Shown here in pieces: positions 1 through 64,000 of a DNA stretch of 64,000 nucleotides. The notes under the pieces were generated by a model that saw nothing but the letters and a program-made list of their open reading frames with translations, was not told where the DNA came from and did not search any database. The translations under genes and the position numbers were made by a program. Source of the stretch: an uncultured Luminiphilus sp. (GTDB lineage Bacteria > Pseudomonadota > Gammaproteobacteria > Pseudomonadales > Halieaceae); the NCBI GenBank assembly GCA_943787485.1, contig CALSMP010000008.1:1-64000 (forward strand), in the 5' to 3' direction. Position 1 is the stretch's first letter. Every line of letters starts with the position of its first letter.

Positions 1-2
1 GA

Positions 3-341
3 TTTAGTCGCGCGCCAAGCGAGTTCACGCTAGCGCCCGTCGGCGCTATTCAGCAGTTGCTTGAGAAAACCGGATGGCAAATTGATGATGTCGATCTTTG
101 GGAAATCAACGAAGCGTTTGCCATGGTAACGATGCTCGCGATGCGGGAGTTTGATCTCCCCCATGACAGAGTTAATGTTCATGGAGGTGCGTGTGCGCAG
201 GGTCATCCCATAGGCTCTACTGGATCGCGCATCATGGTGACCCTCGCACATGCCATGGCTCGTTATGGTAAGCGTCGCGGCATCGCCGCCCTGTGCATCG
301 GGGGCGGTGAAGCTACTGCCGTCGCCATCGAGTCCCTGTAA
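3..341 (+). CDS. Acetyl-CoA C-acyltransferase (thiolase), C-terminal part
   Basis: This is the last ~112 residues of a thiolase whose start lies before the window; the same frame is open back to base 3. Thiolases condense two acetyl-CoA or cleave 3-ketoacyl-CoA in the cytoplasm. Visible family motifs are WEINEAFA, the HGGACAQGHPIG block holding the catalytic His, and the C-terminal ALCIGGGEA block holding the second active-site Cys. The N-terminal nucleophile Cys is outside the window. The sequence resembles the AtoB/PhaA biosynthetic type more than FadA, but the missing part prevents a firm choice. The stop lies 7 bases before ribB on the same strand, so the two are probably co-transcribed. 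Confidence 0.9.
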   Translation, partial: FSRAPSEFTLAPVGAIQQLLEKTGWQIDDVDLWEINEAFAMVTMLAMREFDLPHDRVNVHGGACAQGHPIGSTGSRIMVTLAHAMARYGKRRGIAALCIGGGEATAVAIESL

Positions 342-348
342 CCAGCTC

Positions 349-1455
349 ATGGCCTTAGCAACAATTCCCGACATTATTGATGACATCCGCGCCGGTAAAA
401 TGGTGGTGCTCATGGATGATGAGGATCGCGAGAACGAAGGCGACCTTATTATTGCTGCCGAGAAGGTCACGCCGGAAATTATCAATTTTATGGCCACTGA
501 AGCCTGCGGTTTGATCTGTATGCCGATCACGCCAGAGCGGGCGCGTTTGTTGCGCATTCCTCTGATGGTTCGTGACAACCGATCACAGCACGAGACAAAC
601 TTCACGGTCTCAATCGATGCCACCGAACAGCTCGCTCCGGGCGTCAGTGCTCGACAGCGATCGCACACCATCTTAAAGGCCATTGCCGAAGACGCGGGTC
701 CCACCGACATTCGTCAGCCCGGTCACATATTCCCGCTGGTAGCAAAACCCGGCGGCGTGCTGCGACGTGCGGGTCACACTGAAGCGGGCGTTGACCTCGC
801 GAGGATGGCGGGTTGTGCACCCGCTGCAGTGATCGTGGAGATTATGAACCCCGATGGCACCATGGCGCGCAGACCAGAATTGGAGCATTTTGCCGCTCAA
901 CACGATCTAAAGATGGGCACAATCGCCGACCTTATCGAATACCGATCACTTCACGAGCATTCAATCTCGCCCATGGAGGTGCATCCAATCACTACCGAAT
1001 GGGGTGAGTTCACCTTGCACACGTTTCGTGACGACATTGACGATGTCACCCACTTCGCGCTGCAGCGAGGCGCCATCGCGTCCGACACGCCTATCCCGGT
1101 GAGAGTCCAACCCATTAGTCTACTGCGGGACGTTATCGGGAATCGGCTGCCTGATACCGAGACAGGCTGGTCTTATCGTTCGGCGATGTCGTACTTGGCC
1201 ATGCAAGATAGCGGCGTGGTAGTGCTGATAGGCCAACATCACTCCGCAGAACAAACGTTAAATGAGATCAATCACTTTCTGGGTGCCAAGACGCAGCCGG
1301 CCCAGCCCCAGAATTATCGACTGATCGGTACCGGTGCGCAGATACTCCGCCACTTAGGGGTGAGTAAGATGAACCTCCTTTCTGCGCCCATTCGCTTCAA
1401 CGCACTGTCAGGATTTAGCCTCGAAGTGTGCGAATTTATCTCGCATCCTGACTAA
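349..1455 (+). CDS. ribB: 3,4-dihydroxy-2-butanone-4-phosphate synthase with degenerate GTP cyclohydrolase II-like domain
   Basis: A protein of 368 residues. The first ~200 residues are a DHBP synthase, which converts ribulose 5-phosphate to the four-carbon riboflavin precursor; the metal and substrate loop DDEDRENEGD (residues 23-32) and RAGHTEAGVDLARMAG are intact. The second half aligns by shape with GTP cyclohydrolase II (it keeps GTGAQILRHLGV) but lacks the zinc Cys motif CxxGxxxxxxxCxC and the catalytic QEGRGIG segment, which here reads GQHHSAEQ. Only the DHBP synthase step is therefore predicted, and a separate RibA should exist elsewhere. I chose the ATG at 349 because the family begins here; the longer track ORF starts inside the thiolase. 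It ends 2 bases from the convergent nitroreductase gene. Confidence 0.93.
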   Translation: MALATIPDIIDDIRAGKMVVLMDDEDRENEGDLIIAAEKVTPEIINFMATEACGLICMPITPERARLLRIPLMVRDNRSQHETNFTVSIDATEQLAPGVSARQRSHTILKAIAEDAGPTDIRQPGHIFPLVAKPGGVLRRAGHTEAGVDLARMAGCAPAAVIVEIMNPDGTMARRPELEHFAAQHDLKMGTIADLIEYRSLHEHSISPMEVHPITTEWGEFTLHTFRDDIDDVTHFALQRGAIASDTPIPVRVQPISLLRDVIGNRLPDTETGWSYRSAMSYLAMQDSGVVVLIGQHHSAEQTLNEINHFLGAKTQPAQPQNYRLIGTGAQILRHLGVSKMNLLSAPIRFNALSGFSLEVCEFISHPD

Positions 1456-1457
1456 TT

Positions 1458-2141
1458 CTAAGCAATGAACCGCACAAGATCCTCGAGATTAGCGCGGTCG
1501 GTGATCGCGTTATTGGCCGGATCTTCCTCATCCGGATAACCAAAAGACAGGCCAAAGAGCAGTTTTTGATCCTCCGGGATGTTCAGCGCCGGCTTGATGA
1601 CATGTGCCATAAAACCCAGCGCGGTTTGTGGACACGACCCGAGACCATGGGCCGTGATGCCCAGCATGACGGTCTGAGCAAACATTCCCAAGTCGCAGGC
1701 CTCGCGCAATCCGAATTCATCTGGAAGCGTAAAAAATGCAACGGCTGGTGCATTGAAAAAACTGAAATTTCGAAGGAACCAGCTTTGTCTTTTAGCCTTC
1801 TCCTCTCTTGGGATACCCAGCGCGTCATACAGCGCGGTCGCTGAGGCATATTGACGCTCTTTATAGACCCCTTCGTATTTCCCGTCATAGGGATAATCTA
1901 AAGACATGTCTCCCGCTGCGAATCTCCGAGGCAGTTCCGCGCGAAGAGCTTCCAACGCCTGCCCGGTGGCGATGTGTACAAACCAGGGCTGGGTGTTGCA
2001 GTTGCTCGGGGCACGCAGAGCATCCGAAAATATTTTTCGAATAATGTCTTCGGGCAATGCGTCTGAGCGAAAACCCCGGATTGAGCGCCGCTCACTGGCG
2101 ATCTGGGAAAAAATATCAGCACGATTTGTCAAACCAACCAC
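1458..2141 (-). CDS. Nitroreductase family FMN oxidoreductase
   Basis: A 227-residue flavoprotein of the nitroreductase fold, probably an NAD(P)H-dependent reductase of nitroaromatics, quinones or enones. FMN-binding features include RRSIRGFRSDALP near the N-terminus, the SNCNTQPW loop around residue 46, and the GLGSCPQTAL segment around residue 167, typical of the subgroup annotated as NfnB-like or 'nitroreductase'. Length and spacing fit the family. It stands alone on the minus strand, convergent with ribB. The start at 2141 gives an ordinary N-terminus with the helix that precedes the RRSIR motif. The real substrate cannot be read from sequence. Confidence 0.85.
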   Translation of the reverse strand: MVGLTNRADIFSQIASERRSIRGFRSDALPEDIIRKIFSDALRAPSNCNTQPWFVHIATGQALEALRAELPRRFAAGDMSLDYPYDGKYEGVYKERQYASATALYDALGIPREEKAKRQSWFLRNFSFFNAPAVAFFTLPDEFGLREACDLGMFAQTVMLGITAHGLGSCPQTALGFMAHVIKPALNIPEDQKLLFGLSFGYPDEEDPANNAITDRANLEDLVRFIA

Positions 2142-2279
2142 TCCTCAATGAATGCTCTCGGCGACAGCTCTTTTGCCGCACCCTTCCCGGGAAACTTGGG
2201 CACTGAATGCTCCCACGCACGTGTCCCAACCACGCGATATCGATCTGCTGCATTAGACGACGCGAACAGCTAGAACAGC

Positions 2280-2954
2280 TCACGAGAACTTTTTAGGAAG
2301 CAAGATAAAAAGTACAATCCCTGCGACAGCGGTAACAAGCGCAAGCACTGAAAACACCTTTAGCAACAAAGTACCAATCGTATCGCGATCATCGTAGTCC
2401 ATGATGTGTAACGACCACAGAAAATCCCACCAGCGCCAGGCGGTATTTCTAATCGCCACCACCTCGCCACTGCTTACATGTAAATAGGCGACCGTCGACG
2501 CATCTAAAGACGAGTAGACCTTCCAAAGAGGCAGCGGCCTGCCTCGGTATTCCGCAGCGAGAGGCCCAGAATCAACCCATTCGGCGGTATCGGGCGCCAA
2601 GTCGGTACGCAGTGATCCCACCGCGAGCGCTTGGTCTCGAGTAAGCGCAGGCAATGGGTCGCCTGACAGGGATAGCCACTTGATATCAGCATCGTGAGGA
2701 CGCACCTCCAGCACCCCACTCACCCGGCAAACCGAGGAATAATACGCAGACCGCTAATCTCCCCAGCTTCAAGTGTTAGGCTCGCTGGCTGAAAGTACTG
2801 GCCCTCGATCGGAATGACGCGCCCTTCCCCTCGCACGTAGTTGATATCAACAAACGCAAAAAAAAACACCGCTGGCAGTCCAAGCGAGCAACTGTAAAGC
2901 GGTGACAACTGCCAACCAGCGGTGCCAGCGCCTGAATAGTCGCTGCTTTTTCAT
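2280..2954 (-). pseudogene. PepSY-type single-pass membrane protein, interrupted by two frameshifts
   Basis: The gene starts at ATG 2954 (MKKQRLFRRWHRWLAVV...), giving a basic N-terminus and a membrane helix that ends in SGVFF. At a run of nine A (2858-2866; T on the coding strand) the frame is lost. With eight it would continue as FAFVDINYVRGEGRVIP. A second, opposite shift at about 2720-2724 restores the original frame, which then runs to the stop as a PepSY-like region containing EYRGRPLPLWKVY, WWDFLWSLHIMDYDDRD and a C-terminal membrane helix. The track shows this as two separate ORFs (62 and 147 aa). PepSY membrane proteins of about 200-220 residues like this are common in gammaproteobacteria and their function is poorly known; links to iron uptake loci are frequent. 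It could be a true pseudogene or two sequencing errors. Confidence 0.65.
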
Positions 2955-3101
2955 GTTTTATTTTGACAGCTCATTGTGGAATACTTCTTCAAGATGGTCG
3001 AAAGCATACTTGGTTTCATAAGGCTGCTCCAGCCATCGCAATCAGGGAAGATTGAACAACAGGAAGGAAACGCTGACGAGGCGTCACCTAGAGGGGGTAT
3101 A

Positions 3102-5550
3102 GTGGCAAAGTGGTTGAGCACGCTACGCGGGCCAAAACTCCTCGAGAACGCTCATCTTCCGCTTCATACTGTCGCGCTCAATAAGATATGTGACCGTGTA
3201 TTCGTTTACGTGGGCGCACTGTTTTTTATGGTTGCCGTCATGGTGCTGGCTGCCAGCCATAACGGCGAGGGGATATCACCCCCCCCCCCCCGTTGTACTA
3301 ACCTTGCCTCTATTTGCAGTCCTCTGCCTGGCGCTGAGGGTCGTCCGCTGGCCCTGGACGCAGCAATCACGCCGAGTCATCGCACAGCTCTTGTGGTCAA
3401 TTGGCCTTCTCATCGGTGTAGCATCGGGAAATCTTGGCTCGATGTATCTCATCAACGCTCTGCCAGCCACCCTGACCGCGGTTTTAATGTTTAATTTTCG
3501 AGTAGCGGCGCTTCAACTGCTTGTCATGATCAGCATCATCATCGGCGCGCTCTCACTTCGACATCTTGGCGTATTAGATCCCATCGAGCCGCGGGGCTTT
3601 TTACTTGCGACGCGATCGGGATGGGCTCTTGGCGTCTGCTATTTACTGGTTATTGGCATCATGATGATGGACCTGCTCGCACTTTTTGTGCGCGAGGTGG
3701 TAGCGCAAAAAACACGCCTCGACCTTCTGCTTTCAGCGGTAGAGGAAGCACCTGACGCCTTCGTGGTGTGGGATGAGAACGATCAGCTGGTCATGTGCAA
3801 CGAGAAACACCGCAACATCGACTCCGCCCTAGCGCCCTATTTAGTCCCTGGTGTCACTTTCGAAGAAACGCTGCGCGCAGGGATCAAACACGGTCTGTAC
3901 CCCGAATCCCATGGTAACGAGGAAGGGTGGATCGCACAGCGCTTGGCGAGCCACCGAGAAGACCAAAGCATGCGGATTGTTCGATTCGGCACCAACCGCT
4001 GGGTGCGCGTCCAGGAGTCACGGACCTCGCTGGGCTATTTAGCCGGCTTTCGAAGTGACGTTACAGAAATAAAAAATGTCGAAGAACTCCTGAAGGCTAC
4101 GCTTAATGAGGTCAATCAGGCGATTATTACCTTCACAGAAGATGGGGAAGTCGTATCACTAAACAGCGCCGCTCTTTCCATGTTTGAGCATGATGATCAA
4201 GCCGTTATAGAGAAGATTGAGGTGTTCGTATCCGCCGATGACTTTCACCGAATAGCCACAACTGACTTTGCGCATACCCAGCCAGCGGAATCGCGCCGTA
4301 ACGGCTTTTCCTATTCACTGTCGCTGCGGAAGAGGCAGTCGGGGTGGTTCGATGCCCGCATAAAAATCATCGAACTAGAGCCAACCAACCAGCGGGTTTT
4401 CATGGCGGTTATAACCGATGTATCTCAAGAAATAGCATACCAGAATCGCATCGCCGCCTTGGGCGCAGCGGTGGAGCAGCTAAACGCCGGCGTCGCATTG
4501 TTCAACGAGCATGACTCCCTGATCTACAGCAATGACAAGCTTGAGACGCTGATTAAGCTACACGATGGCGGCGACATAACAGGAATGCACTACGCGACCT
4601 TTGCGCGACATGTTGCGAGCCACTCATCCATTACCCACCTGAGCATGGATCGCTCGTCAGTTTTTCGGGGGCTTCTTAGCTTTTTTTATGCACCCCAAAA
4701 ACCTATAGAACTTCAAACCAATGACGATAAAACGCTGCGTTTAGAGGGGCAGAAGCTGGTTGGCGCTCACTCCATATTCATCTTCTCCGATATCACTGAG
4801 ATGCAGGAACAACGCGCCCAACTCGAGCAAGCGACCAAGCTTGCGACGTTGGGCGAAATGGCCACAGGAATTGCGCATGAGATTAACCAGCCGCTCAATG
4901 CAGTTAAACTCATGGCAGAAAATATTCGGAGAGGCATGGAGATCAACAGCGGAAAAACCCAAGAGCGTGTCGCCGACAAGATGCAACAGATCATCGCTCA
5001 GATTGATCGGGCCGCGACGATCACAACCCATATGCGAAGATCCGCTAGGAACGCCACCGAGGAGGATTTATTTTCTGAGATCCCCGACATAATCGCCGGG
5101 TGCCAAACCATGCTGGCGTCCCGCATGCGCCTCGAGGACATTGAGTGTCTGGTAGAGTGCGAAGCAACGTTGCCGGAGGCGGCAATTCATCCGCTGCGTC
5201 TCGAACAGGTATTGCTCAACCTAATGAGTAATGCCGTAGATGCTATTGCCTCAACGAAGGCTGATCAGAAATGGATCAAGGTCGAAGCGCATCAACAAGA
5301 GCGTGGCATTTTATCGCTGAGCATTGAAGACTCTGCAGGCGGTATGCCTGAAAATATCAAAAAGCGAATATTTGAACCCTTTTTTACGACCAAAGAAGTC
5401 GGCAAGGGAACCGGTCTGGGGCTCTCCATCTCTTACAATATCATCAAGGATTCGGGCGGAGAGCTCACCGTCGAAAACACTCAGCATGGGGCGTGCTTTA
5501 CTATCAAGCTGCCTAGCACCCAAAAAGCACTTCGTACCCAAGCTTCCTGA
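3102..5550 (+). CDS. PAS-domain membrane sensor histidine kinase, frame broken at a poly-C tract
   Basis: The product would be an inner-membrane kinase of about 815 residues if one C were removed from the 13-C run at 3279-3291. The first reading frame then joins the second (ISPPPP then VVLTLPLF). The N-terminal ~190 residues hold about five membrane helices. Three PAS-like segments follow (near residues 205, 330 and 455). Next comes a HisKA domain with the phospho-acceptor His in GIAHEINQPLN near residue 590, then an HATPase domain with N box NLMSNAVDAI, DSAGGMP, EPFFTTK and GKGTGLGLSIS. I prefer GTG 3102, preceded by GAGGGGG at good spacing; GTG 2976 is an alternative. No response regulator gene is adjacent, so it is an orphan. 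The frameshift could be error, decay or phase variation. Confidence 0.82.
3279..3291. repeat. Homopolymer tract of 13 C
   Basis: Thirteen consecutive C lie inside the sensor kinase gene, about 177 bases after its likely start and between the first and second membrane helices. Twelve (or fifteen) C would give one continuous reading frame; thirteen terminates it after a short nonsense tail. Tracts of this length slip readily during replication, and they are also hard to sequence correctly. Confidence 0.95.
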
Positions 5551-5956
5551 GACGCGGCACCTCAATCGCAGGACAGCGATCAACTACCAGAGGTATACCC
5601 GCGCTTAGGACCCTTTCTTCCGCTTGTGGGTGGCGCACCTCCAATTGAGTCCAAAGCGCACCTACATCTGCCGGAAGCAACTCATCGACTAAGGCCGGCA
5701 AATGCTCGCTCGCCCTGAAGACATCGACCAAATCAATGGGCTCACCGATGTCAGCCAAACAAGAAACCACCTCTCTATCCAGTATTTTTTGACCTGCTAG
5801 CTTCGGATTGACGGGGATGGCATGGACACCCTGCTTACACCAAAATTCAAAAACTCCATAGCTCGCGCGCGTTTTAGTCGCACTAACTCCAACAACAGCA
5901 ACCGTCTTGACTGATGCAAACAAGGCGAGTAACTCGCCATCAGTTTTGATGCGCAT
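5513..5956 (-). CDS. CoA-binding domain protein (YccU-like)
   Basis: A 147-residue cytoplasmic protein with a single Rossmann CoA-binding domain of the succinyl-CoA ligase alpha type. The phosphate loop region reads VAVVGVSATKTRASYG, followed by IPVNPKLAGQKILDR and a C-terminal VDRCPAIEVPRL. Proteins of this size (E. coli YccU) bind CoA but have no proven reaction. I chose ATG 5956, one base after the stop of the crotonase gene, rather than the longer ORF reading into that gene. The two genes form a minus-strand pair. Its 3' end overlaps the convergent sensor kinase by 38 bases, which is more than usual. Confidence 0.88.
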   Translation of the reverse strand: MRIKTDGELLALFASVKTVAVVGVSATKTRASYGVFEFWCKQGVHAIPVNPKLAGQKILDREVVSCLADIGEPIDLVDVFRASEHLPALVDELLPADVGALWTQLEVRHPQAEERVLSAGIPLVVDRCPAIEVPRLRKLGYEVLFGC

Positions 5957-5957
5957 C

Positions 5958-6758
5958 TTACGAGTCAGACCAGGTTGGTTCTCGCTTTTCGATAAAAGCT
6001 CGACGCCCTTCCACGCCATCTTCTGTCGCAGTCAATGCGTCGCGCATAACACGGTTAGCGTGAGCAAAGGCCTCATCCAGGGGCATTTCAACCTGAGCGT
6101 AGAAAGCCACCTTGCCATCGCGAATGCTTTGGGGAGATCGCGATGCAATTTTTTCCGCAAGCGCTTGCGTCTCAGGTCGAAGATCCTCAGGCGAAACATG
6201 CCTGTTGATTAAGCCGAAATTGACCGCCTCCTCGGCAGAAAACATATCGCCGGTAAGTGCCATTTCCATCGCGTGCTTGCGCGACAGGTTGCGCCCTATG
6301 CCCACCAAAGGTGTCGTGCAAAAAGCTCCTATGTTGACACCGGGCGTGCAAAACCGCGCATCGGATGCCGCGATGGCGAGATCGCAGGCGGACACAAGCT
6401 GGCATCCAGCCGCCGTCGCGGTGCCTTGCACACAGGCAATCACCGGCTTGGGTGCCCTCACAATGCCGGTCATCATGGCGGCACAATGTGCGAGGATATT
6501 TTCAATTCGATCTACGAAGGCATCCTGCCGTTCGTCAGCTCCCTGCTCCATCTCTTTTAAATCGTGGCCCGCACTGAACACGGGTCCCTCTGCGGTAATC
6601 ACGATCACCCGGGTGCTGCTATCGATATAGGCAGACTCCAGCGCACTGGTTAAAGCCTTAATCATGGCGAGTGATAGTGGGTTTCGCTGGTCGGGCCGAT
6701 TGAGACACAGCCAGGCGACCCCGTCAGCTTGCGTTGTTGCTACCATCGATGACGACAT
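5958..6758 (-). CDS. Enoyl-CoA hydratase/isomerase family protein (ECHDC3-like)
   Basis: A crotonase-fold enzyme of 266 residues. The oxyanion-hole segments are SAGHDLKEM and GTATAAGCQLVSACDLAIA. The region that carries the two catalytic Glu in classical hydratases reads GVNIGAFCTTPLVGIGRNL, as in mammalian ECHDC3-type members, so a classical hydratase reaction is doubtful and the substrate is unknown. The start ATG 6758 (MSSSMVATTQ) matches the family N-terminus; the longer ORF would add 32 residues running toward the divergent Nudix gene. It is directly followed by the CoA-binding gene, suggesting a shared role in acyl-CoA handling. Confidence 0.85.
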   Translation of the reverse strand: MSSSMVATTQADGVAWLCLNRPDQRNPLSLAMIKALTSALESAYIDSSTRVIVITAEGPVFSAGHDLKEMEQGADERQDAFVDRIENILAHCAAMMTGIVRAPKPVIACVQGTATAAGCQLVSACDLAIAASDARFCTPGVNIGAFCTTPLVGIGRNLSRKHAMEMALTGDMFSAEEAVNFGLINRHVSPEDLRPETQALAEKIASRSPQSIRDGKVAFYAQVEMPLDEAFAHANRVMRDALTATEDGVEGRRAFIEKREPTWSDS

Positions 6759-6889
6759 AGTGCTCAATTTTTCAAGGCTCCGTGAGCGGTTCCAATAGTA
6801 TCCCGATAATAACCCGGCACAACAACCGATGTAGAAAAGTGACTTATACTGCAAACCATCACTTTTCTGCCTTCACAATCGCCACAGTC

Positions 6890-7639
6890 ATGACGAACCG
6901 CCACTACGATCCCACGCCGCCACTTCCGAGTGAGTACAGGGACGCGGGCACACGCGCTGCTCGGCCCCGCGATGCCGCCACGCTCATTGTCGTGCGATAC
7001 CGGCAAACCCCCGAAATACTTATGGGCAGGCGAGCCGCGTCACACAAGTTCATGCCCAACAAGTTCGTCTTTCCCGGCGGTCGGCTCGATGTGGCTGACC
7101 AACGCTTAAACCTCAAGGCTTCACTAGCACCCGAGGTATTGAATCGACTCAGAAAGCACACCAAAGCAACGACCACTGATCAAAAGCTAACGGGGCTTGC
7201 CCTCGCGGCAATCAGGGAAACCTTTGAGGAGACGGGCTTGGTGATTGGGAAGCCTGTCACCACCCCACTCGCCAGCAAAAACACCAGTTGGGCGCGCTAT
7301 TTTTCACACTGCGTGGTTCCCCCACTGGAGCAACTCGATTTCGTTGCGCGGGCAATCACCCCTACCTATCGGGTTCGACGCTTCGACACGCGGTTTTTTA
7401 TGACCGATGATGAGTCGATCTATAAAAATCAAGACGGTTTTGCGAAAGCGAGCGGTGAGCTTGAAGAACTCTGCTGGATTCCACTGCCGCAAACCCAGGA
7501 ACTTGATCTTCCGGGTGTTACTCGATGGGTCATCGATGAAGTCGGCCATCGGATTACCCTTGATGCTCGGGAGCGCCATCACCACTCAACACCCTTCGTC
7601 CAATTTGTGCGCGGCCATACCTTGGAAAAAACGCTGTAG
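6890..7639 (+). CDS. Nudix hydrolase, CoA-pyrophosphatase/NUDT19-like
   Basis: A 249-residue Nudix hydrolase. FVFPGGRLD (about residues 62-70) opens the Nudix region, and AIRETFEETGL supplies the REUXEEXGU catalytic helix with the metal-binding glutamates. About 40 residues separate the leading Gly region from the helix, an insertion typical of NUDT8/NUDT19-like proteins that cleave CoA or acyl-CoA pyrophosphates. Placement next to a crotonase and a CoA-binding protein fits a CoA-related substrate, which is inference. The start ATG 6890 (MTNRHYDPTPPLP) is chosen because the upstream extension overlaps the divergent promoter region and has no family similarity. Confidence 0.82.
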   Translation: MTNRHYDPTPPLPSEYRDAGTRAARPRDAATLIVVRYRQTPEILMGRRAASHKFMPNKFVFPGGRLDVADQRLNLKASLAPEVLNRLRKHTKATTTDQKLTGLALAAIRETFEETGLVIGKPVTTPLASKNTSWARYFSHCVVPPLEQLDFVARAITPTYRVRRFDTRFFMTDDESIYKNQDGFAKASGELEELCWIPLPQTQELDLPGVTRWVIDEVGHRITLDARERHHHSTPFVQFVRGHTLEKTL

Positions 7640-7808
7640 GAACCTACCGGCTATCACTACAATCAAAGATTCTGCCGATCCACCAGCCCACTGGCATGAA
7701 GCACCGGAAAGCGCAGCGATCCGAGCAGCATGAGACCTAGCGCGTTTTTCTGTTACCCTCGCCACCTTCAATTTATATCGGCAGCCTCTTAACCAAGGAG
7801 CAACTAAC

Positions 7809-8675
7809 ATGAGCTTACATGGCAAAACCCTGTTCATTAGCGGCGCCAGCCGCGGTATCGGCCTCGCTATCGCTAAGCGCGCAGCACAAGATGGGGCAAA
7901 TGTGGCAATAGCCGCTAAGACAGCGGAACCGCACCCTAAACTGCCGGGAACCATCTATACCGCCGCAGATGAAATTAATGAAGCTGGGGGTAAGGCACTC
8001 CCTATTCTGTGCGATATCCGCTTCGAGGATCAGGTGCAGGCTGCCGTACAGCAAACCGTCGACGCTTTTGGCGGACTCGACATCTGCGTCAACAACGCCA
8101 GCGCGATTAGTCCAACGGGTACGCTTGACACCGAGATGAAGCGCTATGATTTGATGAACGAGATTAACACCCGCGGAACGTTTCTCGTCTCGAAAACCTG
8201 TATTCCTCATCTTAAGCAAAGCGGCAACGCGCACATTCTGAATCTGGCCCCACCGCTTGACATGGATGCCAAATGGTTTGCGCCCCACGTCGCCTACACA
8301 ATCGCCAAAATGGGCATGAGCCTCTGTACCCTGGGCATGAGCAAAGAACTGGCAGCCCATGGAATCGCTGTCAACTCGCTCTGGCCCCTGACCGCCATCG
8401 ATACGGCGGCCATTCGCAATGTGCTGGGTGATGATGAGATGGTGAAAGGCTGTCGTTTGGTATCCATCATGGCCGATGCTGCCTACACCATCCTGTGTCG
8501 TGATGCTGGCAGCTGCACCGGGAACTTCTATATCGATGAGGGAGTCCTGCGAGAAGCGGGCGTGACAGATTTTGATCAATACGCAGTCGAACCAGGAGCC
8601 ACCCTATTTCGAGACTTCTTTGTGCCGGACGATATCGCTGACGCCATGCCCACGAAAACGCTGAGCGCTTACTAG
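7809..8675 (+). CDS. Short-chain dehydrogenase, HSDL2-like
   Basis: A 288-residue SDR oxidoreductase, probably NADP-linked. The cofactor motif is SGASRGIG at residues 11-18, the structural NNAS motif is at about 97, and the catalytic pair is YTIAK near residue 166. Upstream of the Tyr the sequence reads NLAPPLDMDAKWF, the arrangement of HSDL2 proteins, in which the usual catalytic Ser position lies in a SPPL-like motif and here is Ala-Pro-Pro. No C-terminal SCP2 domain is present, unlike mammalian HSDL2. The ATG at 7809 is preceded by AAGGAG at ideal distance. A role in fatty-acid or sterol-like oxidation is inferred only from the family. Confidence 0.87.
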   Translation: MSLHGKTLFISGASRGIGLAIAKRAAQDGANVAIAAKTAEPHPKLPGTIYTAADEINEAGGKALPILCDIRFEDQVQAAVQQTVDAFGGLDICVNNASAISPTGTLDTEMKRYDLMNEINTRGTFLVSKTCIPHLKQSGNAHILNLAPPLDMDAKWFAPHVAYTIAKMGMSLCTLGMSKELAAHGIAVNSLWPLTAIDTAAIRNVLGDDEMVKGCRLVSIMADAAYTILCRDAGSCTGNFYIDEGVLREAGVTDFDQYAVEPGATLFRDFFVPDDIADAMPTKTLSAY

Positions 8676-8794
8676 TCAGCCACTCGATGCTCTGCGTTCC
8701 ACATTTTTATTGAGGAACCGCCGCCGGCAGTTGTGTATCATGGCGTCTTTCATGTAGCGCCAGCTTTACGGGCTGGTATGAGCTGAGGATATAG

Positions 8795-9796
8795 ATGACC
8801 AACGCATCCCCAGATGTGGTTGTGGCTGCGCTCTACCGTTTTGCCGCCCTGCCCGACTTTGTGGCACTCAAGGACCCCCTATACCAACTCATGATTGAGC
8901 ATGAGGTGCGGGGCACGCTGTTGCTGGCAAAAGAAGGTATTAATGGCACCATCGCAGGCTCCCGCCAAGGGATTGACCGGATTTTGGATTGGCTCAAAAG
9001 CGATCCCCGGTTCGCCGACCTGGAGGCTAAAGAGTCCTACGTTGATACTCCTCCCTTTTATCGAACCAAGGTCAAGCTAAAAAAAGAAATTGTGACCATG
9101 GGGGTTGAGGGCATCGACCCCAAGGACATCGTGGGCACTTATGTCGAGCCCGCTGACTGGAATGCGCTGATTGCCGACCCCGAGGTGCTCGTGCTGGACA
9201 CGCGCAACAAATATGAGGTCGATATTGGTTCGTTCGAAAATGCTATCAACCCTGAAACAGACTCTTTTCGGGAATTACCCGCTTACGTCGAAAAGCATTT
9301 AGACCCTGTAAAACACAAGAAGGTAGCTATGTTTTGTACAGGCGGCATTCGCTGTGAGAAGTCCACCGCATTCCTCAAGCGACAGGGGTTCAATGAGGTC
9401 TATCACTTGAAGGGTGGCATCCTGAAATATTTGGAGGAGGTACCGGAAACGGAGAGCAAATGGCGCGGTGAGTGCTTCGTGTTTGACAACCGCGTCACGG
9501 TCAATCACCAATTGGAGAAGGGCCAGTACGATCAGTGCCATGCCTGCCGGCGACCGATTACCGAAGATGACAAGCAGAGTCCTCACTACAAGAAGGGTGT
9601 CAGCTGCCACCACTGCTATCAGAGTCACTCGGTGCAGCAAAGGCAGCGCTATCAAGAGCGCGAGCGCCAAATCGAGCTCGCCAAGCGCCGGGGTGAAGCG
9701 CATATGGGTCACTCCGTGGCGCAAACCATTGCCGAAAAAAAGAGCATCAAGCAGCAAGCAAAGAACTTGCAACGCACAGCTGATCAAAAACAGTGA
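8795..9796 (+). CDS. trhO: tRNA uridine(34) hydroxylase TrhO (rhodanese-like, YceA/UPF0176)
   Basis: A 333-residue cytoplasmic protein of the TrhO family, which performs oxygen-dependent formation of 5-hydroxyuridine at the wobble position of tRNA. The order is an N-terminal acylphosphatase-like domain ([16 protein letters not shown]), a rhodanese domain with [11 protein letters not shown] and the active Cys in [11 protein letters not shown] near residue 181, then a Cys-rich segment ([14 protein letters not shown]) and a basic, helical C-terminal tail. Length and motifs match the family. It is a single gene upstream of tRNA-Ala, which is transcribed toward it. The basic tail may aid tRNA binding, which is inference. 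Confidence 0.93.
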
Positions 9797-9840
9797 GCTA
9801 GGCTCGGCCGCTCTCGGCTTCTCACCCCGTTTCAACCCAC

Positions 9841-9874
9841 AAACAAAAAACCCCCACGCTTACGCGAGAGGGTT
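9841..9874 (-). terminator. Rho-independent terminator of the tRNA-Ala gene
   Basis: On the minus strand AACCCTC pairs with GGGGGTT (seven pairs, one G-T), enclosing an inner CGC/GCG stem with a GTAA loop, and is followed by TTTTTTGTTT. It begins 7 bases after the CCA end of the tRNA. Confidence 0.85.
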
Positions 9875-9881
9875 GTTTGTT

Positions 9882-9957
9882 TGGTGGAGCTAGGCGGGAT
9901 CGAACCGCCGACCTCAACACTGCCAGTGTTGCGCTCTCCCAGCTGAGCTATAGCCCC
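9882..9957 (-). tRNA. tRNA-Ala (anticodon GGC)
   Basis: A complete 76-base cloverleaf on the minus strand. The acceptor arm GGGGCTA pairs with TAGCTCC; the anticodon stem CAACA/TGTTG encloses loop CTGGCAG with anticodon GGC; the T arm is GGCGG-TTCGATC-CCGCC; and the CCA end is encoded. It reads GCC and GCU codons. The nearby gltX on the same strand recalls the gltX/tRNA-Ala neighbourhood of other gammaproteobacteria. Confidence 0.98.
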
Positions 9958-10115
9958 ACAAGTCTTGTCTGGGACGACAAGGGATGCGCATGCTATTCAG
10001 ATCATCCCGTTCTGTCAACTTTCAGGGGCTCCGCCAGCCAACAGGTGCTTTTCCGCCGAATGAGCGTATCCTTGGATCTGTAATCTAACTACGAGCCTGC
10101 AATCAGGCGCAGGGA

Positions 10116-10553
10116 ATGAATATGTACTCACGCGTATTACTTGTCCTATCGGGGGCCGTTTTTTTGGGCTACGGCGTCTTATCCTGGGTAAACCCCGAAC
10201 TGCCCGCAGAGTATGCGGGACTCTTTATTGCTACCCACGATGGCTATGCCGAAATGACCTCAGTCTATGGCGGCTTACAGAGCGGCTTTGGCGCCATCCT
10301 CATCGCCTCGGGCTTTTTAAAGCCCTACGAGCGTGCCGGCTTATGGCTCATTCTGATCTGCGTGGGCGCGATCGCGGTGGCTCGCGGCAGCGTGGCGCTT
10401 GGAGACCTCGACTCCAGCTTCCAGGTGGCCAACAGCTCTTTGGGTATCGACATGAGCTCGAGCTTCACTGCCTACACTTGGGGTGCTTTGGCTTTCGAGA
10501 CTTTTGTCACGCTCTGGGCGGGTCTCGCCCTGCTAACAACTCGCAAAAAATAG
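10116..10553 (+). CDS. DUF4345-type small integral membrane protein
   Basis: A 145-residue inner-membrane protein with four predicted helices: residues ~5-22 (LLVLSGAVFLGYGVLSW), ~52-68 (GLQSGFGAILIASGFL), ~73-95 (GLWLILICVGAIAVARG) and ~118-140. The pattern, including an early YxG..W.NP and central YGGLQ, fits the DUF4345 family, which has no established function. No catalytic residues stand out. It is a single gene between tRNA-Ala and the convergent gltX. Confidence 0.75.
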   Translation: MNMYSRVLLVLSGAVFLGYGVLSWVNPELPAEYAGLFIATHDGYAEMTSVYGGLQSGFGAILIASGFLKPYERAGLWLILICVGAIAVARGSVALGDLDSSFQVANSSLGIDMSSSFTAYTWGALAFETFVTLWAGLALLTTRKK

Positions 10554-10580
10554 GCCTCGTGGTCACGTCGCCGCATTAGC

Positions 10581-10600
10581 CTGATAACTCGAGGTATCAG
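10581..10600. other. Near-perfect 20-base palindrome between convergent genes
   Basis: CTGATA ACTCGAGG TATCAG forms an almost perfect palindrome with one mismatched position pair, between the ends of the DUF4345 gene and gltX. It has no T run on either strand, so it is not a standard intrinsic terminator. It may still act as an mRNA 3'-end hairpin. Confidence 0.35.
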
Positions 10601-10640
10601 CCTGTGCTCCTCCGCTTGCAGGTTGATTTGCTTCGGCAGG

Positions 10641-12125
10641 TCAGTCGAGCGCGGCGTACTCTTTCTCAAGCCGTTTAGCGGCTTTCTTCGAAACGCCCCC
10701 CAACACGTCGATCCCATGCCGTAACCGGGCTCGGGTAATGTCCGCGCCGAGAATCGACATGGAATCCGGCATAGAATAGGCTGCGTTACTGCCGGCGATG
10801 GCAATAAACAAGGGCGCAAACAAATCCTTCGGTTTTAGCGCCATGCTAGCCGCGAGGGATTTCAAGCAATCAAACAGTGCACCTCGCTCCCAGTTCTGCT
10901 GTGCCTCCAAACGCCACAACACGAATTGCAATCGCCTAACAGTCTCCTCCGAAGACTCCGTTAGGTCCGAAAAAGATGCCTCTGTGACGGCCACTTCCCC
11001 CGACAACAAATACGCGGACAATGGAATGAGATCCGAGAGCACCTCCATCCGGCCCTGGGCATGAGGCAGGATTTGCATCAGCTTGTCTTTATTCAATGCC
11101 CAATCGCGAAGGCGCTGGGCAAGTGACTCAAGATCCAGATCCTCACGAATCCACAGACCATTCAACCATTTCAATTTCTCGGTGTCGAAAATCGGCCCGC
11201 CCAAGGACACGCGGGAAATATCAAATGCTGATTCCATGTCTGCCAGCGAAAACTTCTCGCGCTCATCGGGCATGGACCAGCCCATCCGTCCGAGGTAGTT
11301 AAGTAGCGCCTCGGGCAAGTAACCCATCTGTTGGTAATACAGAATGCTCGTTGGATTTTTGCGTTTTGAAAGTTTTGACTTATCGGGATTGCGCAATAGC
11401 GGCAGATGGCAAAGCACAGGCATCTCCCACCCAAAGTAGCCGTACAGGAGCTGATGCTTTGGCGCCGAGTTGATCCACTCCTCCCCCCGGATGACATGGG
11501 TGATTTCCATTAAGTGATCGTCGACCACATTCGCCAAATGGTAGGTGGGCATCCCATCTGACTTTAGGAGGATTTGCGCATCGACCATCCCCCAGTCGAG
11601 CTCGATCGAGCCGCGCAGCATGTCATCAATGACGCAAACGCCCTCTTCTTCAGGGACCATCATCCTAATCACAAAAGCATCCCCACGCTCCTTCCGACGC
11701 GCCTGCTCATCATCAGGTAGCGTTAGGTCTGAAGGCTTCAGTGCGGTGCTGTTACCCGCCTCGCGACGGGCCTCCCTCAAGGCGTCGAGCTCTTCTGCGG
11801 TGCGATAACAGACGAAAGCGTGACCCGCCTCAACTAACTGCCATGCATATTCTGCGTAGGCTTCCCCGCGCTCACTCTGTCGATAAGGGCCGTGAGGCCC
11901 GCCGACGTCGGGACCCTCGTCCCAGGAAAGGCCCAGCCAAGTCAGCGAATCCAAAATAGCTTGTTCCGCTTCGGGCGTGCTTCGTGCCCGATCGGTATCC
12001 TCGATGCGCAGGATGAACTGCCCCCCGTGAGCGCGGGCGAAACAACGATTGAACAACGCCATGTACGCTGTACCAACATGAGGATCCCCGGTAGGTGACG
12101 GGGCGACGCGGGTGCGCACGCTCAT
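10641..12125 (-). CDS. gltX: Glutamyl-tRNA synthetase
   Basis: A 494-residue class Ic synthetase that charges tRNA-Glu. Signature one is [18 protein letters not shown] near the N-terminus (HIGH equivalent), the insertion domain carries FILRIEDTD, and the KMSKS equivalent is KLSKRKNPT around residue 246. The C-terminal anticodon-binding helical domain has family length. The Cys-rich zinc motif seen in E. coli GltX is absent, as in many other bacterial enzymes. Whether it is discriminating or also charges tRNA-Gln cannot be told from sequence by eye. Confidence 0.97.
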
Positions 12126-12385
12126 TGGCTTGATGCTCCAAACGATGGTTGAACCCAGAGTTTATCAAAGCCCGTCAACCGAAGTAGCAGTCGCGGCTAA
12201 ATTGGTACTAATAGGGCCACCAGCTAAGATTAGAGCCGCCAGCGAGGATCATATGAAATCCAACCTGGCTGATGATGCGTCGACCTCGCCGCCCTTCGCT
12301 AAACAGGGCAATTTGTCTGAAATCCCTCTCACTGGCACGAGAAATTCGGTAGGATGAGCGCTGGTTATCAATGGACTGACCCAAC

Positions 12386-14044
12386 GTGCTGTTAACTTCC
12401 ACAGGTTTAATTTTGCGCCGTCTCCTCATCGGTGCGCTTGCGCTTGGGCTCGTCGCCTGCGGCCGCGGTGAGAGCAATGTGGTTCAGGGTAATCGTGACG
12501 GAGTGCTTCATTACGGCAACGGTGCGGAACCCCAGGGCCTCGATCCCCACGTCGTGACCGGGGTCCCCGAAAATCACATCATTCGAGCATTGTTTGAAGG
12601 CCTCGCGGTAAAGAATCCGCAGACCCTGGAACCCGAACCCGGTGTCGCCCAACGCTGGGAATTTAGTGATGGCGGTCGGGTTATCACCTTTTTTCTTAAC
12701 CCCGAGGCCAGATGGTCCAATGGCGAGCAGGTAACCGCCAGCGACTATGTCTGGAGTTGGAACCGCGCCCTGCATCCGGGTACCGGTAACGAATATTCCT
12801 ACATGCTGTTCCCGCTGGTAAATGCCGAGGCCTACCTCAAAGGTGAGATCTCCGATTTCAATGAGGTCGGCGTCAAGGCGCTTGATGACACAACACTGGA
12901 AGTCACCCTCAACGCCCCGACGCCTTATTTTGTACAACTGATGGATCACTACAGCACCTTTGCGGTGCATCCAGAAACGCTCCTGCAGTTCGGGGAAATG
13001 ACGGACCGCTACACTCCGTGGACTCGGGTCGGCAACATCGTCAGTAACGGCGCTTTCACCTTGACCGAGTGGTCACTGAATCGGCGCATTATCGTGGAGA
13101 AAAGTGAGCACTACTGGGACAGGGATAAGGTCGCCCTCAACTCGGTGATTTTTTACCCCACCGAAAATGTCGTGAGTGAAGAACGCATGTTCCGGGTCGA
13201 GCAACTGCACTACACCCAAGTTGTGCCTTTGGACAAAATTCCCGCCTATCGCCAAATGCCCGACACGCCGTATGTTCAGGCCCCCTACCTAGGCACCTAC
13301 TATTATTTGATCAACACCAAACGTCCGCCCGTTGATGACGCGCGGGTCCGCAAGGCCTTGTCGATGGCACTCGACCGAGAGACCTTAGTCAGAACAGTTT
13401 TACAAGAGACGGCGGTGCCCGCTTACTCCATCACGCCACCCGACACCCTCGGTTACTTTCCACCAAAACTCTTTGACTACGACCCCGAAGAAGCGCGGCG
13501 ATTGCTCGCCGAAGGTGGCTATCCTAACGGCGAGGGCTGGCCAGGTCTGGAAATCCTCTACAACACGCAGGAAGCCCACCGAAAAATCGCGGTGGCGATC
13601 CAGCAAATGTGGAAGAAGGAGCTAAATATTGATGTCACCCTGTCCAATCAGGAATGGAAGGTGTATCTGGATTCCGTCACTCAAATCGATTTTCAGGTGG
13701 CTAGACGCGGCTGGATTGGCGACTACGTTGACGCCAACAACTTTCTCGATCTTTTCATTACCGAGGGCGGCAACAACAATACCCACTACAGCGATCCGAT
13801 CTATGACGATCTAATCCTATATCGCGCTCCCAAAGCAGAAACGCGCGAGGAACGTTACCGTCTGTTTGCGGAGGCTGAAACCATGCTGATGGAGGAGATG
13901 CCCATCATCCCCATCTATACCTACACCAGCAAACACCTAATCCACCCGAGCGTCGAGGGCCTCTATTCGAACCTGATGGACTCGCTAAACCTAAAGTATG
14001 TGCGCTTGGTGCCAGGGCGGCGCCTACCGGGGAGTAACAAGTAA
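12386..14044 (+). CDS. oppA: Oligopeptide ABC transporter, periplasmic substrate-binding lipoprotein
   Basis: A solute-binding protein of about 552 residues in the SBP_bac_5 family that captures oligopeptides for import. A lipoprotein signal (RRLLIGALALGLVACGRG) with lipobox LVAC places it on the periplasmic membrane face, unlike soluble E. coli OppA. Family motifs include EPQGLDPHVVTG, ARWSNGEQVTASDYVWSWNRAL, NGAFTLTEW and the C-terminal RRGWIGDYVDANNFLD. The start is uncertain: GTG 12386 or TTG 12413, the latter preceded by an AGG and giving a more compact signal peptide. It is the first gene of the opp operon; its stop overlaps the oppB start by one base (TAATG). Confidence 0.93.
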   Translation: MLLTSTGLILRRLLIGALALGLVACGRGESNVVQGNRDGVLHYGNGAEPQGLDPHVVTGVPENHIIRALFEGLAVKNPQTLEPEPGVAQRWEFSDGGRVITFFLNPEARWSNGEQVTASDYVWSWNRALHPGTGNEYSYMLFPLVNAEAYLKGEISDFNEVGVKALDDTTLEVTLNAPTPYFVQLMDHYSTFAVHPETLLQFGEMTDRYTPWTRVGNIVSNGAFTLTEWSLNRRIIVEKSEHYWDRDKVALNSVIFYPTENVVSEERMFRVEQLHYTQVVPLDKIPAYRQMPDTPYVQAPYLGTYYYLINTKRPPVDDARVRKALSMALDRETLVRTVLQETAVPAYSITPPDTLGYFPPKLFDYDPEEARRLLAEGGYPNGEGWPGLEILYNTQEAHRKIAVAIQQMWKKELNIDVTLSNQEWKVYLDSVTQIDFQVARRGWIGDYVDANNFLDLFITEGGNNNTHYSDPIYDDLILYRAPKAETREERYRLFAEAETMLMEEMPIIPIYTYTSKHLIHPSVEGLYSNLMDSLNLKYVRLVPGRRLPGSNK

Positions 14045-14982
14045 TGCTGCGTTTCATGTTGATCCGGATTCTCCAAGCATTACCCGTCATTTTTGTAGTC
14101 ATTACCGCCACCTTTTTCCTGGTCCGATCAGCACCCGGCGGCCCCTTCGATCAGGAAAAGGTAGTGATTCCCGAAGTAAAAAAAGCGCTTGAGGCACAGT
14201 ACAAGCTCGACTTGCCACTGCATGAACAATATTTCGCGTATCTGGGGGACTTGGCACAGGGCGATTTGGGGCCCTCATTTAAATACCCCGGCCGCAGCGT
14301 CAACGAGATTTTGTTCTCGGGATTGCCCGTGACGGCTGAGCTGGGGTTCTATGCTCTGCTGATTGCGCTATGCATTGGCGTGACTGCAGGCGTCTTTGCC
14401 TCGCTGAGACCCAATACGGCGCAGGACTATATTCCCATGAGCTTTGCCATGATCGGGATTTGCATGCCCTCGTTTTTGCTTGGGCCTTTGTTGGTGCTGG
14501 TTTTTGGCATCTGGCTCGATTGGCTCCCCATTACCGGTTGGGGCGATATCCCGGGTGATAAAATACTACCTTCTATCACCCTCGGCTCGGCTTATGCAGC
14601 GTACATCGCGCGCCTCTCTCGTGCCGGCATGCTAGAGATTCTCTCCCAAGATTATATTCGCACGGCGCGGGCAAAGGGCCTACCCGAATGGCTGGTCGTC
14701 ACGCGGCACGCACTTCGGGGCGGGCTCATTCCCGTCATTGCGTTCTTGGGGCCCGCCTTTGCAGGTTTGCTTGCTGGCTCCTTCGTGGTGGAAACCATTT
14801 TTCAGATCCCAGGACTCGGACGTTTTTATGTACAGGCGGCGTTCAATCGCGACTACACCATGATTTTGGGAACGACCGTCTTTCTTTCAACCCTGATCGT
14901 CTTCTTTAATTTGGTCAGTGATATCGCCGCTGCGTGGCTCAACCCGCGCCTTCGCGCCCAGTTCAAGGGAGGGAGTCAATGA
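14044..14982 (+). CDS. oppB: Oligopeptide ABC transporter permease OppB
   Basis: A 312-residue inner-membrane permease with six expected helices. The start (LIRILQALPVIFVVITATFFLVRSAPGGPF) and the cytoplasmic EAA loop (YIRTARAKGLPEWLVVTRHAL), which docks on the ATPases, are both characteristic of the DppB/OppB family. It forms the channel with OppC. Translation is coupled at both ends: one base shared with oppA and an ATGA overlap with oppC. Length is close to E. coli OppB (306). Confidence 0.95.
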   Translation: MLRFMLIRILQALPVIFVVITATFFLVRSAPGGPFDQEKVVIPEVKKALEAQYKLDLPLHEQYFAYLGDLAQGDLGPSFKYPGRSVNEILFSGLPVTAELGFYALLIALCIGVTAGVFASLRPNTAQDYIPMSFAMIGICMPSFLLGPLLVLVFGIWLDWLPITGWGDIPGDKILPSITLGSAYAAYIARLSRAGMLEILSQDYIRTARAKGLPEWLVVTRHALRGGLIPVIAFLGPAFAGLLAGSFVVETIFQIPGLGRFYVQAAFNRDYTMILGTTVFLSTLIVFFNLVSDIAAAWLNPRLRAQFKGGSQ

Positions 14983-15866
14983 GCACCGAAACCTCTCTTA
15001 GCCTGACCGATGCCGAGCAGGGTTCTTCGCTCTGGCACGACGCTTGGATACGCCTCAGTAAAAACAAAATGGCCGTTGGGGGCGGATGTATTCTTCTGAC
15101 ATTCATTCTGGTCGCGCTGCTCACACCATGGATCGCTCCCTACAGCTATGAAACGCAGAATCTCGATTTAGGCGCCACCCCTCCGTCATCGGCTCATTGG
15201 CTGGGTACCGATATTTTCGGCAGGGATGTGCTAACTCAGATTATGTATGGGGGGAGAGTCTCCCTTGCCGTCGGCTTTATTGCTACAGGCGTCGCACTCA
15301 TTATCGGCGTCACCTGGGGAGCCGTTGCGGGCTACGTTGGTGGGCGGATCGATGCGGTCATGATGCGCCTTGTCGATATTCTTTATGCGTTGCCCTTCAT
15401 GATTTTTATCGTGCTCCTGATGGTGATCTTTGGACGCAACGTGCTGCTGCTGTTCCTCGCGATCGGCGCGGTAGAATGGTTAACCATGGCAAGGATCATG
15501 CGCTCACAAGTCCAATCCCTTCGCCAGCAGGAGTTTGTCGAAGCCGCAGTGTCGCTGGGGCTCTCCCCCGCGACGATCATCAGACGTCATGTGATACCCA
15601 ATGCCCTCGGCCCTATCATCGTCTACACCACCTTGACGATTCCCTCGGTCATGCTGCTCGAGGCATTCCTGAGTTTCCTAGGATTGGGTATTCAGCCCCC
15701 GCAAACCTCGTGGGGCCTGCTGATCAGCTACGGAGCCGAAACCATGGAGGAGTATCCCTGGCTTCTCCTGTTCCCCGGGCTTGCCCTAACCATCACCCTG
15801 TTTTCGCTTAACTTTCTCGGTGATGGTTTGCGCGACGCCCTTGATGTGAGAGGGTCAAAGGACTGA
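14979..15866 (+). CDS. oppC: Oligopeptide ABC transporter permease OppC
   Basis: A 295-residue second permease of the importer. The N-terminal cytoplasmic segment (LWHDAWIRLSKNKMAV) leads into the first helix, followed by the periplasmic motif HWLGTDIFGRDVLTQIMYGGR typical of OppC/DppC, the EAA loop (EFVEAAVSLGLSPATIIRRHVIPN) and the C-terminal LNFLGDGLRDALD. ATG 14979 overlaps the oppB stop as ATGA; the longer ORF would read back into oppB. OppDF follows 2 bases after the stop. Confidence 0.95.
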   Translation: MSTETSLSLTDAEQGSSLWHDAWIRLSKNKMAVGGGCILLTFILVALLTPWIAPYSYETQNLDLGATPPSSAHWLGTDIFGRDVLTQIMYGGRVSLAVGFIATGVALIIGVTWGAVAGYVGGRIDAVMMRLVDILYALPFMIFIVLLMVIFGRNVLLLFLAIGAVEWLTMARIMRSQVQSLRQQEFVEAAVSLGLSPATIIRRHVIPNALGPIIVYTTLTIPSVMLLEAFLSFLGLGIQPPQTSWGLLISYGAETMEEYPWLLLFPGLALTITLFSLNFLGDGLRDALDVRGSKD

Positions 15867-15868
15867 TC

Positions 15869-17458
15869 ATGAGCTTACTTAAAGTCGATAACTTATCGGT
15901 GAGTTTTCACACCCGCAATGGCAGTCATCAGGCAGTCAAAAACGTCAGTTTTACGGTAGAGCCAAGGGAAATTACCGCGATCATTGGTGAATCCGGCTCG
16001 GGAAAATCAGTTTCCTGTTACGCCATGCTGGGGCTGGTCCCCTCACCGCCCGGCCGTATTGATGGCGGGAGCGCCCTGTTCGAGGGCGCAGACCTGCTGG
16101 CACTTAGCGAGCGGGAGCTGCGGGCAATTCGCGGTCGTGATATTGCCATGATCTTTCAGGACCCGATGACCTGCCTTAACCCTTTTATGACCATTGGACA
16201 GCAGCTGATTGAACCGCTCCGATTGCACAAGGGACTCACGGCAAAAGACGCGAAGGTCCGGGCTATCGAATTACTCGACGAGGTCGGTATCCGCAGTCCT
16301 GCTGACACCTTTGACAGCTACCCGCACGAATTTTCTGGGGGTATGCGACAGCGTGTGATGATTGCGATGGCACTTATCAACGAGCCCAAGCTGCTGATCG
16401 CCGATGAGCCCACCACCGCCTTGGACGTTACGATTCAAGCACAAATACTTCGGCTAATTGCAGATCTTCAAAAAAATCGCGACATCGGCGTTCTTTTTAT
16501 CTCCCACGACCTCGCGGTGGTCGCCGATATCGCCGATCAAATCATCGTGATGGAACAGGGCGTCATGGTGGAACACGGCTCGCCCGACGCTATCTTCAAT
16601 CACGCGCAACATCCCTACACACAAAAACTGCTCGCGGCAATTCCCTCGGGCCATCGTACCGCTGAACGCATCAAGCCGGACCCGCTGATTGCAGTGTCTC
16701 ACTTGAGAACGTGGTTCTATCCGAGCAACGTTAAAGAACCTGTAAAAGCTGTGGATGATGTATCGCTGGAGATTCATCGCGGCGAGGTCCTCGGGCTCGT
16801 GGGGGAAAGTGGTAGCGGTAAATCGACGCTGGGACGATCACTGCTTCGACTTGCTCCCATCACCGAAGGATCAGTGGTGTTTGATGGAATCGATTTGACG
16901 CAACTTGAAGGCAATCCGCTTAAAACATTTCGCCGCCGTATGCAGATGATTTTTCAAGATCCCTTTGCCTCGCTGAATCCGCGTATGACGGTCTATGACA
17001 CGCTGGCTGAGCCCCTACTGCTCCATAAAATTTGCGACCGCAAGAGTCTCGATGCGACGATCGCGACGCTGATGGATGATGTCGGGTTAGCAAGGGCCTT
17101 TATTCGAAAATACCCCCATGAATTTTCAGGCGGCCAACGTCAGCGAATAGCCATCGGTAGAGCGTTGGCCACCAAACCGGAATTCATCGTAGCGGATGAG
17201 CCAGTGTCGGCGCTGGACGTTACTATTCAGGCACAGATCCTAGAGTTACTGATCGCGCTCGGCCGTGAACATGGATTGACGATGTTGTTTATTTCTCATG
17301 ATATGGCCGTCATTCGACAAATTGCTGATCGCGTAATGGTGATGTACCAGGGCAAACTCGTTGAGCAAGGAGATACGGAGGAGGTCTTTGGGCACCCAAG
17401 AGAAGCCTACACGCAATCGCTGCTAGCGAGCATTCCCGGCGCCGCCCTCTCAGCCTAA
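15869..17458 (+). CDS. oppDF: Oligopeptide ABC transporter, fused OppD-OppF ATPase
   Basis: A 529-residue protein with two ABC ATPase domains in one chain. Domain 1 (about 1-255) has Walker A GESGSGKSV, signature FSGGMRQRV and Walker B LLIADEPTT. Domain 2 (about 275-529) has GESGSGKST, FSGGQRQRI and FIVADEPVS. Both retain the D-loop and switch His (ISHD). In E. coli these are separate OppD and OppF proteins; the fusion is common in other proteobacteria (YejF-like arrangement). It closes the operon 2 bases after oppC and energises peptide import. The YejABEF system is a possible alternative name, but the binding protein looks OppA-like. Confidence 0.94.
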   Translation: MSLLKVDNLSVSFHTRNGSHQAVKNVSFTVEPREITAIIGESGSGKSVSCYAMLGLVPSPPGRIDGGSALFEGADLLALSERELRAIRGRDIAMIFQDPMTCLNPFMTIGQQLIEPLRLHKGLTAKDAKVRAIELLDEVGIRSPADTFDSYPHEFSGGMRQRVMIAMALINEPKLLIADEPTTALDVTIQAQILRLIADLQKNRDIGVLFISHDLAVVADIADQIIVMEQGVMVEHGSPDAIFNHAQHPYTQKLLAAIPSGHRTAERIKPDPLIAVSHLRTWFYPSNVKEPVKAVDDVSLEIHRGEVLGLVGESGSGKSTLGRSLLRLAPITEGSVVFDGIDLTQLEGNPLKTFRRRMQMIFQDPFASLNPRMTVYDTLAEPLLLHKICDRKSLDATIATLMDDVGLARAFIRKYPHEFSGGQRQRIAIGRALATKPEFIVADEPVSALDVTIQAQILELLIALGREHGLTMLFISHDMAVIRQIADRVMVMYQGKLVEQGDTEEVFGHPREAYTQSLLASIPGAALSA

Positions 17459-17484
17459 TCCGTCCTTGATAATCGCTTGCTGTC

Positions 17485-18258
17485 TCAGAGGGTGAAGCCT
17501 CCGTCGATGGTCACGAGCTGCCCCGTCACGTAGTCAGATCCCTGGATGATCGACATGATGCTATCCGCCACATCCGCCGGCTGCACCACGTGCTGTAAAG
17601 GCGCTTGGGCCTTGAACTGATCTTTCAGTGCTTCGTAGCGCTCCGCGTCACTGCCTCCCCAGGTTGAGAATGCCCAGTCCCCATCGATCAACCCGGGTAA
17701 TACCGCGTTGACGCGGATGTTGTCCCTGCCAAAGGCCTTGGCCAGGGATCGAGTCAAGCTATTCATGCCCGCCTTGGAAGCACAGTAGGCGATGGAACTA
17801 CCGCTCGCACTCTGGCTGGCAATACTCGATGTCATCACAATCTCCCCGCCGCCGGCTTTTTGCAGATGAGGAATCGCCGCACGGGACATAAAGAAAGCGC
17901 CCATTAAATTTACCCGCAGCGTCCGTTCCCAAATCTCTGCGCTGAGGCCCGCTAAATCGTGGTGGGGAACAAAGGTCGTGCAGCCGGCGTTATTCGCTAA
18001 GATGTCGATACCTCCGAAGTCGGCAATGGCCGCCGCCACGATACGAGCACAATCAGCGTCGTCACTGACATCACCCTGAACAGTAATAGCGCGTCCTCCC
18101 GCCGATACAATGGCATCCTGTGTATCGATGGCACCTTGTTCGGATGTGTTGTAGTTAATGACAACACTGGCTCCCGCACTCGCCAGCTTCATGGCCAGTG
18201 CTGCACCCACCCCGGAGCTTGCACCTGTGATTACGGCAACTTTGCCACTAACGTTCAT
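17485..18258 (-). CDS. SDR family oxidoreductase (FabG-like)
   Basis: A 257-residue classical short-chain dehydrogenase. The NAD(P) motif is TGASSGVG at about residues 11-18, NNAG is at about 92, catalytic Ser lies in MTSSIASQSA, and the Tyr-Lys pair is YCASK. The C-terminus SDYVTGQLVTIDGGFTL is typical. All catalytic residues are present. The substrate is unknown; the FabG-like sequence alone does not prove a role in fatty acid synthesis. ATG 18258 (MNVSGKVAVITG) is the family start; the track ORF adds 21 unrelated residues. It is convergent with the opp operon across 26 bases. Confidence 0.88.
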   Translation of the reverse strand: MNVSGKVAVITGASSGVGAALAMKLASAGASVVINYNTSEQGAIDTQDAIVSAGGRAITVQGDVSDDADCARIVAAAIADFGGIDILANNAGCTTFVPHHDLAGLSAEIWERTLRVNLMGAFFMSRAAIPHLQKAGGGEIVMTSSIASQSASGSSIAYCASKAGMNSLTRSLAKAFGRDNIRVNAVLPGLIDGDWAFSTWGGSDAERYEALKDQFKAQAPLQHVVQPADVADSIMSIIQGSDYVTGQLVTIDGGFTL

Positions 18259-18390
18259 CGCTTTACTCCCTGCAAAAGAAATCCATCCAATAAAAAAGTT
18301 TATCGGCTCGGGCGGGCGCACTGTTGAAAACTTGTCCCGGCGGACACCTGTAACCGCACTGTCGATGCGTCCCGATTTGTTGGCACATCA

Positions 18391-20049
18391 TCAAATCGAT
18401 TGCTGTGCAAACTGTCGCTGACCCACTCGACAGATCAGCGGGTTGCTTTCAGTTACCGCATAATCTCGACTAAGGATCGTACTGACCGTGCGCCAACAAC
18501 TTTCCATCGCTTCAGGGGTCAAGGTCACCCGCGCCCAACCCCGATGCTCTGATTCCATTGCCACCAGTTCGCTGCTGCTTGCCATCAGCAAAGCTTGAAG
18601 CTGCTCGGCGGGTAAGGGAAAGTAATTTTCGATACCCGGACTGGATATACCCGGGCAGCCAACCTCAACACCCACAGGGACCCCTGCGGGATCGCGTAAG
18701 TTGAAGGCCCAACCATTGTGGGTATCCCCCGCGACGATGACGGGATTGGTGGCGTCCTCCAACAAGCGGGCAAAGACTCGATCCCGACTGGCAGGATAAC
18801 CATCCCATGCGTCGAGATTCATGGGTAACTGATATCCCGACAGTTTTACCATGCTGCCGATGTAGTCCCTGCTCCATTCGGGCAGCTCAACCTGGGCGAG
18901 CATCTCCTGCGAGAGTGCAGGCATGATGAGCTTACCCATTAGCACCTGCTGACCCACAAACTGCCAGGTCGCACCCCTACTTTTACTTGCAGCGAGCTGA
19001 TTATTGAACCAGTGATACTGGTCTGCCCCCAGCATCGTCCTCGCTGGATCATTTAAGCGAGCCTCCCGAAACTGCGCCGGTGAAAGCTTGGTTGCCATCA
19101 AGTCACGTCGATAATCAAGCTGCTCATCGCGACCCACGAGGCGAGTATCAAGCATAATGATATCGGCGAGGCTCCCTACCTTGAAGGAACGATAAATAGG
19201 CCCCTGATCGGTCTGGGCCGGTGTTCTGATCGGCAGCCACTCGTGATACACCCGTCGAGCAATCGCAATCCGCAGCGCAAAATCCCCCTCCCCCTCATTA
19301 TGATTTTGCGCACCGGCTTTCCACGTGTTGTTTGCCAGTTCATGATCATCCCACACACAAATCCAGGGGTGCGCGGCATGCGCTGCCTGCAAATCGGGAT
19401 CGGTGCGATAGTGCCCGTAGCGCTGCCGGTAATCCTCGAGGGTAAGAATTTCATGCGTCGGCTGAAGCCCCCGCCCCAGTTCTTCCACGACGACAGGATT
19501 GCTATAACCGTCTACAGCGTATTCATAAATATAGTCGCCAAGGTGCATGACCACATCGATCGGCGCCTCGGCGATATCGCGATAAGCATTGAAATAACCC
19601 TGTGGATAATTCGAACAAGAGCAAACACCAATTGAAAATCGATCACAGCGGCCCGCCGGCAAGGTTCGCGTACGACCTGGCGGCGAGATCACTCCGCTGA
19701 AAATAAATCGATACCAGTAGTGCCTGTCGGGCGTCAGACCCACGGCATCTATTTTGACGGTGTTGTCTCGTTGTGGGTCGGCAATAGCACTACCTTCTGC
19801 AACGACGCGCTCAAAGCCGTCGTCACTCGCTACCTGCCAACGCCCTTCGAGGCGCTCCAGCAACCCGCTCGAGGGGAGCACCCGTGTCCAAAGAATGACC
19901 CTGTCCGCCAGAGGATCACCACTGGCCACGCCGTGGGTGTAATAGGCGCTGGCTTCGCCATCGATCGCGAACCCGCGAAGGGATGCTGCACCAAACGTGG
20001 CTGTTACCCCGCGAATGGCATCTCTACGCCCAACCGTAAATGTCGTCAT
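18391..20049 (-). CDS. phoD: Alkaline phosphatase D (PhoD family)
   Basis: A 552-residue secreted phosphoesterase that would release phosphate from diesters and monoesters outside the cytoplasm. The N-terminus TVGRRDAIRG is a twin-arginine (Tat)-like signal, normal for PhoD. Family features are HGVASGDPLADRVILWTR, an N-terminal Fn3-like segment, SIGVCSCSNYPQGYFNAY, the metal ligands in HLGDYIYEY and WDDHELANN, and VIVAGDTHNGWAF near the C-terminus. PhoD enzymes need Ca2+ and Fe3+. No Pho box is obvious in the short upstream space. It is a single gene on the minus strand. Confidence 0.9.
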   Translation of the reverse strand: MTTFTVGRRDAIRGVTATFGAASLRGFAIDGEASAYYTHGVASGDPLADRVILWTRVLPSSGLLERLEGRWQVASDDGFERVVAEGSAIADPQRDNTVKIDAVGLTPDRHYWYRFIFSGVISPPGRTRTLPAGRCDRFSIGVCSCSNYPQGYFNAYRDIAEAPIDVVMHLGDYIYEYAVDGYSNPVVVEELGRGLQPTHEILTLEDYRQRYGHYRTDPDLQAAHAAHPWICVWDDHELANNTWKAGAQNHNEGEGDFALRIAIARRVYHEWLPIRTPAQTDQGPIYRSFKVGSLADIIMLDTRLVGRDEQLDYRRDLMATKLSPAQFREARLNDPARTMLGADQYHWFNNQLAASKSRGATWQFVGQQVLMGKLIMPALSQEMLAQVELPEWSRDYIGSMVKLSGYQLPMNLDAWDGYPASRDRVFARLLEDATNPVIVAGDTHNGWAFNLRDPAGVPVGVEVGCPGISSPGIENYFPLPAEQLQALLMASSSELVAMESEHRGWARVTLTPEAMESCWRTVSTILSRDYAVTESNPLICRVGQRQFAQQSI

Positions 20050-20115
20050 AGCGCTACCTCGTCAAAAAACCCATATCCTCAGGGAGCATAAGCTATTCCG
20101 AGCCACTGTAACCCG

Positions 20116-21174
20116 TTAAAACAGTTCGCCCGGCCGCATCGTTAGGGTGAATCGAAAGAAGGGGCTGCTCGATACATCAAACTCAATACCATCGGATTCG
20201 CCGCCCTCGGAAAATTGCAGACTGCGCATGCCGCCCACCCCCACGCTCAATCCGCCCCACAAACTGCCATACAACCGCCGTTGGTATTCGAGTCCGAGGT
20301 CAAACGCATTAAGATCCACTGCGACTTGGCCTGTTCCCCCGTTGATGGCCCAACCCGAACCCGAGTAGAGCCCTCCCAACCCAACAAACCAATCCCGACT
20401 GGGCGACCAAATCACCTGGGGCCAGGGCAGGATGCCGCTCACAGTCCAATCAGGGCTAAGCGTCCATGACACACCCACGTAGGGAAGCAGGTAACTTTCC
20501 AGAGATGAGGTGCTACCAAACACCCCAAACATCCACCAGATATCTGGATTATGGGTATAACGCGCAAAGGCACCGCCCATGGTTTGCCAGTAACTCTGGC
20601 CATTCGGAAGATCCGTGTCGTTATAGAAAGGGAGGACAAAAGCGAGGCCCTGCCATGCTTCATTCACCTGCTTTAAGTACCCCACGCCCAGTGCGGCACT
20701 GGTGACCGCGAAGTCATCGAGTTCGAGTGGGTTTTCCGGCTCGAGTGAAAATCGGGTGCGGCCCGCGTACAAGCCCAGAATAAGCGCATCGGTCGACGAG
20801 GTAAGAAACGGCAGACCCGCGGCCACGCTGCCGCCGGACTGCTGCATATTGAGCGGCGTACCGGGCTGGTTAAAATCTCTGACGCTAGCCTCATCGTAAA
20901 CCGCGCCCCCAGCATAGGCCAGAGGGAGAAACGGCGCCTTAGAGCGCGAGCGCGTAAAAACAAGTGATGAGTTTGCAAAGGCCTCGGCTTTGCGATCGAC
21001 GTACCGGCCCAACCACGTGCGCGGCTCCTCTGTCTCCTGAGGCAAAATAGCCTCTGACTGGAGGCCTTGCGCCACTCCATGAGTCGCGGTCAACGCGACC
21101 AGACAAGCAGATAAAAGACGGTACCACCATCTCTCTCGACGCCGCCGACCTTCCTGCCCTACCCTCATTGCCAC
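20116..21174 (-). CDS. Predicted outer-membrane beta-barrel protein (DUF6268-like)
   Basis: A 352-residue protein with a very basic N-terminus (GQEGRRRRERWWYR), a hydrophobic signal helix (LLSACLVALTATHG) and likely cleavage near VAQG. The mature part is rich in alternating hydrophobic strands, aromatic residues and Gly, and it ends in a terminal Phe (RPGELF), a common signal for outer-membrane assembly. The layout resembles DUF6268 outer-membrane proteins, which have no known function. It lies upstream of phoD on the same strand with 66 bases between; a shared transcript is possible. Confidence 0.7.
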   Translation of the reverse strand: MAMRVGQEGRRRRERWWYRLLSACLVALTATHGVAQGLQSEAILPQETEEPRTWLGRYVDRKAEAFANSSLVFTRSRSKAPFLPLAYAGGAVYDEASVRDFNQPGTPLNMQQSGGSVAAGLPFLTSSTDALILGLYAGRTRFSLEPENPLELDDFAVTSAALGVGYLKQVNEAWQGLAFVLPFYNDTDLPNGQSYWQTMGGAFARYTHNPDIWWMFGVFGSTSSLESYLLPYVGVSWTLSPDWTVSGILPWPQVIWSPSRDWFVGLGGLYSGSGWAINGGTGQVAVDLNAFDLGLEYQRRLYGSLWGGLSVGVGGMRSLQFSEGGESDGIEFDVSSSPFFRFTLTMRPGELF

Positions 21175-21347
21175 CCCATCACTTTCGCTCTAGCGCTTTC
21201 CCCGCACACAGCCACCACTACCGGCAACGGCCCGAGACAACGCTGAATCAGCAAACTTCTGTTATTGTACGACCTCGCACGCGAGCACCAAACCGCCACG
21301 GCCCATTTTCAATGTCTATTGACGTCAACAATTCTCAGGACTCATCC

Positions 21348-22391
21348 ATGCAGCACTCGCCTTGGCGGTTTTGCACCGCACCATGCATGGATTGGACAGA
21401 TCGCCACTGCCGGTATTTCTGGCGCCAATTATCGCGCCGAAGTCGCGTCTACACGGAAATGGTGACCACGGGCGCCCTGCTGCATGGTGACGTAGCACGC
21501 CACCTGCGCTTTAACGAGCAAGAACATCCGGTTGCGTTGCAATTGGGCGGTGCCGAACCGGACGAACTTGCCCAATGTGCCAGACTCGCTGAAGACTGGG
21601 GCTATGATGAAGTCAATCTTAACTGCGGCTGTCCCTCTGACCGCGTCCAAAACGGCCGCTTTGGGGCCTGTCTGATGCTGGAGCCCGAGCGCGTGAGGAA
21701 TTGCATCGCCGCGATGCGAGACGCCAGCTCAATTCCCATCACGGTTAAGCAGCGAATAGGTATCGACGACCAGGAAGACTACAGCATGTTCCGCGACTTT
21801 GTAGGCACCGTCGCCTCGGGTGGCTGTTCGGTGTTTATTGTTCACGCGCGTAATGCGTGGCTTCAGGGGCTATCTCCGAAAGAAAACCGCGATATACCCC
21901 CCTTAAATTATGACTGGGTGCATCGACTTAAGGAGGACTTTCCCTCGTTAACAGTGGTGCTCAACGGCGGCATCACCTCACTCAAGGAATGCCTTGAGCA
22001 TCTACAGCGAGTCGACGGTGTCATGCTGGGGCGAGCCGCATACCAAACCCCCTGGCTCCTTGGGGAAGTCGACTCCACCTTATTCGACCTTGCCGACCCC
22101 GTGAAAACACGGACAGAGGTGATCGACGCGATGGTTCCCTACGTTGAGAGCCACTTGCAACAGGGCGGCAAGTTACACCATATCAGCCGCCACCTGCTTG
22201 GATTGTATTCGCAGCAACCCGGCGGGCGCCAATTCCGTCGAGCCCTAAGCGAAAATGCGCACAAGGATGATGCTACGCTGGACACACTGCTAGAGGCTGT
22301 TGAGCTTTGCACCGTTGCCGCGCAGGCTTCCGCAAATCATCAGCGTTCATTGACCACCGACTATGCTTCAGGCGAGAAAGGTACCTTATGA
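21348..22391 (+). CDS. dusA: tRNA-dihydrouridine synthase A
   Basis: A 347-residue FMN enzyme that reduces uridine 20/20a in the tRNA D loop using NADPH. DusA features are [49 protein letters not shown] with the catalytic Cys, [16 protein letters not shown] and [13 protein letters not shown] chose ATG 21348, preceded by CAGGA at 8 bases, giving a family-length protein; ATG 21312 adds 12 residues without a ribosome site, and the track start further upstream is implausible. The stop overlaps the tal start as ATGA, so the two are translationally coupled. Confidence 0.93.
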
Positions 22392-23311
22392 ATAAGCTTG
22401 ATCAACTGAGAACGATGACCGAGGTAGTGGCCGACACCGGTGATATAGACGCCATCACCCGCCTCAAACCCCAGGACGCCACCACCAATCCGTCGCTGCT
22501 ATTAAAAGCGGCGCAATTACCTCGCTTTGCCGATGCCTTACACGCATCAAAGTCGGGATCGAAATCCGTCGCCGAAGCCAGTGATCAATTTGCCGTCAGC
22601 GTTGGCGCTGAAATCGTCACCATTATTCCTGGGCGGATAAGCACTGAAGTTGATTCGCGCCTGTCTTTCGACACCGCCGCCACGATCAAAAAAGCCCAGC
22701 AGCTGATTGAGCTTTACGCCAAACGCGGGGTTGATAAGAGCCGCGTGCTGATCAAAATTGCCGCTACCTGGGAGGGCATTCGCGCAGCAGAGACGCTCGA
22801 GCGCAACGGCATTAATTGCAATCTCACGCTCCTATTTGGGTTTTCACAGGCGCAGGCCTGCGCCGATGCCGGTGCGTTTCTTATTTCGCCCTTTGTTGGG
22901 CGTATTCTCGATTGGTACAAGGCAAACACCGATCTCGCTATCGAAACTGCAGAGCAAGACCCGGGCGTGCAATCAGTCACCCGCATCTATCATCATTACA
23001 AAACCCACGGCTACAAAACGGTTGTTATGGGAGCGAGCTTCCGCAATGTCGGTGAAATTGAGGCTCTTGCTGGATGCGATCGACTCACGATCAGTCCCGA
23101 CCTGCTGGATGCACTAGAGAGCGACGAAAGTGAGTTACCAAGACTTTTAACTAAGGCTGATACGAGTCAACCAGCGCTCCCTCCATTGGCAGAAAGCGAG
23201 TTTCGCTGGGATCTCAATGAAGATCAAATGGCCACCGAAAAACTCGCCGAGGGCATACGAAAGTTTACTGCGGACCAAATTGCGCTCGAAAAAATGCTCA
23301 GCGAGCTCTAG
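22388..23311 (+). CDS. tal: Transaldolase
   Basis: A 307-residue class I transaldolase of the TalA/TalB type, moving a dihydroxyacetone unit from sedoheptulose 7-phosphate to glyceraldehyde 3-phosphate in the pentose phosphate pathway. Features are [33 protein letters not shown], the Schiff-base Lys in [32 protein letters not shown] and [12 protein letters not shown]. Length is slightly short of E. coli TalB (317). It starts inside the dusA stop (ATGA). Its end overlaps the convergent STAS gene by 4 bases, so no terminator separates them. Confidence 0.95.
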
Positions 23312-23784
23312 GTTGCCTCTAGGGTCCTGACCAAATCCTGAAAGGCATCACGATTGGCCTCACTCATGGCCATGAGTGTCTTGTGTGCTTCGATCACGCG
23401 CTCTCTAATCTCAGACTCGGTTGATGGATGCGCGGGAATATCATGCGTGTAGCCCTCGCACGCTTCGTTGCGGACGTCAAATAGCTGGGCAAAACCCATA
23501 GTCTGTAACAGCCGGTCGATGCCGGGATTGGCGCTGAAAATAGTCGGCCGAAACCCAAATTTCTCGTGGGTTTTGATCGCTAATTTCGCCAACATGCCCA
23601 AGGTGGTGCTGTCGAGCCCAGTGGCCCCCGTGACATCCACCCAGACAGAAAGAAACTCTTGATCATTGAACACGCGCTCAAAGTACTCTTCGAGTGCGGT
23701 ACACATCACCAGCCGCACGTCACCCTCAAGGCGCAGCAAATGCGCACCCTGATTTTTTGCCGCACTAATACGACAGCCAGTCAT
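23308..23784 (-). CDS. STAS-domain anti-sigma factor antagonist
   Basis: A 158-residue protein with a SpoIIAA/RsbV-like STAS domain over the first ~100 residues. The phosphorylatable Ser is expected in [14 protein letters not shown] (about residue 59). The C-terminal ~50 residues are helical and unassigned. It overlaps the upstream PP2C phosphatase gene by 4 bases (ATGA). Such pairs form partner-switching modules in which the phosphatase dephosphorylates the STAS protein to free or capture an anti-sigma factor. The Pseudomonas HsbR-HsbA pair is a possible parallel. No anti-sigma kinase is adjacent. Confidence 0.87.
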
Positions 23785-24983
23785 GCCAACCCTCGCGAAA
23801 TGAACAGCACGGCGACGTCATCCGGCAGGTGATTTCGATCCACATGGTCCAGCCCCAACCGCTCCCAAAGCTCACTGGGCTTGGCAACGGAGCCCTCAAG
23901 ACGCTTGAGCAGTGCCGCCTCTTTCTCCAACAAGTCCTTTTCATCCAGCAGCTCCAGTATGCCATCGGATAGCACCGACAGAATAAACTCATCCGGCGTT
24001 TGAATCGTGATCGCCTCATAGGCAGCATCGGGCACCAGCCCGACCGGCGGACCTTCACCCTCCAGGTAGTGAATCCCCTCATGGGTAAGCAGTATGGGGA
24101 GCGGGAGATGCCCTGCCACGCTGTAGGTAAGTGCACCGGTTTTAAAATTCAAACTTCCCACCACCATCGTGGCGTATTTGTTGAGCTCCAGCTCCAACAG
24201 CTCGCTGTTGGCAAGGGAGAGCATCTTCACTGGCGAGGTCACCGTGGTGTCCTGGCGCCGCAGGTAATCTGAGCGTTTGCGGGCGAATAAATTCTTCAGC
24301 AGCACTGTCGCAAACGCTGACGAACTGCCGTGCCCCGACACGTCCGCCAGAAAAAACACCACCTGATCGTCGCTGACTTGAAAGTAGTCGGCAAAGTCGC
24401 CACTGAGGTAAAGCGATGTGAAGATTTTCTGACTGAACCAAAATCCGTTTACCTGCAGAGAGCCGGAGGGTAGCAGCGCCATCTGTACCTGACGTCCGGC
24501 CTGCTGGTCTTGCTGTAACATTCGCAGCGAGTGGCGTAGCTCCTGGTTGGTTTGCTCCAGATTTTCCTTACTTTCCTTAAGCTCACGCTGAAGTCGATGA
24601 TGCGTGACGCAGCGGCCGATCGCATGTCGCAGCAAGCCGGGGCGTTCCTGCGGCCTGACGAAAAAATCCGCAGCCCCCAGACCCAATGCAGTGGCCATCG
24701 AATCCACATCTCTATCCTCGGCGACAACAATGACAGGCACTTGAACGTCGAAATTTCGCATTGCACGGCGCACTGAGGACCAGGACACATTCGATAATCC
24801 CGCATTGCAGAGCACACAATCGTAGGGACTGTCCTCACCCAACACACCCTCGATGTCAGGCACCTCAGATAAATAATCAAAACTGAATTGTGGTGCGTCC
24901 AATGCCTCGACTAGCAAATCAGCGCGAACCTGCTGGTCATCTACAACCAGAATAGCGCCTTCCTGGGCCTGCAGCTCCATCAC
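23781..24983 (-). CDS. Receiver-PP2C phosphatase (RsbU/HsbR-like)
   Basis: A 400-residue cytoplasmic protein: a receiver-like domain (1-125), a coiled coil (~130-165, LQRELKESKENLEQTNQEL) and a PP2C-type SpoIIE phosphatase domain (~165-400) with DFADYFQVSDDQVVFFLADVSGHG, VAGHLPLPILL, and DGILELLDEKD as metal-binding segments. It should dephosphorylate the STAS partner encoded by the next gene (4-base overlap). In the receiver the first acidic pair is kept (VVDDQQ), but the phospho-acceptor Asp position reads VLCNAGL, an Asn. The domain probably does not accept phosphate in the usual way and may sense something else or act constitutively. Confidence 0.88.
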   Translation of the reverse strand: MMELQAQEGAILVVDDQQVRADLLVEALDAPQFSFDYLSEVPDIEGVLGEDSPYDCVLCNAGLSNVSWSSVRRAMRNFDVQVPVIVVAEDRDVDSMATALGLGAADFFVRPQERPGLLRHAIGRCVTHHRLQRELKESKENLEQTNQELRHSLRMLQQDQQAGRQVQMALLPSGSLQVNGFWFSQKIFTSLYLSGDFADYFQVSDDQVVFFLADVSGHGSSSAFATVLLKNLFARKRSDYLRRQDTTVTSPVKMLSLANSELLELELNKYATMVVGSLNFKTGALTYSVAGHLPLPILLTHEGIHYLEGEGPPVGLVPDAAYEAITIQTPDEFILSVLSDGILELLDEKDLLEKEAALLKRLEGSVAKPSELWERLGLDHVDRNHLPDDVAVLFISRGLA

Positions 24984-25005
24984 TCGAACTCACACTCCAT
25001 AGGGA

Positions 25006-25716
25006 TCAGAGGTCGTCCTCTTCCCAACCGTCATCAAATTCAGAAAAGTCATCGATAACCTGCCCGTCCGAGATCTGAATGCGGCGCTGCTGTAGGTACG
25101 CATCACGTAGAAAGATATACTGATCGCCAGAAAGTAACTCATCGGCACCCAGCAGCCCCGCACGCAGGTCCACTAAATTGAACACTCGCAATCCCCAAGC
25201 GGGTTCCGAATCGCCAAGCTGGCCGAGGGGCGAGGCGTAGGCATCAAACGCGGTGCCCACAGAAGAACGGAGCGTGCGCGGCCCCAAAAATGGCACCATC
25301 ACAAACGGTCCTTGTGGGACGCCCCATATCGCCAGCGTGTGACCAAAATCAGTTTGATACTGGGGGACCCCCAATTTTGACGCGACGTCAAACAGACCAA
25401 AAATGCCAACGGTTGAGTTGATGATGACGCGCCCCACATTTTCGAGGCCTTGATCGACACGACCCTGCAAAAAGCCATTGAGGGCTCCATTGACATCAAG
25501 AAGGTTGTTGAAGAAGTTATTAACGCCCACGCGTCCGAACTCGGGCATGATGTAGGCATAGCCTTGCGCCACCGGTTTTACGAGATAAGCGTCGGCCGTG
25601 TTATTGAAACTGTAAATCGATCGGTTAAAGGATTCCCAAGGATCTTCACTGGCGTGCAGAGGGGGGGCGAAATATCCCACCAACCAAAATCCCAAAACGA
25701 TTATGCGATGTTGCAT
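25006..25716 (-). CDS. mlaA: MlaA/VacJ family outer-membrane lipid asymmetry protein
   Basis: A 236-residue protein of the MlaA family, which removes misplaced phospholipids from the outer leaflet of the outer membrane and passes them to the MlaC shuttle. Motifs are DPWESFNRSIYSFNNTADAY, NNFFNNLLDVNGALNGFLQG, GRVIINSTVGIFGLFDVA, TLAIWGVPQGPFVMVPFLGPRT. The signal peptide (IIVLGFWLVGYFAPPLHASED) has no lipobox Cys, unlike E. coli MlaA, so it is probably not lipidated. The C-terminus is strongly acidic (DDFSEFDDGWEEDDL). It lies just upstream of the RsbU-like gene, 22 bases apart on the same strand. Confidence 0.92.
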   Translation of the reverse strand: MQHRIIVLGFWLVGYFAPPLHASEDPWESFNRSIYSFNNTADAYLVKPVAQGYAYIMPEFGRVGVNNFFNNLLDVNGALNGFLQGRVDQGLENVGRVIINSTVGIFGLFDVASKLGVPQYQTDFGHTLAIWGVPQGPFVMVPFLGPRTLRSSVGTAFDAYASPLGQLGDSEPAWGLRVFNLVDLRAGLLGADELLSGDQYIFLRDAYLQQRRIQISDGQVIDDFSEFDDGWEEDDL

Positions 25717-25896
25717 TTCTGACCTCTACCCACTGAGTGTCACTGAGCTTCGCTGACCCGGCGCCATCCATCGCCAACCGTACCAGAGCGACGGCCGCGA
25801 GGCGATGACCCTTTATGGGGAAAATGTGGGGAAATCCGCACTGATCTCCACACCCCTGTCCTGTCCTGCACTACCCTGCTCAGCCCGGCAGCTAAT

Positions 25897-28800
25897 CTAT
25901 CGGGGGTTGGCCGTGAGCCACCCGAGGACGCGCTGCCACTGCTCATCGAGACGCTTGACTGAAACAGGTATCTTGGTTCCAAGCTGCTGCGCAAACAGCG
26001 AAATACGAAACTCCTCAAGCATCCATCGGTACTGAGAAGCGACATCGCTCAGCACTAGCAGGCCGGGATAACCTACTAACTGCTCGTCCAATCGATCAGT
26101 TGCACTGGCCATCAGCGTCATGTTCTTCTGATCCTTCGCATAGAGGCCACTGAGGCGCTCAACCCGATAGGTGATTCCCTTGGCGTACCGAGGGTATTGC
26201 TCAAGCCAAATCCACGGAGCAAGTGACAGGCTGCCGGGTGCAAACAAGCCATCAATTTGGCGATCCACGTCTGAACGGCTATCCGCATAGTCGTTGGCGC
26301 CGTAGCGCTGCAGATGGGCTTTCGCTGCAGCGAGCGGACGCAGTGCCGTCAGTATCAGACGCTCGAGCTCCTGCGCTTTGGACACCCACCGACCTTTTGA
26401 GGCTGCCAGCAGGGCATTAAATTCCTCCTCGGATCGCGGTAAGGGGCCCTCGTGTAGATTCAACAGAGCCACCTTACACATCTCGGCCACCAGGTCATTG
26501 CGCGCCAGACCGCATCCCGCCAAGGCCAAGGCCGCTTCATTACTCGACAGCAGCTGTTTGCGCAGGGTTTTTACCGTCTGAGCACTGCGCTTCATCACCA
26601 AGGCAGCCACGCCATCCCGATGAGCGACCATCGCCTCTGCCTGATAGTCCAACAGCTCGACCGCAATGCGCTCACCATAATCAACAACCGCGGGGAAAGA
26701 AACCACCTTCATTCCTGCGGCCTGTGATTTCCACTGGGCGGGCAAGGCACCAAAGTCCCATCTCTCAACCTGATCGCGACGGGGAAAATCCGAGGCAGGC
26801 GTCACTCCAGCGCCTGCCGCTGCTTGCCTGAATTGAGCGACGAGCGCAGCCATATCCCGACTTTCCGCCAGTAACCGCCCGCGTTCATCGACCACGCGTA
26901 TGTTCATCTGATAGTACTCGTCAAGCGTGTCTATCGACCAATCTGCACTGGGAATGCGTAGGCGCCGCTTGGTGGACAAGGCCTTGCCGAGTGCCTCAGT
27001 TAGCGGCACGTCGTCGGGCTTCATTTCCGCTAACAGGTCATCCACCACATCCGGCACCGGCACTAATTGTTTGCGAAGTTGCTTGGGCAGACCTTTGACA
27101 AGCGCAATGCATTTCTCCCGGAGTAAGCCGGGAACAAGCCACTCAAACCGGTAACGCGGCGCCCTATTGAGCAATGCCAGCGGCACGGTTACTGAAACCC
27201 CATCGCGATCTTTTCCGGGCTCGAACCGATAGGTAAGTCGGTAGAGGTTGTCTCCCCATTCTAATGCTGAGGGAAACTGCTCGAGGAGTTCGCTGCCGGG
27301 GTCGCGGGTGAGAATGTGGGACCTTGCGAGACGTAACTGCTTGTCGGCGTTGGGCTCTGCGCGCAGCCATTTTTCTAAGGTCCCGGCACTGACGCAGTCA
27401 GCTGGAATTCGCTCGTCGTAGAACTGAAACAGCGCCTCTTCATCGACTAGCAAGTCTTGCCTGCGCACCCGGGACTCCAAATCCTGAACCCCGCGTATTT
27501 GAGCCATGTTTGCCTTAAGAAAATCCGGCGGCGACTTGTAATTGCCTGTGACGAGCCCCTCCCGAATGAACAGCTGGCGAGATTCCTCAGGGGCAATATC
27601 ACCAAAATGAACCCGGCGACCATCGCTGATGATCAGGCCAAACAGGGAGACCCGCTCCGTGGCCATCACCCGCCCAGAGCGCTGCTGCCAAGCCGGCTCA
27701 TAGTAGTGCCGCTTAAGCAGATACGGGTTGGTTTTCAGCAGCCAGTCCGGCTCAATCGCTGCACACTGCCTCGCAAAAACCTTCGTTGTCTCAACGATTT
27801 CCGCGGCGACGACCCACTTTGGGGGTTTCTTGAACAAACGCGATCCCGGGAAGATTTGCACCTTTCTATTGCGGGCAGCATTGAATAGCCGGCCCTCATC
27901 CTGCTGCGCAATCTGTCCCAAAAATCCAGCCAGTAGCGCCCGATGCACCCCCTCATAGTGGTGCTCATCGGGCAGGTTGGCGCGCACCTTGTATCCCAGC
28001 TGTCGACTCGCTACGACGAGCTGGCTGTGGATGTCTCGCCACTCCCGAAGCCGGAGATACGATAAAAACTCCTGCTTAAGGCGCTTGCGAAACTGATTTT
28101 GACTCAGAGCTTGGCGCTGATCCTCGACGTACTTCCATAAATTTACCCAGCTGAGGAAATCCGAGGCTTCGTGCTGAAAGCGTGCGTGTGCCTGATCAGA
28201 TTGAGCCTGCTTTTCCGACGGCCGTTCCCGCGGATCCTGCACCGACAGCGCGCTAACAATCACCAGCGTTTCGGTTAACGCGTTGTGCTCCCCCGCCTCC
28301 AGGATGATGCGGGCGAGTTTGGGGTCAATCGGAAGGCGCGCCATTTTTCGTCCGAGACCGGTCAACTTGCCGCGCTCAGAGACTGCCCCAAGCTCCTCCA
28401 ACAGTTTGTAGCCCTCCCGAATCATTGACGCCTCAGGCTTGTCGATAAAGGGGAACGCGCCGACTTTGCCGAGCCGCAACTCAAGCATTCGCAAGATGAC
28501 CGCCGCCAGATTGGTGCGGAGAATCTCCGGATCAGTAAACTCGGAACGGGCGAGAAAATCCTCTTCGCTGTAAAGGCGAAAGCACACCCCTGCGGCTACG
28601 CGACCACACCGCCCTTTACGTTGATTGGCACTGGCCTGAGAAATTTTCTCGATGGGTAGTCTCTGCAAGCGGGACCGGTAGTTGTAGCGACTGACTCTGG
28701 CCGTACCAGTATCGATAACATAGCGAATACCAGGCACCGTCAAAGACGTCTCCGCCACATTGGTAGCCAGTATGACGCGCAACCCAGCACCGCTAGGGTT

Positions 28801-29646
28801 AAAGACCCGATTCTGTTCTGTGGCGCTCAGCCTAGCATAGAGCGGCAAAATCTGACGGTGCTCGCCACCCCGCAACTTTCGCGAGAGCTCACGTATCTCG
28901 CGCTCGCCGGGCAAGAACACAAGCACGTCGCCGCGGGGACCAAACTGCTCTGCCTCGATATCATCGAGGAGTCGGAGTACCTGCTCTGACGCAACCTCAT
29001 CCTGTTCCTCATCCCCACCAACATAATGGACCTCCACCGGATAGGTGCGGCCTGAGACCTCGACAATCGGTGCGCCTGAAAAATGCGCTGAAAACCGCTC
29101 AACGTCGATTGTGGCGGAGGTCACAATAACCTTGAGGTCGGGTCGTCTGGGAAGTAATTGCCGTAAGTAGCCCAAGATAAAATCGATATTCAAGCTGCGT
29201 TCGTGGGCTTCATCGATGATCAGGGTGTCGTACTGCCGGAGCTCTTTATCCCGCTGGAGCTCATTCAGCAAAATACCGTCGGTCATCAACTTGATGGCAG
29301 TCTGGTCGGATACCGAATCAGTAAACCGGACCTGATACCCCACAAGCCCCCCGAGAGGCGTATTGAGCTCATCGGCGATTCGCTGGGCCACGTTTCTGGC
29401 CGCCAATCGCCTTGGCTGGGTATGCCCGATGCGAGCGCTGCGACCACGACCGAGCTCCAGGCAGATCTTGGGAAGCTGGGTGGTTTTCCCCGACCCTGTC
29501 TCCCCAGCAATGATCACCACCTGATGATGCGAGATGGCCTCGGCGATCTCCGCTCGTCGCTCGACAACAGGCAGCTCCGCCGGAAAATTAAGTAACTTGG
29601 GAATAGCCCGATGCGACGGTGCCTGATTGGCCAGTGAAGTGCTCAT
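25897..29646 (-). CDS. hrpA: ATP-dependent RNA helicase HrpA
   Basis: A 1,249-residue DEAH-box RNA helicase. Motifs are Walker A GETGSGKTTQLPK (about 49-61), DEAHERS for Walker B, SAT (VTSATID), then FLPGEREIREL, NVAETSLTVPGIRYVID and QRKGRCGR of the second RecA domain, followed by the HA2 and OB-fold regions and the long C-terminal DUF3418 region found in HrpA. E. coli HrpA is 1,300 residues. HrpA acts on stalled ribosomes and mRNA processing. It is the largest intact gene in the window; mlaA lies 180 bases downstream in a gap where I see nothing else. Confidence 0.97.
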   Translation of the reverse strand: MSTSLANQAPSHRAIPKLLNFPAELPVVERRAEIAEAISHHQVVIIAGETGSGKTTQLPKICLELGRGRSARIGHTQPRRLAARNVAQRIADELNTPLGGLVGYQVRFTDSVSDQTAIKLMTDGILLNELQRDKELRQYDTLIIDEAHERSLNIDFILGYLRQLLPRRPDLKVIVTSATIDVERFSAHFSGAPIVEVSGRTYPVEVHYVGGDEEQDEVASEQVLRLLDDIEAEQFGPRGDVLVFLPGEREIRELSRKLRGGEHRQILPLYARLSATEQNRVFNPSGAGLRVILATNVAETSLTVPGIRYVIDTGTARVSRYNYRSRLQRLPIEKISQASANQRKGRCGRVAAGVCFRLYSEEDFLARSEFTDPEILRTNLAAVILRMLELRLGKVGAFPFIDKPEASMIREGYKLLEELGAVSERGKLTGLGRKMARLPIDPKLARIILEAGEHNALTETLVIVSALSVQDPRERPSEKQAQSDQAHARFQHEASDFLSWVNLWKYVEDQRQALSQNQFRKRLKQEFLSYLRLREWRDIHSQLVVASRQLGYKVRANLPDEHHYEGVHRALLAGFLGQIAQQDEGRLFNAARNRKVQIFPGSRLFKKPPKWVVAAEIVETTKVFARQCAAIEPDWLLKTNPYLLKRHYYEPAWQQRSGRVMATERVSLFGLIISDGRRVHFGDIAPEESRQLFIREGLVTGNYKSPPDFLKANMAQIRGVQDLESRVRRQDLLVDEEALFQFYDERIPADCVSAGTLEKWLRAEPNADKQLRLARSHILTRDPGSELLEQFPSALEWGDNLYRLTYRFEPGKDRDGVSVTVPLALLNRAPRYRFEWLVPGLLREKCIALVKGLPKQLRKQLVPVPDVVDDLLAEMKPDDVPLTEALGKALSTKRRLRIPSADWSIDTLDEYYQMNIRVVDERGRLLAESRDMAALVAQFRQAAAGAGVTPASDFPRRDQVERWDFGALPAQWKSQAAGMKVVSFPAVVDYGERIAVELLDYQAEAMVAHRDGVAALVMKRSAQTVKTLRKQLLSSNEAALALAGCGLARNDLVAEMCKVALLNLHEGPLPRSEEEFNALLAASKGRWVSKAQELERLILTALRPLAAAKAHLQRYGANDYADSRSDVDRQIDGLFAPGSLSLAPWIWLEQYPRYAKGITYRVERLSGLYAKDQKNMTLMASATDRLDEQLVGYPGLLVLSDVASQYRWMLEEFRISLFAQQLGTKIPVSVKRLDEQWQRVLGWLTANPR

Positions 29647-29692
29647 CGCAAACCCCAGACTTACCGCATCTCACCAGCACTGACGCGGCGCG

Positions 29693-31372
29693 TCAGGACG
29701 CGTCCCTCAGTTCCCGGCGCAAAATCTTCCCGACGTTGGTTTTAGGAAGCTCATCCCGAAATTCCACCAATCGGGGGACCTTGTAAGCGGTCAAATGTTC
29801 GCGACAATAGTTTTTCACCACGTCTTCTGTGAGCGACTTATCCCGCGCCACCACAAACATCTTGACTACCTCTCCACTCACCTCATCGTTCACCCCCACG
29901 GCGGCGCATTCGAGGACCCCCGGATGCTTGCTGAGCACATCTTCAAGCTCATTCGGATAGACGTTGAAGCCCGAGACGACGATCATATCTTTTTTGCGAT
30001 CCACGACGCGCAGATAACCATCGGACTGAATGACGGCGACATCACCGGTTGCAAACCAGCCGTCAGCCGTTATCACCTCAGCCGTTGCCTCAGGGCGCTG
30101 CCAATAGCCTTGCATCACCTGAGGACCCCTAATGCACAGCTCACCAGCCTGTTCCAAGCCCAACGGTTCACCGCCGTCGTCGATCACTCGAACTTCTGTC
30201 ATCGGTACGGGCAAACCAATGGTGCCAATCTGTTGGGCGCCCCCGGGATTGCTGGTGGCAACAGGGGACGTTTCCGTCAAGCCGTAACCTTCAGATACCG
30301 TGCACCCGGTGAGCTGAGTCCACTCGGCAGCCGCTGCCGCCGTGAGTGCCATTCCCCCGGAAAGCGTGACCTTGAGTGCCGAAAAATCGAGTTGCCGAAA
30401 CCCCGCGTTGTTGCACAGAGCCACAAAAAGGGTATTCAAACCACAAAATAGGCGCGGCCGGTACTTGGCAAACGCTTTCACTACCGAATCTAGATCCCGA
30501 GGATTCGGGATAAACACCGTTTGGGCGCCAACGTAGAGGCTGTATACCGACGCTGTGAACGCATAGATGTGATACACGGGCAGAGGTTGCATAAAAACAT
30601 CCCCGGCACCGGTGAGCTGATGCGAGGCGAAGAATGCATCGCACTGCATGACATTCGCCACCAGGTTGCCGTGGGACAGCATGGCCCCTTTTGCGACCCC
30701 CGTTGTGCCCCCTGTGTACTGAAGCATCGCGAGGTCCTCGGCCCGCGCGTTGACAGGCGTCAAGGCAAGGGTACTGCCCGCCTTTAGCACTGCCCGCAGT
30801 GACAGGGCGCCGGGTATCACAAACGGAGGCACTAGTTTTTTAACGTGCTTGGCAACAAAATTAATCAACTGGCGTTTCGGCGCGGGGTGAAGGTCTGCTA
30901 ATTCGGTGATGATGACCTTTTCGACCGGTGTCCTTGGAAGGACCAGAGACGCATTGCGCGCCACATTGGCTTGCACCACCAACAGCTTGACGCCGGCGTC
31001 ATTAAATTGGTGCTCGACTTCCCGCTCGGTGTAGAGAGGGTTGGTGTTCACCACGACCATCCCGGCGCGAAGGATGCCCAGCACAACCACCAGGTACTGA
31101 ATTAGATTCGGCATCTGCACCGCGACACGATCCCCGGGTTTTAGGCCCGATTCCTGCTGCAACCATGCCGCAAAGTGCCTCGTGAGGACGTCTAAGTCTC
31201 CGTAGGTGAGGTCATGACCCAAACTTGTACAGGCCTTACGCGCGCTGTGCCGCTCAAAGGCGTCTTCAAACAGCGCCACGATATTTGGAAACCGCACCGT
31301 GTCCACATCTGTCGCGATGCCAACTTGCTTAAGCGCGCTTTGGATAACCTGATTTAATTCACTCTGACGCAC
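29693..31372 (-). CDS. fadD: Long-chain fatty acid-CoA ligase
   Basis: A 559-residue adenylate-forming enzyme that activates long-chain fatty acids for beta-oxidation at the inner membrane. Motifs are the P-loop YTGGTTGVAKGA, GYGLTETSPV, WFATGDVAVI, DRKKDMIVVSGFNVYP and the C-terminal catalytic Lys in TNVGKILRREL. Length and order match FadD (E. coli 561). It is divergent from the MaoC-like hydratase gene across a 186-base gap that must hold both promoters. I did not find a convincing FadR-like operator by eye. Confidence 0.95.
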   Translation of the reverse strand: MRQSELNQVIQSALKQVGIATDVDTVRFPNIVALFEDAFERHSARKACTSLGHDLTYGDLDVLTRHFAAWLQQESGLKPGDRVAVQMPNLIQYLVVVLGILRAGMVVVNTNPLYTEREVEHQFNDAGVKLLVVQANVARNASLVLPRTPVEKVIITELADLHPAPKRQLINFVAKHVKKLVPPFVIPGALSLRAVLKAGSTLALTPVNARAEDLAMLQYTGGTTGVAKGAMLSHGNLVANVMQCDAFFASHQLTGAGDVFMQPLPVYHIYAFTASVYSLYVGAQTVFIPNPRDLDSVVKAFAKYRPRLFCGLNTLFVALCNNAGFRQLDFSALKVTLSGGMALTAAAAAEWTQLTGCTVSEGYGLTETSPVATSNPGGAQQIGTIGLPVPMTEVRVIDDGGEPLGLEQAGELCIRGPQVMQGYWQRPEATAEVITADGWFATGDVAVIQSDGYLRVVDRKKDMIVVSGFNVYPNELEDVLSKHPGVLECAAVGVNDEVSGEVVKMFVVARDKSLTEDVVKNYCREHLTAYKVPRLVEFRDELPKTNVGKILRRELRDAS

Positions 31373-31558
31373 AAAAACTCCCTCGCATAACCGCGTGTGG
31401 GTACTCCCCCGCGACCCTTGGTGGCACCCAACCTGTCATTACTAGCCTTTCAGCAACGGTGACAACTATTAATCAACGGATACAACTACCGCCTGTGGAC
31501 TGCTATTCTAACGCGATAACAAACCAATCAGAGTCCACCCCATTTTGAGGTAACCCCC

Positions 31559-32059
31559 ATGGAAGCAGCCACTCAAATCACCAACCTCACCATCGACGAA
31601 ATTAATGTCGGTGACAGCGCCAGCTACAGCAGGCTCGTCACCGAGCGAGAGGTTGAGCTGTTCGCCGCGGTTTCCGGCGACCACAATCCGGTTCACCTTG
31701 ACCCCGAATATGCCGCGACCACTCAGTTCGGTGAATGTATCGCCCACGGCATGCTCACGGGAGCCTTTGTGTCGGCTGCCATAGCCATGGAGCTACCGGG
31801 GCCCGGGACCATTTATCTGGGGCAAAACCTGCAGTTCAGAGCGCCAGTGCTACTGGGAGATACGGTCACTGTTTATCTTGAAGTGATCGAAAAACACGAC
31901 ACCAAGCCTTGGCTTAAATTGTCGACCACAGTAAAGAATCAGGATGATAAGGAAATTGCCCGAGGCGAAGCGTCAGTGATGGCGCCCGCGAAAAAGGAGA
32001 CCGTCACTGTCGTGCCCCCGCCAGCAGTTCAACTGCTGGATGACGCCGAGGCAAACTGA
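31559..32059 (+). CDS. MaoC-like (R)-specific enoyl-CoA hydratase
   Basis: A 166-residue hot-dog fold protein. The hydratase-2 motif lies in FAAVSGDHNPVHLDPEYA (catalytic Asp and His) with ATTQFGECIAHGML after it, as in PhaJ-type enzymes that hydrate trans-2-enoyl-CoA to (R)-3-hydroxyacyl-CoA. The last ~20 residues (TVTVVPPPAVQLLDDAEAN) are an unstructured addition. ATG 31559 is preceded by GAGG at 9 bases. It is divergent from fadD, fitting fatty acid metabolism, and its 3' end overlaps the convergent unknown gene by 31 bases. Confidence 0.88.
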   Translation: MEAATQITNLTIDEINVGDSASYSRLVTEREVELFAAVSGDHNPVHLDPEYAATTQFGECIAHGMLTGAFVSAAIAMELPGPGTIYLGQNLQFRAPVLLGDTVTVYLEVIEKHDTKPWLKLSTTVKNQDDKEIARGEASVMAPAKKETVTVVPPPAVQLLDDAEAN

Positions 32060-32535
32060 CCAGGATCCACATATACCAGTCTCAAGGTTACGATCGGCCG
32101 CGACGGGTCCGGTCTGATCCCGAGCATCAGGGTGTTCAGCATGCCATCGTGGGTGGTGGCACCAACGCAGCCAATAAGATTAAGGCCCACCTCCTCCTCA
32201 GTAGCGTCCGCTGGCGAGTCGATCGGCTTAAAAACGGGCAGGCTCTTTTCCGCGCGTAAATCATCCGCCAGCTGCGCCACCAAGGCCATCACACCGTCGC
32301 GCCAGGCCGAAAAGTTCAGCGTCCCATTGAAGGCCGTTGCATCCATCGATAAATCCATACGAACAGTGCCGCCGTCCTCCATTTTTAAGGTAGTCAAACT
32401 CACGCGACGATTGGCTTCGAGCTCCCGAAAAATTCGCTTGGCACTCGTGCGCTCAGCTTCGAGGATGCCCTGATTGAGCAAATTGGCAGCGACGGTGGCT
32501 AGCTGGTTACTGTCTAAGACCTTCTCTTTTTTCAT
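32029..32535 (-). CDS. Conserved-looking protein of unknown function
   Basis: A 168-residue soluble protein that I do not recognise. It starts MKKEKVLDSNQLATVAANLL and contains a ~100-residue alternating strand-helix region (GGTVRMDLSMDATAFNGTLNFSAWRDGVMALVAQL). It has no signal peptide, membrane helix or clear motif and ends in a Ser-rich tail (FASASSSS). ATG 32535 is chosen because the longer track ORF reads back through the mnmC upstream region. It is divergent from mnmC and overlaps the 3' end of the MaoC gene. The codon pattern looks like a real gene. Confidence 0.6.
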   Translation of the reverse strand: MKKEKVLDSNQLATVAANLLNQGILEAERTSAKRIFRELEANRRVSLTTLKMEDGGTVRMDLSMDATAFNGTLNFSAWRDGVMALVAQLADDLRAEKSLPVFKPIDSPADATEEEVGLNLIGCVGATTHDGMLNTLMLGIRPDPSRPIVTLRLVYVDPGQFASASSSS

Positions 32536-32646
32536 GAGGTGACCCGTGGGGAAAAAACCTATTGTAACCGCTCTTTCAAACGAAGTGCGCCCGGCAAATC
32601 CCTCAATTCTGTTAAGCTGGTTCACCCAGTAATTGACCTCTCAGCC

Positions 32647-34753
32647 GTGATCTCAAGAGATAACCAACCCTGGACGCCCGCACCCAGCCCCACGCTGGAC
32701 TGGGCTGTCAGCGGTGCTCCCAGAAACGTCGAATTCGACGACATTTACTACAGCACAGCGGATGGCGTTGAGGAAAGCCGGTACGTGTTTCTTGAGGGCA
32801 GCCGCCTTAATCGCCATCTTGATGACCGTCCAGGGCGCGACGCCTGCCTCGTCGAAACCGGCTTCGGAACGGGCCTCAACTTTGTGGTCACCGCCCAGCA
32901 CTGGCTCGAATCGAGCGCCGCCAACCAATCCGGGGCTCGGCCAAAGCTGCACTACATCGGCATCGACTCGTGCCCGCTCACCCCGGAGCAGGCACGATCT
33001 ATTGCAGCAACATGGCCCGAGAACATGAATCTCAGCGGTCCGCTGTTAGCCAACTGGCCAGCATCGGTTCGTGGATGCCACCGACTGCATTGGCCAGACC
33101 AGCACATCACGCTGGACCTGTGGTGGGAGGATGCACTCGCCGTACTCGAAGAATTAGTCGAACGCCGCCAGCGCTGGGTGGACTATTGGTATTTGGACGG
33201 GTTTGCCCCCGCTAAAAATACCGACTTGTGGAGCCCTGTGCTTTATGACCACATGACGTCATTGAGTGACACTAACGCAAGGGTTGCAACCTTCACCGCT
33301 GCGGGGGACGTCAGACGCGGCCTAATCGCCGCCGGGTTTTCGGTCGACAAGCGTCCGGGGTTTGGTCGCAAGCGCGAATGCCTCTCCGGCCGCCTCATGA
33401 CGCTACCTAATCCATCCAATCTGGCAACCGACCTATCTGCGACGATCGCACCAACAATAGACGTCCAGGAAAATCGGCAGCGCCTCCGTAAAACCAGCCC
33501 TTGGGATCTCAATCCGGCACCCATAAAACCTCATCACGCGGTGGTCGTGGGTGCCGGATTATCTGGGGCCTTTGTTGCCCGCGCCTTAGCAGATCGCGGG
33601 GTAAGGGTAACCGTCCTTGAAAGCGACTACATTGCCTCGGGCGGCTCCTCTAATTTACAGGGAATTACCTACACCCGGCCTTCCAAACGCTTCTCCGCGC
33701 TGAGTGATTTTGCGATCGCCAGTTATCTGCATGCCACGCGCCTCTACAGCCAGCTACTTAACGAAAACGCTTCGGACCTTAGGCCGGCCGGGTCTGCATT
33801 ACGAGGCGGGATTGATGGCAGCCAGTGCGGCTATGTTCAGCTTTCTGATGATCACCAAACCCTCGACTACCTGGGACAGTTTGTCGATAGCCCCCTGCCG
33901 TTTAGGTGCATGAATAGCGAACAGCTGACCCAGTTACTGGGCGTGCCCTGCGAATCTTCCGGCCTGTGGTTTCCCGACGCCTGCTGGCTAAATCCAGAAG
34001 CTGTTTGCCGCGAACGGCTAAGCCACCCAGGGATTTCGGTCTTGGAGCAACATCGAGTGGACACACTATCGACCGACGGAAACGCATGGCGAGTCGGCTG
34101 CGAATCTACAGAACTCGCTTGCGACGCCGTAATATTAGCCTCGGCACAGGAACTGACCGCCCACCCCTGGACCGACTGGCTTCCGCTCCAAGTCATTCGG
34201 GGCCAGACTACACATCTCCCGGCCTCGTCGCTGGCACATACGCCTCAGATAGCGATTTGTCATGAAGGCTACCTGCCGCCGCCACGCCAAGGCATCCACT
34301 GTATGGGGGCGAGCTATGGACCCAATGACCACGCTCTCGATGAACGCCCGAGCGAACACGCCCAAAATATGCAAAAGCTGCAGAAAGCATTGCCGGGTTT
34401 GCGCGCAGACTATGATTTGGCCACCTTAAAAGGCCATGTAGCCTTGCGATGCACCACCGCAGATTACCTGCCCGTTGCTGGGCCGGTTCCCGATCGCGAG
34501 TCCTTCAATAGGCACTACAAGGCGCTTGGTGGACGAAAAACCGCTGTTATTGATGGGCCCCGCCCCCACCATTCCCAATTTATGGCTGATTGGCGGTCTG
34601 GGTTCGCGAGGGTTGACGGCTGCGCCGCTAGCGAGTGAAGTGCTCGTGAGTCAACTGTGCGGCGAACCCCCCCCGGTAAACCGACAGTTGCACCGAGCCC
34701 TGTCACCCGCCAGGTTCTTGGCGCGAGGCCTAATTCGAGGAGCACCACTGTGA
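32647..34753 (+). CDS. mnmC: Bifunctional tRNA 5-methylaminomethyl-2-thiouridine synthase MnmC, with one frameshift near the C-terminus
   Basis: The product is about 701 residues if one base is removed from GGGCCCC at 34555-34561. The N-terminal half is an SAM methyltransferase (EFDDIYYSTADGVEESRYVF, VETGFGTGLNFVV, YWYLDGFAPAKN); the C-terminal half is a DAO-type FAD oxidoreductase (VVVGAGLSGAFVARALADRG). Together they complete the mnm5s2U wobble modification. In the given sequence the frame ends early at 34638, but the +1 frame carries the expected ending NLWLIGGLGSRGLTAAPL and LSPARFLARGL. The GTG at 32647 (VISRDNQPW) is the likely start. I cannot separate error from mutation. Confidence 0.88.
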
Positions 34754-34795
34754 AAGCCCGCTTGACCACGCGCGTAAAGCGATACTCGCCGACGC

Positions 34796-35605
34796 ATGGA
34801 ATCAAGACAATCCGCGAGCAGCCCGCTCGTCGTAGTATTGCTCTGGACGTTCGTCATCATCGGCGTCGATGTGTCTCATGCCGCCAACTCGGATACGGCG
34901 ACGGTCCCCTGGTATCGAGCCCGCATCGTCGCGCATAAGCCGTTCCCTCGGGAAAATTTCACTCAGGGATTGGAAATCGTCGCAGGCGAGCTCTATGTCA
35001 GCTCAGGCCTGTATGGCAAATCGGCGGTTCGCGTTTATCGGTGGCCCGACATGGTGCTCGAGAGAGACACCCTGTTGCCAAAACAGTTTTTTGCCGAGGG
35101 TCTCACCCTCATCAATGAATCGCTTTATGTTCTCACATGGCGCGAGGGTCGGCTGCTCCTTCTCGACCCCAAGACCCTCCAGGTGAATGGGGCGATGCAG
35201 TATGGAGGCGAAGGATGGGGCCTCACACATCACGGTAATACCCTATGGCTATCAGATGGCTCCAACCGGCTCACCAGACTGGACCTGAGCACGCCAACCC
35301 CAACCGTAAGCACTATCGAGGTAACCCTTGCGGGCAAGGCGCTGCGCAGGCTCAACGAGCTCGAATGGGTCGACGGGGAAATTTGGGCGAATGTCTGGCA
35401 AACCGACACCATCGCCCGCATTAACCCCAGCACGGGTACCGTTACCGGAATGATCGACGCGCAAGGCTTGCTGCAAGCCGATGACCGACTGCGGGACACC
35501 GATGTCTTGAACGGCATAGCGAGGGATCCGGAAACGGGGCAGGTGTGGGTTACCGGCAAACGCTGGCCAAAAATGTTCCAAATTGTTCTCGAAGCACAGA
35601 ACTAA
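34796..35605 (+). CDS. Glutaminyl-peptide cyclotransferase (plant/bacterial type)
   Basis: A 269-residue secreted protein with an N-terminal signal helix (SPLVVVLLWTFVIIGVDVSHA) and a five-bladed propeller of the plant-type glutaminyl cyclase family, which converts N-terminal Gln to pyroglutamate in exported proteins. Diagnostic motifs are FTQGLEIVAGELYVSSGLYG, FAEGLTLI, YGGEGWGLTHHG, LNELEWVDGEIWANVWQTD and DVLNGIARDPETGQVWVTGKRWP. Length matches the family. It starts 42 bases after mnmC and ends 57 bases before the M16 protease gene, all on the plus strand. Confidence 0.92.
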   Translation: MESRQSASSPLVVVLLWTFVIIGVDVSHAANSDTATVPWYRARIVAHKPFPRENFTQGLEIVAGELYVSSGLYGKSAVRVYRWPDMVLERDTLLPKQFFAEGLTLINESLYVLTWREGRLLLLDPKTLQVNGAMQYGGEGWGLTHHGNTLWLSDGSNRLTRLDLSTPTPTVSTIEVTLAGKALRRLNELEWVDGEIWANVWQTDTIARINPSTGTVTGMIDAQGLLQADDRLRDTDVLNGIARDPETGQVWVTGKRWPKMFQIVLEAQN

Positions 35606-35662
35606 GCGCGTCAAATCGTTACAATAAGTCTTACTTTGCCAATTTTCGAGCCAAGGGTTTTC

Positions 35663-38627
35663 ATGGAAACAGCAACCGATACACAGGCGCAAAACAATCC
35701 TTTCATCCTAAAACGCAGTACGCCTATTGCCGCTCTAAATTTGACGGTGGAAGAATACGAACACCCGGATACGGGCGCCGTCCATTTGCATCTAGGCTGT
35801 GAAAATAGCGAAAACGTTTTCATGGTCGCCTTGCGTACCGTGCCGCAGGACTCAACCGGCGTCGCACACATCCTTGAGCACACCGTCCTCTGTGGCAGTG
35901 AGCGCTACCCTGTCCGCGATCCGTTCTTCATGATGTTGCGGCGCTCGCTCAACACCTTTATGAACGCCTTCACCAGCTCTGACTGGACTGCCTATCCCTT
36001 CGCCACCCAGAACACAAAAGATTTTTCGAACTTATTATCGGTCTATCTCGACGCCGTCTTTTTCTCTCGGCTCGACCCACTGGACTTTGCCCAAGAGGGG
36101 CATCGCGTGGAATTTGAGAAAGATGAGGTCAACGGAAAAGATACGCTCGTATTTAAAGGCGTTGTCTTTAATGAGATGAAGGGCGCGATGTCGTCCACAT
36201 CCTCGATTCTCTGGGACAAGCTGTGCTATGAGCTGTTTCCGACTAACACCTACCACTTCAACAGTGGCGGAGATCCGGAAGCGATTCCGGATTTATCCTA
36301 TCAGCAACTGCGCGACTTTTACGCGCGTCACTACCACCCAAGCAATGCGATCTTTCTTACCTTCGGCGATATTCCGGCCGCGTTACATCAGCGTGACTTT
36401 CAGGAACTCGTCTTAAAGCGGTTTTCACGTAGCAACGAAAGTGTCGAGGTTACCCTTGAGCAATTATTTTTGACCCCCCGAGTTGCCGAGCACGATTATG
36501 CCGTGGACGCATCGGAGGGTCTCGCGAAGAAAACCCACCACGTCATGGGTTGGAAACTCGGAGAGAGCGCTGACTTAACAGCTATGCTTGAAGCGCAGGT
36601 GCTCTCGGCTGTGCTGATGGAGAACAGCGCATCGCCGCTTATGCACTACCTCGAAACCACCGAGTTAGGCTCGGCACCCTCACCGCTCTGCGGGGTGGAG
36701 GAATCCATGCGGGAAATGGTTTTCTGCTGCGGGATCGAGGGCAGTAGCCCTGAAGTAGCTGCGCAATTCCAGCAGGAGGTCCTCGGCAAGCTCAAGGAAG
36801 TCGCAGACTCTGGGCATCGCAGAAGATCGACTTGAAGCAATATTGCATCAAATCGAGCTTAGTCAGCGAGAACTTACCGGGGACGGGATGCCCTACGGGC
36901 TTAATCTGATGTTGCGCGGGCTTGGTGCCGCTGTACACGGAGGAGAACCCGGTCGCTGCGCTGGACTTAGATCCGGTGTTGACAACTATTCGCGACCGAA
37001 TCAAGGATCCGAACTACATCCCCGGACTCGTCCGAACACTCCTGCTAGAAAACAATCATCGGGTCACCCTCACGGTCAAGCCCGATGGTGATCTGTCCGC
37101 CCAAGCGCAGCTGCGGGAAAGTGAGCGACTGGCGGCAATCGATGCGGGCATGACATCCGACGAGCGCAAGAATGTGATCGACCCTCGCGGAAAAACTCAG
37201 GCAGCGTCAAGCGCAGGTTGACGATCCCAACGTCCTTCCCCGAGTCACGCTGGCAGATATACCGGCGTTGTTGCCCGAGCCCACTTGTCATCACAACAAC
37301 GCAGATAACACCAAGAGTTGGCGCTACCCCACAGGGACAAATGGGATCGTATATCAACAATGGGTGAAGCCCTTGCCATCCCTCTCAGCGACCGAATCAG
37401 ACCAATTGCCGCTGCTAACTGGACTGCTCACCGAGGTCGGGATTCGTAATTCAAGCTACCATTGCGGTGCAAGATCGACAGTCGGCTACAGTGGGTTCAA
37501 TCAACGCTGCGACGTTGACCCGCAGTGACCGTCTTGATGAGCAACAGTGCTCCGCCTATTTTTTGCTTTCATCGAAAGCGCTGGCGAACCGCAGCAACGC
37601 GCAAGTTGGCTTGATGGAAGACACACTTTGTGGCGCGCGCTTTGACGAGGGAGCGCGAGTAAAAGAGTTAGTCAATCAGATCAGGGCCCGCCGGGATCAG
37701 TCAATTACGGGCAGTGGCCATAGCCTAGCCATGACAGCAGCGACTGCAGGTATGAGTCCGCTAGCCCTGCGCAGTCACCGACAAGGCGGGCTGGAGGGGA
37801 TCCGCAGACTTCGACTGTTGGACGATAGCCTGGGCAATGACAGCGCGCTGCAAAGGTTATTGGCAGAGCTGGCTATCCTCCATCAAAAAATCAGCGACGG
37901 GTCGGACTTTCAAGCCGCGGTTATCGCAGACCCAGACCATTTGATAGCGGCTGAGACGGAAGCCAGAAAAGCGCTAATCGCGATACCAAAACAACAGATC
38001 ACCGAGCCATTCAGTGCCGACCCAGTGCGGGAAATGCGGCGGGAGTGCTGGGTGGCCAACACCCAGGTCAATTTCTGCGCCAAAGCCTATGCGACGGTAC
38101 CGAGTGGGCACCCCGATGCTCCGGCGCTAACTGTGCTTGCAGCATTTCTACGCAACGGGTTTCTCCATCGCGCGATCCGCGAGCAGGGAGGTGCCTATGG
38201 TGGAGGCGCGAGCCAGGATGGCAACATCGGTGCCTTTCGTTTCTTTTCCTATCGCGACCCTCGACTCGAGGGCACGCTAGGAGACTTCGATCAGTCCATT
38301 CGGTGGCTGCTCGAAACCAAGCACGAGCCCGCGGCGCTAGAGGAAGCCATTCTCGGAGTGGTTGGCAGTATGGACAAACCCGGCTCACCGGCTGGGGAAG
38401 CCAAGAAGCATTTCCATGAAACGCTCTTCAACCGAACGGTGGAGGACCGAGCCACATTCCGCGCCGGCATTATCGGCACTACCCTTGATGATCTGCGGCG
38501 CGTCACAGAAACCTATTTAGCAGACAGCGATGCCGCCAGCATTGCGGTAATCACTAACGCCAAGCTCGCGTCAGATAATAAAAACCTATTGAATGACCTT
38601 GGCCTGGCTAGATGTGAATTGCTCTGA
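35663..38627 (+). pseudogene. M16C-family zinc metalloprotease (PreP-like), broken by four +1 frameshifts
   Basis: Reconstructed length is about 986 residues, right for presequence protease-like M16C enzymes that degrade free peptides. The inverted zinc motif is HILEH (about residue 70), with downstream Glu in VFNEMKGAMSS. After residue ~385 the frame jumps by +1 four times, at GGG 36812-36814, GG 36951-36952, CCC 37182-37184 and CC 37459-37460. Removing one base at each gives continuous family sequence (DSGIAEDRLEAI, EPVAALDLDP, VIDLAEKLRQ, SYIAVQDRQ). The rest of the reading frame shows no other damage. ATG 35663 has AAGGG upstream. Either the gene is very recently inactivated or these are assembly errors. 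Confidence 0.85.
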
Positions 38628-38675
38628 GCACTCGATGTAGATTGCTTTGACCGCTTAATAGCGCGTGATCCCGTA

Positions 38676-39293
38676 TCACCCGTGAATGGAACTGAGTGTA
38701 ATCACCACCACCGAGATCAACGGGTCACTGACTATGTCGGCGATACGCAACTCGCGATAGCCCATCGCTGGATCAAATACGAGCTCAGGGCTCACCAGCA
38801 CCACATAATGTGGGCGCTCACCGCTCGCCAGCAACACCGTGGTGGGAAAAACGAGCTGATCGACGCCGGCGGGGGTCAGCCAGTGGCCCGCGCCGGTAAA
38901 GCCGAACGCCCGTGCTGCAAACAAGAAATCGGCAACGCTGTATCCCCGCTCCCTCGCACGGTTCTCGGCCGAGCCCACCCGGGAGGCCAATAGATCTTCC
39001 AAACCCTCCTCGGTGGCCCCAACAGACTGGGTTGCTAGCCAGAAGCGCAGCGCGGCGAGTGCGCAGGTATTGCCCTTTCGCTGCCTGAATTCCTGAGCGT
39101 TCTCTATGGGGAACGGCCGCACTCCGGGCGCGACTAGTCGCGCTAGACCAATCCGGTGCCTCTCCACGGCCTGCCCGATTTCGTACGAGCCCGGAGCAAG
39201 CGGCGCCGCAGCCGCCGCTGGAAGCACCAGAGCGACCGCCAGCCTTATGCTAACGCCGGAAAGCACCGCTACCCTTGCTTGCCACTTCGCCAC
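38676..39293 (-). CDS. Sec-exported C39-like cysteine peptidase (putative maturation protease)
   Basis: A 205-residue protein with an N-terminal signal (VSIRLAVALVLPAAAAAPLAPG). The rest resembles peptidase family C39: catalytic Cys in RQRKGNTCALAALRFWLA (about residue 77), a helical middle with GYSVADFLFAARAFGFTGAGHW, His in RPHYVVLV, and Asp in VFDPAMGYREL. C39 enzymes cut after double glycine and are usually fused to ABC exporters; stand-alone periplasmic versions exist (FapD of the Fap amyloid system). The gene begins at a GTG 47 bases after the small double-glycine protein gene on the same strand, its obvious candidate substrate. No transporter domain or transporter gene is adjacent. Confidence 0.72.
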   Translation of the reverse strand: MAKWQARVAVLSGVSIRLAVALVLPAAAAAPLAPGSYEIGQAVERHRIGLARLVAPGVRPFPIENAQEFRQRKGNTCALAALRFWLATQSVGATEEGLEDLLASRVGSAENRARERGYSVADFLFAARAFGFTGAGHWLTPAGVDQLVFPTTVLLASGERPHYVVLVSPELVFDPAMGYRELRIADIVSDPLISVVVITLSSIHG

Positions 39294-39340
39294 TACACTA
39301 CATGGATTTACCGCAGCGTACTTGGCCGCACAAAGATGCT

Positions 39341-39631
39341 TTAGGGTAAATCGTAGCTAGGCTCTTGCGGAGCGTAGTAAGGAACGTAAACCCCCCAATA
39401 AAAGCCCATCAACGCCATGTCTAGACCGGCGATACCCAAAGCGACACCAAGTGGTGCAAGCCCGCCTCGAAGGGTTTCCAGCTGCACTGGGTCAAGTGCC
39501 AGCAGCTGATTTTGGGGTTGTTTAACCTGCTCAAACCCTTCGGATTGATATTCATCCCGTGATGCCCCAAGCGCTGTTACCGAGGCAAATAGCAGGGATA
39601 TTACGGTTGTTGTTAATACAGTAACTCTCAT
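39341..39631 (-). CDS. Small secreted protein with double-glycine leader motif (putative C39 peptidase substrate)
   Basis: A 96-residue protein. Residues 1-24 are a Sec signal peptide (VLTTTVISLLFASVTALGAS). Residues 25-57 are hydrophilic and end in LDPVQLETLRGG. This fits the double-glycine leader pattern exactly: Leu at -12, Leu at -7, Leu at -4, Gly at -2 and -1. The 39 residues after the GG are hydrophobic and rich in Gly, Tyr and Pro (LAPLGVALGIAGLDMALMG then FYWGVYVPYY). ATG 39631 is preceded by AAGGAGA at 5 bases, a very strong ribosome site. It is the first gene of a two-gene unit with the C39-like peptidase. Function unknown: a secreted peptide, a surface or amyloid-like subunit, or a toxin are all possible. 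Confidence 0.7.
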   Translation of the reverse strand: MRVTVLTTTVISLLFASVTALGASRDEYQSEGFEQVKQPQNQLLALDPVQLETLRGGLAPLGVALGIAGLDMALMGFYWGVYVPYYAPQEPSYDLP

Positions 39632-39813
39632 CGACTTCTCCTTGTCTAAAAGATTGCTTGATAGGGGCTGCTTCGTGAGGCTGCTATCGCCAGAAATCGC
39701 TCATAGCGCCGAGGAGGCAGACGGAAGAACAATATGACGCACCCACCCCGGGAAGAAGGCTTTACCGAACTAAAGTTATACAGTGGTCACTGGGGATTGC
39801 TGATTAAGACCCT

Positions 39814-40839
39814 TCAAACAATAACGTGGGCTAAAAGCTGCTGATATCCGCCGCACTCAGAGGTGCCGTCAAAGAACCCCCGCTGCTTTAACAGCGAACG
39901 CAAGGCCGGCAAGTGATAACACGGTACGCCGGGAATCAGGTGATGCTCAAGATGATAATTGACAAAGCTGGGGGCAATGAGGAACCGCTGCCAACGGGGG
40001 GCATCAACGGTGCGGGTATTGTTACGTGGATCGGGGTCATAAAGGTTGGGGACCGCCGCATGTTCCGAAATCTGACGAAGACGAATAATAAGCATGTACG
40101 TTGTCATGAAAGTGGCAAACCACAGCCACCAGGTCCATCCAACCCCGGCGAGAGACAACAAGAGAAAAAGCACAACCTGCACCATCAGCTGTTTCAGCAA
40201 TAGCGTGCGACTCGATGAACTACCCAATTCCATATTGCCAGCGCCACCGCGGGCTAGACTTACCAGCAGCTTGAGTCCGGTCTGGCCGGTCAAGTCACGC
40301 GTAATTTTCCGGCGCAAACTCGTGCGTGAAATCGGATAGGCCACGTAGTTGGGGAGATCGGGATCGTTGACCGTGCCGGCAAGGCGGTGATGTTGCAGGT
40401 GACCCTCGGCATAAGACGATAAATTCCCAAGCGTCGGGAGCGCACATAGCCATTGTCCAACCCACCGGTTGGCACCCGCGCTTGAGAAGAGCGTGCCGTG
40501 GCCTGCCTCATGCATCAGAACGGCCAGGCTAAGCTGTCGACCGGGCAACAAGACAAATACCAGCGCTATAGTCAGCAGATTGGGGAAGTAGCCCGCGGCG
40601 AGCAATAAAAGGAAAATGAGCGCCCACGTTCGCGCCACTAGCAGCGCGGCATAGCTGTTTCGACGCCGTAAAAGCTGCATCTTCTCCTGGGCGCTAATCC
40701 AGCGCGATGATCCTCCCTTCTGCGAGCGGGCTGAAAAACCACTGCCCAGCGCGAATTCAGCTGCGATTGTCACAATGCAAAGCACCCTCCCTATGACTTC
40801 CGCGCCATTGTGACCGAGAGGGGCTGTTACTGTCATCAA
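39814..40839 (-). CDS. Membrane fatty acid desaturase
   Basis: A 341-residue integral membrane di-iron desaturase that would introduce a double bond into fatty acyl chains of lipids or acyl-CoA. The three histidine boxes are MHEAGHGTLF, EGHLQHHRLAG and NYHLEHHLIPGVPCYH. Four hydrophobic helices lie around residues 65-105 and 210-245. The first ~45 residues are atypical, and an internal start cannot be excluded. It is a single gene, divergent from the lipoprotein gene at 41028, with 182 bases downstream before the small secreted protein; I see no further gene in that gap. Confidence 0.87.
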   Translation of the reverse strand: MMTVTAPLGHNGAEVIGRVLCIVTIAAEFALGSGFSARSQKGGSSRWISAQEKMQLLRRRNSYAALLVARTWALIFLLLLAAGYFPNLLTIALVFVLLPGRQLSLAVLMHEAGHGTLFSSAGANRWVGQWLCALPTLGNLSSYAEGHLQHHRLAGTVNDPDLPNYVAYPISRTSLRRKITRDLTGQTGLKLLVSLARGGAGNMELGSSSSRTLLLKQLMVQVVLFLLLSLAGVGWTWWLWFATFMTTYMLIIRLRQISEHAAVPNLYDPDPRNNTRTVDAPRWQRFLIAPSFVNYHLEHHLIPGVPCYHLPALRSLLKQRGFFDGTSECGGYQQLLAHVIV

Positions 40840-41027
40840 CAGTCCGCTCCGTCATCAGGCATCCTGACCGGCAAAACATTTATAACGCCACTCAGCTCAT
40901 GAAGGATTGGAAAGGTAGTTAGTTTCGCTCAACGTTGCCAGCGACTGTCCAAGATTGCTAATAATTTCTCTTGAATTAGCAAGCCACTGGCCTCATCTTC
41001 ATGGTCGATTGTTCTAGGAGATTTCTC

Positions 41028-41714
41028 GTGCTCACTACTTTTCGGCGTTACGCCCTCCCTCTGGCGGCCACTATTGCTTTAGTCGGCTGCGCTTCGGGAG
41101 CAAAAAAGAATGAAGAGGCGCTCGCCGAGGCGATGCCCAATAAAACGTCAAGTTTTCGCAATATGAACACCTACCCCGGTAATGTCACATGCGGTGAATA
41201 TTTGGACCGGGATTATCAAGGGTTCCCGGAGTTCAAGTCATTTGTCGTCATCGACACCGTGGCAAACATGCGTCCCACGAAGCTAGACGTCAGTATCTTC
41301 TGCAGCGACAACCCTAAAGCGGCTCTGAATGACGCGTTAAACGTTGATTTTGATGCGCAACAAGCGTCAATCATGGCCATCATGCAAGATTTCGCCGTGC
41401 TGGAATCGACACTTGCAGCCTATGAAAAGGACAACCGCCAGTTCCCAATGACGGACCAAGGACTGGCAGCCCTCGTTACCCCCACCACGGTGGGCAAACC
41501 CCCTCGTAATTTCCCGGAGGGAGGTTATTTATCCAGTATTCCTGTTGATCCCTGGGGCAAGGACTATATCTATCAGTGCGAGCCCTTCGGCGGCATCAGG
41601 ATTATGTATAAACTCCGGTCACTTGGAGCGGATGGAAAGATCGGTGGCGAGGGCGAGAACGCCGACATCAACTACAGTCATATGAAGTACTACACGCACG
41701 TCGCCGACCTGTAG
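41028..41714 (+). CDS. Lipoprotein with a GspG-like (pseudopilin) C-terminal domain
   Basis: A 228-residue predicted lipoprotein. The signal TTFRRYALPLAATIALVGC ends in lipobox ALVGC. The C-terminal ~90 residues match the soluble domain of the major type II secretion pseudopilin GspG: TLAAYEKDNRQFPMTDQGLAAL, GGYLSSIPVDPWGKDYIYQ and a Ca2+-loop-like LGADGKIGGEGENADI. The N-terminal prepilin helix and its GFTLIE cleavage site are absent and are replaced by a ~100-residue unassigned region with CGEYLDRDYQG. GTG 41028 is preceded by AGGAG at 7 bases and is preferred over the earlier track start. No other secretion genes are adjacent. Confidence 0.75.
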   Translation: MLTTFRRYALPLAATIALVGCASGAKKNEEALAEAMPNKTSSFRNMNTYPGNVTCGEYLDRDYQGFPEFKSFVVIDTVANMRPTKLDVSIFCSDNPKAALNDALNVDFDAQQASIMAIMQDFAVLESTLAAYEKDNRQFPMTDQGLAALVTPTTVGKPPRNFPEGGYLSSIPVDPWGKDYIYQCEPFGGIRIMYKLRSLGADGKIGGEGENADINYSHMKYYTHVADL

Positions 41715-41744
41715 GCCCTTGCTTGCTTAATACTGATTCACGGA

Positions 41745-43508
41745 TTAGAACGGAAACGCCCAGGGAAGCACGGTCAACACGGTTAACGAGTATGCCACCG
41801 ACACGGGTAGGCCGAAACGCAGGTAGTCCCGCTTGTGGTAACCCCCGAGGTTTTGCACCATCAGGTTAGTGGTGTAGCCGTAGGGTGTGAGAAAGGAGGC
41901 GCTCGCACCGAAAGCCACGCTCATAATAATAGGCATCGGATCGACCCCCGCGCTCTGCCCCAAGGCCCATGCTAGGGGAAACATCAGTGCCGCCGCCGCA
42001 TTATTGGTCATCAGCTCTGTCAGCGCCAAGGTCAAAAAATAGACGGCCGCCAGCAGTGCAAACGGTGACAGCAGCGACAACCACGGCTGCCCCCAGGCAA
42101 CCAGCGTTGCTATCGCACCGGTGTTATTGATCGCCTGGGCAATCGCGAGCGCCGAGGTGATTATCAGCCAAAGCTCCCAGGGAAATCGCCGCCTCAGCTC
42201 CGTCGTACGTACAGCGCCAGTCAGCAACATAATCCCCAACGTCAGCGCCAAACCTTTTAACAGCGAGAGCACGCTAAGAGCGGCTAACGTCAACATCAAC
42301 CCAACCCACAACGTTAAACCGATAGACAGGCCGCTCGGCATAGACCGCCCCTCAATATCGGTATCAACGAGCAAAAAGTTTCTATCTAAATTATTGCGAT
42401 TCAGAAAGTCGGGCCCTGTGGCCAGCACCAAGGAATCTCCGGGTTGAACAACAATGCCTCCCAATTTTCCGGACAGGCGTTCGCCATCGCGTTTCATGCC
42501 AACCACAGCGGCGTCAAACCGCGATCGAAAGCTGACCTCCTTGATGGTACGGCCAACGATCGCGGCATTGGGACGTATAACTACCTCCGTCATGCTGCCC
42601 TGCAGCAGTCCCTCCTCTAGGGCAAACAGCTTCAGGCCATCAAACCGCTCAAGCAACGCGACCCGCTTGATATCACCCGAGAAAATCAGCTTATCGCCTG
42701 ACATTACGCGCTGAGTTGGTGCCACGGGTGCAATCAGGTGCCTGTCTCGGACAATCTGAACCAAGAACAACCCACCAAGATCGCGTAAATTATTTTCTTG
42801 CACTGTCTTACCAATCATCGAAGAGCTGTCTTCTATTTCAGCTTCGAGCAGATACTCCTCAACTCGCTCGGACTCATGACTTTGCGCGGGTAACCGACGA
42901 TTAAACAAAAGCATTGTGAGCAACCCCGCCATTAGCGCAGGCAAGGCAACCGGAAAGAACGCAAGAAACGGCAGCGGAGTGCCGGTTTGATCCTGCACAA
43001 AGCTGCTCACGATCAGGTTGGTGGAGGTTCCAATCAAAGTCAGCGTTCCGCCCAAAATAGCGGCATAAGACAAAGGCAACAGCAATCGACTCGCAGGATG
43101 TACGCTATTTTTCCGCAGGCTTGACGCCAGAGTCGCGACCACAGCGGTGTTATTAACAAACGCCGAGAACACGGCCGTCACTAAGGACAATCGGACTAAT
43201 GATTTCGGTAGGGAGGGAGTGACAAGGCGCTCGCCGAGGCTTGCGAGCCATGGCAGACGCTCGAGCCCAACCGATACCAGTAATAAAAGAACTAAGGTGA
43301 CTACCCCCTGATTAACGCTCTTGGACAACACCGTTTGAGTATCAATAAAGCCCAATAAATAACAAGCCACCATCGCCCCGACAAAAGCGCGGGGCGGCGG
43401 TAGGCGGGTAAAGATTAAAACCCAGACCAAACCGAGAATAATGAGCGCGAGGGCTAACTGGTCTATCACATCATGTTTTTCTAAAGGCGGAACACCAAGC
43501 ATATGCAT
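41745..43508 (-). CDS. SLC13/DASS-family permease with two RCK_C (TrkA-C) domains
   Basis: A 587-residue inner-membrane transporter of the CitT/SLC13 superfamily. An N-terminal half of about six helices includes FSAFVNNTAVVATL and LIGTSTNLIVSSF, the paired Asn-Thr/Ser sodium-binding motifs. It is followed by two cytoplasmic TrkA-C domains (about residues 215-385), then a second set of helices with AINNTGAIATL and TELMTNNAAAALMFP. The likely cargo is a dicarboxylate, sulfate or another anion, driven by Na+; the exact substrate is not readable. It is convergent with the lipoprotein gene and divergent from the DUF481 gene. Confidence 0.9.
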   Translation of the reverse strand: MHMLGVPPLEKHDVIDQLALALIILGLVWVLIFTRLPPPRAFVGAMVACYLLGFIDTQTVLSKSVNQGVVTLVLLLLVSVGLERLPWLASLGERLVTPSLPKSLVRLSLVTAVFSAFVNNTAVVATLASSLRKNSVHPASRLLLPLSYAAILGGTLTLIGTSTNLIVSSFVQDQTGTPLPFLAFFPVALPALMAGLLTMLLFNRRLPAQSHESERVEEYLLEAEIEDSSSMIGKTVQENNLRDLGGLFLVQIVRDRHLIAPVAPTQRVMSGDKLIFSGDIKRVALLERFDGLKLFALEEGLLQGSMTEVVIRPNAAIVGRTIKEVSFRSRFDAAVVGMKRDGERLSGKLGGIVVQPGDSLVLATGPDFLNRNNLDRNFLLVDTDIEGRSMPSGLSIGLTLWVGLMLTLAALSVLSLLKGLALTLGIMLLTGAVRTTELRRRFPWELWLIITSALAIAQAINNTGAIATLVAWGQPWLSLLSPFALLAAVYFLTLALTELMTNNAAAALMFPLAWALGQSAGVDPMPIIMSVAFGASASFLTPYGYTTNLMVQNLGGYHKRDYLRFGLPVSVAYSLTVLTVLPWAFPF

Positions 43509-43705
43509 TTAGCGACAACACCAGCAAGCCCCTTTACGAATAGTGGTACATATTTACTCCAGAGAATATGCTTCAGCGCGGAAAGAGGTTGTTGTAAGAC
43601 GCCGGCGGTCGATGGCACAAACGATCTCAGGCTTTTCAACTACCGCGCCTATCGCGCAATGCGCTGAACTCTACCTCCGTATTACCCACTGATGGTGCTA
43701 TCAAC

Positions 43706-44944
43706 ATGGCTCGAATACTACTTGCTGCCCTATTACTAGCCTCTGGCATGGCTCAAAGTCACGATCAAAGTGACGTGATTACCATGTATAACGGTGACAA
43801 GATCACGGGTGAAATTAGAGGCCTGGACTACGGGGCGCTCAGGGTGAAAACCCGATATGCGAGCGAGTTTTCTTTGGAATGGTGGCACATCGCCAGCATC
43901 GAATCGCAGTACAATTTTGAAATACAGACCGATGAAGGCGAGCGCCTTTACGGTAACATTTCGAGGAGCGACAAAAAGGGGCAGCTCACCTTTACCAGTA
44001 TCGAGGACTCAGCGGTAATCGATTTACTGAAGATCACTGAGATGCGACCCATTGAAGACAGCTTTGCCGATGCGTTTACTTATACCTTAGGCGCAAGCCT
44101 TAATTTGGAACCTCAATTGGCTACCGCCCAGTTAAAGGCTACCGTAGGGCTGGCGACGGAAAGAACCAAGAATACCGGTAAGCTCACGTTGCAGGAATCC
44201 ACGACCCGGATCGAGAAAGAGGGCGGTGATGGTTACCGTCGCTCTGACAATCCCAGCAGAATGATGTCACTCGATTTCGAACATCAACGCTGGACCAACC
44301 GGCGGCAGTTTTATCGCACGTTTACCGGCAGATTCGATTACAACGAATCACTCAATAACTACGGTCGAATATCGCTTGGTAGCGGATTGGGCAAGTATTT
44401 TATAGACAACGCAGGGCTTCGCTTTAATGCCTCGCTAGGCCTACAAGCTATTGGGGAGAAGAATCGCTATACCGAAGCGGTAGACATTCCCCCGGACAGC
44501 ACTAGCATCGATAACCGCTGCTTCTACAACCCCGCCACCGAAATCATCTATGAACCAACCTATGAACTAGCGCTAGAACCGGAGAGTCTGCCAAACAAAG
44601 ACGAGCTAGCTCAGATCCTTGATCAGCTCGAAATTCGAGAATGCGTATCGCGCTACGCAAGCTCGACATCACTTGAAACGTTCGCATCCGGCGAGTTTGT
44701 GGTCTACAACCTCACTGAAAAAGACTTTGACGTCAGAATAAACACCAATCTTTATCCCTCTATCACCGAGTCAGGCCGACTCAGGGCGGATATAAGCGCC
44801 GAAATCGCCTGGGAAATGGTTGACGATCTTTTCCTTACCGTCTCCACTACCACGCAATATGACTCGGGCAAGCCCGATGACGAAGTGACCCGCAATGAAA
44901 AGCTCGATTACAACGTTGTGATGGGCGTCAGCTGGAGGCCCTAG
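43706..44944 (+). CDS. DUF481-family outer-membrane protein
   Basis: A 412-residue protein with a signal peptide (ARILLAALLLASGMAQSHDQ). It continues with an N-terminal region of short repeats about the motif NGDKITGEIRGLDYG, typical of DUF481 proteins, then a C-terminal half (from about 125) of amphipathic strands ending DYNVVMGVSWRP that should form a beta-barrel. DUF481 proteins are widespread in gammaproteobacteria and have no established role; salt or pH stress has been suggested for some. A Cys-containing loop (NRCFYNPATE ... IRECVSRY) may form a disulfide. It is a single gene. Confidence 0.82.
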   Translation: MARILLAALLLASGMAQSHDQSDVITMYNGDKITGEIRGLDYGALRVKTRYASEFSLEWWHIASIESQYNFEIQTDEGERLYGNISRSDKKGQLTFTSIEDSAVIDLLKITEMRPIEDSFADAFTYTLGASLNLEPQLATAQLKATVGLATERTKNTGKLTLQESTTRIEKEGGDGYRRSDNPSRMMSLDFEHQRWTNRRQFYRTFTGRFDYNESLNNYGRISLGSGLGKYFIDNAGLRFNASLGLQAIGEKNRYTEAVDIPPDSTSIDNRCFYNPATEIIYEPTYELALEPESLPNKDELAQILDQLEIRECVSRYASSTSLETFASGEFVVYNLTEKDFDVRINTNLYPSITESGRLRADISAEIAWEMVDDLFLTVSTTTQYDSGKPDDEVTRNEKLDYNVVMGVSWRP

Positions 44945-44964
44945 CCACTACCCACAAAATGCCA

Positions 44965-46665
44965 TTATCCGGTTCCCTGTGACGAGGGGTTGTCATCGCT
45001 GCGATAGTGGTGAACATCGCGCTGCGGAAACGGGATCGTAATACCTGCTTCATCAAATGCCAGCTTTACGGCGCGCTGCATTGCCCAGTAAGTCGGCCAG
45101 TAATCCTCTGTTTTGACCCAAGGGCGGACAATAAAGTCAACAGAGCTCTCTCCGTGCCGAATTACCTGAATATTGGGCTCGGGCTCAGTAAGCACGGCAG
45201 GCATGGTAGCCAGTACTTTTCTGAAAACCTCCTCAGCCAGCTCAATACTGTCCCCATAGCTAATGCCAAACTCCAGGTCAACTCGACGGACGCGCTGGCC
45301 AGTTTTATTGCGAATAACATCACCCCAGATTTTTGAATTCGGAATAATGAGCGACTGATTATCCGGGGTCGTAATGGTGGTCGAAACCAAGTTCATTTTC
45401 TTGACGGTGCCATCGACGCCAGCCACCTCGATGTAATCGTCCATGTCAAAGGGCCGGTAGATCAGGATCATCCCGCCTGCGGCAAAATTGCCTAAAGTAT
45501 CCTGCAAGGCAAAACCAATAATGAATCCCGCTACACCTAAACCAGCCAACATTGGAGCCAACGAGATACCCACTTGAGACAGAGCAATAAAAAGCCCGAT
45601 GAGAAAGACCGAGCCGCTAACCATGGAGACAATAACGTCGCGCAACAGATGCGACATGTTTCCTGGACGTCTATCCAGACCGCGCTGGACCAATCGGCGA
45701 GAAAACTGCCCGAGAACCCGGGCTCCAAAAAGGATGGTAAGAAAGACGATAGTTTGAAAAAGAAAATCCGCCGCCCCAACCGCTAGCCAGAGCTGAATGC
45801 TGTCTCTGAAGTCCTCTAGCAAGATTCCCAAGACGTCCAGATCAACCATGCTGACTGATATCGCCTTTGATTGCTCGATCATGATGCGTCGTAGCTGAGC
45901 AGTCTCCATGTCCAGCCGATCCATCTGCGTGATAGTGCGATCCAGACGAACCGCCGCTCGATTGATGTAGTAGTCCTGCATGTTGAGCGCAGCAAGGAGC
46001 TCAGCGTCTTTAGGCGCTACTTTGAGCTTTTCACTGATAGCCCGTCTAATATCAGTTGCAAGCTGGATGAATCCAACTCGCTCGTTGGCGTAGCTTTCCA
46101 GGCTCACTCGAGCTACCTGCTCTAGCCCACCGGGTTGAAAATCCAATGCTTCGCGGATCTTGACGATATCGATGATGGTCTCAAGAAAGCGGAGACGCAG
46201 ATCGTTCAAACCGTCCATTTCAGCCTCGGCAATGACGCGATCCGTGCCGCTCTGATCTCGACTTAGCAATTCTTTCTGGTTAATCCGCTCCTGAAGTTTT
46301 TGGAATCGTTGCGTAAACTGCACCTCAAGATCTTCGTCCCTAAGGGCCAGCTTAGCCGCAAGTTCGCCCCTTTCAGCCGAATCGCTTGGCATATCGAGAA
46401 TACCCCGGGACACTCGTACGAAAGACTTCAGAAGCTGCAAAGTTCGCTCTTCTTGCCGATACAAAAGCGCATCTTGGCGGAGCCCTTTTGCGCTTTGCCA
46501 GTCGATGGGGTTGTCACGTATCAGGGCAAACTCAGCCTCCAAGGCATGCAGCTCCTCAGCCACAGTGAGAGGAACTCTATCTTCCCCATCCTGAGACTGA
46601 GCGAGCGCCAACGCGCTGCCGAGACAGCAGCATATGATGCCCACTTTTACCCACTGCTTTATCAT
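44965..46665 (-). CDS. MscS-family mechanosensitive channel
   Basis: A 566-residue protein with a signal peptide (IICCCLGSALALAQSQ), a long mostly helical periplasmic region (about 30-270), then four or so membrane helices. The MscS core follows: GLGVAGFIIGFALQDTLGNFAAGGMILIYRPFDMDDYIEVAG includes the pore-lining TM3 and start of the beta domain. The C-terminal domain (VDLEFGISYGDSIELAEEV) is followed by a short tail. It should release solutes under osmotic downshock. The large periplasmic part is like that of MscK/YbdG-type relatives but much shorter than MscK. It lies directly downstream of the DAHP synthase gene on the same strand. Confidence 0.9.
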   Translation of the reverse strand: MIKQWVKVGIICCCLGSALALAQSQDGEDRVPLTVAEELHALEAEFALIRDNPIDWQSAKGLRQDALLYRQEERTLQLLKSFVRVSRGILDMPSDSAERGELAAKLALRDEDLEVQFTQRFQKLQERINQKELLSRDQSGTDRVIAEAEMDGLNDLRLRFLETIIDIVKIREALDFQPGGLEQVARVSLESYANERVGFIQLATDIRRAISEKLKVAPKDAELLAALNMQDYYINRAAVRLDRTITQMDRLDMETAQLRRIMIEQSKAISVSMVDLDVLGILLEDFRDSIQLWLAVGAADFLFQTIVFLTILFGARVLGQFSRRLVQRGLDRRPGNMSHLLRDVIVSMVSGSVFLIGLFIALSQVGISLAPMLAGLGVAGFIIGFALQDTLGNFAAGGMILIYRPFDMDDYIEVAGVDGTVKKMNLVSTTITTPDNQSLIIPNSKIWGDVIRNKTGQRVRRVDLEFGISYGDSIELAEEVFRKVLATMPAVLTEPEPNIQVIRHGESSVDFIVRPWVKTEDYWPTYWAMQRAVKLAFDEAGITIPFPQRDVHHYRSDDNPSSQGTG

Positions 46666-46688
46666 CGTGGTGCGCCCTTTTTTGCTAC

Positions 46689-47744
46689 CTATTTTAATCT
46701 TCTCTGCTCAACCGCCCGAGATAGCCCCGCCAGAGCTTCCTCGGTGTCTCCCCAGGCAATACAGGGATCAGTAATACTCTGTCCATAAACGAGCGACTCA
46801 CGAGTCTCCATATTCTGGCGCCCGGACTCAATAAAGCTCTCTATCATCAGCCCTACGATTTCCTGCCGTCCCCGAGCCACCTGTGCGGCGATATCGGCGA
46901 TTACATCAATTTGCTTATCAGGCTGTTTTCTACTGTTGGCGTGACTGGCATCTATCATCACTTGGGGCCGAAGATTGGCTGCGCGCAGCAAAGCGCAAGC
47001 GTCGTCGACGGAGAACATGTCGTAGTTGGGCTGGCGACCACCCCGCAAAATCACGTGGCAATCGTCATTGCCGCGGGTTTCAAAAATCGCCGAGTGCCCC
47101 TCTTTGGTAACCGACAAAAAATGATGCGGCCTTTGCGCTGCCCCTATCGCGTCTACCGCGATCTGGATATCGCCATCGGTAGCGTTTTTGAAGCCGACGG
47201 GACAGGAGAGGCCCGAGGCCAGTTCACGATGGGTCTGACTTTCCGTGGTTCGCGCGCCGATGGCTCCCCAACTCACGAGATCGGCCAAATACTGTGGCGA
47301 AATAAGGTCAAGGTATTCGGTTCCCGTGGGCAACCCTAGGCGATTCAAATCGACCAAAAGCTGCCTCGCCATATGCAGCCCTTTATTTATATCAAAGGAG
47401 TCATCGAGATCGGGGTCATTGATGAGCCCCTTCCAGCCCACTGTTGTGCGCGGTTTTTCAAAATAAACCCGCATCACAATGATCAACGTGCTGGCGTATC
47501 GCGTTGCCAGTGGCGCCAAGCGTTGGGCGTAGTCAATGGCTGCTGCAGTATCGTGGATACTACAAGGCCCCACCACAACGACCAATCGATCATCGTTGCC
47601 GTGTAGCACATCGTGGATCGCCGCGCGGGAACGAGCTACGTGCGACGCCAACGCATCGTCAATCGCTATGTCTGCCAACAGGCGCTCGGGAGATATCAAC
47701 TCCTTGAGTGCCTGAATTCGAGTGTCGTCCGTGTTTACCGGCAT
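46689..47744 (-). CDS. aroG: 3-deoxy-7-phosphoheptulonate synthase (class I DAHP synthase)
   Basis: A 351-residue AroF/G/H-type enzyme that joins phosphoenolpyruvate and erythrose 4-phosphate in the first shikimate step. Motifs are VVVGPCSIHDTAAAIDYA with the metal-binding Cys, MRVYFEKPRTTVGWKGLINDP, GARTTESQTHRELASGL, PVGFKNATDG, VILRGGRQPNYD and MIDASHANSRKQ. Which aromatic amino acid inhibits it (the distinction among AroF, AroG and AroH) cannot be judged by eye, so the symbol is provisional. DUF501 gene lies 40 bases upstream on the same strand. Confidence 0.92.
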   Translation of the reverse strand: MPVNTDDTRIQALKELISPERLLADIAIDDALASHVARSRAAIHDVLHGNDDRLVVVVGPCSIHDTAAAIDYAQRLAPLATRYASTLIIVMRVYFEKPRTTVGWKGLINDPDLDDSFDINKGLHMARQLLVDLNRLGLPTGTEYLDLISPQYLADLVSWGAIGARTTESQTHRELASGLSCPVGFKNATDGDIQIAVDAIGAAQRPHHFLSVTKEGHSAIFETRGNDDCHVILRGGRQPNYDMFSVDDACALLRAANLRPQVMIDASHANSRKQPDKQIDVIADIAAQVARGRQEIVGLMIESFIESGRQNMETRESLVYGQSITDPCIAWGDTEEALAGLSRAVEQRRLK

Positions 47745-47784
47745 GGATCTCCCCTACCCCTTTCCTTTGGTTAGATCAGGCTCG

Positions 47785-48306
47785 TCAGTCAGACCGAGCA
47801 ACAATGTCATCGATGAGCCCACCTATGCTGTTGGGCTGAACCCAGTGCGCCGCATACCAAGTGTGCAAACAGCGTACCCGATCGGGGTCAACGATGCCGC
47901 CGATTCCCCGCTCAGTGAAGGCCGACATCATACCCCCTGCTTCGAGAAACTGCTTCTCCTCTAGCGTCATAAAGCGATCCCTCGCGTCGCGGTACAACGC
48001 GTGATCCTCGCGCATCCGAGATCGCAGCGTAGCCGACTGATCAACCATTGCCTGAAGTGCCGCGATTTGACCCGAGGCCTCGAGTCGGTCAAGCAGTAAA
48101 TTCCACTGAGGGTCGATTAGCCAATACAAGGTCGGGAAGGGTTTGCCATCAACCACTGGCGCCACCCTGATTACCGCCGGCTGGCCCGCGTCATTCCAGC
48201 CAACGATCTCGCGCAAACCCCTCGGTTCGCGATCGAGTGCGTCGGTGATATAGCCGAGCCAACGCGCCAACTCCTCCGTCCGTGCTTCACCGTTTGTCGT
48301 ATTCAT
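47785..48306 (-). CDS. DUF501-domain protein
   Basis: A 173-residue soluble protein matching the DUF501 family. Recognisable segments are a central PAVIRVAPVVDGKPFPTLYWLIDPQW, RLEASGQIAALQ, and a C-terminal RGIGGIVDPDRVRCLHTWYAAHW. The family has conserved Cys and His residues in the last segment but no known function. I chose ATG 48306 (MNTTNGEART), preceded on the minus strand by TTGGAG at 5 bases, over the longer ORF. It is divergent from the cobalamin riboswitch leader and heads a possible unit with aroG. Confidence 0.82.
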   Translation of the reverse strand: MNTTNGEARTEELARWLGYITDALDREPRGLREIVGWNDAGQPAVIRVAPVVDGKPFPTLYWLIDPQWNLLLDRLEASGQIAALQAMVDQSATLRSRMREDHALYRDARDRFMTLEEKQFLEAGGMMSAFTERGIGGIVDPDRVRCLHTWYAAHWVQPNSIGGLIDDIVARSD

Positions 48307-48400
48307 TAGCTCCAAGCTCGTTTTCTCGCTGAATTCATGGCGAGAAGCTGCGGCACGAAAGATCATTGACCCTAGACAGAGTGCGGAGTACAGTCGCGCG

Positions 48401-48529
48401 GTCAGGTGCCTGTCGATCTCTCAGATCTGGTCAGGTTAAAAGGGAAGTTTGGCACAAAGCTGCTGATGCTTGTAGTCAACGCTGCCCCCGCAACGGTAGG
48501 GAAAATCCCGAGCCCGATACCTGCCTGAC
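48401..48529 (+). promoter_or_regulatory. Cobalamin (AdoCbl-type) riboswitch
   Basis: The leader of btuB carries the conserved B12 riboswitch landmarks in order: CAGGTGCC at the 5' side, AAAAGGGAAGTTTGG, then the hallmark GCTGCCCCCGCAACGGTA, and AGCCCGATACCTGCCTG which pairs back to the start. The order, spacing and location upstream of a TonB receptor and cobO are diagnostic. The ~110 bases between its 3' edge and the btuB start should hold the expression platform; GGCAGGTGTCG at 48557-48567 could take part. The rest of the 334-base gap shows no gene. Confidence 0.93.
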
Positions 48530-48640
48530 ACCGAAGACCGAAGAGCGGTGGGCTCTGGCAGGTGTCGATGATCCGCATCCAACGCGACGTCCCCTGTATT
48601 TCCCAGCGCCTACTGCAACCGACATGAAGGCGTTTATTTC

Positions 48641-50530
48641 TTGAATCAGACGAAGCACCCACAAAGCGACCGGCCTTGGCATCTAGATAATAGAGGGTTC
48701 GTCCAGCGAGCAGGCCTCGCTCTGCTGGTGATTGCTTTGCCACTCGACAGTGCCGCGCAAACGGAACTCGAGGAGACGGTCGTTGTGGCCTCTCGAGTGC
48801 CCACTCCGCTGTCACAGGTGGGGGTTTCAGTCGACGTGATTGATCGCGAGGCGCTTACCTTACTCGGCTACCGAGACCTGGCGTCACTGCTCAACATCCA
48901 GACGGGTATCTCGGTCACCCGCGATGGTGGGTTCGGTAAGGCCGCCGCGATCCGTATGCGGGGTGAAGAGGGGTACAGGACACGGGTGCTGCTCGATGGC
49001 ATCGATTTAAGTGACCCCTCATCCCCTCAAATAAGTCCCCGTATAGAGCACCTATTAACCGAGGGAATTGATCGCGTTGAAATTCTGCGGGGCCCTCAGG
49101 GGTTGATGTACGGTGCAGATGCCGGTGGCATCATCGCACTGACATCGCGACAAGTATCGGATGGCCTGCTGGCGGATCTGTCGCTTGAGGGCGGTGAAAA
49201 CCAGTTTCGACAAATGGGCATCAATCTGGCCGGTGGCAATGCGTGGCTACAAGGAGCCCTCTCATATACGGATCTTTCAACCGACGGATACAATGCGCGA
49301 CCCTCTGATCAATCGCCCGCCGACGCTGATGGCTACGAGAATCAAACCTTTCATGGCAACTTGCGGGTTGTCATCAGCGATCAGTGGCAGCTTCAACTGA
49401 GCAGCCATCACATCGACGCTGAGAATGACTATGACGGCTGCTTCAACGCCACTGATTTCTCTGCGAGCAACCTGTGCACCGATGATTTTGAACAAACGAA
49501 TCATCGTGTTGCGGTCCACTGGGAAACCTCACAGTTTTCATCTAACCTCAGCTTCGAAGACAGTAGCAGCGAGCGAATATTTGCTACCGAAGGACTGAGC
49601 ACGTTTACACCCACAAGCGAGCAGCAGGAGATATCCTGGCTGTCCTCTTACCAAGGCGAACTCGGTCGAGTCGTGCTCGGCGTGGATTTCCAGGAACAAG
49701 CCTACGATGATGCCTTCAGTCAGCGCTCGCGAGACAACACGGGCATTTATGGGGAATTGCACTCGGCGCTCTTTCTCGGCAGCGCCACCGCCGGCGTGCG
49801 TCACGACGATAACGACGATTTTGGCCAGCACACATCCTGGCGACTGAGCACCATTCAATATCTCACACAAAGCGGGCGCCCCCTCCTCCTTAGAGCGGCG
49901 ATTGGCACCGGTTTTAGGGCGCCTAGCCTCTACGAGGTCGGCTACAACGAAGGACCGTTTGGGTATCCCCCAGCCTCCTCTAAGCCTCTCTATGAAGAAC
50001 AAAGTCTGGGCTGGGAACTAGGGCTCCAATGGGGGGAAGAACAGCAGGTGGTGTCAGCCACCTGGTTCGATCAGCGCATCGACAACGAAATTGTCTTTGA
50101 CCTCGCAAATTACTCGGGCTACCTGCAGACTGACGATCGCGTGACATCTAGAGGCCTTGAACTGGCTGCACGGACACGCTTCGCAGAACATTGGTCAGTC
50201 GTTGCCAATGCCACCTGGAACGAGACCGATACCAGCAATGGAGCCCAGCGCGCCTACCGACCTGAATTGAGCGGCGCTCTGTCCATCCAATGGCAAAACC
50301 ACCTCATTCAATCCTCACTCACCCTTCATGGTCAATTTGATAGTGTTGATGTAACTAATGTGCCGATGCCTGACACACATCAGGTGGACTGGACGTTTAT
50401 GACGGATCTGGGTCGCGGTTTAGTCGTCAACGCTCGGGTCGAAAATCTGACCAACCAACTGGCGCCGCGTATTCGCGACTACGCTGTTCAAGGGCGAGCC
50501 GCCTACGTCGGCTTGCGATATAGCATCTAG
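48641..50530 (+). CDS. btuB: TonB-dependent vitamin B12 receptor
   Basis: A 629-residue outer-membrane receptor. After a signal peptide (RAGLALLVIALPLDSAAQ) comes a TonB-box-like ETVVVASRVPTPL. The plug domain follows, with DLASLLNIQTGISVTRDGG and VEILRGPQGLMYGADAGGIIALTSRQ, and then a beta-barrel ending in the typical strand AYVGLRYSI. The cobalamin riboswitch in front and cobO behind indicate cobalamin or another corrinoid as ligand. The start is a TTG at 48641; GAAGG lies about 10 bases before it, and no in-frame ATG is available upstream. Transcription or translation should fall when B12 is plentiful. Confidence 0.92.
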   Translation: MNQTKHPQSDRPWHLDNRGFVQRAGLALLVIALPLDSAAQTELEETVVVASRVPTPLSQVGVSVDVIDREALTLLGYRDLASLLNIQTGISVTRDGGFGKAAAIRMRGEEGYRTRVLLDGIDLSDPSSPQISPRIEHLLTEGIDRVEILRGPQGLMYGADAGGIIALTSRQVSDGLLADLSLEGGENQFRQMGINLAGGNAWLQGALSYTDLSTDGYNARPSDQSPADADGYENQTFHGNLRVVISDQWQLQLSSHHIDAENDYDGCFNATDFSASNLCTDDFEQTNHRVAVHWETSQFSSNLSFEDSSSERIFATEGLSTFTPTSEQQEISWLSSYQGELGRVVLGVDFQEQAYDDAFSQRSRDNTGIYGELHSALFLGSATAGVRHDDNDDFGQHTSWRLSTIQYLTQSGRPLLLRAAIGTGFRAPSLYEVGYNEGPFGYPPASSKPLYEEQSLGWELGLQWGEEQQVVSATWFDQRIDNEIVFDLANYSGYLQTDDRVTSRGLELAARTRFAEHWSVVANATWNETDTSNGAQRAYRPELSGALSIQWQNHLIQSSLTLHGQFDSVDVTNVPMPDTHQVDWTFMTDLGRGLVVNARVENLTNQLAPRIRDYAVQGRAAYVGLRYSI

Positions 50531-50540
50531 GATCAAGACC

Positions 50541-51149
50541 ATGACAAAGCCAACAAAAGCCACACGCCATAAAAAAGCCATGGAAAAACAAAAGGCCAAG
50601 GTCGATGCCACCATTGCCAGTGCCACGCTTGAACGGGGAGTAGCCGTTCTGCTAACGGGCGACGGTAAAGGCAAAACGTCTTCCGCATTTGGCATGGTGA
50701 TGCGCGCTCTGGGCTATGGCCAAAGGGTGGGCGTTGTGCAATTTATTAAAGGTCAGCAGTTGTCCGGCGAGGAGCATTACCTCAAAGATCACTGCCCGGA
50801 CGTCGAGTTTTACCAGATGGGCACCGGCTTCACCTGGGATACCCAGGACCGCGGATCGGATATCGAAGCGGCTGAGCGCACCTGGGCTGTAGCCGAGGCG
50901 ATGCTGACCAACACGAACCTGGATTTGGTGGTGCTCGACGAGCTTACCTATATGCTAGCGTTCGATTACCTAGACGCTGACCGCGTTATCTCCGCTATAA
51001 CCGAGCGCCCCGCGGAGCAAAGCGTGGTCGTGACTGGCCGGGGAGGTGGCAGTAAACTTAGAGCGGCGATGGACACGGTGTCGGAGGTGAAAGATGTCGC
51101 GCACGCCTATCGGGAGGGCATTGCAGCCCGAAAAGGCGTCGACTTCTAA
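50541..51149 (+). CDS. cobO: Corrinoid adenosyltransferase (CobO/BtuR type)
   Basis: A 202-residue cytoplasmic enzyme that adds the adenosyl group from ATP to cob(I)alamin or cobyrinic acid a,c-diamide. It has Walker A GDGKGKTSSAFGM, RALGYGQRVGVVQFIKG, FYQMGTGFTWDTQD, LDLVVLDELTYM and VVVTGRGGG, with a basic N-terminal helix. It starts 10 bases after btuB, so both respond to the riboswitch. With no corrin ring synthesis genes in view, it probably serves salvage of imported B12. Confidence 0.95.
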   Translation: MTKPTKATRHKKAMEKQKAKVDATIASATLERGVAVLLTGDGKGKTSSAFGMVMRALGYGQRVGVVQFIKGQQLSGEEHYLKDHCPDVEFYQMGTGFTWDTQDRGSDIEAAERTWAVAEAMLTNTNLDLVVLDELTYMLAFDYLDADRVISAITERPAEQSVVVTGRGGGSKLRAAMDTVSEVKDVAHAYREGIAARKGVDF

Positions 51150-51756
51150 GGTGCACAGCGACAGTTCGCCACCACGGTCCTTCTCCTTTTCTTGGTTTGT
51201 CACCTACAAGTTTTTAAACTCGTTGTTCATGGGCCTCAGTATCGGGTCCGTCTTCACGCTCTACGCCCCCCTCTCTCCAGCCACCTTTTCAGCCGGTGGC
51301 ATCGGTCTCGCTTTAGCAACACTGATTATCGCCACGCAGTATCACAGGCTGTTTAATCGGGATTGGTTTTTCCGTCTTTCTTTTCTCGTCGAGTGCGTCA
51401 TTCTCTTGGGCGTGATTGCCGTTTTATTACTACCGATCGACCAGCAGCTGGCCATGTTCGTATATTTGGGCTACCAGCTTTCCTTCGCCTTCGGCGGCTA
51501 TCTGGTGCGGTATGAAACGCTGCTGATTGCACGGGACCAGGACCTCAAAACACTGGATGTTGCCAAACAAATTGCCTATCTCGTGGGCATGGGGCTGGCT
51601 TGGATAATTTACCAAACGCTTGAGTCCTATTGGTCGGTATCAACCGCCGATGGGCAGATACAGCGCCTCTACAATCTATTAGTCGTGGTCGAAATCGCTG
51701 TGCTCTACGCGCTCGCGCGCAGTTTTCCACGGCCAGCAAAAAACGGTAAGGTGTAG
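51094..51756 (+). CDS. Unassigned integral membrane protein in the B12 locus
   Basis: A 220-residue membrane protein that I do not recognise. After a ~35-residue cytoplasmic-like N-terminus there are about five or six helices (FLNSLFMGLSIGSVFTLYA, GGIGLALATLIIATQY, FFRLSFLVECVILLGVIAVLLL, QLAMFVYLGYQLSFAFGGYL, and two later). It ends with a basic tail (RSFPRPAKNGKV). ATG 51094 has GGAGG at 6 bases but overlaps cobO by 56 bases; GTG 51151, just after the cobO stop, is the alternative. Its place after btuB-cobO suggests riboswitch control and a role linked to corrinoids, which is inference only. Confidence 0.72.
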   Translation: MSRTPIGRALQPEKASTSKVHSDSSPPRSFSFSWFVTYKFLNSLFMGLSIGSVFTLYAPLSPATFSAGGIGLALATLIIATQYHRLFNRDWFFRLSFLVECVILLGVIAVLLLPIDQQLAMFVYLGYQLSFAFGGYLVRYETLLIARDQDLKTLDVAKQIAYLVGMGLAWIIYQTLESYWSVSTADGQIQRLYNLLVVVEIAVLYALARSFPRPAKNGKV

Positions 51757-51785
51757 AGCAAAGCAACTTTGGCGAGGACTGTCTG

Positions 51786-52328
51786 GTGACGGATCAAAAC
51801 CCCCGAAAGCAAAACGCTCAAAAGAATGTACCCAAACATCGTTGGGGCTCGGCTCGTACAGCCGCGATTTCAATCGTTTTAGCCACCTTGCTCGCTGGCA
51901 CGGCGAACGCTGATCCCCAAAGTCGGGTTGTCGAGCTTTTCGACTCAGTACAGGGGGTCAGAGGCCAAGGTCCTATTAATGACAAAGGTGATGGAGGTGG
52001 CTCAGGTGGTGAGCCACCCGTCGATCCCGAAGCTGAGGCCAAGGCCTTTTTTGAAACAGAAATGCACCCTCTCGTGTACCCCACCTGTTATCTCAGCTGC
52101 CATCAGGCGGGGGGCGTATCGGGCGGGTCAGACCTTGTGTTAGTAGGTCCCGGACCTAATCAAATTGCAGCCAACAACAGCGCATTCGTCAACTTCATCA
52201 CTGTCTTTAGCTCTTCCGCTACCCTACTTACACGAATCTCCGGTGGCGGCCATCCGGGCGGCGCTATATACACAAACGGCAGCAGTCAGTATCAAGTGAT
52301 TGAAACTTGGACCCAGTTTTACGACTAA
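51786..52328 (+). CDS. Secreted protein with an atypical CX3CH heme-like motif
   Basis: A 180-residue protein starting at a GTG, with a basic start and signal helix (TAAISIVLATLLAGTANA). A Gly/Pro-rich linker follows (GDGGGSGGEPPVDPEAEAK). Then a domain carries PLVYPTCYLSCHQAGGVSGGSDLVL, which looks like the heme-attachment region of small cytochrome c-like domains, except that three residues, not two, separate the Cys pair (CYLSCH). The end (QYQVIETWTQFYD) is similar to domain ends in such proteins. No Met axial ligand is obvious. It could be a heme protein or only a disulfide-bearing relative. It lies 30 bases after the membrane protein gene. Confidence 0.65.
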   Translation: MTDQNPRKQNAQKNVPKHRWGSARTAAISIVLATLLAGTANADPQSRVVELFDSVQGVRGQGPINDKGDGGGSGGEPPVDPEAEAKAFFETEMHPLVYPTCYLSCHQAGGVSGGSDLVLVGPGPNQIAANNSAFVNFITVFSSSATLLTRISGGGHPGGAIYTNGSSQYQVIETWTQFYD

Positions 52329-52426
52329 TATCCAGCAACCCCTGCGCTGAGTCACTCAAGGCGAAACCCGTATTGGGCGGACGCCTAGCGTGATGGCGAC
52401 GTCGAGCCCCGACACTACCCCGCCGA

Positions 52427-53221
52427 TCACTCCAACAGGTCAGGTTGCTCCGCGAGAATCACGTCGAACAACGGTTGCGCACTAAACCAACCCGCCGCCT
52501 CATTGCCAACTTGCTCCGCCGCGTGCAGCGCAATCGCGTGCGGGATTGAGATCGGCTCCCCGGCAGCCTCCGCCAGCAGTTGTGCCTGGCACGACCGCTC
52601 CATGGTGACGTACCACCAACAGGCCTCTTCAACGGATGCGCCAACCGTCAAATGTCCGTGATTTTGAAGAAAAATTGCCTTATGGGGTCCGAGTTTGCGC
52701 GCTAACGCCTCGCCCTCCGTCATATCGACAACGACCCCGGTATAGCTATCGAGTACCGTGTGATCGTCATAAAAAGCGCAGGCATCCTGGGTAATCGGGT
52801 CCAACAAGCGGCCCAAAGCGGACCACGCTTTACCATAGACAGAGTGAGCGTGGGCGGCCGCTGTTACCTCTGGGCGTCTCTTATGAATGTGACTATGGAT
52901 GGTAAATGCCGCACCGTTTAGCAAGCCCTTTCCTTCGACCACTTCCCCCTCGTGACTAACGCGAATCAAATCTGACACCCGCATTAATTTAAAGGAGCGC
53001 CCCATCGGATTTACCCAAAAGGTGTCGCTATCGAACGGATCACGCACGGTGATATGACCAGCCACGCCCTCATCAAAACCGCATTTGCCGAAGATACGAA
53101 GCGCCGCCGCAAGCCGCTGTTTTCGAAACAGCTGCTCCTCCTCGGGCTGTCGCTCGGGGACAGCAGCAGGCAGTTCGTCGTCTGCTGCGTTCATGATGAG
53201 TTGGTTCACTGACTGATTCAC
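52427..53221 (-). CDS. Class II aldolase/adducin family protein
   Basis: A 264-residue cytoplasmic protein of the class II aldolase/adducin superfamily (fuculose-phosphate aldolase relatives). Conserved parts are FGKCGFDEGVAGHITVRDPFDSDTFWVNPMG, the zinc-binding pair in IHSHIHKRRPEVTAAAHAHSVYGKAWSALG, and FLQNHGHLTVGASVEEACWW with the third His. Many proteins with this exact layout have no assigned substrate. Its ATG overlaps the stop of the upstream HxlR regulator gene (4 bases), so it is probably the regulator's operon partner. Confidence 0.88.
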   Translation of the reverse strand: MNQSVNQLIMNAADDELPAAVPERQPEEEQLFRKQRLAAALRIFGKCGFDEGVAGHITVRDPFDSDTFWVNPMGRSFKLMRVSDLIRVSHEGEVVEGKGLLNGAAFTIHSHIHKRRPEVTAAAHAHSVYGKAWSALGRLLDPITQDACAFYDDHTVLDSYTGVVVDMTEGEALARKLGPHKAIFLQNHGHLTVGASVEEACWWYVTMERSCQAQLLAEAAGEPISIPHAIALHAAEQVGNEAAGWFSAQPLFDVILAEQPDLLE

Positions 53222-53787
53222 TTGGATTCCTCACTGTGTTGCGCAAGCCAACGCTGGTTAAAGTCGGCGGCGGCGGCTGGTAGCCCGGCCTCTGACGGTA
53301 TCGCATCGTTATTATCTCGGCATGCCTGCACATAGGCATCAAGCACCACGCCATGGCGCGGCGCCACTTCCTCCGGTTTAAGCGGATCACCACACTCTGA
53401 GCACGTCACCCTAGGCGCGGTCAACTTACCGCACCGTGTGTGCCAGTATACCGTTGGCGCGCCTTCCTGACCGGCGAGCCACTCGTCACCCCAGTGGCTT
53501 AACGTCAGCAGAACGGGGTATAACCCCAATCCTTTCCTGGTCAATCGGTACTCGTAGCGAACCGGTCTGTCCGTATAGGGCACTTTGATCATGACCCCGG
53601 CATCAACCAAGCCATTCAAACGCTCGGTTAATCGATGTCGGGTAACGCCAAGATTGCGGTGAAAATCGTCAAATCGGCGAGTGCCCTTGAACGCGTCACG
53701 AACAATAAGCAGAGTCCAGCGCTCCCCCACGACCGCTAACGCCCTGGCGACCGAGCAAACCTGTTCGTCAATGTTATCCCACTTCAC
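53218..53787 (-). CDS. HxlR-family transcriptional regulator
   Basis: A 189-residue regulator. The winged helix is residues ~8-100: CSVARALAVVGERWTLLIVRDAFKGTRRFDDFHRNLGVTRHRLTERL, the standard HxlR opening, with an N-terminal Cys (redox or electrophile sensing in some members) at about residue 10. The C-terminal extension has a CxnCxxCG zinc-ribbon-like set (TRCGKL ... VTCSECGDPL). I chose GTG 53787 (MKWDNIDEQV), preceded by AGGAG at 5 bases, instead of the longer ORF. It is co-transcribed with the aldolase gene and divergent from the large TonB receptor gene. Confidence 0.9.
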   Translation of the reverse strand: MKWDNIDEQVCSVARALAVVGERWTLLIVRDAFKGTRRFDDFHRNLGVTRHRLTERLNGLVDAGVMIKVPYTDRPVRYEYRLTRKGLGLYPVLLTLSHWGDEWLAGQEGAPTVYWHTRCGKLTAPRVTCSECGDPLKPEEVAPRHGVVLDAYVQACRDNNDAIPSEAGLPAAAADFNQRWLAQHSEESK

Positions 53788-53853
53788 AAGCACTCCTGCC
53801 TGTTGTTCCCAAGGGGTCGCCCCCATTGAAGCATATTCGGCGTACCGTCCGCC

Positions 53854-53891
53854 AAAATTGCAAATTTTCACGCCTATTCGTCAAATTTTCA
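53854..53891. promoter_or_regulatory. Candidate operator repeats between HxlR gene and TonB receptor
   Basis: CAAATTTTCA occurs twice as a direct repeat, at 53861-53870 and 53882-53891, exactly 21 bases apart (two helical turns). The first copy overlaps the inverted repeat AAAATT-GCA-AATTTT at 53854-53868. The site lies 67-104 bases before the regulator start and just before a TTGACT (53892-53897) that could be a -35 element for the TonB receptor gene, with TCATAT 18 bases on. Control by the HxlR protein is a guess from position. Confidence 0.4.
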
Positions 53892-54059
53892 TTGACTTGA
53901 CTGCGCCAGTGAGGATCATATGCACTGTTGAAATTCAGCATCAAGGCCTGCCTGTAAGGCTGGGATCACCCCGACCGGAACGCTTATCGGGCGATCAGCT
54001 TAATGCGCGGATTCAGTAAAAGATGGAAAAAACATACAAAATTAAGGGGGCCTTTTCCC

Positions 54060-57000
54060 ATGGCACTTATCAATAGATCGACCTCTTTACGCTGGGCGGT
54101 TCAAGCCGCACTGCTGGGCCTTGTTGTGACGGCACAAGCCCAAGACGAGGTGTTGGACAGCACCGCCGTTGAGGCCGCCGCTGAGACCAGCTCACCAGCG
54201 GCCGCAGAGGCCCCCGTCGAAGAAGTTATTGTCACAGGCTCACGCCTGAAGCGCGATACCTTCTCAAGTATCGCTCCGCTTCAAGTCATCACCACCGAGT
54301 TTTCAAAGGAAGTGGGCCTTATTGACGCTGCCGATATCCTCCAGGGATCCACGGCGTCTACTGGCCAACAGATTGACCTGACTTTCCAGGGCTTCGTTCT
54401 CGACAATGGACCCGCCGCCTCCACCGTTGACCTCCGTGGTCTGGGCGCCCAGCGAAACCTTATCCTGGTCAATGGCCGCCGGGTGTCACCCTCGGGCGTG
54501 GAAGGCGCCCCTGCTGCACCCAACCTGAACTTGTTACCCCGCTCCCTCGTAGAGCGCTATGACATTGTGCTGGACGGCGCATCGTCGGTGTACGGATCTG
54601 ACGCCATCGCGGGTGTCGTTAACGCGATTTTGCGCAAGGATTTCGATGGCTTTGAACTCGAGCTCTTTACCAACCAGCCCGAGCAGTCTGGCGGCGCCGA
54701 TACGACGGTATCTGCGGCGTGGGGTTTTAACACTGACCGCGGAGTTTTCGGTATTGGTGGCGAATATGTGGAAACCACCAAAGCGGCGCTTGGCGACCGG
54801 GATTGGACCGGCGACTGTACGAGCAACGTTGAGATCGACGAGAACGGTAGCATCAGAACCGAAGACCAATACTACGCGTCGATAGGCTACCCGTCCTACG
54901 GTAACTGCGCGTTCCAATCAGTCGCTGCACGGACCTTTATCCCATCTATCGATATGGGCTCTATTTACTACACCCCCGGTTACTCCAACGGTGGCTGGGG
55001 CAATTTCAGTGAGTCTGGCGATCCCTATACCGGTTTGGCTGCCGATGGTAACGGCGATGGCGTGGGTGATATCGATTTGCTGCAATACGATTTCAATGGC
55101 AAACCCGCAGCGCTCGACGCGGATTTGTTCCCCAAGACCACGCGCTACAACATCATGGCGTACGGGGAATACACCTTCGAAGGTGAAGCCAACATCACAC
55201 CCTACTTCGAAGCCAACTACTCCTACTTTGAAGCAGAATCGAAGAGTAGCGAGGGCCAACTGTTCCCAACAGTTCCCGCAAATAACCCCTTCAACCTGTG
55301 CAACCCCAATCAGCCCAACGGCGTGGACTGCGGCCTTGCCGCTGACGCGTATTTGGATAATCCCAGCATCGCGGCCAATTTTGCCAATTTCTATGGCCTC
55401 ACCCCCGCGGAATTTAGAGACTTCGGGATCGTCAATATCTACCCGGGAGCGCTCGGACCGGTATCCACTATCCCAATTGTATCGGTTCGGGGTGACCGTA
55501 ACCGTGTGGAGACTGAGCAAACTCAAATCCGCGTCGTCGGCGGTGTGCGGGGAGATATGCCGTTCCTGAATATCGGTACGCTGGATGACTGGTCTTTCGA
55601 TGCCTATTTCAGCTATTCGCTCTCTGAGGGCGAGTCACGCCGCTTCGGTGTCCGTGAAGACCGACTCGAGTACGCGCTGGGATACTACAGCTCAACGAGC
55701 ACCCCTTGCGAGAATGATCTTGGCGTAGAACTCCGCGCTGACGCCAGCGCGGGCTGCGTTCCCGTCAACATGTATGCTCCTTCGCTTTATCCCGTTGGCG
55801 AAGTCGTGGGCGATTTCGGCTCGCAGGCCGAGCGAGATTACCTCTTTGATACCCGAAATTTTGATACCGAGTACGAGCAAACCATCGTTTCCGCTTACGC
55901 AACGGGCGATCTATTCGACCTGCCCGCTGGTAGCGTCGCCTTGGGCCTCGGCGTAGAGTTTCGCCGAGATGAAATTAACTCGATCCCCGATGCTATCGCT
56001 GAGCAGGGACTGTTCTGGGGCTTCTTCTCCGACAAGGGAGCCAAAGGCTCTCGCGACGTAAACGAATTCTTCGTTGAAGCAGAGATTCCCTTGCTGGCTA
56101 ATCTGCCCTTGGCACGAGAACTCAACGTCAACCTGTCAGCGCGTTTCACTGATGACGAGTACTACGGAGACAATACCACTGAGTCGATAAAAGTGGGGTG
56201 GCGTCCGGCGGATTCACTGCTCATCAGGGGAACCTGGGGTACCGCTTTCCGAGCACCTAACCTGCGCGAACTGTTCCTCGGCGGCTCCACCGGATTCCTG
56301 AATGTGGGTGACCCTTGTTATGTCCCCGAAACGGCGATCGACAACCTGACGGGAGAATACAATCCCGCTAACGATAAACGCGATCAATTGATCCTGGATA
56401 ACTGCCGTGCAACCGGTGTTGATCCGACACTGGCCAATAACGGCGGCTTCAACACCTACAGCGTGGAAGTACAGCAAGGCGGGTCGCTGGAGCTGGATCC
56501 CGAGGAATCCGATTCCTGGACCATTGGCTTTTCCTATGAGCAGGACTTCAGCAACAAGTTTGATCTCTCCTTTGGTATGACGTTCTCTGAAATTGAGATT
56601 ACCAATACGGTGATCGAACCCAGCACCGGCTTTATCATTGGCGACTGCTACACCGATGAAGCGGGTACCGGTGCCAGCGTTTTCTGTAGCCGCATTACGC
56701 GAGACTTCAGTGACCCCACCGATCCCCAAATCATCTTCATGGACCTAGGCTTCATCAACCGCGATAAAGAAACTTACCGCGGCATTGATTACAACCTGTT
56801 CTTTGCAGATCAGATCAACATCGGCGTGCCTATTGATTTGAGCCTGAACCTGACCGCTACCAAGCTGGTGGAGCGCTCAACGCTATTTACCAATCCCGAT
56901 GGCAGCGTCGACCAAGAAGGTTATAAAGGTGAGTGGGGCTTCCCCGAGTGGCGAGCCCAAGCGGCGCTTCGTCTTGAGTGGGACCGCTGGGCGTTTACCT

Positions 57001-57344
57001 GGGAGACACGGTTCACCGACGACGTTGACACCGATCCAGACGCCGTGGACGACTTTGACTCAATCAATGGGTTTTCCGACACCTGTCTGGGCCCACCGGA
57101 TGACGTCCTCTGTCGCGACTACGCCAGAGCGGAAGATTACTTCCGGCACAGCACGTCGTTGTTCTACAGAGCTGACACGTGGAGTTTAGGCGCGGGTATC
57201 CGCAACGTCTTCAACGAAAAGCCACCGGTGGTTGATGGCTCGGAGGTACTCTCTTACAGCAACACGCCGATTGGCTACGGCTACGACCTCCAAGGTAGAG
57301 TCTTCTTCCTCGATGTCTCTTACCGATTCCGCGGTGGCAATTAA
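54060..57344 (+). CDS. Large TonB-dependent receptor
   Basis: A 1,094-residue outer-membrane receptor. Signal peptide (AVQAALLGLVVTAQA), an Ala/Glu-rich spacer, then the TonB-box-like EEVIVTGSRLKRDTF, a plug with DILQGSTASTGQQID, AASTVDLRGLGAQRNLILVNGRR and YGSDAIAGVVNAILRKDFDG, and a long barrel with FRAPNLRELF before the terminal strand FFLDVSYRFRGGN. The class is common in marine proteobacteria for import of oligosaccharides, peptides or other complex ligands; the ligand is not known. ATG 54060 follows AAGGGGG at 9 bases. A strong terminator follows the gene, and an S9 peptidase gene lies next. Confidence 0.93.
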   Translation: MALINRSTSLRWAVQAALLGLVVTAQAQDEVLDSTAVEAAAETSSPAAAEAPVEEVIVTGSRLKRDTFSSIAPLQVITTEFSKEVGLIDAADILQGSTASTGQQIDLTFQGFVLDNGPAASTVDLRGLGAQRNLILVNGRRVSPSGVEGAPAAPNLNLLPRSLVERYDIVLDGASSVYGSDAIAGVVNAILRKDFDGFELELFTNQPEQSGGADTTVSAAWGFNTDRGVFGIGGEYVETTKAALGDRDWTGDCTSNVEIDENGSIRTEDQYYASIGYPSYGNCAFQSVAARTFIPSIDMGSIYYTPGYSNGGWGNFSESGDPYTGLAADGNGDGVGDIDLLQYDFNGKPAALDADLFPKTTRYNIMAYGEYTFEGEANITPYFEANYSYFEAESKSSEGQLFPTVPANNPFNLCNPNQPNGVDCGLAADAYLDNPSIAANFANFYGLTPAEFRDFGIVNIYPGALGPVSTIPIVSVRGDRNRVETEQTQIRVVGGVRGDMPFLNIGTLDDWSFDAYFSYSLSEGESRRFGVREDRLEYALGYYSSTSTPCENDLGVELRADASAGCVPVNMYAPSLYPVGEVVGDFGSQAERDYLFDTRNFDTEYEQTIVSAYATGDLFDLPAGSVALGLGVEFRRDEINSIPDAIAEQGLFWGFFSDKGAKGSRDVNEFFVEAEIPLLANLPLARELNVNLSARFTDDEYYGDNTTESIKVGWRPADSLLIRGTWGTAFRAPNLRELFLGGSTGFLNVGDPCYVPETAIDNLTGEYNPANDKRDQLILDNCRATGVDPTLANNGGFNTYSVEVQQGGSLELDPEESDSWTIGFSYEQDFSNKFDLSFGMTFSEIEITNTVIEPSTGFIIGDCYTDEAGTGASVFCSRITRDFSDPTDPQIIFMDLGFINRDKETYRGIDYNLFFADQINIGVPIDLSLNLTATKLVERSTLFTNPDGSVDQEGYKGEWGFPEWRAQAALRLEWDRWAFTWETRFTDDVDTDPDAVDDFDSINGFSDTCLGPPDDVLCRDYARAEDYFRHSTSLFYRADTWSLGAGIRNVFNEKPPVVDGSEVLSYSNTPIGYGYDLQGRVFFLDVSYRFRGGN

Positions 57345-57366
57345 GCCAAGCCCCACCGTACGACAG

Positions 57367-57398
57367 AAAAAAGGCGTGCCCAGCACGCCTTTTTTTTC
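57367..57398 (+). terminator. Rho-independent terminator after the TonB receptor gene
   Basis: AAAAGGCGTGC, loop CCA, GCACGCCTTTTTTTT forms a near-perfect hairpin with a U run, 22 bases after the receptor stop. The A run on the left would make it work in both directions. Confidence 0.92.
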
Positions 57399-57433
57399 TC
57401 TATAGTTAACGCTTGCTCGCCAGGACTTGTTCG

Positions 57434-59410
57434 ATGAGACTTTTTATAGCCCTTCTCCTTGTTACGCTTGTCAGTACACTGACATTTGCCGAGCCCTATC
57501 CCCTCGACTACTGGGCGCGACGATCTGCCATCAGTAACGTTGAGCTGTCCCCCACAGGGGACCATTTGGGCTTGCTAAAAATCCCTGCCCGCGGGGAAAA
57601 CCCTGTTATCGAGGTCTATGACACGAATGATCTGTCAGCAGAGCCCTTTCGCGTCAATGCCAACCCCATGGAAATCGTAAATTTTTCTTGGGTAGACGAT
57701 AACAACCTCGTGTTCAGAGCGCGCCAACAGGTGCGGGACAAAATAGATGGCTTTAACGAGGGGATTTACGAGAATCGAATCGCGCTCGTGGACGTCAAGA
57801 AAAAGGAGCTCGAGGCTTTCGATGAGCGTGACCCATTCATCGTCAGCGTGCTACCCGATAAGCCTGGGAAAATCCTAATCTCTTTTTCCGAGGGCGGCAA
57901 AGATGGTGTTGGGGCAAAAGTGCAGGCTGCGTTCAGGCCGAGAGCCTATTGGGAGTTCGATCTCAAGAGAGGCACAAAAAAGCTCCTGGTACGAGGCAAG
58001 ATTTCCCTCGGCAACATCGACTTTGATGAAGCGGGGAACCCTATTTTAGCCCGCGGCTTTGACCTTAATTCCGGTGAGTTCATTTGGTACTGGCGCGAAC
58101 CCGGAGAGGATGACTGGCTCGAATTTTATCGGCAGAGCGAGGATAGTTTCGAGGACTTTACAGTTTACGGCCCAGATCCCGAGGTGCCCGGCAACTTCAT
58201 CGTCAGCGCCAACAATGGCGCAGATACAACCGGTCTATGGTCATTTAATGCTGCGACCAAAAAATTCCAGGAGCTGCTCTATCAGCGAAAGGACGTGGAT
58301 ATCTGTGGCGTGAAGTATCACAGCAACTCTTGGACTCATAGTGACGTCATTACAGGCGTAGGCTACTGCAAAGACAAAATACACGGTGAATTTTTCGATG
58401 CTGAGGAAGGAGCCCTGCACCGACAGCTGGAGCAACTGATACCCAACGCTCACTACGGCACTATCACCAGCCGCTCTCGGGATGGTAACTCCATGACCAT
58501 CCGCAATGTCGGGCCACGGGACCCAGGCACCCACTACCTTATCCACCAAGGCAAGCTACAACTCATCGGCGGCCAGCGGCCTTATTTTGAGCCCGCAGAA
58601 CTGGCGGACGTGCGCTACATCACCTATCCCGCGCGAGATGGCGAATCGATTCCGGGCTACCTCACGATACCCCATGGCAAACCGCCCTTCCCATTGGTGG
58701 TATTGCCCCATGGAGGCCCTTTTGTGAGAGAAACCATTCTCTTTGATGAGTGGGCTCAGTTGCTTGCCAACAACGGATATTTGGTGCTCCAACCCCAGTA
58801 CCGTGGCTCTCGAGGTTACGGCCAACGCTTTTATCAAATAGCCTTTAACGCGGGGGGACAAGGTGGCTATAAAATGCAGGATGATAAGGACGATGGCGTC
58901 GCCCATTTGATCAAGGAAGGCCTTACTGAGGCAGGTAACGTCGCGATGTTCGGCTGGTCCTATGGTGGCTATGCGGCCCTTGTCGCGGCCTCAAGAACGC
59001 CGCAAGCCTATCAATGTGTTATCGCCGGTGCCGCGGTAACCGACCCCGAGATGCAGGTTAACTATTACCGCTACCAGCTCAGAGGAGCTGGAAAGATAGA
59101 GCAGCTGGCTATGTGGGATGACAGTATCGCCCCGCTTGAAGAGGTCGACAAGGTCAACGTGCCCATCTTGCTTATTCATGGGGACGTGGATCAGCGCGTG
59201 CCCTTGGAGCATGCCGAGAAGTACCGTGACGCACTTGTTGATGCGGGCAAGCCACACACCTATCTGGAGCTCGAGGGCGCGGACCACTTCTCTAATACCC
59301 TGTTCTACCATCACAAGCTCGCACTTTACGAGGCCATGCTCGGGTATCTTTCTAATGAATGCGGCCTCAAAACCGGGGCTGCCGCGACGCTGGCGCAAAC
59401 CGACCCGTAA
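57434..59410 (+). CDS. Secreted S9-family (prolyl oligopeptidase) serine peptidase
   Basis: A 658-residue peptidase. A signal peptide (FIALLLVTLVSTLTFAEP) implies export. A propeller-like region (about 25-400) precedes the alpha/beta hydrolase domain. The catalytic triad is Ser in MFGWSYGGYAAL, Asp in LIHGDVDQRVPLEHA and His in LEGADHFSN; PHGGPFVR supplies the oxyanion region. This is an acylaminoacyl-peptidase/DPP-like S9C arrangement that trims small peptides. ATG 57434 is preceded by AGGA at 8 bases. It follows the TonB receptor gene beyond a terminator, so it is likely transcribed separately or by read-through. Confidence 0.92.
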   Translation: MRLFIALLLVTLVSTLTFAEPYPLDYWARRSAISNVELSPTGDHLGLLKIPARGENPVIEVYDTNDLSAEPFRVNANPMEIVNFSWVDDNNLVFRARQQVRDKIDGFNEGIYENRIALVDVKKKELEAFDERDPFIVSVLPDKPGKILISFSEGGKDGVGAKVQAAFRPRAYWEFDLKRGTKKLLVRGKISLGNIDFDEAGNPILARGFDLNSGEFIWYWREPGEDDWLEFYRQSEDSFEDFTVYGPDPEVPGNFIVSANNGADTTGLWSFNAATKKFQELLYQRKDVDICGVKYHSNSWTHSDVITGVGYCKDKIHGEFFDAEEGALHRQLEQLIPNAHYGTITSRSRDGNSMTIRNVGPRDPGTHYLIHQGKLQLIGGQRPYFEPAELADVRYITYPARDGESIPGYLTIPHGKPPFPLVVLPHGGPFVRETILFDEWAQLLANNGYLVLQPQYRGSRGYGQRFYQIAFNAGGQGGYKMQDDKDDGVAHLIKEGLTEAGNVAMFGWSYGGYAALVAASRTPQAYQCVIAGAAVTDPEMQVNYYRYQLRGAGKIEQLAMWDDSIAPLEEVDKVNVPILLIHGDVDQRVPLEHAEKYRDALVDAGKPHTYLELEGADHFSNTLFYHHKLALYEAMLGYLSNECGLKTGAAATLAQTDP

Positions 59411-59509
59411 GGTCTCCAGGAGCGACTCGCAACATCAAGTCCAAAGCGGACAACCTACTGCTAGGGCGACATACCACCGAGTTGGCCAGCACGCGCCGTC
59501 TCCAGCCAT

Positions 59510-59540
59510 AAAAAAACCCCGGGGCGTTGCCACCGGGGCT
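59510..59540 (-). terminator. Rho-independent terminator of aceA
   Basis: On the minus strand AGCCCCGG, spacer TGGCAACGCC, CCGGGGTTTTTTT forms a GC-rich hairpin followed by seven T, 17 bases after the aceA stop. Confidence 0.88.
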
Positions 59541-59557
59541 CTTGACGGTTTCAGAGA

Positions 59558-61156
59558 TCAACCAAACTGATTCATCGTGTTGTCGTCGCCGGCCGCTTTG
59601 AGCGCCGCTTCCCCCGAGAAGTACTCTTTATGGTCATCGCCCATATCCGAGCCCGCCATATTCTGGTGCTTGACGCAGGCGATGCCTTGACGGATTTCTT
59701 TGCGCTGAACGCCTGCAACATAGCCGAGCATGGCAGCGTCACCAAAGTATTCTTTGGCCAGATTATCGGTGGAGAGCGCAGCCGTATGGTAAGTCGGCAA
59801 GGTGATCAGGTGGTGGAAAATACCCGCCTCTCTGGCCGCGTCGGCTTGGAAAGACTGGATCCGACGATCCGCCTCGAGTGCTATTTGACTGTTATCGTAT
59901 GACGCATCCATCAGGTTCGCGCGGTCATAGTCAGATACATCCTGCCCCGCCTCAGACCAAGCGTCGAACACCTGCTGGCGGAAGCTCAACGTCCAGTTAA
60001 ATGAGGGACTGTTGTTGTAAACCAACTTCGCTGAGGGCACCGCCTCGCGAATCCGGTTAACCATACTCGCTATTTGACCTACGTGAGGCTTTTCAGTTTC
60101 TATCCAAAGTAGATCCGCCCCATTCTGCAACGATGTGATGCAGTCTAGTACAACGCGATCTTCACCCGAGCCTTTCTTGAACTGGAACAGGCCTGAGGGG
60201 AGCCGAGCGGGCTTGAGCAGTTTGCCGTTCGCCTTAACGACGACATCTCCATTGGCAATATCCTGTGCGCTTTCGATGTACTCGCCATCGAGAAAACTGT
60301 TGTACTTGTCACCCAGATCTCCGGGCTCGTTGGTCACAGCAATTTGCTTGGTGAGACCAGCACCCAGGGAGTCGGTCCGCGCGACGATAACGCCGTTGTC
60401 CACGCCCAACTCGAGGAAGGCATAGCGAATTGCTCTGATTTTGGCGAGGAAGTCTGCGTGGGGCACGGTAACCTTACCGTCTTGATGGCCGCACTGCTTC
60501 TCGTCGGACACCTGATTCTCGATCTGGATGGCACAGGCCCCCGCCTCGATCATCTTCTTGGCCAGCAAGTATGTTGCCTCTGCGTTGCCAAACCCAGCAT
60601 CAATGTCGGCAATGATCGGCACCACATGGGTCTGAAATTGATCAATGTGCTTGGTAAGGCTTTGCACTTCGACCTCGTTCCCGGCCTTTTTCGCCGCGTC
60701 CAACTGGCGGAACAGGCCGCCAAGTTCGCGAGCGTCAGCCTGTCGAAGAAAGGTGTAAAGTTCCTCGATGAGCCCAGGCACCGAGGTCTTCTCGTGCATC
60801 GACTGGTCGGGCAGCGGGCCGAAATCCGAGCGAAGTGCCGCTATCATCCAGCCGGATAGGTACAGATACTTTTTATCGGTGGTTCCGAAATGCTTCTTGA
60901 TTGAAATCAGCTTCTGCTGACCTATAAAACCATGCCAGCATCCCAATGACTGGGTATAACTGGCGGTGTCGGCATCGTAGGCTGCCATATCGGCCCGCAT
61001 CAGATCAGCGGTGTAGCGCGCGATGTCGAGCCCGGTCTGAAAACGATTTTGTAATTTCATGCGGGCGGCATACTCGGGACTGATGTCAGCCCAAGCCGCG
61101 CCCTGTTTTGCCACAACGTCGTCTAAGGCCGTGATGGTATCGAGATAGAGTCCCAT
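59558..61156 (-). CDS. aceA: Isocitrate lyase (long form)
   Basis: A 532-residue enzyme that splits isocitrate to glyoxylate and succinate, opening the glyoxylate shunt for growth on fatty acids or acetate. The active-site signature is DEKQCGHQDGKVTVPH (K-Q-C-G-H instead of the E. coli K-K-C-G-H), with VARTDSLGAGLTKQIAV, WIETEKPHV and NNSPSFNW. The ~530-residue length and the KQCGH variant are typical of the Pseudomonas-type enzyme, so this is not damage. It is separated by 124 bases from der on the same strand and has its own terminator. No malate synthase is in view. Confidence 0.96.
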   Translation of the reverse strand: MGLYLDTITALDDVVAKQGAAWADISPEYAARMKLQNRFQTGLDIARYTADLMRADMAAYDADTASYTQSLGCWHGFIGQQKLISIKKHFGTTDKKYLYLSGWMIAALRSDFGPLPDQSMHEKTSVPGLIEELYTFLRQADARELGGLFRQLDAAKKAGNEVEVQSLTKHIDQFQTHVVPIIADIDAGFGNAEATYLLAKKMIEAGACAIQIENQVSDEKQCGHQDGKVTVPHADFLAKIRAIRYAFLELGVDNGVIVARTDSLGAGLTKQIAVTNEPGDLGDKYNSFLDGEYIESAQDIANGDVVVKANGKLLKPARLPSGLFQFKKGSGEDRVVLDCITSLQNGADLLWIETEKPHVGQIASMVNRIREAVPSAKLVYNNSPSFNWTLSFRQQVFDAWSEAGQDVSDYDRANLMDASYDNSQIALEADRRIQSFQADAAREAGIFHHLITLPTYHTAALSTDNLAKEYFGDAAMLGYVAGVQRKEIRQGIACVKHQNMAGSDMGDDHKEYFSGEAALKAAGDDNTMNQFG

Positions 61157-61280
61157 GGTGATTCCTCATGTAAATAAGCGTAGCGGCCGAGGCCGTGTCT
61201 AAACAGGCGGCAGTCTACGGAATTCGGTGGTATTTTTAAAATAAATAGGTAGTATTACAGCCATTCACAAGGAGAATGAC

Positions 61281-62699
61281 TCAGCGCCGCTTTTTATGAC
61301 TCTTCTTCTTTTCGGCTTTTTTAATGTGGGAGACGAGGCGTCGTCGGCGCTGAACTTGACGCTGAGTCAACTTATTGCGCTTGCCCGCGTAGGGATTCTC
61401 CCCCGTCTTCAGCTGGATACGAATCGGCGTTCCATGGAGCTGCAGCACTCGACGAAAGGTCTTCTCCAAATAACGTGCATAACTCGCGGGCAGGGCCTCG
61501 GTTTGAGTACCGTGTATCACCACGATAGGCGGATTCTGCCCTCCTGCGTGGGCATACCGAAGCTTGATCCGGCGCCCATTTGCCAGCGGTGGTGGGTGAG
61601 ACGCCACCGCATCTTCCAAAATGCGGGTTAATTTATTGGTGCTCAGCGTCATGGTCGCTGATCGATGGGCCTGATGAACCGAGTCGTACAGATGACCCAC
61701 CCCGGTACCATGAAGGGCGGAAATAAAATGAATATCCGCGTAATCAACAAACTGTAATCGCCGATTCAGCTCGGTTTTGATCCAGTCGCGCTCGTCCGCG
61801 TCAATGCCGTCCCACTTGTTGAGCGCAACAACCAAGCCCCGACCTGCGTCGATACACTGGCCAAGCAAATGGAGGTCCTGCTCGACAATACCTTCGTGGG
61901 CATCCATCAAAAGTATCGTGACATGGGCATCAGCAATCGCCTTCAGGGTTTTGACGATAGAAAATTTCTCCACCGACTCGCGTACATTTTTACGACGCCG
62001 CACCCCGGCAGTATCGATGAGCGTATAGGCCTGCCCGCGCCGCTCATAGTCGATGTAGATACTGTCACGGGTCGTTCCCGGTTGGTCGAAAACAACCACC
62101 CGGTCCTCGCCAAGCAATCGATTGACGAGGGTTGACTTGCCTACATTAGGCCGCCCAATCACCGCAATACGGATCGCACCGTCTGCTTCGGGTGCTGTCG
62201 CCTCCTCGATGGGCAGTGGCGCCAGTACCTCGCTGATAAGACGCTGGACACCCCGGTTGTGAGAGGCAGCAATAGTGTGGAGATCACCGATCCCAAGTCG
62301 ATAAAAATCGCTGGCGGCGACGTCTTCCCCCACGCCATCGATCTTATTGACCACCAAATGAAACGACTTCTCTTTCTGGCGCAGCGCCTTGACCAGAGCC
62401 TCATCCCCCGGATGAAGGCCTTCCCGTCCGTCCACCATCAACAGAACCACGTCGGCTTCGTCGATAGCCACCATCGACTGCCCGGCCATTGCCGCGTCGA
62501 TACCGAATTCATTGCCCGAAATACCGCCAGTGTCGATCACGATATAAGGGATATCACCCAGCTTGCCATCGCCGTACTTTCGATCGCGGGTTAAGCCGGA
62601 AAGATTCGCCACCAAAGCATCGCGCGAGCGGGTAAGCTGATTAAACAGCGTGGACTTGCCGACATTGGGTCGTCCTACCAAGGCGATGACGGGCGGCAT
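61281..62699 (-). CDS. der: Ribosome assembly GTPase Der (EngA)
   Basis: A 472-residue essential GTPase with two consecutive G domains acting in 50S subunit maturation. G domain 1 has [18 protein letters not shown] and NKIDG; G domain 2 (from about 175) has [22 protein letters not shown] and NKWDG; a KH-like domain and a strongly basic C-terminal tail ([13 protein letters not shown]) follow. All nucleotide-binding motifs are intact. It lies 3 bases after bamB in the conserved yfgM-bamB-der order. Confidence 0.97.
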
Positions 62700-62702
62700 A
62701 AT

Positions 62703-63881
62703 TCAGTCTTTGGGTGCGATAGTGTAAGCGGCGAGCTTGCCACCATTTCCGTAGACGTAGAGGGTATTGCCGCTGGCAATCATATCGGCGCGTGCTCCGT
62801 CGCCATCAGCGCGCGTGCGCCCCAATATTTCACCGTCGACCTGGGAGAGGATGTGCAGATAGCCTTCGAAGTCCACCACCGCCAGATAACTCGACACAGG
62901 CGTCGGGCGCGATAAACCCCGATATCCCAACTCAATATTTTGCCACCGAATGCCCTGCCCGTTGCGCAGGAAAGCGGAAATCGTGCCGTCTTGGTCAGCG
63001 GTGTAGACGTTGCCGAAACCAACACTGACGCCAGACACTGAGGACACGTTGCGCTGCCAGATTTTGCGACCCGTTCGCGGATCAACCGCCGCAACCCGGC
63101 CCTGATAGCTCGCCACGTACAGCTCAGCACCCTGCAACATCATAGAGCCGTCAATATCCACGATCCGCTCGATCTCTGAACGACCCTGGGGTATTGCGAT
63201 GCGCGCCTCCCAGGCAACATTACCGCTGTTCTGATCTATCGCCAAGGCCTTGCCATCGGCGAATCCGGCAATCACCAATTGCCCGAGAATAATAGGAGTC
63301 GAGGTGCCGCGGAGGGTCAACACCGGGACGTCACTCAAATGGGCCCAGCGTCGCTCGCCCGTCTCGTAGTCGAAGGCGATCAGCTTGCCATCATAAGTCT
63401 GCGCCGCGACCAGATCGCCGTTACCTTGAGGCGCAGAAAGTACCTCCCCGCTCACTGACGCGCGCCAAAGCTCCGAGCCATTAGCTGCGTCGAGGCGCAA
63501 AACGAGACCGTTAGCAGCCCCCACGAACAGCGAGCCATCGTAAAAACCGACTCCCCCCGAGAGCGGCAAATCAAGATTCGTTTTCCACTGCACTTTCCCC
63601 GTGCCGGCGTTTAGCGCGAGGACGTCGCCGTCAGCTGAGGCCACATAGAGCAGATCCCCAACCAATACGGGAGTAATTTTATACAAGCCGTCGCCCTGAC
63701 CATCGCCAATCGACTTTGACCACCGCTTGCTGAACTTAATTTGCTGTTGAATATCTTTCAGCTCGACCGGCGCGGTGGGGTCGTACTCCTCTTCCTCAAA
63801 CCAACCCGTAATGGTCTCGCAACCACTTAAAGCCGGCAGCGCAAGCATCACGACTATCAACGCCCATGCTCGAAATTTCAT
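62703..63881 (-). CDS. bamB: Outer membrane assembly lipoprotein BamB
   Basis: A 392-residue lipoprotein of the BAM complex, which inserts beta-barrel proteins in the outer membrane. The signal peptide LIVVMLALPALSGC has lipobox ALSGC with the lipidated Cys at about residue 21. The mature part is an eight-bladed PQQ-type propeller with repeating blades such as LALNAGTGKVQWKTNLD, GLVLRLDAANGSELW, IAFDYETGERRWA and VAAVDPRTGRKIW. Its ATG overlaps the stop of yfgM, and der follows after 3 bases. Confidence 0.96.
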   Translation of the reverse strand: MKFRAWALIVVMLALPALSGCETITGWFEEEEYDPTAPVELKDIQQQIKFSKRWSKSIGDGQGDGLYKITPVLVGDLLYVASADGDVLALNAGTGKVQWKTNLDLPLSGGVGFYDGSLFVGAANGLVLRLDAANGSELWRASVSGEVLSAPQGNGDLVAAQTYDGKLIAFDYETGERRWAHLSDVPVLTLRGTSTPIILGQLVIAGFADGKALAIDQNSGNVAWEARIAIPQGRSEIERIVDIDGSMMLQGAELYVASYQGRVAAVDPRTGRKIWQRNVSSVSGVSVGFGNVYTADQDGTISAFLRNGQGIRWQNIELGYRGLSRPTPVSSYLAVVDFEGYLHILSQVDGEILGRTRADGDGARADMIASGNTLYVYGNGGKLAAYTIAPKD

Positions 63882-64000
63882 AAGGCCGCCTCTTCAGTAG
63901 CCGCCAGGCGGGCTCCTAAACTGTTAATTTTGATGTCGAGTATACCCGGCGGATTGCCCAGTGCCAGCAGCGCGGCGCGGGCCTCCAAATAGGCATCGAG
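63878..64000 (-). CDS. yfgM: YfgM-like periplasmic TPR protein, C-terminal end
   Basis: The last 40 codons of a gene entering from outside the window, not in the ORF track. It reads LDAYLEARAALLALGNPPGI then LDIKINSLGARLAATEEAAL and stops at TGA, which overlaps the bamB ATG (ATGA). The ending LDIKINSLG and its place directly before bamB match YfgM (DUF2133), the inner-membrane TPR protein linked to the Sec translocon and chaperones. Confidence 0.82.
   Translation of the reverse strand, partial: LDAYLEARAALLALGNPPGILDIKINSLGARLAATEEAAL

Follow-up and report, generated by a model that had tools for sequence, protein, structure and literature searches.

The analysed window is a 64,000-nt stretch of an uncultured Luminiphilus genome, and its forward strand carries a sensor histidine kinase gene whose frame is broken at a run of cytosines (Table 1). 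Domains PF00512, PF02518 and PF12860 score above cut-off in the kinase, and the H-box (HEINQPLNAVKL) and hydrophobic helices are present. With these features of the class, the gene product is a membrane PAS histidine kinase of the HisKA class. The flanking genes encode RibBA, a nitroreductase, a PepSY_TM-type protein, a CoA-binding protein, an enoyl-CoA hydratase, a NUDIX protein, an SDR protein, a rhodanese, and GltX. We looked for a response regulator among these flanking genes and found none; hence, the label "orphan", which a previous sequence-only reading of the window had given to the kinase, is fair. BvgS, a sensor kinase with which this gene is compared below, is a hybrid kinase with receiver and HPt domains and periplasmic Venus-flytrap domains, and is paired with BvgA. 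The domain search of the Luminiphilus kinase returned only PAS, HisKA, and HATPase_c, with no response regulator flanking the gene. Judged from this architecture, the kinase is not a member of the BvgS family.

Positions 3279-3291 (+ strand) are occupied by exactly 13 C. No homopolymer elsewhere in the window is as long, and the second-longest C run is 8. The run begins past the first hydrophobic helix and ends ahead of the second. If it had 12 C, a single frame would extend from GTG 3102 to the stop at 5550, giving 815 codons plus the stop. As assembled, there are two frames, an upstream one (2976-3494) containing TM1 and a downstream one (3190-5550) containing the remaining TM helices, the PAS domains, HisKA, and HATPase. 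Both flanking frames are coding, as judged by homology. The sequence-only reading had described thirteen C between the first and second membrane helices, good coding sequence on either side, and an open frame of about 815 codons with twelve C, and all of these descriptions hold.

Table 1. Features of the kinase locus, in window coordinates
Feature	Position	Strand	Basis or remark
PepSY_TM-type membrane protein gene with breaks at three +1 homopolymer insertions (2714, 2729, 2858)	2280..2965	-	Intact as one frame in 98%-identical relative
Orphan sensor histidine kinase gene: several TM helices - PAS_7 - PAS - HisKA - HATPase_c, without receiver	3102..5550	+	Frame broken at tract in window assembly
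Upstream kinase part (N-terminus and TM1)	3102..3278	+	As assembled, out of frame until stop 3492-3494
Three extra bases in window relative to C12 relative, in frame, just upstream of tract	3271..3273	+	Alignment to JADHNP010000126
C13 homopolymer in kinase gene, TM1-TM2 loop (PPPP)	3279..3291	+	C12 in frame in independent relative
Downstream kinase part (remaining TM helices, PAS domains, kinase core)	3292..5550	+	ORF and domains

Runs of this length are rare in the genome. Across its 2.67 Mb, only two C/G runs of at least 10 nt occur, namely the kinase tract and a G12 run in a thiolase gene. The run-length counts in 680 kb of the genome are 34 runs of 7, 7 of 8, 4 of 9, none of 10-11, and one each of 12 and 13, i.e. 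a smooth decay up to 9 followed by a jump to 12 and 13. The C12 pattern has two matches in the window, compared with a mean of 0.03 in dinucleotide shuffles. This rarity, together with the presence of the tract in an independent contig described below, rules out a chance run.

A genus-wide search for C runs of at least 11 revealed the same kinase gene in contig JADHNP010000126 (G070:C53, also L116) of the Luminiphilus MAG "BS301-5m". The contig aligns to positions 1-4682 of the window at 97.7% identity, and at the tract site it has C12, in frame. Starting before TM1 and crossing the tract, its frame meets no stop as far as the contig reaches, covering 570 codons in total and ca. 463 past the tract. 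A simple-sequence contingency locus is expected to have a long homopolymer or short tandem repeat in the gene or its promoter, of which one length is open and the neighbouring lengths are closed. A long homopolymer is found in both assemblies (13 C in the window, 12 C in the independent contig), the 12-C version being open over the entire L116 contig and the 13-C version being closed in the window. From the matching names, we infer that the MAG derives from the sample taken at Black Sea station 301 at a depth of 5 m, which was sequenced with Illumina HiSeq X Ten and assembled with IDBA-UD (PMC8067304). The contig itself has a length of 5.6 kb and is ca. 98% identical to the window. Outside this contig, and leaving aside matches of less than ca. 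75 bp, the identity between G070 and the window is just 65-76%, and G070 contains another ribBA-like match (67%). Contig C53 is therefore probably mis-binned in G070 and comes from the window's own lineage, which makes it a near-conspecific, independent measurement of the tract. Being too distant outside C53, G070 was dropped as a whole-genome comparison.

Because an independent Illumina contig has C12 at the same site, the long C tract is real, and an in-frame version of it exists; this argument for 12 C draws on one comparison contig, a single record. An artefact made from a short, non-homopolymeric site, which a comparison with close relatives had been proposed to detect, is ruled out by the C12 contig. 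The same contig bears on the idea that the window's population has suffered a fixed loss of function, caused by one-off slippage and not by a reversible switch. The frame is indeed closed as assembled, but the rest of the 2.3-kb gene contains no other stop or frameshift in the kinase frame, and the kinase copy in JADHNP010000126, 93% identical in amino acids, is open. A fixed loss is thus very improbable.

The window and JADHNP010000126 differ in length by a single base at four places. Each of these is a homopolymer, and each time the extra base is in the window: CCCC instead of CCC at 2714, AAA instead of AA at 2729, A9 instead of A8 at 2858, and C13 instead of C12 at the tract. The first three, located ca. 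420-570 bp from the tract, break the PepSY gene. As read from the alignment, these breaks are a local marker of assembly error.

The indel load of the whole assembly was surveyed by tblastn with proteins of other Luminiphilus genomes; this homology-based detection took the place of a coding-potential Viterbi scan, whose frameshift calls were swamped by noise. The survey gave 17 frameshift sites in the 239 kb covered of the window's genome. In G077, a single-contig relative, 188 kb yielded 4 sites, some of which may be query-side artefacts from broken ORFs of the window's genome; 93 kb of G070 yielded none. One site, C4:169622, was discounted as it looks like sequence upstream of a gene. Frameshift-aware alignment resolved most of the surveyed frameshifts as single-base insertions or deletions. 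Multiple single-base indels hit genes that, from sequence motifs and general knowledge, we take to be those for FtsH, NusA, a PilB/GspE-type ATPase of a type IV pilus or type II secretion system, and its PilC/GspF-type inner-membrane partner. These genes cannot plausibly all be pseudogenes, and repeated breaks in essential genes are the signature of residual assembly indels. Single-base errors in homopolymer length that fragment genes, including conserved ones, have been described for long-read assemblies (PMC8812927, PMC12007338); that long reads underlie the window's assembly is a guess from its error pattern and contiguity.

Two further observations concern the same assembly. Between window positions 36800 and 37500, three frameshift signals fall in one long gene when compared with the frame of a 989-codon homologue on G070 contig C73. 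Two of them are +1 insertions, and the signals are probably further assembly indels. The second long run of the genome is C12 (G12 on the coding strand) in a paaJ/pcaF-type thiolase gene (G000:C5:236462-236473, L008:5463-5474), where it is out of frame; relatives encode FREGG at this site without a homopolymer. The genes adjoining the thiolase, a paaZ-like aldehyde dehydrogenase and an enoyl-CoA hydratase, are also fragmented.

The explanation that we favour, with a probability of roughly 0.7, is that an assembly prone to indels counted one C too many in a natural, in-frame C12 tract. The thirteenth C is untrustworthy because all neighbouring single-base length differences are +1, the PepSY gene is broken, and essential genes are frameshifted. 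The gene encodes an ordinary orphan PAS-type membrane histidine kinase with a TM1-TM2 loop partly encoded by an uninterrupted C run. The thirteenth C in the window would be a +1 homopolymer miscount, and the organism most likely has an intact copy of the gene. Several points speak against a miscount. A difference of 12 versus 13 is exactly what slippage gives, and runs this long could truly differ between populations. A run of 12 bases can also be miscounted in a short-read assembly. Moreover, at the resolved frameshifts in other parts of the assembly, homopolymers are mostly short or absent, and bases are lost at some sites and gained at others; taken alone, these sites would not predict a +1 at a long C run. 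The sequence-only reading had offered a phase-variation switch and a homopolymer sequencing error as the two choices. Its long tract withstood comparison with the independent C12 contig, but the frame break depends on one C lying among +1 errors, which favours the error option for the OFF state.

If the thirteenth C is genuine, the tract may be a true contingency locus, in which replication slippage switches the kinase ON (12 C) or OFF (13 or 11 C); the window would then represent an OFF cell or a population in which OFF cells are the majority. Two independent assemblies share the very long C tract, open with 12 C in one and closed with 13 C in the other, which is consistent with this, as is the in-frame 3-bp difference beside the tract. 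All four Pro codons of the tract are CCC, for which codon usage gives a probability of ca. 0.017. There is also a direct precedent, the bvgS gene of Bordetella pertussis, in which phase variation occurs via a C6/C7 frameshift (PMC1891110). On the other side, the +1 sits among other clear +1 errors, orthologues ca. 40% identical have no such tract, and a MutS gene is present in the genome, leaving no sign that slippage would be unusually frequent. Even with mismatch repair, some slippage persists in long runs. On balance, we consider a true contingency locus unlikely. A 13-C allele that is real may also be partly rescued by RNA polymerase or ribosome slippage or by re-initiation at a downstream ATG, yielding a lowered or N-truncated kinase instead of an OFF state. 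ATG codons do occur in the downstream frame soon after the tract, at 3442, 3487, and 3526, but such rescue needs the 13-C allele to be real in the first place, and we would hardly expect it.

Irrespective of the thirteenth C, the tract is a credible slippage site, formally like that of Bordetella bvgS: in both, a cytosine run lies within the coding sequence of a sensor kinase, and one extra C leads to a truncated kinase. Even the C12 run may slip in replication and produce OFF cells at some rate, as in bvgS. The Luminiphilus tract differs in being twice as long, in lying between TM1 and TM2 of a non-hybrid PAS kinase that has no response regulator next to it, in being known here from sequence alone, and in its host, which is a free-living marine bacterium. 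It seems to us doubtful that populations of this bacterium turn an orphan sensory kinase ON and OFF through the C12/C13 tract, as a planktonic counterpart of the bvgS switch. If they did, a free-living bacterium of the ocean, a setting in which contingency loci have received little study, would be hedging its bets with a sensory kinase in the manner of bvgS. As it stands, the case is mainly a warning that, before phase variation is called from frame-breaking homopolymers in such assemblies, neighbouring genes and independent reads must be consulted.

The tract was also compared across the genus. Four orthologues that are ca. 40% identical (G006, G008, G015, G033) have continuous frames, and their longest run at the site is 3-5 bases. 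Retention of the tract in the wider lineage, which would support a contingency locus and is not strictly required of one, is thus not seen among these orthologues, and a contingency tract conserved genus-wide is ruled out. Long intragenic G/C homopolymers that change the frame are known from the poly-G/C loci of Campylobacter (PMC6321876, PMC8355987) and Neisseria (PMC5084427); those genomes have many such tracts with measured variation, whereas the window's genome has its two C/G runs of at least 10, known from the assembly alone. C/G runs of at least 11 occur in 20 of the 57 genus genomes. Several of these are at contig ends, next to stretches of N, or within genes whose frame they leave open, and a genus-wide enrichment was rejected as they form no clear phasome. 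One of the genus genomes has a G13 run (coding strand) in a zinc-type alcohol dehydrogenase/quinone reductase-like gene, where it is out of frame (L091:1502-1514; G015:C19:220728-220740).
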